Source: a virus. Taken from it: a stretch of 60,714 nt of DNA. Positions 1-60,714 of the stretch are shown one piece after another (the stretch's first letter is position 1; every line of letters starts with the position of its first letter). Location: the IMG/VR virus record IMGVR_UViG_3300010354_000094, positions 1 through 60,714 of that record; one strand, 5' to 3'. A model generated the notes under the pieces. That model was not told the origin of the DNA, ran no database searches, and worked only from the letters and a program-made list of their open reading frames with translations. Made by a program: the position numbers and the translations under genes.

Positions 1-276
1 AGCGTTAGGGTCTTTAGCAGAGGCGGTTGTCCGGTACCTCCATCCCCGTCTTCATTACAACGGCGGTCTTACAAATATACGCTATCACATTTGTAAAACG
101 TGCTCTATCAAGAGCGTCTTTTTAGCCTTTAATCCTTTTCAAACAACTAAATCACAGCATTTAAGTGATCTTCATCCTTACGGGTAGTAGTTGAGTCCTT
201 GTTTTGGCGACAAGATTCCGTCCCTGCGATACGATTGTCCAGGTATAGGGCGCACGATATTAGCCTGCGCTAGCCT
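1..276. other. Unassigned non-coding stretch at the window edge
   Basis: No gene was recognised here. The stretch is visibly richer in G+C than its surroundings. On the minus strand no frame has a start, ribosome site and useful length. On the plus strand the frame from position 2 is open to a stop at 188-190, but its codons are unlike the neighbouring genes. Short hairpins can be drawn: GCGCA/TGCGC at 250-270, ACAAAT/ATTTGT near 71-94, and GCTCT-ATCA-AGAGC near 102-115 followed by TCTTTTT, which resembles a weak plus-strand terminator. It could be a structured RNA, a regulatory region, or the tail of a gene beyond the edge. Confidence 0.4.
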
Positions 277-711
277 TTAACCAATTAATTTGCCTTTGAT
301 ATGTGAGCCATGTACACGAACAGATATCTGTCCGTTATAATATTCGTCTGATTCTAATACTTTTCTTGTGAATTGTTCTCGAGCTTCTATATAACTACAT
401 TCTGCTTTTGATTTACAGTAATATAATATTTCTCTATAAAATTTGTCTGTGCCTAATTGTTCTACGTCTTTGTTTAGATGATCATTTGAGCCATAATATG
501 TTTGCCAGTCCGAGTCTATTTTTGATTTAATACGTTTCTTTTTCTTAGTGCCGTTTTTAAGTTTTACTGTTTTGTAGCTTACTTTTGAAAATTTACTTAA
601 TTTTTTGCCAATATATTTTTTGCCAGTGACTGTATTTGTTATGAGATAAACAAAACCAATACAGTCATCTGGAAGTTCATTAATTATCTGATTTTGATAA
701 TACCAGGACAT
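277..711 (-). CDS. GIY-YIG family endonuclease
   Basis: A 144-residue protein with the GIY-YIG nuclease core in variant form: GFVYL at residues 19-23 and KYIG at 32-35, spaced as in I-TevI and the T4 Seg enzymes. A basic stretch (TKKKKRIKSK, 55-64) follows, then an Arg/Glu-containing helix region (FYREIL, 91-96, and IEAREQ, 108-113). Such enzymes cut DNA, often as free-standing homing nucleases; repair or recombination roles are also known. It starts 3 nt after the histone-like gene, so it reads as the last gene of the 47-46 operon and not as an intron ORF. The specific role is unknown. Confidence 0.75.
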   Translation of the reverse strand: MSWYYQNQIINELPDDCIGFVYLITNTVTGKKYIGKKLSKFSKVSYKTVKLKNGTKKKKRIKSKIDSDWQTYYGSNDHLNKDVEQLGTDKFYREILYYCKSKAECSYIEAREQFTRKVLESDEYYNGQISVRVHGSHIKGKLIG

Positions 712-714
712 TGA

Positions 715-912
715 TCATTTAGCAGTCTTGGCTTCTTTACGAGCTGCTTTTTCTGCGGTAATCTCATTTCTTCTTGCTTTAACAGCCTTAGAAATTTCTG
801 CTAATGCCTTACGAGCCCTAGTTCCTGCTGCTGCATTTCCACTAGAGAATTTTTCATCTTCTTTCAAAAATTCTTCAAAGAGTTTTTGTAGCTGTACTGT
901 TGTGTTGTTCAT
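715..912 (-). CDS. Histone H1-like (Hc1 family) DNA-binding protein
   Basis: A 65-residue protein rich in Lys, Ala, Arg and Glu. The pattern LFEEFLKEDEKFSSGNAAAG followed by RARKALAEISKAVKARR resembles the chlamydial Hc1 histone core (leader helix, GNKAAAQR-like turn, basic helix). Hc1 proteins bind and compact DNA; in a phage this could help package or protect DNA, or act on the host nucleoid. Its start overlaps the end of the preceding AT-hook gene by 38 nt, suggesting coupled translation. No membrane or catalytic motif is seen. Family assignment is from pattern only. Confidence 0.65.
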   Translation of the reverse strand: MNNTTVQLQKLFEEFLKEDEKFSSGNAAAGTRARKALAEISKAVKARRNEITAEKAARKEAKTAK

Positions 913-1207
913 TCTTTTTTCCTTTTGGTCTTCCTGTTTTTTTAGGATGCAGTTTTCTATACGCCGCTTCCTGCTTTCTTCTTTCTATATCTGCTTTTTT
1001 AGCCGCTTTTGCTTCTGCATATACTAATCTACACTGTCTGTATAGTTCAGTACTGTCTTTCACCATCTTCCTACTGGCGTTACGTACCTCTAAACCATAT
1101 TCGTAATTTCTAGGAGCCCTCATAAATCGTAGATGAGAATTATGTAAGTCAACAATATTGTTGACAACACGATTGTATAACTCCTTAAATTTGTCCATTT
1201 CAGACAT
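875..1207 (-). CDS. Small basic protein with AT-hook-like motif
   Basis: A 110-residue hypothetical protein. The N-terminal half is predicted helical (FKELYNRVVNNIVDLHNSHL). The C-terminal half is strongly basic and ends in KKTGRPKGKK (residues 89-98), which contains the GRPKGKK pattern of an AT-hook that binds the minor groove of AT-rich DNA. The gene lies 5 nt after gene 46 and overlaps the Hc1-like gene, so two likely DNA binders are translated next to each other and to the recombination nuclease. An 18-bp perfect palindrome lies inside it (1148-1165). Function unknown. Confidence 0.6.
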   Translation of the reverse strand: MSEMDKFKELYNRVVNNIVDLHNSHLRFMRAPRNYEYGLEVRNASRKMVKDSTELYRQCRLVYAEAKAAKKADIERRKQEAAYRKLHPKKTGRPKGKKNEQHNSTATKTL

Positions 1208-1212
1208 TTTTG

Positions 1213-3000
1213 TTAAGCTGCCTCTATTACATCAACATCGTTTGAGTAGCTGGTAAATCCATTTTCTTTAACAACTTTTAAAACGTTGTTAACTCTACCA
1301 ACTAGTTCGTCTTTGTGTGATATTAAGTATATATTCTTATTTCTCTCCCTAGCCATTTTTTTCAAAACGGCTAATCCTGCTTCTACTCCTGCGGCATCCA
1401 TGCCTGCATCTATTAACTCATCAATAAACAATAAATTAATATTTTGATATAGACTTTCCCAAACATCTCTAAATGCAAAACTTAAAGATAGTATAAGTCG
1501 ATTTCTTTCGCCTCTGCTAAGGTTGTCAAAGTCTAAGTCTTGTCCTAACTGTGTAATTTCCACAGTAAGGTCGTTTAAAAATACAACCTTATGAGGTAAT
1601 CCTAGCTTGTCAATGTAATATGCCAATCTCTTATTAAGATAAGTCAAATTTTGATCAATAATTTTCTTTCTAATAAAGCTATCTTTATTGGTTAATAACT
1701 TTAATAAAAATTCTTGATGATCTTTAAGCTTTGTTAAATTGTTAACAGAACTCCAATCAATCTCTTGAATGGCTGTTTTCTTTAACTCTTCGATCTGTTC
1801 CTGATAAGGATTGTTTTCTTGACTTTTCTCTACCAATGCCTTTTCTAAATTACTAAGATTGTTTTTATGACTTAATGCCTCTGCTTCGGTTTCATAAAAA
1901 GTATTGGGCTTTGCTCCTTGCTTTCCAATTTTTTCAATTTCATTAACTACAAGGCCGTAATCATTGACTACTTTCAAAGCATAAGTTTCTGCATCCTGTT
2001 TATATTTTAGTGCTTCATCTAACATTTCTTTGTGTTGATGATCGTGAAGCTCATGTCCGCAGGCATGACATTTGTGATCTTGTAATTTTTCTACTTCGGC
2101 TACATATTTTTTTACAGTCTTTTCGGCCTGTGTCAACGCAGTTTCTAATGTTGCCTGTTGCTTTTTTAGGCCTAATAATTTTTTATCATTTTCTAACCAT
2201 GTCTTTAAAGATGCATGTGCTAGTATTTCTGCTTCTATATCTACAGATTCTAAATTTACAATAGCCTTTCCTAGGCTTTCTAATTCCTGGTCATGTTTAT
2301 TTGACCAAGCAGAGCTTTTTAATTCTAAGCTATTGATGCTTTTTTGAATGTTTTCATTGGCAGATTTTATCCCGTCAATTTTAAATGTTTCTACTTGGAT
2401 TAGATCTTTAGTGTTTTTAATTTCTATTTTAAGCTTTTCAGATTTTTCGCTGAGTATAGTTATACCTAACAGTTGTTCAATTACTTCTCTCTGATCAGCA
2501 GACTTCATGCTTAGAAATGGTTCTGTGTAAGTATTTAAAGCTACCAAATGCCTAAACATTGTAGGACTCATTTCTAGTAATTGATCTATGAACTTTTGTG
2601 TTTCTCTGCTATCGCCCTGACTTTCGTCGTCCTCATTAGAAGACTTTTGCTCATTATCGTCGACAAACAACTTCATAACATTTGGTTTACGGCCTCGCTC
2701 TATCCTATAGAGATTTGAATTTTTTTCAAATTCTACCGTTACCAGCATATTCTTACCGTTAGTTTTGTTTATCAAATTTTCTTTTTTGATATTAGTTAAC
2801 GCAGTACCATAAAGGCCGTAACATAGTGCATTAACAATAGTAGTTTTGCCGGTGCCGTTTCTACTACCGCTGTCGTCTCCGCCTAGGTCTAAGTTTTCAC
2901 CTAACACTAGTGTTAAAAGTTCTTTGTCGAAATCTACTGCCTGAGTCTGGTTACCAACAGATAAAAAGTTTTTAACACTGATAGATTTTATTTTGATCAT
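1213..3000 (-). CDS. 46: Recombination endonuclease subunit gp46 (SbcC/Rad50-like ATPase)
   Basis: A 595-residue ABC-type ATPase of the Rad50/SbcC/gp46 family (T4 gp46 has 560). Walker A GSRNGTGKTT is at 45-54, a long coiled coil runs through roughly 180-440 with a zinc hook CHAC at 311-314, and the C-terminal lobe has the signature LSRGERNRL and Walker B LLFIDEL near residues 500-540. With gp47 it resects DNA ends to make 3' single strands for recombination-dependent replication and host DNA breakdown. It overlaps gene 47 by 4 nt (ATGA), the usual coupled 47-46 order in T4-like phages. Confidence 0.95.
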   Translation of the reverse strand: MIKIKSISVKNFLSVGNQTQAVDFDKELLTLVLGENLDLGGDDSGSRNGTGKTTIVNALCYGLYGTALTNIKKENLINKTNGKNMLVTVEFEKNSNLYRIERGRKPNVMKLFVDDNEQKSSNEDDESQGDSRETQKFIDQLLEMSPTMFRHLVALNTYTEPFLSMKSADQREVIEQLLGITILSEKSEKLKIEIKNTKDLIQVETFKIDGIKSANENIQKSINSLELKSSAWSNKHDQELESLGKAIVNLESVDIEAEILAHASLKTWLENDKKLLGLKKQQATLETALTQAEKTVKKYVAEVEKLQDHKCHACGHELHDHQHKEMLDEALKYKQDAETYALKVVNDYGLVVNEIEKIGKQGAKPNTFYETEAEALSHKNNLSNLEKALVEKSQENNPYQEQIEELKKTAIQEIDWSSVNNLTKLKDHQEFLLKLLTNKDSFIRKKIIDQNLTYLNKRLAYYIDKLGLPHKVVFLNDLTVEITQLGQDLDFDNLSRGERNRLILSLSFAFRDVWESLYQNINLLFIDELIDAGMDAAGVEAGLAVLKKMARERNKNIYLISHKDELVGRVNNVLKVVKENGFTSYSNDVDVIEAA

Positions 3001-4013
3001 AAATTATTATAAATTTCTAATAGAACCTTTGAATTAATAGTTTCGGAATCTACATTAAGAAGTTGTTCTGTTACAATTTGATCTACACTTTCAAATGCAG
3101 TATCCGGACTATCGTCCGTGCCTGTTTCTATATTATTTTTTTCTTGAATAAGACTAATTTCTCTTATATCGTGTTCTTGAATATAAGTTTCTTTGATAAA
3201 ATTAGCCTCTTCATACGTAATATCAATGTCAAGATTAACCCTGAGATACATTTTATTTTTCATAATCTTATCTTTTTCGTCGATAAGTTTACTTAAGGTT
3301 ACAGTTCTAAATTTAGGAGCATCAGGCCAGGCAATAAATTCCGGCTTTCCACCCCACTCCATAGTCATCATACCTCGATCGTCGTCCCATGTATCTGCAA
3401 AGTTATGAGGAAAGGCATTGCCTATATACCAAACTTTACCTTGATTTTGACGTTTATGAAAGTGTCCGCTAAACACGTACTCGGGATGAGTAAAATCGTT
3501 AGCCTTAAGCTCTCCATGGTCCGGCATTTGAACCATTGCGTTCATATAGAATAACGGCAATTCAAAGTGGCCGAATATATACTTGGCTTTTATATCTTTA
3601 ACTTTTTTCCATTCGTCACCTACTAACCACGGTACTAAGGCTACATTGTCTATGACTTCTACTTTTTCAACCACAGTGACGCCTGGAATATGTCTTCCAA
3701 ATATACTACTATGAATATCACGTTTATCTTTATAAAATAAATCGTGATTTCCTGGAAACCAATAAAATTGTTCAAAGGCGGCACCTAATTTTTCTAAACA
3801 TCGGATACTAGTATCTAACGTAATCAAATTAATGCTATTTCGATTGTGGTGCCAATCTCCGAGAAAAATACAGGTTTCTGCTCCCTGTGCCTTTGCAGTA
3901 TCGATAAACCAATCTACAAAATCTTCGCAATCTTGATTATGTGTTTGACTGTTTGATTTTAATCCAAAATGAATATCAGTAAAACAAGCAACTTTCTTGA
4001 ATAATGCCATCAA
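2997..4013 (-). CDS. 47: Recombination endonuclease subunit gp47 (SbcD/Mre11-like)
   Basis: A 338-residue calcineurin-type phosphoesterase (T4 gp47 has 339). The metal-binding motifs are in order: FTDIHFG (D13, H15), GDWHHN (52-57), PGNHD (87-91) and SGHFHKRQ near 185. It forms the nuclease half of the gp46/gp47 complex. The start is ATG at 4013 or the next codon (M-M). A sigma-70-like promoter sits just upstream, overlapping the stop of gene 55, so the 47-46 group can be transcribed separately from gene 55. Confidence 0.95.
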   Translation of the reverse strand: MMALFKKVACFTDIHFGLKSNSQTHNQDCEDFVDWFIDTAKAQGAETCIFLGDWHHNRNSINLITLDTSIRCLEKLGAAFEQFYWFPGNHDLFYKDKRDIHSSIFGRHIPGVTVVEKVEVIDNVALVPWLVGDEWKKVKDIKAKYIFGHFELPLFYMNAMVQMPDHGELKANDFTHPEYVFSGHFHKRQNQGKVWYIGNAFPHNFADTWDDDRGMMTMEWGGKPEFIAWPDAPKFRTVTLSKLIDEKDKIMKNKMYLRVNLDIDITYEEANFIKETYIQEHDIREISLIQEKNNIETGTDDSPDTAFESVDQIVTEQLLNVDSETINSKVLLEIYNNL

Positions 4014-4030
4014 AAGACTCTCCTACTATT

Positions 4031-4060
4031 AGTATAGTGTTTTTTTAACAGCAAGGTCAA
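4031..4060 (-). promoter_or_regulatory. Sigma-70-type promoter for genes 47-46
   Basis: Reading the minus strand: TTGACC (4060-4055), an 18-bp spacer, then TATACT (4036-4031). The TGA stop of gene 55 lies inside the -35 box. The first downstream gene is 47, starting at 4013. Confidence 0.7.
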
Positions 4061-4965
4061 GTCTCTTCCTCTTCATCTTCGACGGTAGTTTCTTCGCTTT
4101 TTGGCATACGCATATTTTTGTACATCTCCGCTTGTCTAGCAGTTTCCTCGGCAAATTCCTGAGAAGTCTGCCTAGTTAAGCTAGGAGTTAGGCCGGACAT
4201 TTCTAATAAGTCGTCTCGGATGTTTTGATTTTTCTTTTCTAAATTTAATATTCGAGTAAAACTATTAGTAACTGCGGCAGTGTAATAAGCAAATGGATTT
4301 TCTGATTTTGATTCGTCGAATTGTAGACCAATCTGGCTTAACTGTAAAATAGCCTGTCCTCTCATTTCTTCAATATAAGTGTAACCTCGCCAGTTACTAC
4401 GCTGAGCATACCGTTCACTTAATTTAATAAACATACGTCCAAGATTTTCTGTAATCCTGCCGTGGTCCTTGCTAAACTGACCTTTGTCTAAAGTACCTTT
4501 CCAATGGCTTTTTCCAACGCAAACTAGTTCGTCGGCATCATTAAATTTCCAATGTTGAAATGGAGGAAAATTTACTTTGTCATGACTATCCGCTGTAGTT
4601 TTAGTAGTTTTTTTCCTACCAGGTGCTAAAGGAATATGCTCAAAAGTCATTATTCTAATTACAATGTCTGTCTTTTGAATTTTTTTGTAGTCTGGGGTAA
4701 CATCGGTAAGTTTAACTTTTTTATCTCCTTGAGCTCTAGCTATCATAAAAGCTTCTAGACCTAGTCTTTTGGCTCTATTTCTTTTAGCTTCTGCTACTGT
4801 TCTAATGTTTATTTTGTCCAGACTAGTTAGAATAATATCATGTTGACTATATTCGGGACTGGTAAAACTGCTGTAAGTACACTTACTCTTATGTATTTCT
4901 GCTAGTAAATCTCTATTATTAAGGTATTTTACTTTCCGCCCAGTTGGGGATGTTATTGTTGTCAT
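4057..4965 (-). CDS. 55: Late-transcription sigma factor gp55
   Basis: A 302-residue protein resembling T4 gp55, the sigma-70-family factor that directs host RNA polymerase to late promoters. The N-terminus KYLNNRDLLAEI (14-25) matches the gp55 start. The conserved core runs from about residue 160 (LSERYAQRSNWRGYTYIEEM, then SENPFAYYTAAVTNSFTRIL, LEKKNQNIRDDLLE). It is much longer than T4 gp55 (185 residues): about 100 extra residues lie between the N-terminal motif and the core, and there is an acidic tail (TTVEDEEEET). The gene has a sigma-70-type promoter and a late element upstream, so gp55 may sustain its own synthesis. Confidence 0.85.
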   Translation of the reverse strand: MTTITSPTGRKVKYLNNRDLLAEIHKSKCTYSSFTSPEYSQHDIILTSLDKINIRTVAEAKRNRAKRLGLEAFMIARAQGDKKVKLTDVTPDYKKIQKTDIVIRIMTFEHIPLAPGRKKTTKTTADSHDKVNFPPFQHWKFNDADELVCVGKSHWKGTLDKGQFSKDHGRITENLGRMFIKLSERYAQRSNWRGYTYIEEMRGQAILQLSQIGLQFDESKSENPFAYYTAAVTNSFTRILNLEKKNQNIRDDLLEMSGLTPSLTRQTSQEFAEETARQAEMYKNMRMPKSEETTVEDEEEET

Positions 4966-4989
4966 TATAACGGATACTCCTTTTTACTG

Positions 4990-5018
4990 AGTATAACTAT
5001 TGTAATAAGTTTTGTCAA
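4990..5018 (-). promoter_or_regulatory. Sigma-70-type promoter for gene 55
   Basis: Minus strand: TTGACA (5018-5013), 17-bp spacer, TATACT (4995-4990). The -35 box is an exact consensus match. A ribosome site (AAGGAG) and the gene 55 ATG follow at 4965. Confidence 0.8.
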
Positions 5019-5038
5019 CCATAGTTAACTGAGCACTT

Positions 5039-5055
5039 TATTTATTGGGTAAATA
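5039..5055. promoter_or_regulatory. Divergent pair of T4-type late promoter elements
   Basis: The 17-nt sequence TATTTATTGGGTAAATA contains TAAATA on each strand: 5050-5055 on plus, facing the structural operon, and 5044-5039 on minus, facing gene 55. T4 late promoters carry TATAAATA about 10 bp before the start. The plus element would start RNA near 5061, just before the ribosome site (AAAGGA) and ATG at 5074. Confidence 0.6.
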
Positions 5056-5073
5056 GTGGATAAAGGACTGATC

Positions 5074-5895
5074 ATGAGCGACGAAATTGATGGTAGAAAA
5101 ATAAGAACTTACTCCGGAGACCTTAAAGAACTAGGTAATTCTGTTCTTAAGGCCACCGGTCTTGGTCCTGTAATTGACGGATTAAAACAGCTAAGGCTTG
5201 GTAGAGTAAAACCTACAGCGCAACTACCCACGCCAAACTTTGATATAAAATTTGATGGCGACAGAGATTTTAGAGCAAAGATAATTCCGCCTTATGAGTA
5301 TTTTAGAAATGGTAGTTTTCCTTATACTTGGGGTAGACGTTTAGAACTTGTAAAAAATCAAGGAATTATTTTTCCTTATACTCCTACTATTACACAGGAT
5401 TATTCAGCTAGTTATAATTCTTATACGCCCACACATTCAAATTATGCTTTACATTTTTACAAAAGTTCTACACCCGGACCTATTACTGTAGCAGGAAAAT
5501 TTTCTGTTCAATCAGATGCGGACGCATTTGTATGGTTGGCTACTACACATTTACTTAGATCGTTAATGAAAATGCGATTTGGTCAAGATTCTAATGCTGG
5601 TGTTCCGCCTCCAGTATGCAGATTTAGTGCATTAGGAGATATGCAATATAAAAATGTACCAGTAGTTATACAAAATTTTCGTGTTGATTTACCTGATAGT
5701 GTTGACTACTACGCAACTAAATCTATAGAGGACGAAGGTTCTACTTTTGCTTCTGGAGGAACAATGGTTCCTGTTGTTAGTACAATCACAGTTACAATGT
5801 TGCCTATGTACAGCAGAGAAGAACTGTTAGATGCAAAACAAGTAGATGACTATATAGGTGCTACACCTAATCTAAGACAGAGAGGTTATCTATAA
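5074..5895 (+). CDS. Baseplate/tail-tube junction protein (gp48/gp54-like)
   Basis: A 273-residue structural protein. ATG 5074 is chosen because AAAGGA lies 7 nt upstream; an in-frame GTG at 5056 abuts the late promoter and would precede the expected RNA start. The C-terminal part (IQNFRVDLPDSVDYY and STITVTMLPMYSREE, near 205-250) is typical of tail-tube-fold proteins in marine T4-like phages that cap or initiate the tube on the baseplate. It is the first gene of the late structural block and overlaps gp53 by 1 nt. Whether it corresponds to T4 gp48 or gp54 cannot be told from sequence inspection. Confidence 0.6.
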   Translation: MSDEIDGRKIRTYSGDLKELGNSVLKATGLGPVIDGLKQLRLGRVKPTAQLPTPNFDIKFDGDRDFRAKIIPPYEYFRNGSFPYTWGRRLELVKNQGIIFPYTPTITQDYSASYNSYTPTHSNYALHFYKSSTPGPITVAGKFSVQSDADAFVWLATTHLLRSLMKMRFGQDSNAGVPPPVCRFSALGDMQYKNVPVVIQNFRVDLPDSVDYYATKSIEDEGSTFASGGTMVPVVSTITVTMLPMYSREELLDAKQVDDYIGATPNLRQRGYL

Positions 5896-6191
5896 TGGCA
5901 TACTCTTCAACAAGTCCTTATTTCGCTACAAAAATACAGAATAATTATCTAGGAGTTATGACTTTTAGAAATATTCCTAGTCTTGATAGTGATATTGAAT
6001 ATGAGATTTTGCCTCAATATGAAAATAGGCCTGACCTTTTAGCTTACGATTTATACGGCGATGTTAATTTATGGTGGGTATTTTCGGTGCGGAATAAAGA
6101 CATAATCAAAGATCCTATTTTTGACATGTACCCTGGTCAAAAAATAAAATTACCTACTCTTGAAACACTTAAAGCAGTGTTAGGATTCTAA
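5895..6191 (+). CDS. 53: Baseplate wedge protein gp53
   Basis: A 98-residue protein matching the N-terminal region of T4 gp53 (196 residues): YDLYGDVNLWWVFSVRNKD (52-70) followed by the LysM-like DMYPGQKIKLP (77-87). gp53 joins wedges around the baseplate hub. The short form without the T4 C-terminal half fits the small versions seen in marine relatives. It overlaps the upstream gene by 1 nt (TAATG), indicating coupled translation. Confidence 0.8.
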   Translation: MAYSSTSPYFATKIQNNYLGVMTFRNIPSLDSDIEYEILPQYENRPDLLAYDLYGDVNLWWVFSVRNKDIIKDPIFDMYPGQKIKLPTLETLKAVLGF

Positions 6192-6192
6192 T

Positions 6193-6726
6193 ATGGCTAA
6201 TAGCCCAGAAGTAAACAGAAGATCAGGGACAGCGTTCCAAACTTCGTCAACAGCTAGTCCAGACAGAGATAACCAGTTAAGGTCTAAAATTCCTAAGGCC
6301 GAATATGCAAACGAGTATAATGTTTTGCATAAGTTTAGAAGTTTTAATTACTTGTTTACATTGGCAGCAGTAAAAAACGACGCCCTTTCTAATCCAGAAT
6401 CATTACGGAATAGTTCAGATTATTTTGTTATCGCTCGTTCTTACGGTAAGAATAAACCAATAAATTCAGACAGTGCAAAAAATCCGGCAGCTAAAGGATT
6501 AATTGAAGGATTTAATTCAAAGAGTCCTGGACGATTTAATCTTTACATCAATGATGTTGATATAGAAACAGTAATGGGATTTAGTAATAAAACCAATTTG
6601 TCTATGGCAACAAAAATTAATTTTGAAATTTTTGAACCTCTGAGTATTAACGGCTTTATGGAGGCATTACAAGTATCCTCTGTGGCAGCAGGCCATACCC
6701 AATTTACTAATGCTCGTTATTGTTAA
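6193..6726 (+). CDS. Baseplate hub protein, N-terminal part (reading frame broken)
   Basis: A 177-residue ORF ending abruptly after FTNARYC. The stretch FNLYINDVDIETVMGFSN and NFEIFEPLSINGFMEALQ resembles the N-terminal part of hub proteins of marine T4-like phages, where the chain continues directly into a (Y)LLKMEFIGY-type strand. Here that strand is encoded in the -1 frame immediately after the stop. Re-reading the T at 6720 gives FTNARY-LLKMEFIGY, a smooth junction. So this and the next ORF probably represent one hub gene interrupted by a one-base change, natural or from assembly. Confidence 0.65.
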   Translation: MANSPEVNRRSGTAFQTSSTASPDRDNQLRSKIPKAEYANEYNVLHKFRSFNYLFTLAAVKNDALSNPESLRNSSDYFVIARSYGKNKPINSDSAKNPAAKGLIEGFNSKSPGRFNLYINDVDIETVMGFSNKTNLSMATKINFEIFEPLSINGFMEALQVSSVAAGHTQFTNARYC

Positions 6727-6728
6727 AA

Positions 6729-8369
6729 ATGGAGTTTATTGGATATACCACTGACGAAAGTGGGCAAGATACTATTAAGAAATTAGGAAAAGAAGCGACT
6801 CGTTATTTTGTTTTTAATATTACTAAAGTAGATGTTGAGATGACAGAAAATGGGACCAAATATCGTTGCCAGGGTGTACCTACAAACGAGTTGGGACACG
6901 GGGATCATAATAATTTAAAACATGCTATACAAATGGAGGGTTCTACTGTTAAAGAAGTTTTGCAGGCTTTAATGTCTTCTATTAACAATAGTAATGATAG
7001 AGCTAATCAAACAGATCAAGGAGACGATAATATTTTTGATCAATATGAAATAGCGTTTCCTAGTAGAGATGCAAACGGTACTTACAATTATTCAACAGAG
7101 AATACTAAGCTCAGTCTTGCAAAAATTCATAGTTTGTATCAATCTCCGGGAATTTTTGCGTTTCCTGATCATTCTGCATATGCAACTGATTTTAGAAAAA
7201 AAGCAGAACAAGCAAATACAGGCAAAAAAATTAATCCCGAAACAGGAGAAGAATACACACCAGTAGATCCTGACCCACCTGATGCAAATAAATTTTACAA
7301 ATACGAAGCTAATCAAACAGTAGTGCAGTTCCCGGCCAAGGCAAAAATAACCGATATTATTTCAAGTGTAGTTAGGGATAGTGAGTACGGAAAAGATATT
7401 ATTAGAGGCTTGCCTGATCAAGTGATTAAAAATCAGATGGTTGAGTATATACACGTACATTTAGAGGTTATTCCTTTAAATCAGTACAGTAAAAAGCTAC
7501 AACGTCCAGTTTTTAAGTACAGGTATGTGTGTTTACCTTATAACATTCATTATACAAGGATACCTTTGTATCAAGATTTAGATATTAATAGAAAAGAATT
7601 AGAAAATTTATATGTAAGAAGAAAATATGATTACCTATACACAGGCAGGAATGTAGATATTAGAAATTTTAAACTAACATTTAATAGTTTATTTTATCAA
7701 GCCTATCCTCAGGGAATGCAAAAAATATTTTCTGATCCGAGCACTAGAGTTACTGAAGATAAAACAGGACGCAAGATAGAAGATAAAGATTCAACTAGAG
7801 TAGTAACTAGCACATTGGGTCAAAGTCCAAATGGAGCTGATCCTCGTTTTGCCGATGTTGTTAAGGTAGGAGGAAATGCAGGGGTTAGGTCTTATGATGA
7901 ATATGACAAACTTGTAACCGCTATGCATCAGGCTATATTAGATAATTTAGATCAAGTTTCCTGTGAATTAGAAATTTTAGGAGATCCTTATTTCTTAGTT
8001 ACTGGCGGCATGGGCAATTATATGCCAGAAATGGGAGATAAAAGAGGAATAACCCAAACAGGCGAAGCACCTTATTTTTCTGAAGATATTATAGTTGTAG
8101 TAGAGTTTAGAAGCCCGGACGACATCGACGAAAGAACAGGTTATGTTAAATTTAATTCAAATAAATCTCCATTCAGTGGTTGTTTTAGAGTTATAAACGT
8201 TGTAAGTAAATTTAACGAAGGGATGTTTACTCAAAGATTGCAGTTAATAAGAATACCAGGTCAACTAGCTCAAACAGCTAGTGGTACAGAAGATAGATCT
8301 ACAAATGCTGGATCAAAGCCAGCCTCAGCCACTACTTCTTACACAGAACAAGATACAGGTAGCGCATAA
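6729..8369 (+). CDS. Baseplate hub protein, C-terminal part
   Basis: About 546 residues if started at ATG 6729; the frame opens slightly earlier (TTG 6720) and no ribosome site precedes either. Conserved-looking segments are FVFNITKVDVEMTENGTKYR (near 38-57), the LGDPYFLVTGGM region (near 420) and FNEGMFTQRLQLIRIPGQ near the end, which recur in large baseplate hub or structural proteins of marine myophages. The lack of a ribosome site and the continuity with the previous ORF suggest it is the second half of a roughly 720-residue protein. It overlaps the gp5-like gene by 1 nt. Confidence 0.6.
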   Translation: MEFIGYTTDESGQDTIKKLGKEATRYFVFNITKVDVEMTENGTKYRCQGVPTNELGHGDHNNLKHAIQMEGSTVKEVLQALMSSINNSNDRANQTDQGDDNIFDQYEIAFPSRDANGTYNYSTENTKLSLAKIHSLYQSPGIFAFPDHSAYATDFRKKAEQANTGKKINPETGEEYTPVDPDPPDANKFYKYEANQTVVQFPAKAKITDIISSVVRDSEYGKDIIRGLPDQVIKNQMVEYIHVHLEVIPLNQYSKKLQRPVFKYRYVCLPYNIHYTRIPLYQDLDINRKELENLYVRRKYDYLYTGRNVDIRNFKLTFNSLFYQAYPQGMQKIFSDPSTRVTEDKTGRKIEDKDSTRVVTSTLGQSPNGADPRFADVVKVGGNAGVRSYDEYDKLVTAMHQAILDNLDQVSCELEILGDPYFLVTGGMGNYMPEMGDKRGITQTGEAPYFSEDIIVVVEFRSPDDIDERTGYVKFNSNKSPFSGCFRVINVVSKFNEGMFTQRLQLIRIPGQLAQTASGTEDRSTNAGSKPASATTSYTEQDTGSA

Positions 8370-10435
8370 TGTCAGTTATAAAAAGATCACCGTTTAAATT
8401 ACCTTCTCCCGGGCCTTATATTGCAATTATTCAGAGTCATTTAGATCCTACTTACATGGGAGGAGTAGAAGCAGTAATTATTCAAGGAGCCGGCATCGCC
8501 GCTAAGCCTCCTTATAACAAAAGTCAAACAGTTGTATTACATTATCTTAGTCCATTTTATGGAGTAACTTCTAAAGAATTCCAAGGTACTGATCCTAAAG
8601 AGTTCAACGATGTTCAAAAAAGCTATGGAATGTGGATGATACCCCCAGATATAGGTACAAGGGTAATGTGTATTTTTATAGATGGGGACACTAATCAGGG
8701 CTACTGGATAGGATGTGTACAGGATCGTTGGCAAAATCACATGGTACCTGGAATTGCCGCTAGTACTGATGTTGCATGGAAACCAGGACAGCAAGATGAG
8801 TATGGGGGTGTTGCTTTTGTTCCCGTCGCAGAATTTTTAAAAACAAAAGAGTCAGAAGATCAACCTCAAAAATTACATAGTAGTCCTAAACCAGTGCATC
8901 CTTTTGCAGATCGATTAAAAAAACAAGGACTGCTAGCTGATACAATACGTGGAACATCGTCAAGCAGTGCTAGAAGAGAAATCCCTAGCGCAGTGTTTGG
9001 AATAAGCACACCGGGTCAGGTACAGTTAACTGGCCGCCGTGCGTTTGTAGGTTACAAAGATAAAGATAATTATGAAATACCTATTAGCAGAAATGGCGGA
9101 CATTCTTTTGTCATGGATGACGGAGATGTTAATGGAAATAGTAATTTAGTTAGAATAAGATCAAGTGCCGGACATCAAATATTATTACACGACACTTCTA
9201 ATCTAATATACATTGCTAATGCAGATGGCACAGCTTGGATAGAAATGACCGCTCAGGGAAAAATAGATATTTTTTCTCAAGATAGTGTCAGTATTCATAC
9301 AGAAGCAGACTTTAATTTTAGAGCAGATCGAGATATAAATCTAGAAGCTGTAAGAAATATTAATATTAAAGCAGGTAATAATTTTACTTTAAATGCAGGT
9401 AATGATTTTAATCTACGTGCTGCTGTTACAGGAAAAATATTTGTAGATGGTGCATTAGAATCTTATGCAAAAACTGATTTAAAGCTAACAGCAGGGAATA
9501 TACATCAATATAGTTTAGGTACAATTAATTTGCTTTCAACCAAAGGCGGAACTAACGTTATGGTCTATGATGGAGATTATAAAGTCACTGCTAAAACAAT
9601 ACATCATAATGGCCCTAAAGCAGCAGATGCTGATTATGCCGCAGAAGCTATTCAGAATACTACTAAGCTCACTGATTATTCTATACCGTCAACTTCTAGC
9701 AGTCAAAATTGGAGTGAGCGTTATTCTTCAGGGGAAGCAGTATCCTTTTTACAACGAGTACCAATGCATGAACCTTGGAGCCAACATGAAAATTTAGATC
9801 CAGTAAAGTACACTGCGAACAATACTGATAGCTCGGCGGCCCGTGCGCCCTCCGGATCCAGTTCGGGATCATCTTCTAATAGCGGATCTGGTGTAAACGC
9901 ACCAGTACCGGGGACAAATCCTAATACACCGCCCGATTGGACTAAAGATACTGGATTTTTAAACAGAGTAAAAGCATTAGCTACTAAATTTAATGCAGAT
10001 TATCTTGACTTTTTAACGGTTATGATGGTAGAGACAGCGAGCACTATGAGTCCTAGTATAAGAAATCCTAGAGGAAGTGCTACAGGTCTAATTCAATTTA
10101 TTGAAAGTACAGCTAAAGGATTAGGTACAAGTACGAGTCAACTAGCTACTATGACCAGAGAACAGCAGATGCATTATGTTGAAGAATATTTTAATAGGCA
10201 ATATAAACAATTGATTAAAGATCCTAGCTTGAATAACATTTATATGGCTGTGTTTAGTCCTGCAACTGTAGGAAAACCTGATAATTCTCCATTGTATTCT
10301 AGAGATCAAGGTAGAAGCTACAGTGACAATATTGAATATGATCGAAACGGAGATGGTGTTATAACCAAAGCCGAGGCCTGCTCTGCACTACCTACCTTTA
10401 AAAAGAAGGTCAAAAAAGCTCTAGGTATTAGTTAA
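8369..10435 (+). CDS. 5: gp5-like baseplate spike with C-terminal lytic transglycosylase-like domain
   Basis: A 688-residue central spike protein. The N-terminus (about 1-150) is a gp5/VgrG-type OB-fold region. Residues about 240-400 form an Asp/Asn-rich repeat region (INLEAVRNINIKAGNNFTL and following) expected for the trimeric beta-helix needle. A Ser/Gly linker (about 490-515) leads to a lysozyme-like domain near 525-640 with candidate catalytic E555 (MMVETAS) and GLIQFIESTAKGLG. An EF-hand-like loop DRNGDGVITKAE is at 658-669. T4 gp5 instead has its lysozyme between the OB-fold and the needle, so here the wall-degrading domain is terminal. It would pierce the outer membrane and cut peptidoglycan during injection. 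Confidence 0.8.
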   Translation: MSVIKRSPFKLPSPGPYIAIIQSHLDPTYMGGVEAVIIQGAGIAAKPPYNKSQTVVLHYLSPFYGVTSKEFQGTDPKEFNDVQKSYGMWMIPPDIGTRVMCIFIDGDTNQGYWIGCVQDRWQNHMVPGIAASTDVAWKPGQQDEYGGVAFVPVAEFLKTKESEDQPQKLHSSPKPVHPFADRLKKQGLLADTIRGTSSSSARREIPSAVFGISTPGQVQLTGRRAFVGYKDKDNYEIPISRNGGHSFVMDDGDVNGNSNLVRIRSSAGHQILLHDTSNLIYIANADGTAWIEMTAQGKIDIFSQDSVSIHTEADFNFRADRDINLEAVRNINIKAGNNFTLNAGNDFNLRAAVTGKIFVDGALESYAKTDLKLTAGNIHQYSLGTINLLSTKGGTNVMVYDGDYKVTAKTIHHNGPKAADADYAAEAIQNTTKLTDYSIPSTSSSQNWSERYSSGEAVSFLQRVPMHEPWSQHENLDPVKYTANNTDSSAARAPSGSSSGSSSNSGSGVNAPVPGTNPNTPPDWTKDTGFLNRVKALATKFNADYLDFLTVMMVETASTMSPSIRNPRGSATGLIQFIESTAKGLGTSTSQLATMTREQQMHYVEEYFNRQYKQLIKDPSLNNIYMAVFSPATVGKPDNSPLYSRDQGRSYSDNIEYDRNGDGVITKAEACSALPTFKKKVKKALGIS

Positions 10436-10441
10436 TAAATA
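10434..10441 (+). promoter_or_regulatory. Late promoter element before gene 25
   Basis: AATAAATA overlaps the stop of the spike gene. Its last base is 6 nt before the gene 25 ATG. By the T4 rule, where the element ends near -6, transcription would begin at the ATG itself, giving a leaderless message, or the element is not used. Confidence 0.4.
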
Positions 10442-10446
10442 TTGTT

Positions 10447-10881
10447 ATGGCCTACAAAAATCTAGTCATTAAACCTGCTAAAATTCCAAATGCAGACTCT
10501 GTAAAACAATCTCAATTTTACAAAGGCTTCAGTACGGTGTTTGATATTAAAAATAGTAAGGTATATGATAAAGAATTGGTTAAACAGGATTTAATAAACC
10601 ATTTTAATACCAAAAGAGGAGAACGGGTGATGAATCCTGAATTTGGTACTATAATTTGGGACTGCATATTTGAACCTTTGACTATAGAACTCAAAGAAGA
10701 AATCAAAAGCGACATAGAACGTATTCTAACCAGCGATCCTCGTCTATCTCCAGTGTCAGTTAATATTGTAGAAAAAGATTATGGATTATTATTAGAAATG
10801 ACAGTGATGCATGTAGAAACAAATCAAACCGAATCTATTCTGCTGAGCTTTGATAGAAACATCGGTTTAGTTGTTCAATAA
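10447..10881 (+). CDS. 25: Baseplate wedge protein gp25
   Basis: A 144-residue member of the gp25/W lysozyme-like family that links the wedge to the tail sheath (T4 gp25 has 132). The hallmark GERVMNPEFGTIIWDCIFEP (58-77) is present, with an upstream helix KQDLINHFNTKR. No ribosome site is visible before the ATG. It sits between spike and gp6 as in other T4-like baseplate operons. Confidence 0.9.
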   Translation: MAYKNLVIKPAKIPNADSVKQSQFYKGFSTVFDIKNSKVYDKELVKQDLINHFNTKRGERVMNPEFGTIIWDCIFEPLTIELKEEIKSDIERILTSDPRLSPVSVNIVEKDYGLLLEMTVMHVETNQTESILLSFDRNIGLVVQ

Positions 10882-10901
10882 TATACCTATATTATAAAAC
10901 A

Positions 10902-10909
10902 AATAAATA
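10902..10909 (+). promoter_or_regulatory. Late promoter element before gene 6
   Basis: AATAAATA in the 48-nt gap between genes 25 and 6. The expected RNA start is near 10915, leaving a leader of about 15 nt that contains a purine-rich ribosome site before ATG 10930. Confidence 0.5.
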
Positions 10910-10929
10910 CGGTATCTTAAGAAAAAACT

Positions 10930-13900
10930 ATGATACCATCAACTACAAATAAACTTTTGGTAACTGAAGACTGGAAAAAAATTTACCAGTCTTATAAAAA
11001 TGCGGACTTCAAAAGTTACGATTTTGAGACTTTACGTCGTACAATGATTACCTATCTCAGGGAAAATTACCCTGAGGATTTTAATGATTATATTGATAGC
11101 AGTGAATACATTGCACTTATTGATCTAATTGCCTATTTAGGTCAAAATTTAAGTTTTCGTATAGATTTAAATGCTAGAGAAAACTTTTTAGAAACTGCCG
11201 AACGAAGAGAAAGCATCTTAAGATTAGCGAGGTTAATTAATTATAACGCTAAACGTAATGTTCCTGCTAGCGGCTTATTAAAAATTAATTCAGTACTCAC
11301 TACCGATAGTGTATTAGATAGTAATAATGTTAATCTTGCAAATACTGTAGTTAGTTGGAACGATTCGACTAACCCCAATTGGTATCAACAATTTATTGCT
11401 ATTTTGAACAGTGCAATGATTAGCACATCATCTTTTGGAAAACCTACTGCTAAAGGTGTAATTGAAGGTATAAGAACAGAACAATATAAACTGAATACAA
11501 ACAATTCAGGCGTCCCAGTTTACACTTTTAATAAATCTATCAATGGTATTAATTTAACTTTTGAGATTGTTTCTACAGACCTGGGCGATTCATTAAAAGA
11601 ACAAAATCCTAAACCAGGAAATGCTTTTAGTTTTGTTTATAGAAATGATAATCAAGGTAATAATAGTTCTAATACTGGATTTTTTGTTCACTTTAAACAA
11701 GGCACATTATCTATAGCAGACTTTACTATAGATAATCCTGTACCAAATGAAGTTATCGGTATAGATGCTCCTAATATTAATGATACAGATGTTTGGTTAT
11801 GGCAACTAAACGCAGACGGCACATATCCTGATAGCCCTTGGACAAAAGTGGCGGCCACTTCTGGTAATAATGTTATCTATAACAGTATTTCAGGAAGTAG
11901 AAATATCTATGCAGTCCTTACGAGAGACCAGGATCAGATTGATTTAAATTTTGCGGATGGAAGTTTTGGTAATTTACCTAAAGGTGCTTTCAAACTATTT
12001 TATAGACAGAGTAACGGATCCTCGTATAATATTGCTCCAGCACAGTTAAGTAATATTAGTTTTGACATCACGTATGTTAATAAGGCAGGTCAAACTCATA
12101 CATTAACAGTACTAGCAGGACTAAATTATCCTGTCACTAATGCATCAGGCCCAGAGTCGGATGCTGATATTAAATTAAAAGCTCCTCAAGTTTATTATTC
12201 GCAAAATAGAATGGTTACTGGTGAGGATTATAATATATTACCGTTAACTGCCGGCACAGATATTTTAAAGGTTAAAACAGTTAATAGAATTAGTAGCGGA
12301 ATTTCAAGATACTATGAACTTTCAGATGTTAGCGGAAAGTATAGTAGTCTTAATGTTTTTGCTAATGATGGAATAATTTATAAAGAAACAAATGAATACT
12401 CTTTTGAATATGACCTTGGTACCAAAAACGAAATAAGAACAGCTATTCGAAAAAATTTAAAAGATGTTGTTACGAGTAAAGAGTTTAGATCGTTTTACTA
12501 CGATAGATATACTAGACCTAGCTTCTCTGGTTATAATATTAAGTGGGTTCAAGGAACAAAGACTACAAATCAAACTACAGGATACTTTGAAATAGACGAA
12601 TTAGGTATTAATCAATATCAACCTGTACCGGCTGGGGAATTTTCTAGTAATAATTTAAAATTTGCTACCGAGGGTTCTTTGATAAAATTTAAAGCCCCTA
12701 TGCGATCTGACCCAAGCATTGTTAATAATACTTCAACTCAGCAAACCTATTTTCTTCCAAACGGCAAACTAACTTTTAAACCAGATAATGCTACTACTGA
12801 TTATAAATGGAGTAAGGTAGTAAACATCGTTTTAGACGGATACAATGAAGGCAAAGGCTTGTTATCTTCGGGCCTTGGTCCAGTCACTATAACAGGTAAC
12901 ATACCAACTGATGCTGTACCTGAAGAAATTATACCTAAATTTGTTTCAGTTATATCTGAAGCATTGGAAACTGAAATTATTAATCTTTCGTTGACTAAGG
13001 GTAATTTTGGAATAGGCCTAGACCAAGAAAAAACAGAATGGTATATTATTTCAGATTCTAATATTGACTTAAGATCAGATTTTAGTCTATTAAATCAGAA
13101 AGATAGTAGCAACACCAACAAAGATTCTAGTTGGATGATTGCATTCGAATGGACAGGTAAGAAATACAAAGTCAGGTATAGAGTTATCGATTATCTTTTT
13201 GAAAGCCAAAAAGAAACTGCCTTCTATGTAGATACTAGTAAAATTAATTATGATTATATTAACGACTCGGTAATCAAGGATAAAATTACAGTATTAGGAA
13301 TAAACACAGATGCTACTGCAACAACATCTATAAGATTTGATCAAGAATGGCAAATTGATGATTCTGTGTTAGAGTTAGATGGCTATCAAAATCCTAAAAA
13401 AGTAAAAATAAGCTTTTATGATAAAGATGAAGACGGGTTAATAGATAACCCTGACAGCTTTGAATTAATAGTTAAACCTGATTCAATAAATGTTCAATCG
13501 GGCTTTAAAGATAAGTTTGTTGTTTTCAAGCGCTCGTCGGACGGATTAAGGTACAATTTAATAGATTCTACAGATTTTTATTTTTATCCAACTGAATCAA
13601 ATGTTCCAAATTCGCAAAAAGAGGACGGGCAATTTTTCTATTTTTATGATCCTTCTGCGGACGTAGTTAAAAAATGGTCTTCCTCATTAGGTGATTTTGA
13701 TCTTCAGATAGATTATTTTGCTAGACCGGGCAGATCAGGATTGAAGTTTTCTTATAATCATAAAGCAGTTGAGACACGACGAATAGATCCTAGTAAAACA
13801 AATTTAATGGACATCTATATGTTAACCAAAAGTTATGACACTGATTTTAGAAATTGGTTAATATCAGATGAAGGATTAGAACCATTAGCCCCTACAAGTC

Positions 13901-14382
13901 AATCATTAGAAATTTTATATAGCTCTGCCTTAACGCCTATAAAATCTATCAGTGATGAATTAGTGTTTCATCCTGTAAGTTATAAGATACTTTTTGGAAA
14001 CAGAGCGGCTCCTTTACTTCAGGCAACTTTTAAGGCAGTTCGAAATTCTTCTAGACCAACAAGCGATAATGATCTAAAGGCAAGAATTCTAAAAGCAATT
14101 AGTGATTTTTTTGCAATAGAAAATTGGGAATTTGGTCAATCATTTTATTTTTCAGAATTAGCAACCTATGTAATGAATATTATGAGTCCTGACATAACAA
14201 ACTTTGTAATTGTTCCTAAACAAAACTCAACGTTCGGAAGTTTATTTGAGATAAAATGTCAAGGGAACGAAGTATTCATTTCTAGTGCCAGCGCCACTGA
14301 TATAGAAATAATTGATTCATTAACCGCTACAGAAATTAAATCATCAGGCAATATTGTAACTACATCAGGAGGTCAGCAGTAA
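10930..14382 (+). CDS. 6: Baseplate wedge protein gp6 (enlarged, J-like)
   Basis: A 1150-residue wedge protein. The N-terminus (SYDFETLRRTMITYLRENYP, ALIDLIAYLGQNLSFRIDLNARENFLETAERRESILRLARLINYNAKR) is the conserved gp6/baseplate J-like start. The segment MVTGEDYNILPL near 434-445 is also typical. The C-terminal region (NDLKARILKAISDFFAIENWEFGQSFYFSEL, near 1055-1085) matches the gp6 dimerisation end. T4 gp6 has 660 residues; the extra length lies in the middle. gp6 forms the inner baseplate ring with gp53 and gp25. It overlaps the giant gene by 1 nt. Confidence 0.85.
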   Translation: MIPSTTNKLLVTEDWKKIYQSYKNADFKSYDFETLRRTMITYLRENYPEDFNDYIDSSEYIALIDLIAYLGQNLSFRIDLNARENFLETAERRESILRLARLINYNAKRNVPASGLLKINSVLTTDSVLDSNNVNLANTVVSWNDSTNPNWYQQFIAILNSAMISTSSFGKPTAKGVIEGIRTEQYKLNTNNSGVPVYTFNKSINGINLTFEIVSTDLGDSLKEQNPKPGNAFSFVYRNDNQGNNSSNTGFFVHFKQGTLSIADFTIDNPVPNEVIGIDAPNINDTDVWLWQLNADGTYPDSPWTKVAATSGNNVIYNSISGSRNIYAVLTRDQDQIDLNFADGSFGNLPKGAFKLFYRQSNGSSYNIAPAQLSNISFDITYVNKAGQTHTLTVLAGLNYPVTNASGPESDADIKLKAPQVYYSQNRMVTGEDYNILPLTAGTDILKVKTVNRISSGISRYYELSDVSGKYSSLNVFANDGIIYKETNEYSFEYDLGTKNEIRTAIRKNLKDVVTSKEFRSFYYDRYTRPSFSGYNIKWVQGTKTTNQTTGYFEIDELGINQYQPVPAGEFSSNNLKFATEGSLIKFKAPMRSDPSIVNNTSTQQTYFLPNGKLTFKPDNATTDYKWSKVVNIVLDGYNEGKGLLSSGLGPVTITGNIPTDAVPEEIIPKFVSVISEALETEIINLSLTKGNFGIGLDQEKTEWYIISDSNIDLRSDFSLLNQKDSSNTNKDSSWMIAFEWTGKKYKVRYRVIDYLFESQKETAFYVDTSKINYDYINDSVIKDKITVLGINTDATATTSIRFDQEWQIDDSVLELDGYQNPKKVKISFYDKDEDGLIDNPDSFELIVKPDSINVQSGFKDKFVVFKRSSDGLRYNLIDSTDFYFYPTESNVPNSQKEDGQFFYFYDPSADVVKKWSSSLGDFDLQIDYFARPGRSGLKFSYNHKAVETRRIDPSKTNLMDIYMLTKSYDTDFRNWLISDEGLEPLAPTSQSLEILYSSALTPIKSISDELVFHPVSYKILFGNRAAPLLQATFKAVRNSSRPTSDNDLKARILKAISDFFAIENWEFGQSFYFSELATYVMNIMSPDITNFVIVPKQNSTFGSLFEIKCQGNEVFISSASATDIEIIDSLTATEIKSSGNIVTTSGGQQ

Positions 14383-17300
14383 TGGTTTCTAATTACAAAG
14401 GTCGTAGGTCGTCGGATTTACTTCCTGCATTTTTTAAAACAGAAAAAAATAGAAAGTTCTTAACCAGTACTATTGATCAGCTAATTAATCCTCCGGCATT
14501 AAGTAGGATTGATGCATTTGTTGGTAGTAAGAACACGCCTAATTATAAGTCAACTGATCTTTATGTTGCAGAAACTAATCCGTTGAGGCAGCAATATCAA
14601 TTAGAACCTGCTCTTATAGTAAAAAATGAAACTCAAGAAATTAAAAAGACTCTAGCATTTGACGATTTAATTAATCAGTTAAACTCATTTGGTGGAACTG
14701 TTTCAGATTTAAACAGGTTATTTCAACCACATTACTATTCTTACGATCCAAAAATAGATTGGGACAAATTTATTAATTTTAGAGAATACTATTGGTTACC
14801 AACTGGCCCTTCAACAATTACAGTAACAGGTGAGCAGGTAGCTCCGATATCTACTATTTCTGTAACAGATGCAGAGGACAAGATTCAATTTGTATTTGGG
14901 GGTTTAACAACTAGCGAAAAATTGGTTTTATATCGTGGTTATACCTATGTGTTTGAAGTTGATTCTATACATAATTTTTATATAAAATATACCAATCAGG
15001 TCGGACCTGCTGACCAATATACAAACAATGTTTCTAATAACGGAGTTAAAAAGGGTCAAATAATTTTCACTATTGATTGGACCACTCCAGCAAGATTATT
15101 CTATACATCAAATGATGAGCAACTTAGCACAGGCGAAATTATTATTAAGGAGCCTCAAGAAAATTCAACAATCAATGTTGAAGATGAGATCGTTGGCAAG
15201 ATAAATTACACTTCTTCTAACAACATTAAATTTATTAATGGTTTAAAGATTAGATTTGGGGGAACAGTATTTCCTGAATACTATCGAGATTCTGATTTTA
15301 TTGTTGAAGGTGTTGGTGACTCTATCAAACTTATCAAGTTTTCTTTATTATCTACACCTGATGTAATTGCTGATCTTGTTAATGATAAGTTCGATGGAAC
15401 TAACTTTGATCAGTTTCCTTTTGATAACTTTAAAAATATTCCTTTAGTTCCCGAGTATATTACAATTAACAAAGCTAGTAAAGATCTAAATCCTTGGACT
15501 AGATATAATAGATGGTTCCACTCAGATGTAATAAAAGCATCTGCTGAATTTAATAACGCAGTACCTGACTTTCCTCAAGAATACAGAGCCACTAGACCTA
15601 TTATTGAGTTTAAAGCAAACTTGCAACTTTATAAATTTGGTGATACAGCCATAGGGAACATTGACTTAATTGATAATATGACAACTGATGCTTTTGGTAT
15701 TGCCGAAAGCGTTGATGGTTATTATATTGATCATGTAAGAGTTGAAGAAGGTTATAGAGTTATATTCAATGCTGATTCAGATCCTCTAGTAAGAGGTAAA
15801 GTTTTTAGAGCAACTTATTCTAAAGTTTGGCGTAAAACTATTAATCCAGTAACCGGACAACTTGTAGTTAGTAATACAGAATATGATTTAAAATTAAATC
15901 TAGAATTAGAATCAGATGCTCCAGTTGAAGGCTCATCGATACTAGTTACCAAAGGTAATTCAGATGCCGGTAGTAGTTATTATTTTGATGGAACACTTTG
16001 GATAAAATCCCAACAAAGAACTTATAGGAATCAACCCCCGTTATTTGACCTGTTTGATAAAGACGGCAATAGCTATGGGGGAAAATATTACTTAACAAAC
16101 TTTACAGGTAATAAGATATTCGGATACGGAATAGGCACAGGAACCCCTGATCCTGTTTTAGGATTTCCCTTACAGTATAAGAATGTAGGAGTTGAAGGTA
16201 CTTATTTGTTTAATAACTATTTTTCAAATCAGGAGATTATAGTTGTTGAAAATAATGAAACAAAAATTGTACCTAGCGAAACTTCTTTCTTTAGAATTAA
16301 TGATAGCCAAACAATTTTTGCAAATATTTGGGTAGTAGCTGAAGAGTATGAAATTCCTAAATTAGATAATGGCCTGTATGAAGTTCCATTAAATTTGACT
16401 AATAACCCTAATAACGCCAGGATCTCAGACTTTACACTAACCGAATTGTCGGATCATGTTAAAACAATGGTATCCAGGGATTCTAAATTTGAAGGTCTAT
16501 TTCCAGGTCTAAGTAATTTAAAAGATTTACCAAATATAGCAAAATACGGTAATAGAATTATTTCTAATATAAATTCTATGGCCTTCCCCTTACACTTCAT
16601 TGCTGATAAAGAAAATAATGTTATTGATGCAATAAAATTAGTATCGGACCAATATAATCAATTTAAATTCAGTCTTATTAAATCTTTCTTAGAAGTAGAT
16701 AGGACAGATTCTCCTATAGATGCACTTGATTCTATATTAACTAAACTTAACCAAAATAAGACTACTACTTTTCCATATTTTAATAGTTTAATGTTGGGAT
16801 ACGGAACCGGTGCCATTGTAAGGAATTATAGAGTTACTGATTCTAGAAATACTACATATTCTTTACCTAGTGATTATTCTCCTTCGGATGTTGCAAGCAG
16901 AGCAGTTTACATCTACTTAAATGGAACTCAACTAATAAATGAATTAGAATATAAAATAAGTGCTTATAGTAGTAATTTTGAAATACTTGTTCCGTTAGAA
17001 AGAGGAGATTTAATTCTTGTTAAAGATTATAAATCTATTGAAGGTAACTTTGTACCACCTACTCCTACTTCGTTAGGATTATATCCAAAGTTTGAACCAA
17101 AAATTTATCTTGACGATACCTATGCAGGAGATCCGGTAAATGTAATCCAAGGCCATGATGGTAGTTTGACTGTGGCATTTAATGATTACAGAGATGATAT
17201 TATATTAGAATTTGAAAAGCGTGTTTATAATAATATTAAAATTTCTTATAACATCGATATTTTTGATATCAATAAAATTTTACCAGGTGCTTTTAGATCT

Positions 17301-20300
17301 ACTCAATATAATTATTGGGAAGTTATTAATCTTGTATATAGAGACTTTTTAAAATGGAAGAGTTCCTATACTGTTGAATTTGAAAAAAATACAGCGTGGG
17401 ATGTTAATAATCATAGAACTTATAATTATGGATCTATTGATGGACCTCTAGGCGAAAAACTACCGGGCAATTGGAGAGCAATATTTAAGCTGTATTTTGA
17501 TACTGATAGGCCCCACCTATGTCCATGGGAAATGTTAGGGTTTTCAAATAAGCCAGACTGGTGGGAATCTGCGTACGGTCCTGCTCCTTATACTTCTGGA
17601 AACTTGCTAATGTGGGAAGATATTGCAGAAGGTAGGATAATTCAAGGCCCGAGACAAGGATTACACGCCACGTATGCTAGACCCGGTTTGTTGGATTTAC
17701 TTCCTATAGACGATGAAGGTAATCTTGTTGACGTAAGGAATTGGCATATTCTAGGTCAGGCTGATGCATTGCAGGATTCAAACGCATCTTGGAAATTTGG
17801 TGATCACGGTCCGGCAGAAACTTCTTGGAGAAGAAGCAGCTATTGGCCTTATGCAGTGCAGATTATTCTTGCGTTGATTAAGCCTAGCCTATACGGAAGT
17901 CTTATGTTTGATACCAGTAGAGTAAACAAAGACAAAATAGGTAATATAGTTTATTCTAATGATGGATTATTTTTAAGTACAAGAAGATTGTTAGTTCCGT
18001 ACGATGTTGTTAATTCTAAGAAAGTTCTTTGTACAGGTTACAGTGTATTTCTTGTTGAAGCAGGTTTGCAAAGGACACTAGAATATATTAATAATCTTAA
18101 ATCAGATTTAAAATTTTCTAATTTCCACTTAATGCATAAAGTTGGTGGGTTCATTAGTAAAGATAAAATTGAAGTTGTAATTGATAGTGTAAATCCTAAT
18201 AGTATTAGTCCGGGTGTTTTATTACCTTTAGAAGATTATAGTATTTTCTTCAATGTCGGTAACACTGTTCAAACTGTCTCAGCTTCTGGCATGATTATAC
18301 AAAAATACAACAATAATCAGTATATTGTTAGAGGATATGATAGAGTTAACCCATATTTTACAGTTTACGATCCTATTCATCAGAAGTCAGATAAATCGTT
18401 AACGGTTGGAGGGAAGTCTGAAGATTATTCATTATGGTCTGCTAACTTTTTTTATAGTGCAGGAGATGTTGTCTCGTATCAAAATCAGTTTTATAGAGTT
18501 GTAACCAATCATAATTCTGGTCAAACATTTAATTCAAAATTCTATTCTAACTTAAGAGTATTGCCTACAGTTGGGGGAACAACAGCGGCTATTAGCGATG
18601 TATATGAAACATCATCTAGGAAAGTTTCCTATGGTGTAATATTAGACTCAGTTCAAGCAGTAGTCGACTTAATGTTAGGTTACGGAAAATTTTTAGAAAC
18701 TGAAGGTTTTATATTCGATGACTTCAATGTTGATTTGAATCAAGATATTAATTGGAAATTTAGTGTTAAAGAATTTTTATTCTGGACAACTCAAAATTGG
18801 GCCAACGACAGTGTTATAGCAGTAAGTCCTTTTGCAAATAAGATAACCTTTACTAGCCACGATTCTGTTGTAGACAATGTTTTTAATAGTTTCTATGAAT
18901 ATAATATTTTTAATGCTAGCGGTAATGCATTTCCTAAAGAAGATTTTAATTTAATAAGAAATGAAGCTACATGTACTATTACTACTGATCGAGAAGAAGA
19001 AGGTATTTTCTTTATAAGATTAAGATTAGTACAAAAAGAACATGTTTTAATTTTGAATAATCGTAGTAGGTTTAATGATGTAATTTATGACACTGAAAAG
19101 GGTTATAGACAGCGAAGAATAAGATTAATTGGATTTAAAACGTCTGAATGGAATGGAGATTATTTCAGTCCGGGATTTGTATACGATAGCTCCGTTATTA
19201 AAAAATGGACGCCTTATACTGATTATCTTGCAGGCGACGTTGTAGAATATACCGGAAATTATTACAGTTTAATAAAGAATCTTTCTGGAACTGAAAAGTT
19301 TAATTACACTGATTGGAGCTTGTTAGGGAACAAACCTGTAGCTCAATTAATACCTAATTTTGATTATAAAATTAATCAGTTTGAAGATTTTTATAGTTTA
19401 GATATTGATAATTTTGATGTAAGCCAACAACAGTTAGCACAGCATTTAATTGGTTATAGTTCTAGAGTCTATCTATCTAATATATTCATCGATCCTATTG
19501 CTCAATATAAATTTTACCAAGGATTTATTAGAGAAAAGGGCACTCGTAATGCTTTAGAAAAATTAGCCAAAGCTAGTGTAAATAATCTTCAAGGAAAAAT
19601 TGACTTTAATGAAGAATGGGCATTTAGAGTTGGACATTTTGGTGCTTATTCTAGCTTAGATGAGCTAGAGTTTCCTTTAGAAGAAAACAAATTTTTGGAT
19701 AACAGCCAAGTTATAAAATTTGTTGCATCGGAACCCGGCATAGATTTTGATATAACAAATTATATAACAGAAGACAAGTTATCAATGAAGCCGCAGGATT
19801 TTGATATTTCTTCGGTATTTGCAACTAAGTCGCAAACTTATGCGGAAAATGATTATGTATTACCTGTAGCAGGATATGCTAGAGTAGAAGATGTACACTA
19901 TGCTATCAAAGATAAGGCGTCATTATATAATTTTACAACCAGTACTTTTATAAAAACTGGTGATACTGTATGGATAGGTTTTGAAGAAGATGGTGATTGG
20001 GGAATGTATAGATATGCTAGACTGTCTCCTGTTGTTGTTAATGTTGAAACTGACATAGCTGGACAAACTTTACTTTTTACTACAGATGTTTATCACGGGC
20101 TATCCGAAGGCGAGATTATTGCAATCACTAGATTTGAAGATACTTTAGACGGTGTTTACAAAATTAAAAGTGTACCTTTGTTAAATCAGATAATTGTAGA
20201 ATCTACAATTATACCTGGCAATACATTTACGCCTTACGGAGTGTTGTTTAAGTTTGTTAAATGTAGATTTGATTCTTTTGATGATCTTGCTAATACTGAA

Positions 20301-23300
20301 TTTTTAGCAGACATTAAAGAAGGTCAAAAAGTTTGGGTTGATCGTAATTCTAAAGGAAAATGGGAAGTATACGAAAAGATAGACAATTACAGGTCTTTAA
20401 CTATAACTAGCGGACTTAAAAATCCAGGAATGAGGTTTGGCCATAGATTAGTATCAAGAGAAGGATCGGGTGTAATGGTTGCTGCCGCTCCGTTATATAA
20501 TGATGCTGTTTATGGAACAGGTCGAGTTTTTGTTTTTAATAACTCTTATGCTGCTACAGAAAATGCTGTTCAGCAAAAATTTAGTTATGGTTTGAATAAA
20601 ATAGCAGATCAATTTTATAATTCTACATCTGGAACACCTGCGAAATTTGGTCATGCACTAGCTTTGGATTCTAAAGACGGGTTAATATTTGTAGGAGCTC
20701 CCTTTGCCAGTAATGTTCGAAGGAACTCGTCAAATACTAGTACAAACTTTGTTGTTGCAACTAATACAATGTCTGGTTATGTAGCAGAAGGAATAGTTAC
20801 TATGTCCTTTAATGTACCTTCTGCTAATAATGAAATAAGATTTAAAACTTTAGCTTCTTCGGAACCAGAAAATAATTTAAATTTTGGTTCAAGTATTTTT
20901 GTAGCCGATGTTAAGGGAACAAAACCTTTATTAGTTGGTGCTCCTGGTCATACTAGTAGCACTGGTGCAGTCTTTGTTTTTAATGTTGCTTACAATAGAT
21001 TTGACCCTCCAAATACAAGTTTTGATGAAGGTCTTACTGTTTTCGATAGTGGTACATGTTTATTTGACGGAGAAGTTGTATTCATAACAGAAACTAATAT
21101 AACTGCTACCTCTCAGATTAAGTTACCAACAGTAGGTATTCCTGGACTAACAGGCAGTAGATTTGGAGAAAGAATATCAGGAGATTTGGTAGGAACCAAG
21201 ATCGCAGTAGCAGCGCCTCAATATGATAATGGGAATGGTGCAGTATTCATATATCAATCTACAGCAACATTAGCGCCGTATTCTTTAGTGCAGACTATTC
21301 CGTGGAATGCTGAGTATCATAACGGTGTATTGCCTATCGGTAGCAATTTTGGTACAGAGATAAACATCGATGATTCGGGCCATTATCTTTATGTGTCTGC
21401 GTATACAGCCGACGATAAAAAATATCAACCAGGAAAGGTGTTAATATACAATTGGACTGGAACTGCTTACACTTATACTCAGGTTCTTCATAACCCCTCA
21501 GCTACGCTTGGCCTTAAGTTTGGATATAGTCTTGAAAGTGATAGTAAAGGAAATATATTAACAGTAACCAGCCAAGGTCCGAACTATTTTGTTGGAATAA
21601 AATTTGACAGCGGCGAAACTACATTTGATGCAGATTCTACCCAATACGGTAGTGTAGTTGAAGATAGTGGCAGTGCATATGTATACAATAGGTATGGTTC
21701 AAAATACATTTTCTCAGATGAATTATTCAACGAATCAGTTACTAAAAATAGTTTATATGGCGGCAGTGTGGCTGTTGATAGAAATACTATCTATGTCGGC
21801 GCACCAGGATTTGTAGAAGTATTCAGTATAACAGAATTTGCAGAAACATATAAAGGTAATTTTGATTATGCTACTTTCTTAACCACAGCTCAATCTATAT
21901 TGCCTTTGTATACTAGTAATAATTCTTATATTACAACACCGGGTACTAGATACGGACTATTTAGAGATCCGGATAATACAGGATTAAGTTATTGGACAGC
22001 CTTTGCAATCAACCAAAATCAATCTTCTACTTCCACAGTATTTTTAGATAGTTTCTTTGAAGCAGTATCATTGACTTCCGAAGCTTCTAGGGCACTAACT
22101 AACAATAAGACATTCTTACCATCAAATAATGGTAGAGTATTTGTATGGAATTCAAAAGATCCATTGTCTAACAGTTGGAAAATAATTAGGCAACAAGATG
22201 AATCTATCGACGTAACAAAGTTTAAACAAATAAAAACTATTAATGTTAGGGACGATAGTGTTGAAGAGTATTTAGAAATATATGATCCTGCTAAAGGTAA
22301 AATACCTACAATTGCTGATGACGAGATCAAATACAAAACTTTCTTTGACCCAGCAGTTTATTCATCTGGTATAGATTCTGTCAGTGTTGATGTTGAATCG
22401 TATTGGACTGACGAAAAAGTCGGAGAATTATGGTGGGATCTGAGCTCCGTAAAATATGTATGGTACGAGCAAGGGGATGTTGAATATAGAAACAAAAGTT
22501 GGGGTAAATTATTTCCAGGATCTACGATAGATATTTACGAATGGGTAAGTTCGCCGTATCTTCCAAGCCAATGGGCTGATTTATCTGGTACTCCTCAAGG
22601 TCTTGCACTAGGTATTACAGGAGAACCAAAGTTTGCTGACGACAGCGTGTATGCAATTAAAAAAGTATACAATAGTCTGACAAATACTACATCAAGTTTA
22701 TATTACTATTGGGTCAAAGGAAAAACTGATGTACCTAATAGACAAGGCAGAAAAATATCAGCCTATGATGTTGGGGTTGCTATAGAAAATCCAAAGTTTT
22801 ACGGCCTCAAATATCTACAGGTGTTAAGCAAAGATTCTTTATCGGCAGTAAATGTTAAAGGGTCTTTAATTGATGATGTAATTTATCTAAACATACAAAT
22901 AGATGACATCGATAATCCTAATAACAGGCATAGTGAATGGGAGCTAATTGCTGAAGGATCTGCAAAATCAAATATTAGTACTATTCTAGAAAAGAAATTC
23001 GTTGATAGCCTATTAGGTAGGGATAGGTTAGGTAATCTTGTTCCGGATAGTTCTCTCCCAGATAGACAAAAATACGGAATTCAAATTCGTCCAAGACAAT
23101 CTATGTTTAAGGACAGAATTAGTGCTTTAAGAAACTCTGTAGACTTTATAAATGATGTTTTTGAGAAAAATCTAATTACAGATTTTTATAATCTCAATAC
23201 TATGAAGTTGAAAGATGAGATTCCTGAAATAAGTTCTAGGGAATATGATCAAATAGTAGAAGATTTAGGTCAACGCGATTTAATAGAAATTAAAGATCTA

Positions 23301-26300
23301 AGACAGGCAAAGGTTGCTTGTACCATATTAAATGGAAAAATAGATTCCTTAACTATTATTGATAGCGGATATGGTTATGGAAAATTAGAAATTTACGAAT
23401 ATGATATTAATAACAATCCTATAAAATGGAGAGGACCTAAAGTTTCTATTGATAATGATACCAATGGAGCAGTTATAGAAAGTATTATTAACGGTTTTGG
23501 CGAATTAGTTGAATTAATATTAAAGAATCCTGGCACAAACTACTATTCAACACCAATTATAAATGTTAGACCTTATTCTGTTATAGTTCAAACAGATGAA
23601 AACTCAAAAGGAAAATGGGCAAAGTATTCTGTAATCAATAAATCATGGTCTAAAGTTCAAACACAAAAGTTTGATACTACTAGATATTGGGATTTTGTTG
23701 ATTGGGTGAGTCCAGAATATAATCAGTATCAGACTATAGCATCGACTGTTGATAAATTATATCAAACTCAAGAATTAACTTTACGACCTAATGATTATGT
23801 AAAGGTAAATGACGGCGGCGCCGATCGATATTTAATTTTGCGTAAGACAGAATTAGGAGTTCAAGGTACATTCAATGAGTTGTTTGATGTAATGTATAGT
23901 GAAAAAGGTACATTAAAAATCAAAGAAAGTGTATGGGATTTAAGACAATCTTATTTAGGATGGGATCAAGTTTCTCCTTACGATGAAACATATTATGATC
24001 AAACTCCTGACGTTGAATTAGAAAATATTTTACAAGCCCTTAAAGAAGATATTTTTGTAGGAAATTTAAAAGTATATTGGAATAAATTATTCTTTGCATC
24101 TGTAAGATATGCCCTTACAGAACAAAAATCTCTTGACTGGGCATTTAAGACATCATTTATTAATGTTCAAAATCAAGCAGGAGAATTAGATCAAAGACCT
24201 GTTTATAAGTTCCAAGATAGTAAATGGTATGAAGATTATCTAGATGAAATCAAACCCTATCACACTAAGATAAGGAATTACGAACTAACTTATAACAATA
24301 TAGAACCAAGTCAAACGTTTACAACTGACTTTGATTTACCTAGTGTGTTTGATAATAATCTAGGAAAGTATGTAATTTTAGATCCAAGTAATCCTAAGGT
24401 TCAAGAATATCCTTACAAAGGTTGGACAGACAATTACAAATTATTTGTTGATTCTATCATTGTTACAAATGGTGGAACATTATATACCGCAGTACCTGAA
24501 ATAAGAATAATACCGGCATTTGGCGATACTCCTACAAGAACTGCAACAGCTGAAGCTTATATATCAGGTGGTAAGCTTTCTCAAATTATTGTAACAGATC
24601 AAGGCGAAGGTTATACCAAGACTCCTACTGTATTGGTAGTAGGTGGAAAAAGTCTAACAGATGGCGTATTGGCTAAGGCCAGTGCGATAATGACTAACGG
24701 TAAAGTAAGAACAAATACCGTAGGTATGAAGTTTGATAGGATTTCTATATCGAGAGAAATTGGTTCAAAGACTGTTACAGATACATTTGTCGCCGACGGT
24801 ATACAGCAAGAATTTGTATTAAGTTGGCCTGCTTTCTTAAACAAAGAAGAAATTTCTATTACATTAGACAATGTTATTATTTTAGGTGCAAACTATACTT
24901 TTGAAGATTTTAAACAACTTTATAACGGTTATAATAAATCTTATACCAAGTTAGTTTTGAACTTCCAACCTGATAAAAATAGTGTTCTAAAAATAACTTA
25001 TCCTAAGAGTCTTAAGATTTATACAGCTATTGACAGGATTGAAGATTATTATGATCCTCATTTTGGAATGCCTGGAAAAGAACCAGAACAACTAATGAAG
25101 GGGGTAGAATATCCCGGAACAAAAATTGTAACTCAAGAATTTGCCTATGATTTTTCTTGGGATGCATTGCCTTTTGAAAGTGTAACTTGGAATAGATTGG
25201 CCAATCAAACAGACGATTTAGATTCTATTATTGATGGTGGAAGTCTCACTACAACTAACGGACTATTTGTTTCAGCTTCGGGGATCAAACCAGAAGATAT
25301 AAATCTTGACGGCGATCAATTTTTAAGTCCTTGGAGGTCTCATGCTCCAGAAGAACTAATTAGAGGCGAAGTTAACGAAAGCCTGGCAGTTAATGTTTAT
25401 ACTAGAGAAATTAGTGGAAGCCCGATGATTTACACAGCGTCAGGCCAAGTTATACCCGGACGACCTACTGTTATAAAATTAACAATTAAACCGCCTAATA
25501 GAGAATCAGTAATTGTAACTTTGAATAACAGATTATTAAATTATGGCGAATTTACAATTAATTTTGAAACCGACGAATTAACATTTCCAAACACAAGCAA
25601 TTCTTCTGGTATTATAGAAATTACCTATATGGATGTAGGGGGCACTGGTTTCTTAAGCTTAGACAGTCAGACGAATGAAGGAGAAAGTATTGGTTCAGTC
25701 GTTGGATCCTGTGCATTTGTTGATGTAAAAAGTGTGTATGTTAGTGTGAACGGTATTAGAACACCTCCTTATACACAACTCTCTGGTTCGGGATACATTA
25801 TATCTGTAGCAGAAGAAGGTGTAGATGCTAGGGCTAAGATAACTGTTTACGGGTTATCGACCACAGGTGAAAACACAATTACGGCAGCATTTTTCAGTGC
25901 TGAATTTAAAGGGTTTAGCGAAGTAAGAGAACAAATTGTTTTCAATACTGTTCAAAAACAATTTACATTAGTGCAACCCCCTGCCAATATAGGACCTCAG
26001 TCCTCTAATGCCATTGTTGAATTAGATAAGCGTAGATTATCTCCACCAAATACTACTTATTATGAAGTAACTTCTGTAAGTACGGGATCATATGCTATCA
26101 GTCAATCAATGACATACGAGCCAGGTTCAATTGGGTATACAAATATCGAAGTATATAAAAACGGACAAAGAATTCCTGGAACTAATTTCTTTATTGATCA
26201 AACAAATAATATCTTAAGAGTTAATCCTTTAGATTTTAAAGTAGGGGATGTGTTAGCTATTACAGTGTTACTAGATCATGAATTTGTTATTGTTGGTAAT

Positions 26301-27701
26301 CAACTAGTTTTAACTGACAGAGTCAATGTAACTCCACCAAATCAATTAAGGATTTTAACTTTTACTAATCATGATGCTAGCCTAATAAGAACAGAAGTAT
26401 TCAATATTAATTCTGCTGGGTTATATAAGATATCTAGACCTGTAGTTAACGATAATTATATTTGGATCAGCATCGGGGATAGAGTTTTAGTAAGTGGTTA
26501 CGATTTCTTTGTTTTACAAGATGGGGTTACTATTCAATTAGATCCAGATATTCCCTATCAGGATGGTCAAAGAATTACTATAATGACCATTGGAGAAAGG
26601 CAATCTGGAAAGACTATTGGATATAAAATATTTAAAGATATATTTGGTAGAAATCATTATAAGAGATTGAGTCAAGCAGATACAACCTATTTGACTCAAC
26701 CCCTACAATTAACCGATACGTCTATATTTGTAGAAAACGGTAACGTTTTACCTCCACCGGATCTACAGAAAAATATTCCAGGAATAATTTTTATTGCAGG
26801 TGAAAGGATTGAATACGATTACAAAAACGGTAATCAATTAACTGGTCTAAGAAGGGCAACATTCGGTACCGGAGCTAAAGATTATTATGCCATAGGAACT
26901 TGGGTAGCCGATCAAGGAATAACGCAAACTGTACCTTTTAATGAAACTGTTAATGAGCAACAAATTTTAACAAGTTCAGTTATATCTTACACCCCAGTTC
27001 ATTCTTTTGATAATGCAGGAAACTATGTTGATAGAGTAACAGGAAGCTATCTAACAGATGGGTTTGTAGCAGGACAAACTATCAAGATTGCCGGTACTAG
27101 ATTTAACGACGGAGTTTATCAAGTGTTACAAGTTAATGCAACAAGAATGTGGTTTACTCCATTAAAAGTTGCTACTAACGAACTTACTGTCGGTACTTTT
27201 ACAATAACAACTATTGGTTATCCTATAACTACATTAACGTTTGTAAATACTGCCGAGCGCCACGATCAGGTTGAAGTATATTTCAGAGGAAGGAAGTTAG
27301 AAAAACCGACAAAAGCTGGAAACATAAGGTATGCCCATGATAAATCTCAAGCCTATGATAGCGGATCAGAAATAGGAAGGTCTATTATTAATCCTGATTT
27401 TAATATTACCACAGCAACAGTTAGTGCTACAATAATAACTTCAGTAGTTCTTACAGATAATATACCTATTCAAGGAAATGAGCCACTATTATTAGTGCAG
27501 AGGAAGTCCACAAGTTGGTATGATCAAACCAGTGCTACAAACATTTCTCTACTGACAGGACAGACTATACAAGCAAGATTTATTCAAGAAAGACCGTCGT
27601 TTACACCGGACATATATTATTACGGTGGGGACACTGTTTTACGATTTGATGATGGATTGCCATTGACCACAGATGATGATAGACCAATAAAAGGAAGCTA
27701 A
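14382..27701 (+). CDS. Giant baseplate-region structural protein (gp7 position) with beta-propeller
   Basis: A single 4439-residue ORF, over a fifth of the window, in the place of T4 gene 7. Visible parts: an N-terminal marine-phage motif (LLPAFFKTEKNRKFL); two WxxxxxYxxGDVVxYxxxxY segments like small carbohydrate-binding modules (near 1350-1395 and 1608-1650); about six FG-GAP/integrin-type propeller blades (near 2015-2475, with FGHALAL, VGAPF, LLVGAPGH, IYVGAPG); a DUF4214-like segment (LFRDPDNTGLSYW, near 2525); and repeated GxGYxxTPxIxV strands (near 2985-3090 and 3360-3430). No signal or membrane segment is evident. It probably replaces or extends the gp7 wedge and may carry host-contact functions. 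The frame has no stop over 13.3 kb, so it is under selection. Confidence 0.75.
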   Translation: MVSNYKGRRSSDLLPAFFKTEKNRKFLTSTIDQLINPPALSRIDAFVGSKNTPNYKSTDLYVAETNPLRQQYQLEPALIVKNETQEIKKTLAFDDLINQLNSFGGTVSDLNRLFQPHYYSYDPKIDWDKFINFREYYWLPTGPSTITVTGEQVAPISTISVTDAEDKIQFVFGGLTTSEKLVLYRGYTYVFEVDSIHNFYIKYTNQVGPADQYTNNVSNNGVKKGQIIFTIDWTTPARLFYTSNDEQLSTGEIIIKEPQENSTINVEDEIVGKINYTSSNNIKFINGLKIRFGGTVFPEYYRDSDFIVEGVGDSIKLIKFSLLSTPDVIADLVNDKFDGTNFDQFPFDNFKNIPLVPEYITINKASKDLNPWTRYNRWFHSDVIKASAEFNNAVPDFPQEYRATRPIIEFKANLQLYKFGDTAIGNIDLIDNMTTDAFGIAESVDGYYIDHVRVEEGYRVIFNADSDPLVRGKVFRATYSKVWRKTINPVTGQLVVSNTEYDLKLNLELESDAPVEGSSILVTKGNSDAGSSYYFDGTLWIKSQQRTYRNQPPLFDLFDKDGNSYGGKYYLTNFTGNKIFGYGIGTGTPDPVLGFPLQYKNVGVEGTYLFNNYFSNQEIIVVENNETKIVPSETSFFRINDSQTIFANIWVVAEEYEIPKLDNGLYEVPLNLTNNPNNARISDFTLTELSDHVKTMVSRDSKFEGLFPGLSNLKDLPNIAKYGNRIISNINSMAFPLHFIADKENNVIDAIKLVSDQYNQFKFSLIKSFLEVDRTDSPIDALDSILTKLNQNKTTTFPYFNSLMLGYGTGAIVRNYRVTDSRNTTYSLPSDYSPSDVASRAVYIYLNGTQLINELEYKISAYSSNFEILVPLERGDLILVKDYKSIEGNFVPPTPTSLGLYPKFEPKIYLDDTYAGDPVNVIQGHDGSLTVAFNDYRDDIILEFEKRVYNNIKISYNIDIFDINKILPGAFRSTQYNYWEVINLVYRDFLKWKSSYTVEFEKNTAWDVNNHRTYNYGSIDGPLGEKLPGNWRAIFKLYFDTDRPHLCPWEMLGFSNKPDWWESAYGPAPYTSGNLLMWEDIAEGRIIQGPRQGLHATYARPGLLDLLPIDDEGNLVDVRNWHILGQADALQDSNASWKFGDHGPAETSWRRSSYWPYAVQIILALIKPSLYGSLMFDTSRVNKDKIGNIVYSNDGLFLSTRRLLVPYDVVNSKKVLCTGYSVFLVEAGLQRTLEYINNLKSDLKFSNFHLMHKVGGFISKDKIEVVIDSVNPNSISPGVLLPLEDYSIFFNVGNTVQTVSASGMIIQKYNNNQYIVRGYDRVNPYFTVYDPIHQKSDKSLTVGGKSEDYSLWSANFFYSAGDVVSYQNQFYRVVTNHNSGQTFNSKFYSNLRVLPTVGGTTAAISDVYETSSRKVSYGVILDSVQAVVDLMLGYGKFLETEGFIFDDFNVDLNQDINWKFSVKEFLFWTTQNWANDSVIAVSPFANKITFTSHDSVVDNVFNSFYEYNIFNASGNAFPKEDFNLIRNEATCTITTDREEEGIFFIRLRLVQKEHVLILNNRSRFNDVIYDTEKGYRQRRIRLIGFKTSEWNGDYFSPGFVYDSSVIKKWTPYTDYLAGDVVEYTGNYYSLIKNLSGTEKFNYTDWSLLGNKPVAQLIPNFDYKINQFEDFYSLDIDNFDVSQQQLAQHLIGYSSRVYLSNIFIDPIAQYKFYQGFIREKGTRNALEKLAKASVNNLQGKIDFNEEWAFRVGHFGAYSSLDELEFPLEENKFLDNSQVIKFVASEPGIDFDITNYITEDKLSMKPQDFDISSVFATKSQTYAENDYVLPVAGYARVEDVHYAIKDKASLYNFTTSTFIKTGDTVWIGFEEDGDWGMYRYARLSPVVVNVETDIAGQTLLFTTDVYHGLSEGEIIAITRFEDTLDGVYKIKSVPLLNQIIVESTIIPGNTFTPYGVLFKFVKCRFDSFDDLANTEFLADIKEGQKVWVDRNSKGKWEVYEKIDNYRSLTITSGLKNPGMRFGHRLVSREGSGVMVAAAPLYNDAVYGTGRVFVFNNSYAATENAVQQKFSYGLNKIADQFYNSTSGTPAKFGHALALDSKDGLIFVGAPFASNVRRNSSNTSTNFVVATNTMSGYVAEGIVTMSFNVPSANNEIRFKTLASSEPENNLNFGSSIFVADVKGTKPLLVGAPGHTSSTGAVFVFNVAYNRFDPPNTSFDEGLTVFDSGTCLFDGEVVFITETNITATSQIKLPTVGIPGLTGSRFGERISGDLVGTKIAVAAPQYDNGNGAVFIYQSTATLAPYSLVQTIPWNAEYHNGVLPIGSNFGTEINIDDSGHYLYVSAYTADDKKYQPGKVLIYNWTGTAYTYTQVLHNPSATLGLKFGYSLESDSKGNILTVTSQGPNYFVGIKFDSGETTFDADSTQYGSVVEDSGSAYVYNRYGSKYIFSDELFNESVTKNSLYGGSVAVDRNTIYVGAPGFVEVFSITEFAETYKGNFDYATFLTTAQSILPLYTSNNSYITTPGTRYGLFRDPDNTGLSYWTAFAINQNQSSTSTVFLDSFFEAVSLTSEASRALTNNKTFLPSNNGRVFVWNSKDPLSNSWKIIRQQDESIDVTKFKQIKTINVRDDSVEEYLEIYDPAKGKIPTIADDEIKYKTFFDPAVYSSGIDSVSVDVESYWTDEKVGELWWDLSSVKYVWYEQGDVEYRNKSWGKLFPGSTIDIYEWVSSPYLPSQWADLSGTPQGLALGITGEPKFADDSVYAIKKVYNSLTNTTSSLYYYWVKGKTDVPNRQGRKISAYDVGVAIENPKFYGLKYLQVLSKDSLSAVNVKGSLIDDVIYLNIQIDDIDNPNNRHSEWELIAEGSAKSNISTILEKKFVDSLLGRDRLGNLVPDSSLPDRQKYGIQIRPRQSMFKDRISALRNSVDFINDVFEKNLITDFYNLNTMKLKDEIPEISSREYDQIVEDLGQRDLIEIKDLRQAKVACTILNGKIDSLTIIDSGYGYGKLEIYEYDINNNPIKWRGPKVSIDNDTNGAVIESIINGFGELVELILKNPGTNYYSTPIINVRPYSVIVQTDENSKGKWAKYSVINKSWSKVQTQKFDTTRYWDFVDWVSPEYNQYQTIASTVDKLYQTQELTLRPNDYVKVNDGGADRYLILRKTELGVQGTFNELFDVMYSEKGTLKIKESVWDLRQSYLGWDQVSPYDETYYDQTPDVELENILQALKEDIFVGNLKVYWNKLFFASVRYALTEQKSLDWAFKTSFINVQNQAGELDQRPVYKFQDSKWYEDYLDEIKPYHTKIRNYELTYNNIEPSQTFTTDFDLPSVFDNNLGKYVILDPSNPKVQEYPYKGWTDNYKLFVDSIIVTNGGTLYTAVPEIRIIPAFGDTPTRTATAEAYISGGKLSQIIVTDQGEGYTKTPTVLVVGGKSLTDGVLAKASAIMTNGKVRTNTVGMKFDRISISREIGSKTVTDTFVADGIQQEFVLSWPAFLNKEEISITLDNVIILGANYTFEDFKQLYNGYNKSYTKLVLNFQPDKNSVLKITYPKSLKIYTAIDRIEDYYDPHFGMPGKEPEQLMKGVEYPGTKIVTQEFAYDFSWDALPFESVTWNRLANQTDDLDSIIDGGSLTTTNGLFVSASGIKPEDINLDGDQFLSPWRSHAPEELIRGEVNESLAVNVYTREISGSPMIYTASGQVIPGRPTVIKLTIKPPNRESVIVTLNNRLLNYGEFTINFETDELTFPNTSNSSGIIEITYMDVGGTGFLSLDSQTNEGESIGSVVGSCAFVDVKSVYVSVNGIRTPPYTQLSGSGYIISVAEEGVDARAKITVYGLSTTGENTITAAFFSAEFKGFSEVREQIVFNTVQKQFTLVQPPANIGPQSSNAIVELDKRRLSPPNTTYYEVTSVSTGSYAISQSMTYEPGSIGYTNIEVYKNGQRIPGTNFFIDQTNNILRVNPLDFKVGDVLAITVLLDHEFVIVGNQLVLTDRVNVTPPNQLRILTFTNHDASLIRTEVFNINSAGLYKISRPVVNDNYIWISIGDRVLVSGYDFFVLQDGVTIQLDPDIPYQDGQRITIMTIGERQSGKTIGYKIFKDIFGRNHYKRLSQADTTYLTQPLQLTDTSIFVENGNVLPPPDLQKNIPGIIFIAGERIEYDYKNGNQLTGLRRATFGTGAKDYYAIGTWVADQGITQTVPFNETVNEQQILTSSVISYTPVHSFDNAGNYVDRVTGSYLTDGFVAGQTIKIAGTRFNDGVYQVLQVNATRMWFTPLKVATNELTVGTFTITTIGYPITTLTFVNTAERHDQVEVYFRGRKLEKPTKAGNIRYAHDKSQAYDSGSEIGRSIINPDFNITTATVSATIITSVVLTDNIPIQGNEPLLLVQRKSTSWYDQTSATNISLLTGQTIQARFIQERPSFTPDIYYYGGDTVLRFDDGLPLTTDDDRPIKGS

Positions 27702-27705
27702 TAAA

Positions 27706-28740
27706 ATGACAAGGATTTCTCAACTGCCAAGAGTAACCGGAGTTAACGACGAAAGTTTATTCGTTGTTTTAGAAAACGGTGTAGCCAAAGCTGTAACTTT
27801 TGGATTTTTACGAACTGAAACTGTAGGCTACACAGGTTCAATAGGCGGCCGAGGTATCCAAGGTAGTCCGGGATATACTGGTAGTAGGGGTATCGGTTTT
27901 GCAGGCAGTCAAGGTCCTCAAGGTATTCCAGGATTACCAGGCGGATATACAGGAAGTCAAGGATTTGGATTTTCTGGATCGGCAACTCCTGGTTTTATGG
28001 GAAGTCGCGGCTTTATAGGTAGTATTGGTTTTACAGGTAGTGCTGGTACTAATGGTTTCACGGGGAGCACAGGTTTTGGTTTTGCAGGCAGTCAAGGTGA
28101 CACAGGATTTATTGGTAGTCAAGGTCCGCAAGGGCCCGCTGGAGGATTCACAGGTAGCGCCGGAGCCCAAGGCCCTCAAGGTGTTGCTGGAAGTCCTGGA
28201 GGGTATACTGGTAGTAGTGCCGCAGGGTTTACCGGAAGCTCGGCTCCGGGATTTACTGGCTCAGCAAGCGCAGGCTTCACTGGAAGTGTAGGTATAGGAT
28301 TCACCGGTAGTGCTATTGTTGGATTCACTGGCAGTGGTGGAGGTGGATCTGGAGTTGGTCTTACTTCTAGATCTACCGCGGCGGTAACTACAACATCGTT
28401 AGCCAACAATGCTACAGCACAAACTACACTTACTGGTTTTAAATCTTATATATTATACAAGGTTCAAACTAGTGCCGCAGCCTGGGTAAGAATATATACT
28501 AGTGCATCTGCACAAAGTTCTGATGCTGCCAGGACACAAGGTACTGACCCGGCACCAGGTAGTGGTGTAATTGCAGAAGTAATTACATCAGGAGCAACTA
28601 CTCAATTAATTAGTCCAGGTGTTATTGGGTTCAATGATAGTTTACCTGTTTCTACAACTGTTTTTGTAACAGTTACAAATCTTAGCGGTGTAACTACACC
28701 TATTACTGTTACATTGACAATCAATCAACTAGAGAATTAA
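27706..28740 (+). CDS. Collagen-like Gly-X-Y repeat structural protein
   Basis: A 344-residue protein. Residues 1-40 are a globular start (MTRISQLPRVTGVNDESLFV). Residues about 41-216 are Gly-X-Y triplets, mostly GFTGS, GYTGS and GPQGP-like units. Residues 220-344 form a Ser/Thr-rich beta domain (KSYILYKVQTSAAAWVRIYT). Phage collagen-like segments form trimeric stalks, so this is probably a fibre or baseplate decoration. It lies 4 nt after the giant gene and 1 nt before the subtilase gene. The repeat tract may vary in length between relatives. Confidence 0.75.
   Translation: MTRISQLPRVTGVNDESLFVVLENGVAKAVTFGFLRTETVGYTGSIGGRGIQGSPGYTGSRGIGFAGSQGPQGIPGLPGGYTGSQGFGFSGSATPGFMGSRGFIGSIGFTGSAGTNGFTGSTGFGFAGSQGDTGFIGSQGPQGPAGGFTGSAGAQGPQGVAGSPGGYTGSSAAGFTGSSAPGFTGSASAGFTGSVGIGFTGSAIVGFTGSGGGGSGVGLTSRSTAAVTTTSLANNATAQTTLTGFKSYILYKVQTSAAAWVRIYTSASAQSSDAARTQGTDPAPGSGVIAEVITSGATTQLISPGVIGFNDSLPVSTTVFVTVTNLSGVTTPITVTLTINQLEN
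27826..28353 (+). repeat. Collagen-type triplet repeat tract
   Basis: Direct coding repeat of Gly-X-Y codons, dominated by GFTGS/GYTGS pentamers. The nucleotide units are diverged (ggt ttc aca ggt agt and variants), so it is an old, still selected array and not a recent expansion. Confidence 0.8.
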
Positions 28741-28741
28741 T

Positions 28742-31720
28742 ATGTCCGAAGTTAAAGAATATATTGTAACACTAAAAAATGCAAGCGATCTTGACCAATT
28801 CTATCAAGATATGGAGACCCCTGGTGGTAATTTATATATTCCCAACAGGACAGTAGAATTAGCAGATCGCAGGCCAATAAGTCGTAATACACATTATTTT
28901 TTAACTCAAGAAGAAGCGCAGAGTCTTCGTAACGATCCTAGAGTTTTAGATGTTGAATTAACTCCTAATGAGTTGGGATTAATAATATCCCCTTGTTATA
29001 CTCAAACATCTATTAACTGGAACAAAAATTCTAGCAATAATAATGCACATAGGAATTGGGGTTTGCTAAGATCTACACTACCTACAAATCCGACAAATTG
29101 GGGAACAGACGGCACAGTTAGTCAGAGTAATTTTATCGAAGTGACTAGCGACGGAAAGAATGTAGATGTGGTAGTAGTAGACGGACATTTTGATCCTACG
29201 CACCCCGAGTATGCAAGAAATTTAGATGGAACCGGTGGTACAAATATTATTCAATATAATTGGTTCCAATTAAATCCTTCAGTAACAGGTGCATCTTCTA
29301 GTACCTATGTGTATACTCCTTACGTAGATGCTGCCTATCCTGATAACAACGGCGACGGGATCTCAGATAGAACTTCTCAAAATGATCATGGTGCTCACGT
29401 TGCAGGAACAATTATGGGTAATACTCAAGGATGGGCTAGGGGGGCTAACATATACAATATTAGCCCTTATTCGACCAATCCGAATTTCATAGACGGAACA
29501 AGATTATTTGATTACATAAGAGTTTTTCATAATAATAAGTCTATTAATGCTACAACAGGAAGGAAAAACCCTACGATTCTAAATAATAGTTGGCAGTATA
29601 GTACAACAGTTCCTATAGCAAATGTTCAGTCGGTTACCTACCGAGGAGTAACCGAAGCCGGACCCTTTACTAGTTCTTCTTTGCAGGCATTTGGTATCAG
29701 AGTATCCGGATCTAACTGCGTTATAAATTATAGATATACAGCAGTTGACGCTGACATTGCAGACTGTATTTCGGACGGAATTATTGTTGTAGGTAGTGCA
29801 GGTAATGATGGCGCCAAGATAGACGTACCCGGAGGCCAAGATTATAACAATTACCTTTATGATGGTTCCTTTAATTATTATTATCATAGAGGATCCACAC
29901 CGGCTGCATCTGGAAATAGTCCTGCTCAAGTCATCTGTGTAGGATCTGTAAGCGCACTTAAGAATGAATCTAAATCTACTTTTAGTAATTGCGGTCCAAG
30001 AGTTGATATATTTGCACCAGGCGAAAATATTATAAGCACAGTTAATAGTAACACTAGGAACCCAACATTTGATTCTAGAAACAGTTCTAAGTATTTGATA
30101 AAATATAACGGAACAAGTATGGCAGGTCCCCAAGTTACTGGGGTTTTGGCCTGCGCATTAGAAGTATATCCTTACCTTAATCAAACAACTGCTAGGAGTT
30201 ATCTTTTAAATTATGCTAAGTTAAATCAAATGTTTGATTCTAACGGTAGCTATACTGATACAACTAGCTTACAGAGTGGACCTAATAGATATCTTTATTA
30301 TAATAAAGAATCTGTAACTTCGGGAAACGTGTTTCCTAAACTAAATGTAAATCAACGTCCTTCCGTAGGCCAGGTTTATCCTCGAAATAGAATTTATAGT
30401 TTTGGTCCTCAAACTACTCCGTCGTATTCCTTTACTGCATTTAACACTGCAAATCTAACAGCTTCTAGAACTGCTGTACAATTAGGAGGAACTCGAACTG
30501 CTGTATCATCAAATTGGACAGTATCTTCAAACTCGGTAACACTAGTCGGTACAGGTTTACCTTACCATAGTTACGGAGATGTTGCATCAGTAAACACTCC
30601 GGGGGCCCAGAATTTTAATAAAACTTGGACATATAGAGGTGGTCAAAACACTACTGGAACACAGGTAGCTACAGGTGCAGGACTTATAGGCATCTGGTTA
30701 AACGGTGTATCAATGTTTAACCCTTCTGCTCAAAGCGGAGGTCCAACTGGTCCTAATCCTTTTTCTCCTAATTGGCAATATAATGCCTCTTCAGAGTCAG
30801 GCGATGACTTAGGCTATAATTTCGGAGAAGACGGTGCAGGAGGTCATGCAGCTCCTCCCAATCAATATCACTATCATGATTTTAGCTTTGATGATGCATG
30901 GATTTCTGGATCTGGTAATACTGGAGCAACTTACGGAACGACTGGTTTAGCGGAAGTTAATGTTATACCTTATCTGTCTGGTTCGTTAATACACCCAGAC
31001 GGACATAGTAAAATTTTAGGTATAAGCGCAGACGGGTATCCGGTATATGGCCCTTACGGATACATTAATCCTGCAAACAGTATTAGTGGAATTAGAAGAA
31101 TGACTTCCGGATACGGGGAAATAACTGTTAGGGGAGGTGCTAATCCTCCGCCAACTTCTACTTATCCTTTTGGAACTTTCTGCCAAGATTATACTTTTGT
31201 TGGTTTTGAAAGCCCTGTTGATAGATATAATGTTACAACTGTTACTAATGCTTATTCTTTAAGTGAAGTAGTCTCAGTGGGCGGGCAAACTACTACTAAC
31301 AATTTAGGTAACAATCCTACAATTAGAGTACAGGCAGGAACTATTTTATATTTTAATATTACAACATCCGGTCAGCCATTTTATCTAAAAACGGCAATTA
31401 GTACAGGAGCTTCTAATTTAATTTCTCAAGGAACTGTCGTAGGTCAAGGAACAACAACGGGTCAAACAAGGTGGCATACGCTTAATGTAACTCCAGGGAC
31501 GTATTACTATGTTAGCGGTAATAATGTTAATTATGCCGGGCAGATTATTATTGAAAGTGCTGTACCTAGTACTTTAGATAGATTTAATGGTAGATACTGT
31601 GTTACACCGGATTATCCTAGCGGTACATATGCTTATTTTTGTACTATAGACGATGTTGGTGGCCCTGTATATCCCTATATTTTAGGAAATAATTATTATA
31701 GCACACCTGCTAGTCTGTAA
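28742..31720 (+). CDS. Subtilisin-like serine peptidase (S8) with C-terminal YHYH domain
   Basis: A 992-residue protein. Residues 1-80 look like a subtilase propeptide. The catalytic triad is visible: D147 (VVVVDGHFDPTHP), H216 (NDHGAHVAGT) and S459 (NGTSMAGPQ), with oxyanion N355 (GSAGNDG). After about residue 520 comes a Ser/Thr-rich linker. A YHYH domain follows, with its signature at 709-712 and GISADGYPVYGPYGY (760-774). Last comes a cupredoxin-like beta segment near 845-945. No signal peptide is evident, and the gene sits between collagen-like and fibre genes, which suggests a virion-borne protease. It might process fibres or digest host surface proteins; either is inference. Confidence 0.85.
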   Translation: MSEVKEYIVTLKNASDLDQFYQDMETPGGNLYIPNRTVELADRRPISRNTHYFLTQEEAQSLRNDPRVLDVELTPNELGLIISPCYTQTSINWNKNSSNNNAHRNWGLLRSTLPTNPTNWGTDGTVSQSNFIEVTSDGKNVDVVVVDGHFDPTHPEYARNLDGTGGTNIIQYNWFQLNPSVTGASSSTYVYTPYVDAAYPDNNGDGISDRTSQNDHGAHVAGTIMGNTQGWARGANIYNISPYSTNPNFIDGTRLFDYIRVFHNNKSINATTGRKNPTILNNSWQYSTTVPIANVQSVTYRGVTEAGPFTSSSLQAFGIRVSGSNCVINYRYTAVDADIADCISDGIIVVGSAGNDGAKIDVPGGQDYNNYLYDGSFNYYYHRGSTPAASGNSPAQVICVGSVSALKNESKSTFSNCGPRVDIFAPGENIISTVNSNTRNPTFDSRNSSKYLIKYNGTSMAGPQVTGVLACALEVYPYLNQTTARSYLLNYAKLNQMFDSNGSYTDTTSLQSGPNRYLYYNKESVTSGNVFPKLNVNQRPSVGQVYPRNRIYSFGPQTTPSYSFTAFNTANLTASRTAVQLGGTRTAVSSNWTVSSNSVTLVGTGLPYHSYGDVASVNTPGAQNFNKTWTYRGGQNTTGTQVATGAGLIGIWLNGVSMFNPSAQSGGPTGPNPFSPNWQYNASSESGDDLGYNFGEDGAGGHAAPPNQYHYHDFSFDDAWISGSGNTGATYGTTGLAEVNVIPYLSGSLIHPDGHSKILGISADGYPVYGPYGYINPANSISGIRRMTSGYGEITVRGGANPPPTSTYPFGTFCQDYTFVGFESPVDRYNVTTVTNAYSLSEVVSVGGQTTTNNLGNNPTIRVQAGTILYFNITTSGQPFYLKTAISTGASNLISQGTVVGQGTTTGQTRWHTLNVTPGTYYYVSGNNVNYAGQIIIESAVPSTLDRFNGRYCVTPDYPSGTYAYFCTIDDVGGPVYPYILGNNYYSTPASL

Positions 31721-31738
31721 AACACATTAAAACTTATG

Positions 31739-31746
31739 GATAAATA
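31739..31746 (+). promoter_or_regulatory. Late promoter element before the 222-residue structural gene
   Basis: GATAAATA in the 31-nt gap after the subtilase gene. As at gene 25, its last base is exactly 6 nt before an ATG (31752). It would yield a leaderless message by the T4 spacing rule, unless a downstream ATG (codon 15, preceded by GAAAAAG) is the true start. Confidence 0.45.
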
Positions 31747-31751
31747 TCACT

Positions 31752-32420
31752 ATGGACCACTCTACACAAGATAAAAAAAATACCGAAAAAGATATGGAAG
31801 AAAAGAAAGTGCAAAAACCTGACGAACAAGGGAATATTAGATTAACAGGTCATATTAAAATATATGATCCAGAATCTAAGGAAATATTTGTTGACAAAAG
31901 AAACGCTATTCACTACGAAAATTTTAGTATAGCATTAGCCAGCGGAGTTAGCAATCAAGAGTCCGGAGTAATTGCAGAAATGGTTTTTGGCCGAGGCGGA
32001 AGTAGGATAGATCCTACCGGCATTATAACATATCTAACTCCTAATACAACTGGTAGTGCCGCAGCATTATATGATCAAACTTATTACAAAACAGTAGATG
32101 GTAGAAATCCTAACAGCTTAGATCCAAGCAGAAACTATATGGAAGTAAGACACATTACAGGTACAGCATATAGCGATATATTAGTAAGCTGTTTATTAGA
32201 TTTTGGGGAACCTGCGGGGCAGGCTGCTTTTGATAACGAAACCGCACTCGACAGTCCTTTTGTTTTTGACGAATTAGGTTTAAAAAGTTATAACACAGCA
32301 GGACCTAATACCGGTCTTTTATTAACTCATGTTATCTTCCATCCTGTTCAAAAGTCTTTAAACAGATTAATTCAAATAGATTACACCATCAGGGTGCAAA
32401 GTTTAAGTAGCGGAATTTAA
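31752..32420 (+). CDS. Structural protein of the fibre region, function unknown
   Basis: A 222-residue protein with a charged, probably disordered N-terminus (1-27, Lys/Glu/Asp-rich). A compact domain follows: LTGHIKIYDPESKEIFVDKRNAIHYENFSIALASG, VFGRGGSRIDPTG, SPFVFDELGLKSY, and a terminal FHPVQKSLNRLIQIDYTIRVQS. The pattern, with a VDKRNAIHYENFSIALA-like segment, recurs beside fibre genes of marine T4-like phages, so a baseplate or fibre-attachment role is likely. The start could be codon 15. It is followed 2 nt later by the first fibre paralogue. Confidence 0.5.
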   Translation: MDHSTQDKKNTEKDMEEKKVQKPDEQGNIRLTGHIKIYDPESKEIFVDKRNAIHYENFSIALASGVSNQESGVIAEMVFGRGGSRIDPTGIITYLTPNTTGSAAALYDQTYYKTVDGRNPNSLDPSRNYMEVRHITGTAYSDILVSCLLDFGEPAGQAAFDNETALDSPFVFDELGLKSYNTAGPNTGLLLTHVIFHPVQKSLNRLIQIDYTIRVQSLSSGI

Positions 32421-32422
32421 AA

Positions 32423-33943
32423 ATGACCTATACAGTATACCTATCTAATCCTAGCAAAACTCCAATATCGGTAGCTGATCTTAGCGTTGATCAAAGTACT
32501 AGTATTAATTTGGTAGGTAGAAATGCATCTGGTTATGGCCAAGCAATAGCTGAAAATTTTATACATTTATTAGAAAATTTTTCTTATACAACTCCACCGG
32601 GAAGCCCATTAGAAGGGCAGCTTTGGTACGACACTACTGTACCTAACAATAAAATTTTAAAAGTTTATGACGGGTCTACGTGGACTCCTTCTGGGGGACT
32701 ATATAGTGGAACAAGCGATCCGGTAGATGGACCTTATACCGTTAAGAACGGAGACCTGTGGGCAGACAGTGCAACCTTTAGATTAAAAATGCGGGTTGCT
32801 GGCTCTTGGAAAGTAATTGGACCTGAACTAGATAATGTTCGTAGAACAGGGACTTTTGTTGATATTTTAACAGATGCTCTTGGAGATCCTCACGAAGTAG
32901 TATTAACTTATGTTAATGATAGTATCATAACTATTACTGCTAAAGAAACATTCACTCCTAACCCTTCAATAACAGGATTTAGTCAATTAATTCCTGGCTT
33001 AAATGTTAGTACGCAGGCATTTGGAGGAACATCGGCAAAGGTTAGTGGTTTAGCAAATACAGCTTTAAGTCTGCAGGTATCAACTCAACCAGCTCCAGTT
33101 CCTGCAGATAATTTTTTAAGAGCAGACACAGCTGGTACTATTAATGGATTTTTAAGAATCAATTCAGACGGCGGAATAAAAATAGGAAATATTTCTCAGA
33201 CTTTCTTAATTGAAAAACAGATCAATGACGGGGTTATGATCAATAGATCTGATAGCGCAAGGCTTAGATTTAGAGTTAGAAAGAATGATGTTGATAATGA
33301 AATTTTAACACTGGATGGAAATTTACAAAGGGTTGGTATTAATAATGATACTCCTACTCAATCTTTAGATGTAAACGGAAGTGCAAAGTTTAGTGGGACG
33401 TTAACAATTACATCGGCGGCATCTAATGCTGTAAATGTGTCCGGTGGCGGAAGTTTTGGTACCAATTTAAATGTACTAGGAAATGTTACAGTGTCTAATA
33501 CTGGAACATTTAGGCGGCAAGTGATTGTAGGATATCTAGGTAGCGGAGGAACAGGTATAGTTCCTGCAACAAATGGCACCTATGATATAGGCAGTGTCTC
33601 TAATCCGTTCAGAACAGTTTATGCAAAGAATTTTGCTACAACATCTACAGCATTTTCTATGGTCCAGACTGGGATGATAACATTGTATTCAGGTGCAGGA
33701 ATACCAGATGGATGGGCAGTCTGCGACGGCAGCACAGTTCCTAGAGCAGGAGGATTTCAACAATTGTATGATTTGTTAGGAACTACATATGGTGAACCAA
33801 CTACAGCTACTCCGTCTCCGTCTTGGACATTTACAGATTATTTGGTATTACCCAATTTAACTGGTGTAACAGTGGTTAATCCGCAAAGTCCGGCTACTCC
33901 GCCTAATCCGTTACCAACAGTAAGATATATTATAAAGTATTAA
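32423..33943 (+). CDS. Tail fibre protein with collar-like C-terminus (paralogue 1 of 4)
   Basis: A 506-residue fibre. The N-terminal 80 residues (SINLVGRNASGYGQAIAENF, HLLENFSYTTPP, GQLWYD) are shared with the next three genes and probably form the attachment domain. The centre has beta-rich repeats with LTLDGNLQRVGINNDTPTQS. The C-terminal 100 residues (GMITLYSGAGIPDGWAVCDG) are a phage tail collar domain as in T4 gp12 and other receptor-binding tips. It is translated within the late block. Confidence 0.8.
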   Translation: MTYTVYLSNPSKTPISVADLSVDQSTSINLVGRNASGYGQAIAENFIHLLENFSYTTPPGSPLEGQLWYDTTVPNNKILKVYDGSTWTPSGGLYSGTSDPVDGPYTVKNGDLWADSATFRLKMRVAGSWKVIGPELDNVRRTGTFVDILTDALGDPHEVVLTYVNDSIITITAKETFTPNPSITGFSQLIPGLNVSTQAFGGTSAKVSGLANTALSLQVSTQPAPVPADNFLRADTAGTINGFLRINSDGGIKIGNISQTFLIEKQINDGVMINRSDSARLRFRVRKNDVDNEILTLDGNLQRVGINNDTPTQSLDVNGSAKFSGTLTITSAASNAVNVSGGGSFGTNLNVLGNVTVSNTGTFRRQVIVGYLGSGGTGIVPATNGTYDIGSVSNPFRTVYAKNFATTSTAFSMVQTGMITLYSGAGIPDGWAVCDGSTVPRAGGFQQLYDLLGTTYGEPTTATPSPSWTFTDYLVLPNLTGVTVVNPQSPATPPNPLPTVRYIIKY

Positions 33944-33947
33944 TGCC

Positions 33948-36155
33948 ATGGCCTATACAATAAAAAAATCAGACGGAACAGTTTTAGTTAATCTAGTAGA
34001 TGGAACACTAGATAATAAATCTACCAGTATTACACTGATAGGTAAAAATGTCGACGAATACGGAACTGCACTCAATACTAACTTTGTTAGATTGTTAGAA
34101 AATTTTGCAGGAGTTACTCCGCCCCTTGCACCTCAGACAGGCCAGCTTTGGTACAGCACAGCTGATGGTAGATTAAAAGTTTATACTCCAGAGGGAACAT
34201 TTGGTGAGATATCATCTTCAGTATTAAGTGCTACTAAACCTTCTATATTAAGACAGGGCGATTTATGGATCGATACAACAAATGATCAATTAAATTTTAC
34301 TAAGGATGGAAATACTACAGTACTTGCAGGCCCAATATATAAATCTCCTTTTGGTAAATCTGGATTTGTCATTGAAAATTGGAAAGATGATGCCTTAAGA
34401 GACAGACAGGTTACAGCTTTATATTCTAATGGAATTCTAGTTGCCGTAGTTAGCACTGCTACTATAACATTTGCAAACACTGCTACACAAAATACTCAGG
34501 GGTTGTTTTATGTTACTCCTGGTATTACTCTTAATCAGGCCGCAGTACCTAATGTAAAATTTGAAGGAACAGCTACAGATTCGACAAATTATTTAGGATT
34601 CAGTGCAACAAATTATTTGGTTAACAATTTTGACGAAGTTACAGATAGTGCAATTTGGATTAAAAATGATACTAGAAAGGGAGTAAAGAGCGGAAGCGTT
34701 TATTCTTGGCCTACTGCTACTCCAGTTGATGAGGGAGGATTGTTTATCGGAAGTAATCCTGCCCAACCGGGTGGAGCTCCAGACCTTCAAATATTTGCAT
34801 CAGGATCTGGAGGCAGCAGAACATCTTTTATCAAGAGTGTAAACGTAGACCAGAAATTGGTATTTAAACAGGTTAGAACCATTGGTGACAATGATTTATT
34901 AACTTTACAAGGCGATAAGGTTGGTATTAATTTATCTAGTCCAATTTTTAATCTTGATGTTGCGGGAAATACTAGAATTACAGGTAATCTACAGGTCACA
35001 GGTATTGTAGAATTTTTTGGAACAGTTACAACTGTTAGATCTACTATTGTTCAGGTAGCAGATAAAGCAATTGAATTAGCTTCTAGCGCAACATCATTTA
35101 CAGATGTTCAAGTTGACGGCGGCGGTATTATCCTTAAAGGAACAACGGATAAGACATGGCTATATAACAACACATCAACGTCGTGGCAGTCTAATATAGA
35201 TATCGATACTGTAGGATCTAGCTCAACATACAAGATTGCAGGGGTACCTACAGTAGGCCAAAGATTTTTAGGAAATCTAGTTACTACAACAAATATTACA
35301 CGGTTAGGTGTGCTAACTGAGCTCACAGCAAGTAATGTATTGATTAAAGGAACTGGTATTACTACCAATGCTCAGAGTCTTAGAATTAGTTCAGTATCGG
35401 CTGTATCAACAGGTACTGGTACTGTAATAACTGTTAATTTACTAACACCTGCTCCCTTAATATTTACAGGGACTAGTATAACAATTAGTGGTGTAGTTGA
35501 TCCAGGTTATGACGGTAATTATCAAGTAAGGACAGTAACTACTTCGAGTAATAATCAATTTACGATTTTATCAAACGGTGTTCTGTCTACCACTAACCCT
35601 ATAATCGGTGTTAATGGTGTTGCTATATTCCCTGATCTATTGTTGAATTCATCTGCTAATGGTAATATTGATGCGACAAATAAGAGAATTATTAATGTTG
35701 GATATCCTGTACGACCTACAGATGCAGCCAGCGTACAATTCTTGCAAGACTATTCTGCTGTATCACAGCTTAAGGGATTTGTATTAAGCATAGATATTAC
35801 AAACATGGCCTTACCTGATACAGATATTGCAGGCATATTAATGGTTTTAGCACCTCCAGTAAACCAAATTCCTCCTTTGTATCCTTTTGAAAGTCAATAT
35901 GATCTTCCTGTGGGATATAGAGCTAGGGTTCTTTGTCAACGTCATGGTATTGTTGTACCGCCTCAACCAATAAATGTAGCAACAACATCTACGTTGTTCC
36001 AATTGTACCCAACTAGTGCTCCGGGTGGAGCAGTTACAGCAGTAGCGGCAACTGCTACATTTGTTACTACTACTGCAACAATACAGTATACAGTTAAAGA
36101 ATTTAGAGTTGTAAATGACCCGCCGTTAGTGTGGAGATTCTACAGAGATATTTAA
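33948..36155 (+). CDS. Tail fibre protein (paralogue 2 of 4)
   Basis: A 735-residue fibre. Its N-terminus (TSITLIGKNVDEYGTALNTN, RLLENFAGVTPP, GQLWYST) matches its neighbours. A central LTLQGDKVGINLSSPIFNLD segment parallels that in paralogue 1. The C-terminal region (from about residue 560) differs from the other copies, ends in ATIQYTVKEFRVVNDPPLVWRF, and has no collar domain. It is probably a long fibre segment or an alternative tip. The gap to the previous gene is 4 nt. Confidence 0.75.
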   Translation: MAYTIKKSDGTVLVNLVDGTLDNKSTSITLIGKNVDEYGTALNTNFVRLLENFAGVTPPLAPQTGQLWYSTADGRLKVYTPEGTFGEISSSVLSATKPSILRQGDLWIDTTNDQLNFTKDGNTTVLAGPIYKSPFGKSGFVIENWKDDALRDRQVTALYSNGILVAVVSTATITFANTATQNTQGLFYVTPGITLNQAAVPNVKFEGTATDSTNYLGFSATNYLVNNFDEVTDSAIWIKNDTRKGVKSGSVYSWPTATPVDEGGLFIGSNPAQPGGAPDLQIFASGSGGSRTSFIKSVNVDQKLVFKQVRTIGDNDLLTLQGDKVGINLSSPIFNLDVAGNTRITGNLQVTGIVEFFGTVTTVRSTIVQVADKAIELASSATSFTDVQVDGGGIILKGTTDKTWLYNNTSTSWQSNIDIDTVGSSSTYKIAGVPTVGQRFLGNLVTTTNITRLGVLTELTASNVLIKGTGITTNAQSLRISSVSAVSTGTGTVITVNLLTPAPLIFTGTSITISGVVDPGYDGNYQVRTVTTSSNNQFTILSNGVLSTTNPIIGVNGVAIFPDLLLNSSANGNIDATNKRIINVGYPVRPTDAASVQFLQDYSAVSQLKGFVLSIDITNMALPDTDIAGILMVLAPPVNQIPPLYPFESQYDLPVGYRARVLCQRHGIVVPPQPINVATTSTLFQLYPTSAPGGAVTAVAATATFVTTTATIQYTVKEFRVVNDPPLVWRFYRDI

Positions 36156-36167
36156 TGAGACAATAAT

Positions 36168-37073
36168 ATGACATATAGTATAAGAAAATCAGACGGAACT
36201 CTATTAATTGATCTCCCCGACGGTACAACTGACGTATCAAGGACTAGCTTGACTTTGATAGGTAAGAATGTTAATGCTTTTGGTAAATCACAGAATGAAA
36301 ATTTTGTTAGGCTTTTAGAAAATTTTAACAGTTCTGTAGAGCCAGTTAACCCAATTCAAGGTCAGTTATGGTTTAATAAATCTAATGAGCAGATGTATGT
36401 AAGAACTGCTACAGGTTTTCGATCAATGGGGCCATTTACGAATAATACTACCCAAACAGTTGATAATAACTCTACGGCAACTGCTACTACAGCGTTTGTT
36501 CATAGTGTTATTCCTCTAGGTAGTATATTAATGTGGTACGGATCGATCGCTAGTATTCCTTCTGGTTGGGCACTATGCAACGGACAGACTGTGAATGGTG
36601 TAATAACACCTGATCTTAGAGATAGATTTATTATGGGAGCTGGAAACGAATATGCTCCAGGAAACACCGGTGGTACCAAATCTATAACCACAGTAGTTGC
36701 ACATACACATGGATTCAGCGGAGCTAGTTCAGTTGAAAGTGCAGATCATACTCATAGCGGCGTAACAGCTAGTGCAGGCAATCATAATCACGGTATGCCC
36801 GGCGACGATCAATTAGCCTTTGCAAATGGAGTTGCAGGTTGGACAAGTAACTCTAGAGGCGGATTTAATTATGATGCTAGATCTGTTTCTGGCGGTGCCG
36901 GCCAAATTTGGGATACTACCACAGCCGGTAATCATAACCACACATTTAATACTGGCGGCCAATCGGGAAGTCATACACATACCTTTGGTGGGACCACTAG
37001 TGCAACAGGTTCAGCCTCAGTTGATGTTTTAAATCCGTATTATGCACTGGCGTTCATAATCAAAGTAATTTAA
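36168..37073 (+). CDS. Short tail fibre with collar domain and HxH metal motifs (paralogue 3 of 4)
   Basis: A 301-residue protein. N-terminal 80 residues as in the paralogues (TSLTLIGKNVNAFGKSQNEN, GQLWFNK). A collar domain starts near 118 (IPLGSILMWYGSIASIPSGW, LCNGQTVNG, DLRDRFIMGAG). Five His-X-His pairs follow: AHTH, DHTH, NHNH, NHNH and SHTH. In T4 gp12 and gp37, HxH motifs bind a metal ion that stabilises the trimer tip. The end, NPYYALAFIIKV, is the usual terminus of collar-type fibres. It is likely a receptor-binding short fibre. Confidence 0.8.
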   Translation: MTYSIRKSDGTLLIDLPDGTTDVSRTSLTLIGKNVNAFGKSQNENFVRLLENFNSSVEPVNPIQGQLWFNKSNEQMYVRTATGFRSMGPFTNNTTQTVDNNSTATATTAFVHSVIPLGSILMWYGSIASIPSGWALCNGQTVNGVITPDLRDRFIMGAGNEYAPGNTGGTKSITTVVAHTHGFSGASSVESADHTHSGVTASAGNHNHGMPGDDQLAFANGVAGWTSNSRGGFNYDARSVSGGAGQIWDTTTAGNHNHTFNTGGQSGSHTHTFGGTTSATGSASVDVLNPYYALAFIIKVI

Positions 37074-37075
37074 CC

Positions 37076-37083
37076 GGTAAATA
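37076..37083 (+). promoter_or_regulatory. Late promoter element before the fourth fibre gene
   Basis: GGTAAATA, 20 nt upstream of ATG 37103, with a possible ribosome site (CGGAG) in between. It would start RNA near 37089. Confidence 0.5.
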
Positions 37084-37102
37084 TTGTAAACGGAGCCAGT
37101 GA

Positions 37103-38317
37103 ATGCCTTATACACTTTTAAAAACAAATGGATTAAAGTTAACTACTGTTGATGATGGTACACTTAATCTAACTACAGATCTTGCATTGGTAGGAAGAAA
37201 TTATGCAGGTTATGGACAAGTTGTTAATGAAAATCTTGTAAAACTTTTAGAAAATTTTGCTAATAATTCTGCCCCTAGTAAGCCATTAACTGGACAGCTT
37301 TGGTACGACACATTATCTAAAAAGTTAAAGTTATATGACGGCATTCAATTTAAGAATTTATTAACAACTACTGTATCAACAACACAGCCTACTGATTTAA
37401 ATAATGGCGATTTTTGGTTTGATAGTGCAGGTGAAAAGTTATATATTAAAAACTTAAATGAGCTTGTATTGATAGGTCCCGGTGGCGGCAGTGGAACCTC
37501 TACAGGCGGTGGAACCTCTACAGGCGGATTAGGTATTAGCAATGTACTAGCTAGTACAAATGTTCCTTATGATGTTATCAAATTATCTATAGGTGAAGCT
37601 ACTATCGGTGTAGTATCGCCTAATGCTTTTAACGTTGATATTACTGATCCTTTATACACAGAATTCAGTCAGATAAAATACGGTATCACGTTAAAAGGTG
37701 CCGATCCTATAACCGGTGTATCCACCTCTACTCAAAGTTATTTTTGGGGAACGGCTGCAGATAGCGTTCGATTAAATGGTAGAGCTGCTACAGATTATGT
37801 ACTAACAAGTCAGGTAAATTTAATTGCTGGAAATATTACTCAGTTATTAAATTTAACAAAAATAAGCACCGGCTCTCCTTCTACTCCGGGAACAATAGAA
37901 GGAGCTTGGACTTTAATTGCAGGATCAACTCTCCAGGCTACTTATGCTGACTTGGCAGAAAGATATGAAAGTGATTCTTTTTATGATTTTGGCACAGTAT
38001 TAACTGTAGGTGGTGATAAGGAAGTAACTATAGCTAAGACCAGAGCCGATATAAAAGTTGCTGGAATAGTTAGCAAGAACCCTGCATTTAAAATGAATAG
38101 CTCAGCAGGTGACGACTGGACTCATCCTTATATTGCTCTAAAAGGAAGGGTTCCTTGTAAAGTAACTGGAAAAATTTCTAAAGGCGATCATTTGGTATCA
38201 AGCGAAAGAGCAGGATGTGCTGAAGCTGCTAAACTAAGCGATGATCATAGATCTATAATTGGAATAGCCTTAGAAGATTTTGAAGGTCTTGATGGCTATA
38301 TCGAAGTTAAAGTTTAA
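37103..38317 (+). CDS. Tail fibre protein with C-terminal beta domain (paralogue 4 of 4)
   Basis: A 404-residue fibre. N-terminus as in the other three copies (TDLALVGRNYAGYGQVVNEN, KLLENFANNSAP, GQLWYDT). A short Gly/Ser/Thr hinge with a tandem repeat (GGGSGTSTGGGTSTGG, near 131-146) follows. The C-terminal 130 residues (TYADLAERYESDSFYDFGTV, VAGIVSKNPAFKMN, ALKGRVPCKVTGKISKGDHL) form a domain found at the ends of many phage fibres, related to peptidase G2-type intramolecular chaperone regions. It is the last gene of the rightward block; its stop overlaps the stop of td. Confidence 0.75.
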   Translation: MPYTLLKTNGLKLTTVDDGTLNLTTDLALVGRNYAGYGQVVNENLVKLLENFANNSAPSKPLTGQLWYDTLSKKLKLYDGIQFKNLLTTTVSTTQPTDLNNGDFWFDSAGEKLYIKNLNELVLIGPGGGSGTSTGGGTSTGGLGISNVLASTNVPYDVIKLSIGEATIGVVSPNAFNVDITDPLYTEFSQIKYGITLKGADPITGVSTSTQSYFWGTAADSVRLNGRAATDYVLTSQVNLIAGNITQLLNLTKISTGSPSTPGTIEGAWTLIAGSTLQATYADLAERYESDSFYDFGTVLTVGGDKEVTIAKTRADIKVAGIVSKNPAFKMNSSAGDDWTHPYIALKGRVPCKVTGKISKGDHLVSSERAGCAEAAKLSDDHRSIIGIALEDFEGLDGYIEVKV

Positions 38318-39201
38318 ACAGCCATTGGTGCTTTGATAGCTTCGTGGCATTGATAGTTAACTAATTCGATATCTTGAATAGTAAACTTTGTTATTTCTTT
38401 AATGCTTGGATTTAAATTTAATCTAGATAACTCATAAGGTTCCCTAGTTAACTGAGCCTTAACTTGTTCGATATGATTTTCGTAGATATGTGCATCACCG
38501 AAACTGATTACTAATTCACCGACTTCTAAATCACAGACCTGTGCTATCATGTGAGTAAACAACGCATAAGACGCAATGTTAAAAGGAACGCCTAAGAACA
38601 TATCTGCACTTCTTTGATACATGTGGCAATGCAATTTTTTATTTTTGCTAACGTAAAACTGCGACATCATATGACATGGCGGAAGTGCCATTAAATGCAA
38701 TTCTCCAGGATTCCACGCCGTAATAATATGCCTACGGCCATTGGGATCTTCTTTTATTCCATTAATCAATAGTTGTAATTGGTCTATATGTCTTACACCC
38801 ATTTTATTAACGCCAAATACCGGCGCACGCCATTGCCGCCATTGTACACCATAGATGCGACCTAAATCGTCTTGATGTTTTTTATTTTTAGTCTTAATCC
38901 AATATTCAGACTGAGCATTATCGGTCCAGATAGTTTTTTTGTCTGAGTTAGGATCTCCGTGTAACAATTCTTTTAACCTACGCTCATCGCCACTACCTTC
39001 AATAAACCATAATAATTCGCTGACTACACTTCGCCATGCTAGTTTTTTTGTTGTAATAGCAGGAAATCCTTGAGATAAATTAAATCTCAGTTGGGGTGCA
39101 AACTTACTGAGGGTGTAGATACCAGTTCTGTTTGTTTTAACTTCGCCATTATCTAGTATGTCTTGTAATAAGTTAAGGTATTGTTTTTCTGAATTACTCA
39201 T
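38314..39201 (-). CDS. td: Thymidylate synthase
   Basis: A 295-residue ThyA-type enzyme (T4 Td has 286) making dTMP from dUMP and methylenetetrahydrofolate. Catalytic Cys176 lies in ALPPCHMMS; phosphate-binding R25 is in NRTG; FNIASYALFTHM and FGDAHIYENH are the conserved substrate and fold motifs. It overlaps frd by 8 nt, so the pair regenerates folate together as in T4. Its TAA stop and that of the convergent fibre gene share the bases TTTAAA. Confidence 0.95.
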   Translation of the reverse strand: MSNSEKQYLNLLQDILDNGEVKTNRTGIYTLSKFAPQLRFNLSQGFPAITTKKLAWRSVVSELLWFIEGSGDERRLKELLHGDPNSDKKTIWTDNAQSEYWIKTKNKKHQDDLGRIYGVQWRQWRAPVFGVNKMGVRHIDQLQLLINGIKEDPNGRRHIITAWNPGELHLMALPPCHMMSQFYVSKNKKLHCHMYQRSADMFLGVPFNIASYALFTHMIAQVCDLEVGELVISFGDAHIYENHIEQVKAQLTREPYELSRLNLNPSIKEITKFTIQDIELVNYQCHEAIKAPMAV

Positions 39202-39679
39202 GATTATATTCTTTTATAGTATACGGTATAGGTTCATTAAATGTAGCATGTTCTATGACTTTTGTAAAGTTTTCTTTAACATAATTGTAATTAAAAAATG
39301 TATCGCACGGATATTCCATATCAATTTCTGTTACGTAAAATCTGTCTACTATATCTAAATAGTGTTGATATACTACACTACCGCCTATGATATAAATTTG
39401 CTTATACGGATAAAGCATTTTGCAATAACCTAAAAGCCAATCTGTATCATTAGATGATGCGTCACATCCAAGAATTTTATTTTTGCTTAATACTAAATTA
39501 ATTCTATTTGGCAATGGCTTCGAACCAATACTTTCCCAAGTTTTACGACCCATGATAACAATTTGATCTGTTGTCTTTTCTTTAAACCATTTAAGGTCAC
39601 CTGAGAGGCGAGGCCAGGGCATAGAACCATTTAATCCTATACCCTGGTTACGATCTACTGCTACTATACAGTTAATCAT
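39194..39679 (-). CDS. frd: Dihydrofolate reductase
   Basis: A 161-residue DHFR. Visible motifs: IVAVDRNQGIGLNGSMPWPR (5-24), active-site Asp28 in LSGDLKWF, IVMGRKTWESIG for NADPH binding, and IYIIGGSVVYQHYL. It restores tetrahydrofolate used by thymidylate synthase, and also matters here because FolE-derived pterins are made nearby. It overlaps td by 8 nt and the upstream gene by 4 nt. Confidence 0.95.
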   Translation of the reverse strand: MINCIVAVDRNQGIGLNGSMPWPRLSGDLKWFKEKTTDQIVIMGRKTWESIGSKPLPNRINLVLSKNKILGCDASSNDTDWLLGYCKMLYPYKQIYIIGGSVVYQHYLDIVDRFYVTEIDMEYPCDTFFNYNYVKENFTKVIEHATFNEPIPYTIKEYNHE

Positions 39680-40275
39680 TCAACTGCTTCTTTGGCCTTT
39701 GTAGATTTCTTTTTTGGAGGATCAATTTCGTCTGCTTGCTTACGAAGTTGCTGAGCCTGTTTGAATAGTGCGTCTGCTCGTGATCTCATTTCCGAAGCAG
39801 ACAACTCAAATCCACCGTCATTAATTTTAGGACTTGTATCTACCGCAGGAATATTTTCTGTTACACTTTCTTTAGATGAAACTTTTTTCTGAGATCCATC
39901 TGTAACAGCAAGATCCTCTACTGATACTCCTTTTTGTTTAGCAATCAATTCATTTAATTCGTTTAAAGGAATTGAAGTTTTAGAATCGGGAGTAACAAGA
40001 ACCATGTTTGTAGGAACTTTAACTAGATGACCGTTGGAATGAAGATAACCCAACATATTGGAACCATCTGGGAAACGTCTTATAGATAAAATATCTGCAA
40101 GCTCGTTTGTTTGCTGGCCCATGTCTCCTTCGATTACAGCCATTAGAGAGTCGTGATAACTGTCTACAAGACCGTTTGTTCCTATAACTAAAGAGCTATA
40201 AGGATCACCCGGTAAGGTCCTATAAACAATAGCTACCCTTGCCGAGTTATTTTTCATTTTACCAACGTGTTTCAT
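39676..40275 (-). CDS. Conserved-looking hypothetical protein
   Basis: 199 residues, not recognised. The N-terminal 110 residues are compact (ARVAIVYRTLPGDPYSSLVI, YHDSLMAVIEG, NMLGYLHSNGHL). The rest is Ser/Lys/Glu-rich with a helical, coiled-coil-like tail (MRSRADALFKQAQQLRKQAD) and a lysine-rich end. A strong ribosome site (AAGGAG) precedes the ATG. It follows a gene with an exact late promoter, so it may be expressed late and could be a virion or assembly protein; no function is claimed. Confidence 0.6.
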   Translation of the reverse strand: MKHVGKMKNNSARVAIVYRTLPGDPYSSLVIGTNGLVDSYHDSLMAVIEGDMGQQTNELADILSIRRFPDGSNMLGYLHSNGHLVKVPTNMVLVTPDSKTSIPLNELNELIAKQKGVSVEDLAVTDGSQKKVSSKESVTENIPAVDTSPKINDGGFELSASEMRSRADALFKQAQQLRKQADEIDPPKKKSTKAKEAVE

Positions 40276-40287
40276 ACCATTCTCCTT

Positions 40288-40518
40288 TTAGACGCCGTTT
40301 GATTGTTGTTCAGCTGTCTGTTGCGGTGAAACGGCATTTAGAAAGGAATCTAACTTATTGTAGACAGTGCCAACTGCGGCCATTTCGCTAGCACCAAATG
40401 CTCCTCGTCTAGAAGCCGCATCAATAATAGCTCTAATATTTTGCAAGTCAGTGACAGTTAACTCAGGCGATGGTGCTGCCTGTTCGCCTTGAATACCTTG
40501 TACTTCTTCGTTTGACAT
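40288..40518 (-). CDS. Small hypothetical protein
   Basis: 76 residues, not recognised by function. The core TDLQNIRAIIDAASRRGAFGASEMAAVGTVYNKLDSFL is predicted helical and resembles a small protein common in marine T4-like phages. The flanks are Gln/Ser/Ala-rich and probably disordered. A good ribosome site (TAGGAG) precedes the ATG. It lies in the same three-gene group behind the late element at 40825. Confidence 0.55.
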   Translation of the reverse strand: MSNEEVQGIQGEQAAPSPELTVTDLQNIRAIIDAASRRGAFGASEMAAVGTVYNKLDSFLNAVSPQQTAEQQSNGV

Positions 40519-40529
40519 TTATAATTCTC

Positions 40530-40811
40530 CTATTTCTTATGTATAAATGGACATCCTAAACTCAGCATCGTAAGCTCTTTAGGATCTTCGATGCCTATCT
40601 CGCAGGCTTCTATCATTTTATTGTTAGAGCTTACAATATAAGTTTTCTTTAAACAATATCGACTATTCAAATTTTGATATATCCAAGTATCTATATTTGC
40701 CATTTCGCTGATATTGTCAATATAAGTTTTGGCAAAATGCGGAGGTGTAAAACCTAGCTTTCTTACACCTAGCAAGTTTAGTGGGTTGATACTACCTCTG
40801 CTTAATGCCAT
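40530..40811 (-). CDS. Small hypothetical protein under a late promoter
   Basis: 93 residues, not recognised. The start MALSRGSINPLNLLGVRKLG and the two cysteines (about residues 53 and 88) are the only marked features; no membrane segment. It begins 8 nt after the RNA start expected from an exact TATAAATA late element. That suggests late, possibly structural or assembly, expression inside an otherwise early leftward block. Confidence 0.5.
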   Translation of the reverse strand: MALSRGSINPLNLLGVRKLGFTPPHFAKTYIDNISEMANIDTWIYQNLNSRYCLKKTYIVSSNNKMIEACEIGIEDPKELTMLSLGCPFIHKK

Positions 40812-40823
40812 TATATACCTATA

Positions 40824-42074
40824 TTATTTATAATACGCAGTTTGACCAAACGGAGAAATGATTGATTCATTGCCATGAATGACAAATAACGTATCACAGT
40901 ATTCCTCATCGCCCCAACTTCCGCAAGGATATCCGTCTGTAAACATAATGAATTTTTTGGGCTCGATACCTTGATCCTTCATAAAAGTCCAGTTTACATC
41001 AAAGTCTGTACCTCCACCACCGGCTACCTTGTAGTCTAGGATTTCGTCGGCAGTGTCTCCGGTAAATTTAGCATAGTTGTATACATCAGTATCAAAGCAC
41101 CAAATATCCAAAGTAAAGTCTACGTATTCATCCATAATGCCTTTGACTTCTGAGATAAAATCTTTAGCCATAGCATCTGAAATACTTCCGCTCATATCGA
41201 TTGCAATGCTTACATCAATTGTTTCGTCATTGAGCATTCCAGGAAGGATAGCACCGCAATGCTGACTTTTACGATTTGGACGAGCAAAACTGAAGTTACT
41301 CTTAAGAATACTTTGAATGTTCATACGCAAGAGCTGACGCCAGTCCATTTTAGGTTCCGTAAGGTCCTGGATCATACGTGCTACGCCTGCCGGAACCTTA
41401 CCTGCGCCGGCACTTTGCGCCGCGGCAATCATTGCTTCTTTGATTTCGTCACGGATCTTTTTACGTTCTTCAGCACTAATTCGTGGGGGCCCGTTACCTT
41501 CTTTATTCCCGTTATCACCATCTTCACCGTCACCGTCACCGTCGAGGTGCTCATCTAAAAGCTCACCGAGGGTACCAATATCAATTTTTTGAGCTTTGTC
41601 GTAGATGTCTTGATAAATTTGCTCGTAGCTCCAGCCTCTATATTTGTTGTCTTGGAAAATTTTAATCCAAGTAGGCACTTCGCCAATCTTTTCATCTTTG
41701 AGAATTTGATTAACTGCAAAGTCTGCCGCAATATTAGAGATCTGGGGATCACGTCCGTCACGACGACCGAGGTGATCAAAGACATTATGAAGAACTTCGT
41801 GAGCAAAGCCAAACTCTGCTTCTTTAGGTTTGAGTTTATCTACAAATTCTAAATTGTAATAAAAGGTACGACCGTCAGTGGCTAAAGTAGCACACCAATC
41901 GCTAGCTTCTACTAGCTTCATACGTGTAGCAAGATTTCCAAAGAACGGATGGCGAAGGAGTAAACCAACTCGAGCAGTAATCAATTTATCTAGAATTTTG
42001 TTCTTTTCGTTTTCGCTAAAAGTCTTAGTTTTTTTAGGCTTACGGATCTTTTCGGTTTTCATCACTGAAGTCAT
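40824..42074 (-). CDS. VWA-domain protein with metallopeptidase-like HEVLH motif
   Basis: A 416-residue protein of the DUF2201/VWA type. An N-terminal metallopeptidase-like region carries H92-E93-V-L-H96 (FAHEVLHNVFDH). A linker with an acidic Asp/Gly-rich stretch (177-195) follows. The C-terminal von Willebrand A domain has the MIDAS motif D293-M-S-G-S (AIDMSGSIS) and later GGGGTDFD. These proteins usually act with MoxR-family AAA+ ATPases, and one is encoded just upstream. A sigma-70-type promoter and strong ribosome site (AGAGGA) give it independent expression. Target and role unknown. Confidence 0.8.
   Translation of the reverse strand: MTSVMKTEKIRKPKKTKTFSENEKNKILDKLITARVGLLLRHPFFGNLATRMKLVEASDWCATLATDGRTFYYNLEFVDKLKPKEAEFGFAHEVLHNVFDHLGRRDGRDPQISNIAADFAVNQILKDEKIGEVPTWIKIFQDNKYRGWSYEQIYQDIYDKAQKIDIGTLGELLDEHLDGDGDGEDGDNGNKEGNGPPRISAEERKKIRDEIKEAMIAAAQSAGAGKVPAGVARMIQDLTEPKMDWRQLLRMNIQSILKSNFSFARPNRKSQHCGAILPGMLNDETIDVSIAIDMSGSISDAMAKDFISEVKGIMDEYVDFTLDIWCFDTDVYNYAKFTGDTADEILDYKVAGGGGTDFDVNWTFMKDQGIEPKKFIMFTDGYPCGSWGDEEYCDTLFVIHGNESIISPFGQTAYYK
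40825..40832 (-). promoter_or_regulatory. Exact T4 late promoter element TATAAATA
   Basis: Minus strand TATAAATA (40832-40825), overlapping the TAA stop of the VWA gene. The expected RNA start is near 40819, with the next ATG at 40811. Confidence 0.55.
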
Positions 42075-42098
42075 ATCTATCCTCTTAAGTATTGTATT

Positions 42099-42127
42099 AT
42101 TATATACTCAAAATTAACATTTTGCAA
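42099..42127 (-). promoter_or_regulatory. Sigma-70-type promoter for the VWA gene
   Basis: Minus strand: TTGCAA (42127-42122), 17-bp spacer, exact TATAAT (42104-42099). It lies right after the terminator that ends the MoxR message. Confidence 0.8.
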
Positions 42128-42129
42128 GT

Positions 42130-42151
42130 AAAAAAGGGCCCTAATGGGCCC
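42130..42151 (-). terminator. Rho-independent terminator after the MoxR gene
   Basis: Minus strand: GGGCCC-ATTA-GGGCCC followed by TTTTTT. A perfect 6-bp GC stem, 4-nt loop and U tract, 4 nt after the MoxR-like stop codon. Confidence 0.9.
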
Positions 42152-42155
42152 AATT

Positions 42156-43238
42156 TTATCCCTCCATTGCTTGGATAATGTATTTTCCATATTTGTCATG
42201 GAACTTATCAAAGTGTTTGAGCTTACTAGCATCGAACGGCAAATTGTAGTTAGTAAGAGCTACCTTAGCACCCATAACAACAAGCTCTGTTGGAAAATTA
42301 TCCATCATGAACTTGAAGAAATTGTCAGCCATATCGTCCCAAGCTTTGACTTTTTTCTTGTCTGCTTCTTGAAGCTCGTAGCAAAGGCTAATGGTCAAAG
42401 AGTACATAGCAGAGATTTCTTTGATATTGCACTTATCGACCTTACCAGAAAGAATTTCTGTAGGGTTAGGCATCTGTTTGGCTACTTTGCGGTGAGCCAT
42501 AAACTTAACAGCAAGGCCTTCTCCAACCGCACCTGCAACCAAATCAGTCAAAGTATTTTCTGGCAAGTCTTCGTCTTGCAAAAGTTCGCTTACAAAACTC
42601 CAAGAACGAGGCGTAGCAAATGAGCGGCTAGCAGATTTTGGATCAAAGTCGTAAAGGTCTTGCTTGGCAAAACCAACATAGCCTACAACCTGTTCATGAA
42701 CCTTGTTGTTAGTAGCCCATTGCAACCAATCTTCAAAATCTGTACGTAGTTCCAAATGCAGGAAACGGTTTGCCAGCGGCGCAGGCATACGGTAGGTAAC
42801 ACCTTTGTCGGTTTCACGGTTACCTGCGGCAACAATCGAAACACCTTTGGGCAATACGTAAGTACCAACACGACGGTTCAGTACCAATTGATAAGCGGCT
42901 GCTTGAGTAGCAGGCGCCGCAGAGTTCAGCTCGTCCAAGAAAAGAATTGCTGTAGAATCTGGATCAGTAGGCAGTTCTGCTGGAGGTGCCCAGCTCATGG
43001 TGTTGGCTTGACTATTGTAATACGGGATACCTTTGATGTCAGTAGGTTCCCAAAGACTCAAGCGAACGTCAATAACTTCGCGTTCTTGTTCGTCACCGAT
43101 TTGTTTAACAATATCGGACTTACCGATACCTGGGGGACCCCACATAAAAACCGGACGCTTAATCTTAATACATTTACGCAATGCCGCCTTAGCTTCGTTA
43201 GGGCTTACAGTACGATTGGAACTAATTTTCTCTGCCAT
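42156..43238 (-). CDS. MoxR-family AAA+ ATPase
   Basis: 360 residues. Walker A GPPGIGKS at 34-41, Walker B ILFLDE at 98-103, a sensor 1 region (IVAAGNRETDKG) and an Arg-containing segment (MPAPLANRFLHLEL) complete the AAA+ core. MoxR ATPases remodel protein complexes, often with a VWA-domain partner, as encoded next. Own sigma-70-type promoter and ribosome site (AAGAGG) upstream; terminator downstream. Possible roles include virion or enzyme-complex maturation, metal insertion or host interference; none is shown by sequence. Confidence 0.85.
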   Translation of the reverse strand: MAEKISSNRTVSPNEAKAALRKCIKIKRPVFMWGPPGIGKSDIVKQIGDEQEREVIDVRLSLWEPTDIKGIPYYNSQANTMSWAPPAELPTDPDSTAILFLDELNSAAPATQAAAYQLVLNRRVGTYVLPKGVSIVAAGNRETDKGVTYRMPAPLANRFLHLELRTDFEDWLQWATNNKVHEQVVGYVGFAKQDLYDFDPKSASRSFATPRSWSFVSELLQDEDLPENTLTDLVAGAVGEGLAVKFMAHRKVAKQMPNPTEILSGKVDKCNIKEISAMYSLTISLCYELQEADKKKVKAWDDMADNFFKFMMDNFPTELVVMGAKVALTNYNLPFDASKLKHFDKFHDKYGKYIIQAMEG

Positions 43239-43270
43239 TTTTGCCTCTTAAAAAGTGTTAGTGTTCTATT

Positions 43271-43299
43271 ATTATACGGTCACTTTCAGGCAAAGTCAA
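43271..43299 (-). promoter_or_regulatory. Sigma-70-type promoter for the MoxR gene
   Basis: Minus strand: TTGACT (43299-43294), 17-bp spacer, exact TATAAT (43276-43271). Confidence 0.8.
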
Positions 43300-43303
43300 T
43301 GAT

Positions 43304-43696
43304 TTATTTGTTGTTTTTTTGCGACAGATGCTTGGATTCTAGATATTTTGGTAAATTTCCGTCAAATAAAACCAATTCTATTGCTACTCGTTCTTTAAAA
43401 ACTGTTATGTACTTATAATCTAAGTAAAACGGGCAGTCTATGAATTTGTCTAATCTTAATATAAATTGGCTAGAAAGGGAATTAAGTGGAGTTGGGTACG
43501 TTATTTTATAAGATTTTAATTTTAGTTTAGATTCAAAATCCTCTAAACCTCTTTCCGTTAACCGAAATCCATAGTTTTTATTTTTTCTTGGATTCTGCCA
43601 CCAAAGATAATGCCAGTCAGTGATATTTTTGGCAGTTGTTTCTATGCCTAATTGCTCTAAAAAAGTCTTAGTCAGTTGAATTTTTTGATTCGTCAT
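43304..43696 (-). CDS. Hypothetical protein
   Basis: 130 residues, not recognised. It looks like a compact alpha/beta protein with aromatic stretches (DWHYLWWQNPRK, 27-38; GFRLTERGLEDF, 43-54) and a basic C-terminus. The fragment FRLTERGLEDF is reminiscent of winged-helix phage proteins that share this motif in unrelated contexts; this is weak. It overlaps the upstream gene by 29 nt. Confidence 0.5.
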   Translation of the reverse strand: MTNQKIQLTKTFLEQLGIETTAKNITDWHYLWWQNPRKNKNYGFRLTERGLEDFESKLKLKSYKITYPTPLNSLSSQFILRLDKFIDCPFYLDYKYITVFKERVAIELVLFDGNLPKYLESKHLSQKNNK

Positions 43697-43979
43697 CTTT
43701 TACAGTTTCGCCGCTGGTAAGTTTTACCACAGAAAAATCCTCACAGCTAAAAATTTTATTGAGTTTTTCTGCTAAATTGAAGGCATGTCCGCTATTCGAG
43801 AAGCTTACCTTCTTATATTTTGGGCCAATCTGTTGAGCTACAATACTGGTAGTCTTGAGATTAACTGGTTTGTTTTTATAAAATACGGCCCAGATGGCTT
43901 CGGCTTCTAGAACCTGTTCGGTTTTATAAGTTTTTTTATTTGTAAGCTCTAGAAGAACTTTTGGTTTAGGCCTTGACAT
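43668..43979 (-). CDS. Hypothetical protein
   Basis: 103 residues from ATG 43979, chosen because GGAG lies 9 nt upstream; an in-frame TTG at 43994 is less likely. Not recognised. The sequence (EAIWAVFYKNKPVNLKTTSI, GPKYKKVSFSNSGHAFNLAEKLN) suggests a small alpha/beta fold with a charged tail. A late-type element lies upstream at 44008-44015. Confidence 0.5.
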   Translation of the reverse strand: MSRPKPKVLLELTNKKTYKTEQVLEAEAIWAVFYKNKPVNLKTTSIVAQQIGPKYKKVSFSNSGHAFNLAEKLNKIFSCEDFSVVKLTSGETVKDDESKNSTD

Positions 43980-44007
43980 ATATGTACGCTCCAATTCTCT
44001 ACGTACA

Positions 44008-44015
44008 TATTTATC
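44008..44015 (-). promoter_or_regulatory. Possible late promoter element
   Basis: Minus strand GATAAATA in a 42-nt gap; expected RNA start near 44002 and ATG at 43979. AT-rich context makes a chance match possible. Confidence 0.35.
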
Positions 44016-44021
44016 AGCTTT

Positions 44022-44246
44022 TTATAGATTTCCGCCATCCATTTTAACTGTGACTTGCAGATTATCAGGCTTGTTTGTTATTTCTGTAGATAATTTGCTA
44101 ACTAGTCTTGTCATAACAACACTTAGACATTCACTTAGTATCTGCGCTTCTTTTACGTCTAAAACTAACGTTTTAGAACCGTTTTTGCCTGCAATCCTGG
44201 CCTTTTCTAGAAAGTTTTCTATTGGTAATGTGTTAATATTGTTCAT
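44022..44246 (-). CDS. Small hypothetical protein
   Basis: 74 residues, not recognised. Predicted helical with LVLDVKEAQILSECLSVVMTRLV in the centre and a short beta-like end (LQVTVKMDGGNL). It overlaps the next upstream gene by 4 nt, so it is in the same message as rnh. Confidence 0.5.
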   Translation of the reverse strand: MNNINTLPIENFLEKARIAGKNGSKTLVLDVKEAQILSECLSVVMTRLVSKLSTEITNKPDNLQVTVKMDGGNL

Positions 44247-44719
44247 TTATCTTTACCTGTAATGTTTAGAGCATTCTTCATCTGTTCCTCTGTTTTAAAA
44301 GGACCTTGATAAGGATATCTTTCTAAGGTAATTAACTTTGGACAATAGCTTTTGACCCATCCTTTTCTAAATTTAATGATGTAATAACCTGCACAGTACA
44401 GACTTTTACTTTTTAAACTCTTAGAATATATAGGAAGTTTCTTTTTAATATTGTATACTGGATTATGTGGTCTGCTAGAACAAGGAAAATCATAGACATT
44501 ATGGTCTATGGTTGATCCTTTATCTTTTTTTACTGTTCCAGTTTCTGGTAAAGTTATACCCAATGTCTGGGAAATATCGGATTTTTTAATTTCAATTTTC
44601 TGCCCTTTGACAAGAAAGGTGTATCCTTTCTTTTCTTTGTTCAGAGTACCTACTTTTTTACCACCATCCTCTACTAGCCAAGTTTTATTTGGTATTAAAA
44701 TTTTTGCAATAGCACTCAT
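44243..44719 (-). CDS. Hypothetical protein of the rnh operon
   Basis: 158 residues, not recognised. Basic, beta-rich N-terminus (KTWLVEDGGKKVGTLNKEKK, GYTFLVKGQKIEI) and a Cys/Tyr-rich centre (LYCAGYYIIKFRKGWVKSYCPK) suggesting an RNA- or protein-binding domain. It overlaps both neighbours by 4 nt. Confidence 0.55.
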   Translation of the reverse strand: MSAIAKILIPNKTWLVEDGGKKVGTLNKEKKGYTFLVKGQKIEIKKSDISQTLGITLPETGTVKKDKGSTIDHNVYDFPCSSRPHNPVYNIKKKLPIYSKSLKSKSLYCAGYYIIKFRKGWVKSYCPKLITLERYPYQGPFKTEEQMKNALNITGKDK

Positions 44720-45702
44720 ACCATATACCTCGCATTTAATGGTTCTGCATAATTTTGCACGTTCTCACTGATTTTGACTAAATCATATTCTGAGCAAAAC
44801 TTCAAAAGGCGAATTCCAACTTGACTAACATTCTTAGCAGAGGAAATAGCCTCGTCGATTGTTCTATTAATCTCTAATTTAATGTTTTCTGGCTGGCAAG
44901 TAAGATCGCATAATAGTTTATTACGCTCATAACACTCTTTTACTCTATGCTCTTGACCGTCATGGTCGACCCAACGTTGTAGCATAAGATTGTTCCACGC
45001 CCATCCTTTGTTATTTCTATCTTCAAATGCATCTTGAAGACCAACTTTGTTCTTAGTTCCTTTGGTTCTAACACCTGGATATGCACTAAAAATGTTATCG
45101 GATGTATCACCTCTCATGCATTTCTCAAACAACAGCCATTCCGGATTAGGCGCAGACTTTACAGTTTTAGTTTTTGGATCTACTACAGCCTTTCCCTTTT
45201 CGTCAAAATACCCTTCGTGTGTAGTAGTGATACCAGACACACCGTTATACTGTCGAACATTCGGAGCAATTAGTTGAGCAAAGTCACCGTCTGTGGAAAT
45301 AATTACGTGATTATCGTTAGGATGTTTTGCAATCCAACCTGCAATGAGATCATCTGCTTCTAATTGAGAATTATGTAGTACGGTACAGTTAGTCTTAGCA
45401 TTGATAAAATCTTTGAACTGGTCAAATGTTTCCCAAAATAATTTATCTTCTTCCTGTTCTTTTGGACTCAGTGCCGCACGAGCTTCAGATCTGTTTCTTT
45501 TGTATGGAGCATAATGATCCTTACGCCAACTACGTCCCTCTAGTGCAAAGATAACGTGACTCCCGTTAAAATCTTTCCATGCCTTTTTAATAGAGTTTAA
45601 TGTAATGTGCATAGCCATGCCTACCTTTTCTTCGGCATTTCCTCTAATCACATGACGTGCTCTAAAAAATGTGTTAGCTGTATCTACTAAAATATAAGTC
45701 AT
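44716..45702 (-). CDS. rnh: RNase H / 5'-3' exonuclease (FEN family)
   Basis: 328 residues (T4 RNase H has 305). Acidic active-site motifs in order: ILVDTANTFFRARH (D7), an ADDLIAGW segment near 117-124, ISTDGDFAQL near 135-144, and the RGDTSDNIFSAYPGVRTKG helix-hairpin region near 200. It removes RNA primers and flaps from lagging-strand DNA. It shares 1 nt with the upstream gene. Its presence beside gp43 and gp45 completes part of a T4-type replisome. Confidence 0.9.
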   Translation of the reverse strand: MTYILVDTANTFFRARHVIRGNAEEKVGMAMHITLNSIKKAWKDFNGSHVIFALEGRSWRKDHYAPYKRNRSEARAALSPKEQEEDKLFWETFDQFKDFINAKTNCTVLHNSQLEADDLIAGWIAKHPNDNHVIISTDGDFAQLIAPNVRQYNGVSGITTTHEGYFDEKGKAVVDPKTKTVKSAPNPEWLLFEKCMRGDTSDNIFSAYPGVRTKGTKNKVGLQDAFEDRNNKGWAWNNLMLQRWVDHDGQEHRVKECYERNKLLCDLTCQPENIKLEINRTIDEAISSAKNVSQVGIRLLKFCSEYDLVKISENVQNYAEPLNARYMV

Positions 45703-46184
45703 TAACTTATCTCTGATTTTCCATTGCCAATATTATTAACATTGATATATCCAGAACCTCTTCTTTCCATATCAACACCTTGTTCTGCACCGATATTCCT
45801 ACAAAGATCTTGAAACCAAGCATCTACAATTTGTTCTTCAGACGAACCAGAATATCCTGCTAACTTTAATTGTACAACAAAATACTCATTCCAGTCAAGT
45901 TCAAAAAAACCGTTCCTAACATTATCCTTGTTAATTTTAGTATCCAACACAGCTACCCAAGGTTCTTGATTTTTTGTAGCTTCTTCTTTGGATAAAGGAG
46001 ATGCACTGACAGTATTCAGCTTTTCTAGTTTGGCTTCAACTTCTTTTTTAGCTTGCTCAGCTTCTTCAAATTTGGCTTCAACTTCTTTTTTAGCTTGCTC
46101 AGCTTCTTCAAATTTTCTTTGGGTTTCTGCAATGGCTTTTTCCATCTCGTCTATGCCAAAAATTTTCTTAATTAAATTCTTCAT
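45702..46184 (-). CDS. Coiled-coil protein with duplicated 14-residue unit
   Basis: 160 residues from ATG 46184, 1 nt after the queE stop; a longer frame would overlap queE. Residues about 15-55 form a charged coiled coil with FEEAEQAKKEVEAK twice in a row. The C-terminal half (EPWVAVLDTKINKDNVRNGF, ELDWNEYFVVQLKLAGYSGS) is a compact domain common near replication genes of T4-like marine phages. Function unknown; the coil suggests self-association. Confidence 0.55.
   Translation of the reverse strand: MKNLIKKIFGIDEMEKAIAETQRKFEEAEQAKKEVEAKFEEAEQAKKEVEAKLEKLNTVSASPLSKEEATKNQEPWVAVLDTKINKDNVRNGFFELDWNEYFVVQLKLAGYSGSSEEQIVDAWFQDLCRNIGAEQGVDMERRGSGYINVNNIGNGKSEIS
46030..46113 (-). repeat. Tandem 42-nt coding repeat
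   Basis: Two essentially identical 42-nt copies (starting 46030 and 46072) encode the duplicated 14-residue coil unit. Near identity at nucleotide level implies a recent duplication. Confidence 0.85.
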
Positions 46185-46185
46185 A

Positions 46186-47043
46186 TTAAGTACCCCATTC
46201 ATTTTTAAATAACGGAACCTGAAGCCTGTCACTGTATCTTAGCCCATGCTTCATACAGGCTAGTGCCACGTTTTTATTATTTAGGCTGTATACACTTTCT
46301 ACACCACCTACAGGCATGAGATATACTTCGCCCTCAAATCCTTCTTTACGGTATTCATCGATTGCTCTTAGTGCATCTTCGATGTCTTGTTCCGAAGCAA
46401 CAACAAATTTTAGATAAGTCCACCCAATATTTTGATAATCACAGACTACACTTGGCTTTATGGCATCTTCCCAAGGTTCACCGCTAACTGGAAGTTTAGC
46501 ACTAACACTAAAAGTAATTTCTCGATCAATAAATCCTTCGTGGCGCCATTTCCATTCTTCTAAATATTTTTTAAAGTCTTTAGTTAACCTCATCGAACCA
46601 TTTGTTTCGAACGTAATTTCTTTGAGTGTGTCCATCTTAGGATGATCTAGTAAATCGGGGTATGCCTTTTGCCAACCTAACAAAGGTTCTCCTCCGGTAA
46701 TAACTAAATGTTCTCTGGTCCACTTCTTGAATGGGAGGAGCTCAACGATTGCTTCCGCAACACTATCTGTTGTAAGTAACGGTGAAAGATCTTTGAACCT
46801 AGGATCCCAGCTAGCATAAGAATCGCAACCGGTATGAACAAGAGGTAAATCTCTATATTGTTTATACTGTTCAATATTAGTTGCAATAATGTTTCGTTCA
46901 TTTGATTTTTCTCCTCTAGGCATTCCGAAACCGTCGCAGGTAAAATTACATCCAAAGGTTCGTAAAAAGATAGAAGGGACGCCCATATAACGTCCTTCAC
47001 CTTGTACACTGTAAAACAGTTCGCTGACTTTTAATTTACTCAT
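46186..47043 (-). CDS. queE: 7-carboxy-7-deazaguanine synthase QueE (radical SAM)
   Basis: 285 residues. The N-terminus FYSVQGEGRYMGVPSIFLR is diagnostic for QueE, which converts 6-carboxytetrahydropterin to 7-carboxy-7-deazaguanine. The cluster cysteines appear as C32-x3-C36 (GCNFTC), then a 36-residue insertion, then C73 in GCDSYASW, which aligns with the usual CDTKxTW. Later motifs are VITGGEPLL (near 165) and ITFETNGSM. It overlaps the MazG-like gene by 8 nt. Together with folE, a queD-like gene and a dpdA-like gene it supplies a deazaguanine pathway. Confidence 0.9.
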   Translation of the reverse strand: MSKLKVSELFYSVQGEGRYMGVPSIFLRTFGCNFTCDGFGMPRGEKSNERNIIATNIEQYKQYRDLPLVHTGCDSYASWDPRFKDLSPLLTTDSVAEAIVELLPFKKWTREHLVITGGEPLLGWQKAYPDLLDHPKMDTLKEITFETNGSMRLTKDFKKYLEEWKWRHEGFIDREITFSVSAKLPVSGEPWEDAIKPSVVCDYQNIGWTYLKFVVASEQDIEDALRAIDEYRKEGFEGEVYLMPVGGVESVYSLNNKNVALACMKHGLRYSDRLQVPLFKNEWGT

Positions 47044-47308
47044 AAATTTTTGACCATATTTTAAGTTTATCTGCTTTGTGTTGCTGAGCTATTTCTAATT
47101 CTTCTTTAGAAAATATCCCATTGTCAACTAAAAGATTAATCATTAGCATAACATCACCTGCTTCTTGAGTCAAGTGTTGTCGTTGGGTTCCGCCATCTTT
47201 ATAACTGTTATCTAAACCAAATCGTCTAACCTTACTGGCGGATACTATCAATTCTCCACATTCTTCTTGTAGTATATCTAAAATTTCTTGTATTTTATTT
47301 TGATTCAT
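47036..47308 (-). CDS. MazG-like nucleotide pyrophosphohydrolase
   Basis: 90 residues with the MazG metal-binding pattern: QEECGEL (14-20) and [11 protein letters not shown] (48-58). Such enzymes hydrolyse (d)NTPs to monophosphates; marine phage MazG proteins favour deoxynucleotides. It lies between queE and GMP reductase with 4-8 nt overlaps, which suggests a role in purine pool control. Substrate not assignable. Confidence 0.7.
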
Positions 47309-48321
47309 TTTAAAAATAGATCGTTAATTTGTCTGTTTACACGCAAAAAGGTAGTGCATTTACTTAGGTGTTTAAGTTCTTGAGCTCCTACGTATGTACA
47401 AGTACTGCGAAGTCCGCCTAATAAATCTAACACAGTATGCTTTACAGGACCACGATAATCAATTTCAACAGTTCTTCCTTCACTGCTACGATATTCTGCA
47501 ATACCACCGTGATGTTTTTCCATAGCAGTATCGCTACTCATACCGTAAAATATAACTTTACCGTTTTCAATAATTCCACCGCCCTCATCATGGCCGGCAA
47601 ACATGCCACCTAACATTACAAAGTCGGCACCTGCACCAAAAGCCTTAGCCACGTCACCGGGACAAGTACAGCCACCGTCAGCAATAATATGGCCACCAAG
47701 ACCATGAGCAGCATCAGCACATTCAATGATCGCGGAGAGTTGCGGATAGCCCACTCCAGTCTGGATGCGAGTAGTACATACACTACCAGGACCAATACCA
47801 ACTTTGACAATATCGGCTCCACGTAATATTAACTCCTGTGTCATATCTGCTGTAACAACATTGCCGGCAATAATAGTTCTATCTGGCCAGCGATTTCTAA
47901 CCCGTTCGACAAAGTCACCAAAATGTTCACTGTATCCATTAGCTACATCTATACAGATAAACTGAGCACCGATACCTGTAATGATAGTATTTAGATTTCT
48001 AAAATCTTCATCGCTAGTACCTGTGCTAACGGCATAATTGTCACGGCAAACTCGAAAGTCTGCAAAATTGTCTATATCTTTATTATAGTTTTTAGTTAGG
48101 CAAGTAAACAGTCTTTGCTTATGTAATGCCATAGCCATATTAATTGTACCAACACCATCCATGTTAGCAGCCATAATAGGTACACCCTCGTACTCATATT
48201 TGCTATGTTTAAATTTAAAAAATCTTACAAGGTCAACTTCACGACGACTTGACAAAGTTGATCTTTTAGGTCTAATTAATACATCTTTAAAATCTAATTT
48301 AATTTCGTCTTCTATTCTCAT
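47305..48321 (-). CDS. guaC: GMP reductase
   Basis: 338 residues. [20 protein letters not shown] (8-27), [12 protein letters not shown] (48-59), [10 protein letters not shown] with catalytic C182, and [19 protein letters not shown] are much closer to GMP reductases (GuaC, about 345 residues) than to IMP dehydrogenases; the CBS insert of IMPDH is absent. It converts GMP to IMP using NADPH, moving guanine nucleotides toward adenine. A phage copy beside deazaguanine genes is unusual. The ATG abuts the stop of the phosphoribosyltransferase. Confidence 0.9.
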
Positions 48322-48906
48322 TTATTTCCACCATATTTCGTAAGGAAATTCGACCCATACATCTTGTTCTGCTTTGTTTATCTCCATACCAACATAGTCC
48401 ATTTTAACATTACATTGGCTAGCAAGATTATCTACAATTACTGCAAATCTTACATTGTTGTTCCACACCCATTTCCAGTCTGGATCGTTGGGTAAACAAC
48501 TACTAGGCCAGTCCTTCATAATCCAGTTAAATGTAGCGCCTGTGTCGTTGATATCATCGACGATTAGAATGTTTTTGTAAGGAGCAGATCTTTCTAATAA
48601 ATTACCTGCGGCTTCTAATACAGCACCAATGTCATTTTCATCTTCTACAAATGTTTCTTGTTTAGGATAACCTAATGCATCTTCGGCCATACCGCAATCA
48701 CTAACAAGTTCTCCTCCATCCCTAAGACTTACCATTAAGGTTTTCATAGGAATATTAAAGTAATGACTAATCATAACTGCGGGGAGTAATCCTCCCCTGT
48801 TAATACCGATAATATAATCCGGTTTCCACTCACTGATAGAAATTTTCCTACAAATTTCTGTAACTAGACCTCGAAATTGATCATAGTTAATTGTTTGCTT
48901 TTTCAT
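48322..48906 (-). CDS. Purine-type phosphoribosyltransferase
   Basis: 194 residues. Type I PRTase: the PRPP loop ILIVDDINDTGATF (113-126) and an N-terminal IIGINRGGLLPAVMIS (33-48) are clear. The pattern fits hypoxanthine/xanthine-guanine PRTases, which join a base to PRPP to give IMP, XMP or GMP. Adjacent to GMP reductase, it would close a purine salvage loop. It overlaps the upstream cupin-like gene by 4 nt. Exact base unknown; a modified base is conceivable. Confidence 0.75.
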   Translation of the reverse strand: MKKQTINYDQFRGLVTEICRKISISEWKPDYIIGINRGGLLPAVMISHYFNIPMKTLMVSLRDGGELVSDCGMAEDALGYPKQETFVEDENDIGAVLEAAGNLLERSAPYKNILIVDDINDTGATFNWIMKDWPSSCLPNDPDWKWVWNNNVRFAVIVDNLASQCNVKMDYVGMEINKAEQDVWVEFPYEIWWK

Positions 48907-49361
48907 TTTATAGCTTTCTCTGTTAGATATTGATCGCTTTTAATCCATTTGTTGTTAACTAAAAATCCCCATTCTCGTTTTTGAGGACCTGGCATAAACA
49001 ATGTCCATGCAGTTACATTAGGATCTAACTCTATGCGATGATAAGAAGTAGCACTACAAGTCCTAAAATGACCAGGCCCTCTCCAATGCCTAATCTCTCC
49101 GATTTTTCGTCCTGTTTTATCAAATTCCGGAATCCATTCATAGTAACCACCTTTTAAAATTAGTGTTGCATAAGGCCAGGGATGATCATGAACATCATCA
49201 GGGTCTGATTTTAAAAATTTATGTAGAAAAATATTAAACGGAAATTTCTTTCTATCTTTTAGAAATAAGTAGTATCTTTCTAGGTAAGGTTCTTCACTGC
49301 CCCTATCTAGTATTATACGTTTTCTATCTATTTTTTCTAACAATGATAAAAAGAAATTCAT
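48903..49361 (-). CDS. Cupin-like protein
   Basis: 152 residues. A beta-rich protein with DVHDHPWPYATLILKGGYYE (54-73) and a later SYHRIELDPNVTAWTLFMPG (105-124), matching the two histidine-bearing motifs of a small cupin barrel; the His residues could hold a metal. Cupins include oxygenases, isomerases and sugar-nucleotide epimerases, so no reaction is assigned. It sits in the nucleotide-metabolism operon. Confidence 0.6.
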   Translation of the reverse strand: MNFFLSLLEKIDRKRIILDRGSEEPYLERYYLFLKDRKKFPFNIFLHKFLKSDPDDVHDHPWPYATLILKGGYYEWIPEFDKTGRKIGEIRHWRGPGHFRTCSATSYHRIELDPNVTAWTLFMPGPQKREWGFLVNNKWIKSDQYLTEKAIK

Positions 49362-49363
49362 AA

Positions 49364-49777
49364 TTATTCTTTTCCTGTATATTCTTCACCGGTGTCTTCA
49401 TTGGTTAATTGTATAGGCCCGTAAATCCAATGTTCGGTTTCATCGTTGATCCAACCATCACCTTCCATGCCCTCGTACCAATCTTCATCCCAAAGAGCCT
49501 GAATACGTTCTTGTTCTTCCTCGTCCATATCATCCGGGAAAGTCCATTCGACCCAACACCCGTCGTTCATGTCTAGCATTTCCCAATCATAGTCAGTATT
49601 AAGTACATCATATCCGTCGGGATTATCCAGGTCAATATCTGGGCGTTCGTCACTCTCACACGACCATGTGCCCCAACGGAAGCCCTCATCTTTAATTACA
49701 GTTATGCCGTCTTTGGTCCAAAACTGACGTTCAACTGCGTTCTTTTTTGTTGCGTTACTTATTTTCCAAGTAGTCAT
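49364..49777 (-). CDS. Acidic, tryptophan-rich hypothetical protein
   Basis: 137 residues, not recognised by function. Very acidic and rich in Trp (KDEGFRWGTWSCES, 29-42; WVEWTFPDDMDEEEQERIQA, 75-94; LWDEDWYEGMEGDGW). A similar pattern is common in marine T4-like phages. Strong negative charge is compatible with DNA mimicry or with binding basic proteins; this is inference. Ribosome site TAGGAA precedes the ATG. Confidence 0.55.
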   Translation of the reverse strand: MTTWKISNATKKNAVERQFWTKDGITVIKDEGFRWGTWSCESDERPDIDLDNPDGYDVLNTDYDWEMLDMNDGCWVEWTFPDDMDEEEQERIQALWDEDWYEGMEGDGWINDETEHWIYGPIQLTNEDTGEEYTGKE

Positions 49778-49788
49778 TTAAGTTCCTA

Positions 49789-50097
49789 TTAATCAAAGTC
49801 TGCTGAAAATTCCTCTTCACCGTACCACATCGAAAATTCTTCTTTAAATTCTTCTTCTGTGTTTACAAAGTCTATTATAGCATTTTTAGTTTCTTCGTCT
49901 AAATTATCAAACTCTTCTCGGAAGTATTCTGCTTGTTCTTGAGAAGCCTGTTCTCTTATTTCTTCGGCGGCCTCCCAGTCTTCTTCGTTATCTGATTCCA
50001 TGAGCGTGTCTGCCTCAATCCAGGTGTCCCAGGCTCGGTGATGTGCGTTGTCATTAATACTAGAAATAATATCGTATGCTTCGCTAAGGGTAATCAT
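49789..50097 (-). CDS. Very acidic small hypothetical protein
   Basis: 102 residues, of which 34 are Asp or Glu and few are Lys or Arg. Predicted all-helical (SEAYDIISSI, EEDWEAAEEIREQASQEQAE, ETKNAIIDFV). Ribosome site AAGGAA precedes the ATG. Next to another acidic protein; both could mimic nucleic acid. Function unknown. Confidence 0.55.
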   Translation of the reverse strand: MITLSEAYDIISSINDNAHHRAWDTWIEADTLMESDNEEDWEAAEEIREQASQEQAEYFREEFDNLDEETKNAIIDFVNTEEEFKEEFSMWYGEEEFSADFD

Positions 50098-50106
50098 AGC
50101 ATTTCC

Positions 50107-50907
50107 TTATCTTGGTGCAAACTCTTGTTGCAATTTAATATTATCCATAAATTCTTTTTTAGTACCTGGATCCTCTTTAAACGCACCTTTTAATACCGTA
50201 GTCTGTGTAAGACTAGAGTGTGCCATTATGCCTCGATTCTCACAGCAACCATGTGTAGCTTGAATATAGACACCTAGGTCTTTGGCTCCTGTAGCCTTTT
50301 GGATTTCCCGAGCAATGTCATTAGCAAGTTCCTCCTGGAGAGTACCTCGTCTTGCACACCACTGGGCGATTCGGGTGTACTTTGATAATCCAATAAGTTT
50401 CTCAGCGGCAATAATGCCAATATAAGCAACACCACTAACGGGTTGGTGATGATGGCTACACATACTGCGAAGCTCACTGCGAACAACAAGCATACCTTCA
50501 TAACGGTCCTGCGTGTCGTTTGGAAATGCTGTTGCGTCCGGTGCTGGGTCATATCTTCCTGCCATTATTTCATTAAAATACATTTTAGCCAGCCTACGTG
50601 CTGTGCCTTTACTATTAGGATCGTTTTCACGATCAATCAGCAAACGATCGAGCACTAGTTCAAATGCTTCTGTTGCTTCGTCGATTAGTCTTTCTTTATC
50701 ACCTTCGTGTAAGTAATCACTGATATTGTCGCCCGCCCAGAAACGTTTTCCTTCGCGTCGCATTTTAAATCGAAGATGATCGCCTAGGTATGCTTCTTCG
50801 TATTCAAATTTATCATCGTCGACTACATTTGAACCGGCGACTAAGTTAACTGCCATTTCGTATCCAGGATGAAAAGGTGCATCTTCTACTAATTTTTTTG
50901 TATCCAT
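50107..50907 (-). CDS. folE: GTP cyclohydrolase I
   Basis: 266 residues (typical 190-225, with a longer N-terminus here). Zinc ligands C150 and H153 lie in MCSHHHQPVSG and C221 or C222 in ATHGCCENRG. Also seen are IGLSKYTRIAQW and LQEELANDIA. It opens GTP to dihydroneopterin triphosphate, the first step of both folate and 7-deazaguanine synthesis. With DHFR and Td also present it could serve folate, but the queE, queD-like and dpdA-like genes favour the deazaguanine branch. It shares 1 nt with the upstream dehydrogenase gene. Confidence 0.92.
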   Translation of the reverse strand: MDTKKLVEDAPFHPGYEMAVNLVAGSNVVDDDKFEYEEAYLGDHLRFKMRREGKRFWAGDNISDYLHEGDKERLIDEATEAFELVLDRLLIDRENDPNSKGTARRLAKMYFNEIMAGRYDPAPDATAFPNDTQDRYEGMLVVRSELRSMCSHHHQPVSGVAYIGIIAAEKLIGLSKYTRIAQWCARRGTLQEELANDIAREIQKATGAKDLGVYIQATHGCCENRGIMAHSSLTQTTVLKGAFKEDPGTKKEFMDNIKLQQEFAPR

Positions 50908-51707
50908 TATTTTAACCTTAAAAACAAATTCTTTTTAATAGCTGACTCTAATACTTCTAAGTTTATATTATATTCTTTTGCATGATTTACAAGAGCCTGT
51001 GTGTCTTTTGGAAAACACATTCCGCCAAAACCATATGTACCATCGCCGCCCGGAACTTGCATATGACTTGATCCAATTCGTGAGTCAAGTTTAACAGCAT
51101 TGGAAATATTTTTCCAATCGCATCCTAATGACCTAGATAGTTGTTCCATTTCATTCATAAAAACAACCTTTGTAGCTAGGAAAGAATTTATTATATATTT
51201 AGAAAGAGCCGCTTCTTCTATTGAACAATGTATTACTTCTTTTACAGATGTTTGAGTAATTTTTATAATGCGTTCTGCTTCTCTAATATATGCACTTACT
51301 TCTCCTCCTATGATTACAAATTTAGCATTTGTATAGTCTTGTTCTGCGTTAGCGGCAGTTAAAAACTCTGGAGAATGAACTAAATTTTTATATTTCTTTT
51401 GTAATTGTTTATAGACACCGGGAGGTGCTGTTACTTTACTAATGATAACCCCAGTATAGGAAATATTATTTAGGTTTTCTAAAACCGACTCTAAAATACT
51501 TGTGTCGCAGGAACCGTCATCTGTTGAAGGACTAGGTACGCAGACAAATATACCGTTACAATCTTTTAAATTTTCGTACGATAGATAAACTCCTTTAGGG
51601 GGGTCTAGAAGTTTTATGTCATAAAAAGGCAAGGCGTAATCCATACTATTTTTTATAGCATTTCCTACATATCCTAAACCAATAATTCCTATTTTGGTAT
51701 TATCCAT
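50907..51707 (-). CDS. Short UDP-glucose/GDP-mannose dehydrogenase-like protein
   Basis: 266 residues versus 390-450 for the family. The NAD-binding Rossmann motif GIIGLGYVGNAI is at 8-19, an ALSKYIINSFLATKVVFMNE helix near 170, and the catalytic Cys in GFGGMCFPKDTQAL near 235. The C-terminal UDP-binding domain is missing, as in other short phage versions. It would oxidise a sugar nucleotide to a uronic acid, or act with altered specificity. It directly follows a glycosyltransferase gene, suggesting a shared sugar pathway. Confidence 0.8.
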   Translation of the reverse strand: MDNTKIGIIGLGYVGNAIKNSMDYALPFYDIKLLDPPKGVYLSYENLKDCNGIFVCVPSPSTDDGSCDTSILESVLENLNNISYTGVIISKVTAPPGVYKQLQKKYKNLVHSPEFLTAANAEQDYTNAKFVIIGGEVSAYIREAERIIKITQTSVKEVIHCSIEEAALSKYIINSFLATKVVFMNEMEQLSRSLGCDWKNISNAVKLDSRIGSSHMQVPGGDGTYGFGGMCFPKDTQALVNHAKEYNINLEVLESAIKKNLFLRLK

Positions 51708-51708
51708 A

Positions 51709-52809
51709 TTATTGTATATTTTTTAAAATATTGTCAGCACTAAAAAAGTAACTGGTAAGATCATTGGCTTGTTTTTTTAGCTGAGGCAAGCGTTTTTCAT
51801 AGTGCGTCATGGTTACAATAATATGATGACAAAGTTGAGATCTATGAGCAATATAACTGTCCCAATTCTGTGTCCATTCGCTTGGATACTTAAATCCCTC
51901 ATAATACATTTCGGTATAGCTTAACCTATCGGGCACCATAGGAATAGCATCCACTAGTGCTCCTTCATAGCAACCTATACCTAAAGTTTCTTGAAGACTT
52001 GCGCTAAAAACAATTTTACTTTCACCTAAGAGGTTATGATATTCATTTTTTGTTAGTTGTTGATCTTGACAAACAACAAATTCATACTGAGGTAATTGCT
52101 CTTTGAGATCCCTAAAAATTTCAACTTGTTTTTCTGGAGCGATACGATGAGGGAAAAGAATAAGATCACGTTTGGGCATATTTTTATATGAAGTAAGAAT
52201 TCCGTCCATATACTCCATAGGCCAACCAGTGCGTACAACTTTACCTTCTGCTAGCCGGTCGTTGTAATCTTCTTCGTACCATGGATTTTCTGATTTGTAA
52301 CCGCCTTCGAGTAAGTTATCTGTTAGTAATCTAATATGAAAGTCTGTAGCAAAATAGTTATGATCGATAGCATAGAAGAAACTTTTCTCAGCATGTCTAA
52401 CCCACTTGGCTTTGCCAATTAATCGACCTAAGAAATCTTGAGGATCATAACTGCCAGCATGCCATAGTGCGTGAATCTTAACAGGAATGTTAAGAAGCTC
52501 GCTCATGTATTTTAAGTTTATGATGCCCGGATGCCAAGCGTCAGTAAAAAGAAAATGGTCGCCAGGCTGAATGCGTCCAGCGCAAAATAGTCGACCAATT
52601 TGTTCAACTTGACTAGACTTATAGATATTAGTCCCACCAAAGTTAAGAAAAGCGCCTGGAGTGGTAGCACTAGGAATATCTTCAGGACCAGAGATAACTT
52701 GAACTTGATGTCCTGCCCTTTTAAGAAGTTCGGGTACATGCTTCTTCCATTGGCTAGTATAACGTGTTTCTACTGATTCTAGATCAATTAGAAAAACATT
52801 TTTATGCAT
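51709..52809 (-). CDS. GT-B glycosyltransferase (family 4-like)
   Basis: 366 residues from ATG 52809 (MHKNVFLIDLESVE), chosen because AAGGA lies just upstream and a longer frame would overlap the next gene almost fully. The C-terminal lobe has FPHRIAPEKQ, then SASLQETLGIGCYEGALVDA followed by PMVPDRLSYTEMY, the nucleotide-sugar site of GT4-type enzymes. The N-terminal lobe contains DAWHPGIINLKYMSELLNIP. The acceptor is unknown: candidates are host surface glycans, virion proteins, or a modified base, since it sits among deazaguanine genes. Confidence 0.75.
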   Translation of the reverse strand: MHKNVFLIDLESVETRYTSQWKKHVPELLKRAGHQVQVISGPEDIPSATTPGAFLNFGGTNIYKSSQVEQIGRLFCAGRIQPGDHFLFTDAWHPGIINLKYMSELLNIPVKIHALWHAGSYDPQDFLGRLIGKAKWVRHAEKSFFYAIDHNYFATDFHIRLLTDNLLEGGYKSENPWYEEDYNDRLAEGKVVRTGWPMEYMDGILTSYKNMPKRDLILFPHRIAPEKQVEIFRDLKEQLPQYEFVVCQDQQLTKNEYHNLLGESKIVFSASLQETLGIGCYEGALVDAIPMVPDRLSYTEMYYEGFKYPSEWTQNWDSYIAHRSQLCHHIIVTMTHYEKRLPQLKKQANDLTSYFFSADNILKNIQ

Positions 52810-53026
52810 TATAATCCTTACGCTTGTAGTCCTTTTTGAATCGACGTTCTTTATAATCTCGGTCTTTTTGCCAGTACCGATACTCTTGAGACCTGTACAA
52901 ATCCTTAGGATCAAAGTTAATAAGATTGAATCTGCAATGATCCAACCATGCATCGAGATCATCAAAGATCTTAGTGACTTCGGGCTTCATACGAAGAGTC
53001 TTTTGAATATGAGCAGGAATTGCCAT
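52802..53026 (-). CDS. Small basic hypothetical protein
   Basis: 74 residues. HIQKTLRMKPEVTKIFDDLD followed by CRFNLINFDPKDLYRSQEYR, and a Lys/Arg/Tyr/Asp-rich tail (KDRDYKERRFKKDYKRKDY). Its style matches a small protein common in T4-like marine phages. The last 8 nt overlap the glycosyltransferase start. Function unknown; the tail suggests nucleic-acid binding. Confidence 0.55.
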   Translation of the reverse strand: MAIPAHIQKTLRMKPEVTKIFDDLDAWLDHCRFNLINFDPKDLYRSQEYRYWQKDRDYKERRFKKDYKRKDYNA

Positions 53027-53051
53027 TTACAAGTTACCTTTTGAAAGTTGA

Positions 53052-53441
53052 TTAAAATTTAATAAAACAGCCGTTTTCTCCATCTTCACTTACTTCAATC
53101 CAAATCTCACGATTTGGATATCTTGCGGTGATTTCAGCATGGAGGTTTTCTGAAATCATCTCGCAGGATTTATAGTTTAGCTGAAGTGTGCCTTCGTTGT
53201 AAAGCTTTTCCAGCCAACGTTTGAATTGTATAAACTCGATGTCACGATCGTCGTGAAAAACTTCAATATAAACCTTAAAGTGAAAAATATGCCTATGAGG
53301 AGTACCTAAAAAACTGACATCGTACTCATCACCTGTTTTAAGTTTAGGATCAGTGGCAGCTGCCGGATACATGTGAATGCCTTCTTTACGGAAAGTTACC
53401 CAAATCATTTTTTTGGGTCTCACATCTTGTTTGATAATCAT
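53052..53441 (-). CDS. queD: QueD-like 6-carboxytetrahydropterin synthase family protein
   Basis: 129 residues, typical for the 6-PTPS/QueD fold. Candidate zinc histidines are H23 and the HRHIFH segment (49-54, in place of HGHxY); candidate catalytic C93 precedes ISENLHAEI, which aligns with the family TAENLA motif, and VSEDGENGCF is at the end, where VxExxxxxAxY is usual. QueD makes 6-carboxytetrahydropterin from dihydroneopterin triphosphate, linking FolE to QueE. The motifs are divergent, so chemistry may differ. It overlaps the next gene by 4 nt. Confidence 0.6.
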   Translation of the reverse strand: MIIKQDVRPKKMIWVTFRKEGIHMYPAAATDPKLKTGDEYDVSFLGTPHRHIFHFKVYIEVFHDDRDIEFIQFKRWLEKLYNEGTLQLNYKSCEMISENLHAEITARYPNREIWIEVSEDGENGCFIKF

Positions 53442-53950
53442 TTGATAATCTCGTCGTTTTTATATTGTGACCAGTCTGTGAATTTACTACGATCCATTAG
53501 TGTATGTAGACTGTGGGACCATACACCGGGATTAGTTGCCTTAAAATCTTTATCGTCGATTTTAAGCATTGTATTATAATTCCAAAGTTTAATATATGGA
53601 ATTGGTACTCGAATTTGCGGAATAAAATTATCGTGCTCGCAAAGACCTCCTTCGTGAAATTCTTCAACAGCACTGATAGGAATGTCTAGACTGCATAGAT
53701 AATCTTTGTCTAGAAAGTATTGTATCATACTTTCCCAACGTTGCCAATCTAAATTATCTTTTGGATTAAAACTATGATTAGCACCAAAAAAGATATGTTT
53801 ACGATTTTCTAATCTGCTTACGATTTCGTCATAACCTTGAATACCTACTACAAATAATGTATCCATTCCGTAGGCAGGAGTATGCTCAACTTCTTTACCA
53901 AAAAAGAAATTGATATCGTTAATATTTCCTGTTGAATAATCGCGTTTCAT
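53438..53950 (-). CDS. Unknown protein linked to the deazaguanine genes
   Basis: 170 residues, not recognised. Mixed alpha/beta with HIFFGANHSFNPKDNLDWQR (52-71), DYLCSLDIPISAVEEFHEGG (83-102) and PQIRVPIPYIKLWNYNTMLK (111-130). Several conserved-looking His, Asp, Glu and Cys residues could form an active site. It has its own sigma-70-type promoter, is translationally coupled to the queD-like gene, and directly follows the dpdA-like gene. That placement suggests a step in making or using the modified base; this is inference. Confidence 0.5.
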   Translation of the reverse strand: MKRDYSTGNINDINFFFGKEVEHTPAYGMDTLFVVGIQGYDEIVSRLENRKHIFFGANHSFNPKDNLDWQRWESMIQYFLDKDYLCSLDIPISAVEEFHEGGLCEHDNFIPQIRVPIPYIKLWNYNTMLKIDDKDFKATNPGVWSHSLHTLMDRSKFTDWSQYKNDEIIK

Positions 53951-53956
53951 ATGTAT

Positions 53957-53985
53957 AGTTTATAATAAAATTATTCTACTGTCAA
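53957..53985 (-). promoter_or_regulatory. Sigma-70-type promoter inside the end of the dpdA-like gene
   Basis: Minus strand: exact TTGACA (53985-53980), 17-bp spacer, TAAACT (53962-53957). The -35 box is part of the last codons of the dpdA-like gene. It would drive the 170-residue unknown and the queD-like gene. Confidence 0.65.
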
Positions 53986-55527
53986 GCTTTCTTCGAGGTT
54001 TCTGAGTTCATCATCGTCCGGATTGGCTAAATCAATTTCATCCTGATGAGTGATTTCTTCAACTTCGAACAATGAAGTGAATTTATTTTGAGCAGGGCCG
54101 CCTTGTAATCGAGCACCCTCTAAACTACGTAAGAATGGTAATGCTTGCTCAATCATGTCAAACGCTTCTGACTTGTTTTTAGTATTGAATAGATCTTCAA
54201 CAAAGTTGGCAAAATAAAGAACATTCCTAGGTACCCAATCTGAGTACTCATCGCTCATATCTTGAGCTTTTACCTTTTTCCAATGACGCCAATTAATTTT
54301 GCCTTTGGTTTTGGCAATTTCAATATCCATTAATTGTTGAGCACGTTGAACCGCAACAATATGACAGTAGACATTATGTCCCATCATTAGAGCATAGGCA
54401 AAGCTATCCCATGATGTCTTTCCTTCTTTTCCAATTTTATTCAGCATGCCTGGTGCATAATGACATATATCTCCTAAGGTCATTCTTCTACCGATTTCGC
54501 TTTCGAAGGGAAACGGGATGTCGGACTTTGCAAGTGCTTTGTTATCTGGTGCTTTGTCCATAATAACGCTCCACCTTTTGGGAGTGTGGACTGCGTTGGT
54601 GTAGACAAGTCCGTGGGCCGTTGCGATAAACGGTGAGGCGCAGTCAAAAGATATGGTAATTTCTTCATTAATATGTTTCCTAATTTCCCGTTGAATTAAA
54701 GTTAAGTAACAACTCCAGTCTAACTGAGCGGTGCCCAGGAAGTGGATCCAATTTTTGCCTTTCAGCAAACCATCTTCACGCAAGGTCATTAGACGCTTAA
54801 GTGTAATATCCATTTTACACATATTAGCACCACCAAAGGCCCACCCTTCTGCTTCATTACCTGCATAAGGTCCTTTAGGATCGCTAAATTCTTTTACACC
54901 TTGATACCATTGTTCAGCAGTATCCCAATCGCTACCTTGTAAAACGTTAAGCCACTTAGTTTGGCCTAAACGATTTTTAAGGAAGTAGTCATTATTAAAT
55001 CTTGTTTTGTCTAGACAATCTTCAAATGTTTTTAGACCAGTCTTTGGACTATGAATGTGATCGCAGGCCCAAGTTGGAACGTCTAACATCATAGACCAAT
55101 CAGCAGTTAGTTCCAACCACTCAAGAATTTTTTGACGAGTTTTATTTGCTTCGGCACCTTCAAAATTAAGCCAGTCGAATTTAAGAACACCTTTACCAAT
55201 TTGGTATCCTCCTGAGTCGCCTAAAATCATTGTGTTATTACGATCACGTTGTTGGATCATAGACTCTTGTATTAAACTTTTATTCAAGTCTAACTGTGCA
55301 TGACCTGCAGAGTAAAGACCGTATTTGTAAGTAAAATATCCTTGTTCGGGGTTGAGGAAGTTCATTCCTTCAATGCCTCGATCAAATCCTGCAGGAATTC
55401 GACCCGTAGATACAAATTCTTCTAAGCGTTGTTTAGCAATATAAGTGCTATAAAAAGAACTGATAGCTGGCAAATATACAGCATAGTCTTTTTGTAATGG
55501 TGTTAGGTTAACTGGTGGTCTGTTCAT
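53971..55527 (-). CDS. dpdA: DpdA-like DNA/tRNA-guanine transglycosylase
   Basis: 518 residues with a TGT-type TIM barrel. LGDSGGYQIGKG (D104) matches the TGT motif DSGGFQ; MMLDVP (D149) matches the substrate-binding Asp loop; ISFDCASPFIATAHG (D295) matches the nucleophile loop DCVLPTRxGRNG. The CxCxxC zinc site of bacterial TGTs was not found. The phage DpdA family exchanges guanine in DNA for a 7-deazaguanine, protecting DNA from host restriction. queE, folE and a queD-like gene nearby, and the lack of tRNA-type zinc ligands, favour DNA as substrate. It overlaps its upstream gene by 20 nt. Confidence 0.85.
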   Translation of the reverse strand: MNRPPVNLTPLQKDYAVYLPAISSFYSTYIAKQRLEEFVSTGRIPAGFDRGIEGMNFLNPEQGYFTYKYGLYSAGHAQLDLNKSLIQESMIQQRDRNNTMILGDSGGYQIGKGVLKFDWLNFEGAEANKTRQKILEWLELTADWSMMLDVPTWACDHIHSPKTGLKTFEDCLDKTRFNNDYFLKNRLGQTKWLNVLQGSDWDTAEQWYQGVKEFSDPKGPYAGNEAEGWAFGGANMCKMDITLKRLMTLREDGLLKGKNWIHFLGTAQLDWSCYLTLIQREIRKHINEEITISFDCASPFIATAHGLVYTNAVHTPKRWSVIMDKAPDNKALAKSDIPFPFESEIGRRMTLGDICHYAPGMLNKIGKEGKTSWDSFAYALMMGHNVYCHIVAVQRAQQLMDIEIAKTKGKINWRHWKKVKAQDMSDEYSDWVPRNVLYFANFVEDLFNTKNKSEAFDMIEQALPFLRSLEGARLQGGPAQNKFTSLFEVEEITHQDEIDLANPDDDELRNLEESLTVE

Positions 55528-55864
55528 CTTTACTCAATATAATCGTTGTTTTTAATTGTTCTTCTGCTCTGCGTAAATTTTCTACAGCGGCTTGAATAGC
55601 AGGATGTTCTTTTGACAATTTTTCAAGCTCTTGTTCTTCTCTTTGTTTTTGAATAGCCCATGTTAGAGCACGTTCGGCATCGGGTGAAAGGTTAATATTA
55701 GCACTTCCGGAACAAGTAAGCCAACTGTTTCCGTCATAGACTTCTACCCTTCCGCCACTGTGATAACGTAGCATACCAGCCGCAGGCTGACTGGTATTGT
55801 TATAGTACGTTTGTGCGTTATGACCGACAGTAAGATACTGTCCACCCATTATGTTTGTAATCAT
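55508..55864 (-). CDS. Hypothetical protein between clamp and dpdA-like gene
   Basis: 118 residues. The N-terminal half is beta-like and resembles virion or fibre sequences (AAGMLRYHSGGRVEVYDGNS, 28-47). The C-terminal half is a charged helix (AERALTWAIQKQREEQELEK). Similar small proteins occur in marine T4-like phages without assigned function. It overlaps gene 45 by 4 nt and the dpdA-like gene by 20 nt; start at codon 6 is also possible. Confidence 0.55.
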   Translation of the reverse strand: MITNIMGGQYLTVGHNAQTYYNNTSQPAAGMLRYHSGGRVEVYDGNSWLTCSGSANINLSPDAERALTWAIQKQREEQELEKLSKEHPAIQAAVENLRRAEEQLKTTIILSKDEQTTS

Positions 55865-56595
55865 GCCTGTGCTGGAATAATATATTTGTAAACTGCTAAA
55901 CCGCTATCTAAAGTAATCATCATAGCGCCTTCATTGCTAAAACTTACTTTGGTGTTATTAGCATCAGATGATTTTAGAATACTAAGGACAGAGGCCACAG
56001 GCCATGCCCATGCTTTATTTAGGTTTCCTGAGATATTAGTAGCAAAAACAAATTCTCCGCCGTGTGTACTAGCATCGCCGAAGGTGAACTTTAAGTTACC
56101 GTTGTCTGTCTTGGCAACAAAAGTTGCATGTTCAGAATTAGCACCTGCTTGAAAGCTAAATCTCTGAATAGATTGCAAACTAGGGCTTACTTCAACGTCC
56201 CATTTAACACCTTTAAATTTATATGATTTAAGTTTTTCATTTATGATTTCAGTGTTCATAAACTTATAATCATTCTTAAAATCCCCGTCCTTATTTTCAA
56301 AGTGTATGCCTACTGGGATCACTTCACCGTTTCGATTTGAAGTAACGATGTCGATCTTAGCGTTGTCTTTATATTCGGTTCCGTCTAAGAGATATTTTAA
56401 TTTGTTCAATTGAGGCATACCAAAAACACCGACCATTTCTGGATAAGGGTTTGTTGTCTCTGCGGTCATAATAACTGAACGATCGTCTGCCATTGAATCG
56501 ATATTAGTTTTTGTATCAGTACCTGTAACTTTTACAATATTTAAAAATCCAAGATTGTGTGTGTGGCTAACGATGTCTTGTAGAATGTCTTTCAT
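55861..56595 (-). CDS. 45: Sliding clamp gp45
   Basis: 244 residues (T4 gp45 has 228). The T4-type clamp is recognised by GVFGMPQLNKLKYLLDG (57-73), ATFVAKTDNGNLKFTFGDAS (157-176) and the hydrophobic end AVYKYIIPAQA. It holds polymerase on DNA and, in T4, also activates late transcription with gp55 and gp33. Own sigma-70-type promoter and ribosome site (AAAAGGAA). Clamp loader genes 44/62 are not in the window. Confidence 0.85.
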   Translation of the reverse strand: MKDILQDIVSHTHNLGFLNIVKVTGTDTKTNIDSMADDRSVIMTAETTNPYPEMVGVFGMPQLNKLKYLLDGTEYKDNAKIDIVTSNRNGEVIPVGIHFENKDGDFKNDYKFMNTEIINEKLKSYKFKGVKWDVEVSPSLQSIQRFSFQAGANSEHATFVAKTDNGNLKFTFGDASTHGGEFVFATNISGNLNKAWAWPVASVLSILKSSDANNTKVSFSNEGAMMITLDSGLAVYKYIIPAQA

Positions 56596-56612
56596 GTTTG
56601 TTCCTTTTAATA

Positions 56613-56641
56613 AGTTTATTTAGAAAATTGATCAATGTCAA
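56613..56641 (-). promoter_or_regulatory. Sigma-70-type promoter for gene 45
   Basis: Minus strand: exact TTGACA (56641-56636), 17-bp spacer, TAAACT (56618-56613). A TAAATA hexamer overlaps the -10 region and could add late expression. Confidence 0.7.
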
Positions 56642-56649
56642 ATAATTTT

Positions 56650-59319
56650 TTATTCAAAGCTGAATAATGAGCTGAATGTGTTTTCTTGTGTGGTAGATTC
56701 CAAATCCCACTCAAGTACTCCTATAAGGTTATCTAATTTATTGTTAATAATGGTTGCTTCCATTTCACTATGATTGAAAGGTAGTTCCTGAAACCATTTA
56801 GGCAATCTAAGTTCGTCTGTAGGATAAGCCACAGACGTATAACCTAAAGGATTGTCTTTGAGTTTACAAACAATAACTTTCATTCCGTCAACAATACCCA
56901 TAGAATATTTGTCAGAATTAAGTCGCTTTAGTGTATTCCAATTGATACTTGCTCTAACATGTCCTGGCATATTGGCTTTACCACTTTTGACTTCTTTGGC
57001 CTGATATTCTGTAATGTTATTTGCTCTTTTAGGAGATCCTTTCTCCCAGCCCGGCCTTGCTTTAAATTCTGTACGGAATTCACTTATACGTTCTAGAACT
57101 TGTTTTTCCTCGGCACCGTTTAGCACCATAGTTAAAATCTCTTCTAAAAACTTTTGCATAAATTCCGGAGTATCGGACCTTTTTAGATCTAGGCCCATAG
57201 CCTTAATCTTTCCAGGCTTACCTTCGATATCTGTACGCTTTCCTTCTTTATCATAGTAAAGAACAGCATATCTTTTCTTGGTAATGAACAGTCCTTTACT
57301 AGCAACAATTTCTCTACCAGCCTTAATAACTTCACCGCGACTCTTAGGACAATGGAATGCGTCTAGCATAAATTGACTGAAAGTAGAATTTACTTCTCCT
57401 GCAATAGTATCATACAACTGTATCACAGTATCTTTATCCCAAGGAACTAGTCCTTTAGAAATATCTGTCTTAAGTGTAGAATATGCTGAGAAATATGCAG
57501 AGTCGGTATCACCGTATATAATTGACTTTCCTACGTGATTATATTCTCCAGTTATTACTTCATTAATTTTACTAGCCATGTGTTTGGCAATTTGGCGTCC
57601 TGTAAGTGTGGTGCTTTGACCGATACGATTATCGAAAAACCTACAACCAGCATTAAGAATAGCACCATATAAGCTATTAAGGTTAATCTTTTTAACCAAT
57701 TGACGTTTATCCCAATATTCTTCTTCAATTTTATTCTCCGCTTTAATAGCATCCTTTAATTTGGCCTGCATTTCCTTACGTTCTTTATACCATCTCGCTA
57801 ACAGACCGGGAATAATTCCCTCGAATTCATATGTAAAAATAGTGCCATTGGCTGACAGCATCCATGGTTTACTGCTGTTAAAAATAAGTTCATATATTTC
57901 AGCACCACTCATTATTGTAGTTTCGCCGTTTTCCCAATCAACGGTTATATCGCTTGCCCTATTTTGACTCATTACGAAATCATATTCTAGACTACCAAAT
58001 CGACCTTCCCATGCAGCCGCAAAACTTTTTCCTTTGGACATTTCTCCTTCTATATACGTTTTTGTGTAGTCCTGTCTTAATTGTCCTATAATAGTTTCAG
58101 GACCCATGTTCAGCGCCCTAATAACACTGGGATATAGACTGTTAATGTCCATACTTCCAATCCAATCATGGAGTCCTTTCTTAGGATACGCAACATAGGC
58201 GCCAGCGGCTTGTGTATCGATATTTTCATCGCGTCTTGGTCTGCTAGGTACAATTAAACCTCTATGATGCGCTTCGTTAACAATGGCCTGCTCTGTAACA
58301 GCTACAGCGCCCATTGTAGTCTGTAACAGAACAGTATTTTCATGGGCGATTGTATTAGCTAGATCGATAAACTTTAATTTACGGTCTAATTTATTAAGTA
58401 ACGCACAGTCTTGTCTATTATATTCAATAAACTTTCTAAAGTCATTATTGTAAAGTTGGTCAAGTGTGCCTTCGTAAACAGTTTTACTTTCGCCTATCTC
58501 CATTTCTCCGATGGCGTCAAGTCTGTAAGTATGACGTTCTTCATAGGTATACTTTCTGTACAGCTCAAGGCTATCAAGGTGGACACGACCAATAAGGTCA
58601 TAAGTAACGGCCTGTTTCCCATATTTTTCATACTCTCGTTTTTTAGGCAATTGATCCCATAAGCAGAAGCGTCTAGTATCTTCTTTACTGAGAACTTTAA
58701 TAACCCGATTCACAGTGTATGGAATATCAAAACCCTCTGAATTCCATCCGCTGAGCACATCTGCATCTTCAATAAGATTTAAGAATGTGTCTAGCATTTC
58801 TGCTTCTGATTCGAATAATATAGTATTAGGGAAATCTTTAACCTGCTCTTTAGCTTGTTCCATACTCAGTGTTTTAGGAGGAATAGCCAAACAGACTAGT
58901 GTATCTAACCATTGCAAATGAACTGCTATGGCAGTGATAGGCATAAACGCATCATCAGGACTAGCATAACCTCTTTCAGGGTCAAAATCTACCTCGATGT
59001 CAAAAAATGCTACATTTAGTTTTGGGGCATCTTTGCCTAAATAGTTTTCTTCTAGGGTACGGAAGACTACGTTAATATCGCTTTCATATAATTTATGATT
59101 GCTGTGGATTCTAAGTTCTTTTTGAAAGTCTTTAAAATTTTTGCATACTACCCTAGAAAGATTTTCTCCATATATGGATTTGTACTTTCCTTTTTGATCT
59201 GGATAATAAAATAAGTGCTTTGCGGGATATTCTTGATATAAGCGACCTTTTTTAGGGTCTCGCTCTACAATTTTGACAATGTCATTATCACGGTCCCAAA
59301 TGCCGTCAACATAACTCAT
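56650..59319 (-). CDS. 43: Family B DNA polymerase gp43
   Basis: 889 residues (T4 gp43 has 898). The 3'-5' exonuclease starts with FFDIEV (D107, E109). Polymerase motif A DINSLYPSVIRAL lies near 395, motif B KKINLNSLYG near 545, and motif C YGDTDSAYF near 600. The C-terminus ENTFSSLFSF fits the clamp-binding tail of T4-like polymerases. Translation starts after a strong GAGGAG that touches a pair of hairpins, pointing to autogenous control as in T4. It would also copy DNA carrying the modified base. Confidence 0.97.
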   Translation of the reverse strand: MSYVDGIWDRDNDIVKIVERDPKKGRLYQEYPAKHLFYYPDQKGKYKSIYGENLSRVVCKNFKDFQKELRIHSNHKLYESDINVVFRTLEENYLGKDAPKLNVAFFDIEVDFDPERGYASPDDAFMPITAIAVHLQWLDTLVCLAIPPKTLSMEQAKEQVKDFPNTILFESEAEMLDTFLNLIEDADVLSGWNSEGFDIPYTVNRVIKVLSKEDTRRFCLWDQLPKKREYEKYGKQAVTYDLIGRVHLDSLELYRKYTYEERHTYRLDAIGEMEIGESKTVYEGTLDQLYNNDFRKFIEYNRQDCALLNKLDRKLKFIDLANTIAHENTVLLQTTMGAVAVTEQAIVNEAHHRGLIVPSRPRRDENIDTQAAGAYVAYPKKGLHDWIGSMDINSLYPSVIRALNMGPETIIGQLRQDYTKTYIEGEMSKGKSFAAAWEGRFGSLEYDFVMSQNRASDITVDWENGETTIMSGAEIYELIFNSSKPWMLSANGTIFTYEFEGIIPGLLARWYKERKEMQAKLKDAIKAENKIEEEYWDKRQLVKKINLNSLYGAILNAGCRFFDNRIGQSTTLTGRQIAKHMASKINEVITGEYNHVGKSIIYGDTDSAYFSAYSTLKTDISKGLVPWDKDTVIQLYDTIAGEVNSTFSQFMLDAFHCPKSRGEVIKAGREIVASKGLFITKKRYAVLYYDKEGKRTDIEGKPGKIKAMGLDLKRSDTPEFMQKFLEEILTMVLNGAEEKQVLERISEFRTEFKARPGWEKGSPKRANNITEYQAKEVKSGKANMPGHVRASINWNTLKRLNSDKYSMGIVDGMKVIVCKLKDNPLGYTSVAYPTDELRLPKWFQELPFNHSEMEATIINNKLDNLIGVLEWDLESTTQENTFSSLFSFE

Positions 59320-59326
59320 TAATTTT

Positions 59327-59378
59327 CTCCTCGTGGTTTATGGCCCACTGACCTTCTTATTGCGATTTATGGCTCGCA
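59327..59378 (-). promoter_or_regulatory. Tandem hairpin operator and RBS before gene 43
   Basis: In the minus-strand RNA, hairpin 1 is UGCGA-GCCAUAAA-UCGCA (59378-59361) and hairpin 2 is GUGG-GCCAUAAA-CCAC (59348-59333). Stems differ, loops are identical 8-mers. GAGGAG (59332-59327) follows directly, 7 nt before ATG 59319. T4 gp43 represses its own mRNA through a 5-bp stem, 8-nt loop hairpin at the ribosome site. Confidence 0.75.
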
Positions 59379-59387
59379 GGACCTTTC

Positions 59388-59684
59388 TCAAAAAATATTT
59401 AGCATCCTTGCCAGTCCTACGGTATCAATTGTAGTCAGCAGTAGGTAGTTAGCCAGCATACCAAAAGATTTCCTAGTCCAAGCAGCCCAAGCATACATGG
59501 CACAGCCAGCAATCCAAATAGGATATAAAGCAAGAAGCGGTGGTTCGGGAACTGTGACTGCCATAGTAATACTGCAACCAATACTAGCAGCCCAAGCAAG
59601 CAACTCAACAATAAAGCGAATTCTATGAGACTTAAAGTCATCACGTATCCAATCGAATGTTGGTTTGAATAGATCTAATATCAT
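59388..59684 (-). CDS. Small membrane protein
   Basis: 98 residues. Three hydrophobic stretches are visible: FIVELLAWAASIGCSITMAV (24-43), LLALYPIWIAGCAMYAWAAW (49-68) and a weaker MLANYLLLTTIDTVGLARML (76-95), so it is probably an inner-membrane protein. The fold is unrecognised, with a loose resemblance to small phage membrane proteins near replication genes. It shares 1 nt with the upstream gene and its end is 68 nt before the polymerase start. Confidence 0.6.
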   Translation of the reverse strand: MILDLFKPTFDWIRDDFKSHRIRFIVELLAWAASIGCSITMAVTVPEPPLLALYPIWIAGCAMYAWAAWTRKSFGMLANYLLLTTIDTVGLARMLNIF

Positions 59685-59953
59685 TAATCCTCACGTCGGT
59701 TAGCGTGACCACTGATATCTACAATAGTTTCAAGATCATCAAATTCACGGAAAACTTGATCCCATTGATCTTTTAGAGCAATACGTATAGCTTTTCTAAT
59801 AACGCTGGGTTTTACATCTAGCTCTTCTGCCACAGCTTTAATGGTTTCATTTAGACCCTCTGTAAGGTCTTGTATTTCTTGCATTACAGTAACGCCCTCA
59901 GATACAATTTGTTTAATTTTAGCCTGTTCTGGGGCCCCGAATGATTTACTCAT
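59684..59953 (-). CDS. Small helical protein, possible DsbA-like DNA-binding protein
   Basis: 89 residues, the same length as T4 DsbA, a late double-stranded DNA-binding protein. Predicted all-helical, with VAEELDVKPSVIRKAIRIAL (41-60) resembling a helix-turn-helix. The start MSKSFGAPEQAKIKQIVSEG is typical of marine T4-like phages. DNA binding is likely, but the DsbA identity rests on length and helix pattern only. Own promoter and ribosome site (AGGAGA). Confidence 0.5.
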   Translation of the reverse strand: MSKSFGAPEQAKIKQIVSEGVTVMQEIQDLTEGLNETIKAVAEELDVKPSVIRKAIRIALKDQWDQVFREFDDLETIVDISGHANRRED

Positions 59954-59973
59954 AGTTTATCTCCTAGATTAAT

Positions 59974-60002
59974 ATTTTATGTTATGTATACTTAATTGTC
60001 AA
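59974..60002 (-). promoter_or_regulatory. Sigma-70-type promoter for the DsbA-like/membrane gene pair
   Basis: Minus strand: exact TTGACA (60002-59997), 17-bp spacer, TAAAAT (59979-59974). The first ATG downstream is at 59953. Confidence 0.75.
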
Positions 60003-60137
60003 ATGAAATGGTTTAAATATTTTGTACGGTTGTTAAAGTGGCGGCACAGAGATCCTGGACTCAAGATTTTTCCACTTTTCTTCTTGGGGTATCAACGAAT
60101 TGGCAGACGAGCGGGCAACCTGTGGCCGTACTTTTAG
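60003..60137 (+). CDS. Candidate 44-residue ORF or structured RNA
   Basis: A plus-strand ATG frame encodes MKWFKYFVRLLKWRHRDPGL... ending GNLWPYF: basic and hydrophobic, membrane-active in appearance. It has no ribosome site and opposes its neighbours. The same stretch is GC-rich and its ends can pair (GTACGG 60024-60029 with CCGTAC 60126-60131, plus CACAG with CTGTG inside), so a structured RNA is an equal alternative. It overlaps the next gene's stop by 4 nt. Confidence 0.25.
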   Translation: MKWFKYFVRLLKWRHRDPGLKIFPLFFLGYQRIGRRAGNLWPYF

Positions 60138-60421
60138 ACTTTTTTCTCGCCTGTTAGATATGGTAAACTAAACCATAATTTAAACCATTCTGGTGTTCCG
60201 GGTCGAATATTTTTCTCTCGCATAATACAAGCATTTTCTGCCGCAGTGTGGCTAATGTTTTTATCTATATTTTCTTGTAGGGGAGGAGTGTATCCTAATC
60301 CTGCTAGGTACTGAATCTTCGCTAGTTCATAAGCAGGATCATTTGGAGGAAGTATACAATCCTCGTCTGAAGGTTTAATCAGATGTGAACTGTTTATTTT
60401 GACTTGCCGCCAGTAGTTCAT
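60134..60421 (-). CDS. Small hypothetical protein
   Basis: 95 residues, not recognised by function. Helical, with NDPAYELAKIQYLAGLGYTP (27-46) and GTPEWFKLWFSLPYLTGEKK (74-93), motifs that look conserved in marine T4-like phages. It overlaps the upstream gene by 4 nt and ends a message before the promoter at 59974. Confidence 0.5.
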   Translation of the reverse strand: MNYWRQVKINSSHLIKPSDEDCILPPNDPAYELAKIQYLAGLGYTPPLQENIDKNISHTAAENACIMREKNIRPGTPEWFKLWFSLPYLTGEKKV

Positions 60422-60714
60422 TTTTTAAGTTTTTCGTTAAGTAGCGTAGTAAGTCTAAGTTGATACCAATCTGTGCTTTCCATTTTAACACAGTTGTCTA
60501 CAGTACGTCCACCTTTCTTTTTAGTGCCCATACGCTTATAGCCTTTCCAGCAGGCTTTACCGTCCACACCTTTTTGTTTTTCTTCCTCCAGACCACGCTC
60601 ACCCTGACGCATACTATAATCAGTATAATCAAAATCGTCATCTTGGTCTATATGAAAGAATCTATCATATGCCATACCGAATGCTCGTCTAAATAGTTTA
60701 GGATTGGCTTTCAC
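60418..60714 (-). CDS. Hypothetical protein, possibly truncated by the window edge
   Basis: 98 residues visible, beginning at a GTG codon at the last base or continuing beyond the window. It contains KACWKGYKRMGTKKKGGRTV (53-72) followed by DNCV, a motif (CWKGY...KKKGGRxVxNC) seen in several unrelated marine phage proteins. The C-terminus is helical and basic (YQLRLTTLLNEKLKK). Function unknown. Confidence 0.5.
   Translation of the reverse strand: MKANPKLFRRAFGMAYDRFFHIDQDDDFDYTDYSMRQGERGLEEEKQKGVDGKACWKGYKRMGTKKKGGRTVDNCVKMESTDWYQLRLTTLLNEKLKK

Follow-up and report, generated by a model that had tools for sequence, protein, structure and literature searches.

The DNA polymerase locus and its leader

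The window, by which we mean the whole 60,714-base virus record of IMG/VR analyzed here, carries on its minus strand a gene for an 889-aa family B DNA polymerase that resembles T4 gp43 (PF00136/PF03104; phrog_262, E 1e-199). Its closest solved structure is RB69 gp43 (1clq, E 5.2e-63), and the protein, judged by its sequence, is a gp43 homologue, with about 26–27% identity to T4-group records. The leader of this gene measures 68 nt from the stop of a small ORF upstream (59388) to the polymerase start codon, and in it two tandem hairpins, here called HP1 (distal) and HP2 (proximal), precede the Shine-Dalgarno (SD) sequence. The features of this locus are as follows:

56650-59319, minus strand: family B DNA polymerase, 889 aa, T4-gp43-like
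59317-59319, minus strand: polymerase start codon ATG, from the sequence
59327-59332, minus strand: Shine-Dalgarno sequence GAGGAG, from the sequence
59333-59348, minus strand: HP2, proximal hairpin GTGG[GCCATAAA]CCAC, 4-bp stem and 8-nt loop, abutting the SD
59349-59360, minus strand: HP1-HP2 spacer ATAAGAAGGTCA, 12 nt
59351-59355, minus strand: AAGGT element 5' of HP2, present as GGT or AAGGT in relatives by leader alignment
59361-59378, minus strand: HP1, distal hairpin TGCGA[GCCATAAA]TCGCA, 5-bp stem and 8-nt loop
59381-59385, minus strand: AAGGT element 5' of HP1, in which column counts over 61 leaders show a single A and a single G without variation
59396-59402, minus strand: CTAAATA, a putative late-promoter-like box, from its spacing in clade leaders

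Written as RNA from just inside the upstream stop, the 5' part of the leader reads GAGAAAGGUCC-UGCGA[GCCAUAAA]UCGCA-AUAAGAAGGUCA, and the 3' part continues as GUGG[GCCAUAAA]CCAC-GAGGAG-AAAAUUA-AUG. An earlier note on this DNA had described two stems with identical 8-nt loops, set 12 nt apart and with the second touching GAGGAG, and our sequence check found the coordinates, stems, loops, spacing and contact exact to the base. Folded alone as drawn, HP1 and HP2 reach −6.5 and −6.0 kcal/mol, values equalled by 1 of 200 shuffles, and the folding stability of the whole leader is ordinary (z −0.6 to −1.5), so that stability alone would have missed the hairpins. Pairs of hairpins with identical 8-nt loops within 45 nt occurred in 4 cases across 60 simulated windows of equal length, both strands included, and the loop octamer by itself is no rarity (4 occurrences in the window vs 3 expected). 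The evidence against chance that the window offers by itself is moderate.

Several other features of the window deserve mention. An 89-aa ORF upstream of the polymerase (59684-59953, minus strand) is weakly similar to phrog_639 (transcriptional regulator) and near phrog_12534 (function unknown). At 141-275 (minus strand), just after an ORF at 277-711, there is a strong match (104 bits) to Rfam RF01718, Polynucleobacter-1 RNA, a candidate structured RNA from Burkholderiales and fresh water (PMC2864571). On the plus strand, 60022-60129 matches the Rhizobiales sRNA family Atu_At1 (Rfam RF02496) over its full length with 55.4 bits, below the cut-off of 60; the match directly follows a TTAAATA box, has a stem and a T-run at its end, and is a possible phage small RNA. 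Finally, a single ORF of 4,439 aa (14382-27701, plus strand) sits inside a long plus-strand gene run.

Conservation and covariation of both hairpins

Comparing the window with 80 relatives whose polymerases are 82–87% identical, which together gave 61 distinct leaders (scan counts being lower bounds), we found HP1 and HP2 both present in 61/61, a few of these having a 9-nt HP2 loop or a mismatched closing pair. The earlier note had named close relatives beforehand as the place where its reading could fail, and there both the loop core and the pairing proved conserved in every leader. In the leader alignment, compensatory, two-sided changes occur at 10 of 10 aligned pairs (HP1 5/5, HP2 5/5), which bears out the claim, made originally from the window's own leader, that the stems covary, and 96.4% of alignment cells are paired across the 61 leaders. 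Double-change cells numbered 170, against 59.5 (sd 6.2) in shuffles and at most 24 with slid partners, and the covariation score reached 0.747, against 0.290 (sd 0.016) and at most 0.162, respectively, all of these counts including shared ancestry; HP1 and HP2 analyzed singly gave the same picture. Among 129 distinct hairpins of each kind, four-pair stems come in 24 and 23 different sequences, a diversity that suggests many separate events. In some leaders the HP1 stem has an apparent one-base bulge (e.g., L115, GCGTG[GCCATAAA]CCGC), and G-U pairs are tolerated, at one HP2 pair in 18/61 leaders, consistent with a function at the RNA level. Taken comparatively, the evidence that both hairpins are conserved RNA structures, and not chance, is overwhelming.

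These patterns bear on whether the repeats might instead act as DNA, either as an operator for a DNA-binding protein or as a replication origin. Two imperfect palindromes, the direct repeat AAGGT..GCCATAAA and an adjoining promoter-like box would suit such a site, but arms that vary by compensation around a fixed loop are the opposite of what a DNA palindrome site would show, G-U pairs are present, and the elements lie downstream of the likely transcription start, keep a constant spacing to the SD, and stay with the first cistron where genes have been inserted (see below). We find this explanation barely credible.

What the loops conserve is a core, GCCnnAA, near-invariant in both hairpins (GCCNNAA in HP2 and mostly GCCAYAA in HP1), around which the stems vary. 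The earlier note's observation that both loops hold the same octamer is correct for the window and does not extend to a conserved unit: the HP1 octamer equals the HP2 octamer in 9/61 leaders, where shuffling predicts 6.5, so that chance has a share in the window's two loops being exactly alike, and the common core is real. The window loop GCCAUAAA includes UAAA, and among relatives the conserved part is GCCnnAA only. Outside the hairpins, we add to the earlier note a conserved GGT/AAGGT on the 5' side of each, with a G-rich AAGGT kept before HP1 and GGTATT or AAGGT kept before HP2; the SD follows immediately 3' of HP2, in conserved placement across the clade leaders.

Cross-pairing between HP1 and HP2 is at the level of shuffles, which indicates two independent elements rather than a two-state switch. 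A structured 5' leader with two helices could also be a riboswitch or an attenuator that alternates between two folds; we hold this to be highly improbable, since complementarity between the helices is at the level of shuffles and the leader shows neither a terminator, nor a larger fold of the ligand type, nor a match to any Rfam family. The UCCU.AGGA closure of the window's predicted fold, an anti-SD pairing in the minimum-energy structure that we rejected as not conserved among leaders, falls at positions that vary between them.

A promoter-like box in front of the leader

Across the clade, a TAA[AGT]TA box stands 5' of HP1 at a near-constant distance (54/61 leaders within one nucleotide of each other), and an ATAAATA/ATAAGTA box precedes the leader in 44/59 leaders of the sister clade described below; similar boxes precede several other genes of the window. 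In T4 late promoters a TATA box of 8 bp precedes the start by roughly one helical turn (PMC2988020), and by this resemblance the transcript may start just 5' of HP1, right before its AAGGT.

A leader that seemingly begins just before HP1 is also what 5' stabilizers have, and RegB processing is known to boost synthesis of the T4 gene 43 polymerase (PMC3014915), such that the hairpins could chiefly protect or process the mRNA, as a 5' stabilizer or nuclease-processing element, rather than repress translation. We view this as improbable: stabilizers need stable stems and not a loop core, whereas these stems are weak (about −6 kcal/mol) and GCC and AA are fixed, and HP2 is held next to the SD, the 3' strand in the sister clade even being part of the SD.

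One copy per genome, ahead of the polymerase

Scanning viral contigs with a pattern that was blind to the polymerase, we recovered at least 119 loci, and among the matches listed the N-terminus of a polymerase lies downstream in 117 of the 119 loci examined (about 68–87% identity over long matches). The other two comprise one contig that ends early, its last codons being polymerase-like, and one chance match. The start codon lies 14–24 nt past the matched pattern in 114 of these 117 polymerase loci, again among the matches listed. Whole-record searches with a tandem model, run on the window and on nine related records of which three measure 327–353 kb, returned one strong copy in each; the single-hairpin models R2 and R3 gave no further convincing copy beyond the polymerase leader in the same set, and a regulon with copies elsewhere in those genomes was rejected accordingly. 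The earlier note had placed the element beside the SD of the polymerase; it is found there in 117 of the 119 listed viral loci and, with one strong copy per record, only there. Occurring once per genome searched, the motif appears to be dedicated to the polymerase gene.

Matches to the tandem pattern in bacterial genomes (at least 118 stretches, in unrelated taxa) scored at most 22.4 bits in the 100 checked, against 37–88 bits for 40 viral loci, and because these scores are so far below the viral ones we set them aside as looking like chance. Rfam 15 held no match in the window leader, even at E up to 5, and none at gathering score in ten related loci. In the literature searched we did not find a tandem operator or leader motif of this kind described, an earlier mention in other T4 relatives being possible.

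The hairpins could also be a translational operator whose binder is a protein other than the polymerase, with control in trans; candidates are further replication proteins such as the clamp or SSB, some phage regulator not yet described, and RNA-binding proteins of the host. In favor of this main rival, gp32 and RegA also repress translation in T4 (PMC3014915), and the distinct first hairpin of the sister clade could signal a second protein. However, the motif occurs once per genome and at the polymerase only, where one would expect a general regulator like RegA to act on several genes; in six large relatives no RegA match rises above cut-off; and geometry and position match the gp43 operator. 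We consider a different binder unlikely, although the binding partner is the weakest link of our proposal.

Genes inserted behind the putative operator

At a number of loci (L111, L166, L190, L379, L381/L323, L333 and L386/L309/L311) an ORF of 20–341 aa separates the putative operator from the polymerase. There the operator accompanies the SD of the insert, whose stop codon overlaps the start of the polymerase. By sequence these represent at least 5 different inserts, and the three large ORFs that we tested showed no clear family by Pfam/PHROG comparison; an insertion upstream of the operator would escape notice in this survey. Because the operator stays with the first cistron, it belongs to the start of that cistron, and the polymerase behind the insert would be reached by translational coupling, as judged from gene arrangement and not from expression. 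This arrangement speaks for an effect on translation initiation rather than on the DNA or on mRNA decay.

A sister clade with another first hairpin, and lineages without the leader

In a polymerase tree built by a quick method with SH-aLRT support, the leaders with two GCCnnAA hairpins fall into one clade (support 99, with two automatic labels corrected); the automatic labels of L007, L215 and L321 were wrong, and the leaders or upstream regions of these loci were inspected by eye. Next to it stands a sister clade (support 100) whose polymerases are about 61–69% identical to that of the window and whose leader is also tandem, reading GAGTC-GCTC[ACGTTAC]GAGC-ATG..., then AYGGC, then CCG[GCCAYAAA]CGGAG, with the 3' strand of the short second stem forming part of the SD. 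Its stems covary as well, with double-change cells numbering 16 vs 4.0 in shuffles for the first hairpin and 14 vs 3.4 for the second, although in the first hairpin an A.C mismatch mostly takes the place of the innermost pair. What the two clades have in common is thus the GCCnnAA hairpin next to the SD, whereas only in the window's clade does the distal hairpin match it in kind. The earlier note had spoken of a duplicated operator, a description that suits the window's clade and is not a general rule, since the sister clade's first hairpin is of another kind and simple duplication of one site therefore does not hold generally. This different loop is not predicted by a simple model of two equal sites.

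Further leader forms occur around these clades. Between a TATAA[AG]TA box and the GAGTC hairpin, the sister-clade loci L277, L278, L288, L289 and L310 and their relatives have an extra hairpin, perhaps a 5'-end hairpin with a variable stem (examples being CTGTTTTAAACAG, CTGTTGCTATTCAACAG and TACAGCGTCTGTA). Four loci with polymerases of about 62% identity (L241, L242, L261 and L296) have a leader variant with GTTGG[CTATA]CCAAC followed by TGTAA[GCTCGAAA]TTACA, its loop being GCTCNAAA, and L322 and L324, from a relative of the sister clade, have a different single hairpin near the SD, GTGG[TATCATAAC]CCAC.

Several lineages of the sister clade are without this leader, the polymerase start overlapping or adjoining the stop of the upstream gene, and several clades at 60–64% polymerase identity have no such leader. 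Nor did the cultured relatives Phosso (51%), Atu_ph07 (46%), 121Q, RaK2, SCTP-2, XbC2 and Vibrio 2.275.O show the hairpins, their polymerases being at most about 51% identical to that of the window. These absences, in cultured relatives and at 60–64% identity alike, suggest that the control is dispensable.

A proposed tandem operator for the polymerase

Position, stem and loop size, the combination of variable stem and fixed loop, and exclusivity to one gene all match the gene 43 operator, and on this basis we propose autogenous repression. We think it probable that the two hairpins form a tandem operator, with two sites, through which the polymerase represses its own translation. Protein binding, the polymerase as the binder, translational repression and cooperation between two sites are all steps that we infer. 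HP1 and HP2 would together constitute a single RNA operator acting in cis from the polymerase mRNA leader, where a protein, most likely polymerase unoccupied on DNA, would recognize GCCnnAA on a short stem, aided by the GGT or AAGGT on its 5' side. A protein seated at HP2 would cover the SD and block translation initiation, such that polymerase output would drop as free polymerase accumulates; HP1, a further site of like kind, would make binding tighter or cooperative. The cooperative or two-step control that the earlier note suggested is at this stage a conjecture. Autoregulation is absent from some polymerases of T4 relatives (PMC3014915), so homology to gp43 does not by itself establish it.

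Considering the tandem sites, the inserted genes and the sister clade jointly, we tentatively entertain a fuller picture, possible though short of an even prospect, in which the leader is a cooperative two-site switch, occupied by two polymerases or a dimer, within a cassette that acts on any first cistron and has an exchangeable distal half. Its response may be sharper than that of the one-hairpin T4 operator, and the inserted accessory genes may now be under polymerase feedback. The cassette may consist of the promoter-like box and the operator, with the SD-proximal GCCnnAA hairpin retained across clades.

The T4 gene 43 operator is a classic example of a site through which a polymerase controls its own synthesis, and reportedly the first RNA SELEX experiment was directed at it; to our knowledge, little has been established about the spread and evolution of this operator beyond T4-like phages. 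The present large-phage group, which is uncultivated, offers more than 100 natural variants of stem, loop and spacer, together with a divergent sister clade, losses and insertions. If the polymerase binds, these constitute a ready data set for protein–RNA coevolution, and cooperative control by two copies becomes directly testable. At the time of the review that we draw on, there was no structure of a gp43–RNA complex, and how a DNA polymerase selects its mRNA was then unresolved (PMC3014915). New here are the different first hairpin of the sister clade and the genes inserted behind the putative operator.

Comparison with known operators

RegA sites likewise represent phage control at a ribosome-binding site, and they are without RNA structure and located at many genes (PMC3014915), whereas the element described here is structured and found once per genome. 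The RegA family (PF01818) was not above cut-off in the window or in six relatives of 327–364 kb, with the T6 control positive; for this reason, and for the structured, single-copy sites, RegA was rejected as the regulator. The T4 gene 32 operator shares the principle proposed here, in that a replication protein represses its own translation via RNA structure in the leader, but it is built from a pseudoknot and a less structured stretch (PMC535899), as opposed to two simple hairpins.

Closer in kind is the T4-like gene 43 operator, an established site of autogenous repression that has UAAC in its loop, or UAAA in RB49 (PMC3014915). The likeness to the RB49-type operator, which rests on the text of that publication, lies in the UAAA within the window octamer GCCAUAAA and in the AA, near-invariant in the window's group and reported to be important in the RB49 operator (PMC3014915); in contrast to that operator, the U varies here (C, G or A), GCC is conserved and the arrangement is tandem. 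Examining an RB49-like (Krischvirus) leader by simple search, we saw no such hairpin.

The operators of T4, T6 and RB69 offer the nearest parallel. As positive controls, the same simple scan recovered AGCCT[AATAACTC]GGGCT in T6 and AGAC[AATAACTC]GTCT in an RB69-like phage, single operators with 8-nt loops that start at −31 and −24 relative to the start codon, compared with −25 for HP2. This match in position and similarity in geometry agree with the earlier note, which had likened the site to the T4 operator by its placement. Both systems occupy the leader of a homologous polymerase at a similar distance from the start, with a stem of 4–5 bp and a loop of 8 nt, and in both the loop is kept by sequence and the stem by pairing. 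They differ in the loop, GCCnnAA here and AAUAACUC there; UAA(A/C) is common to GCCAUAAA and AAUAACUC, but at another loop position, and it is not invariant in the window's group. They differ also in the surroundings, as GGT or AAGGT precedes each hairpin here and a late-promoter-like box stands directly in front, and in number, with two hairpins in every leader of the window's clade where T4, T6 and RB69 have one.
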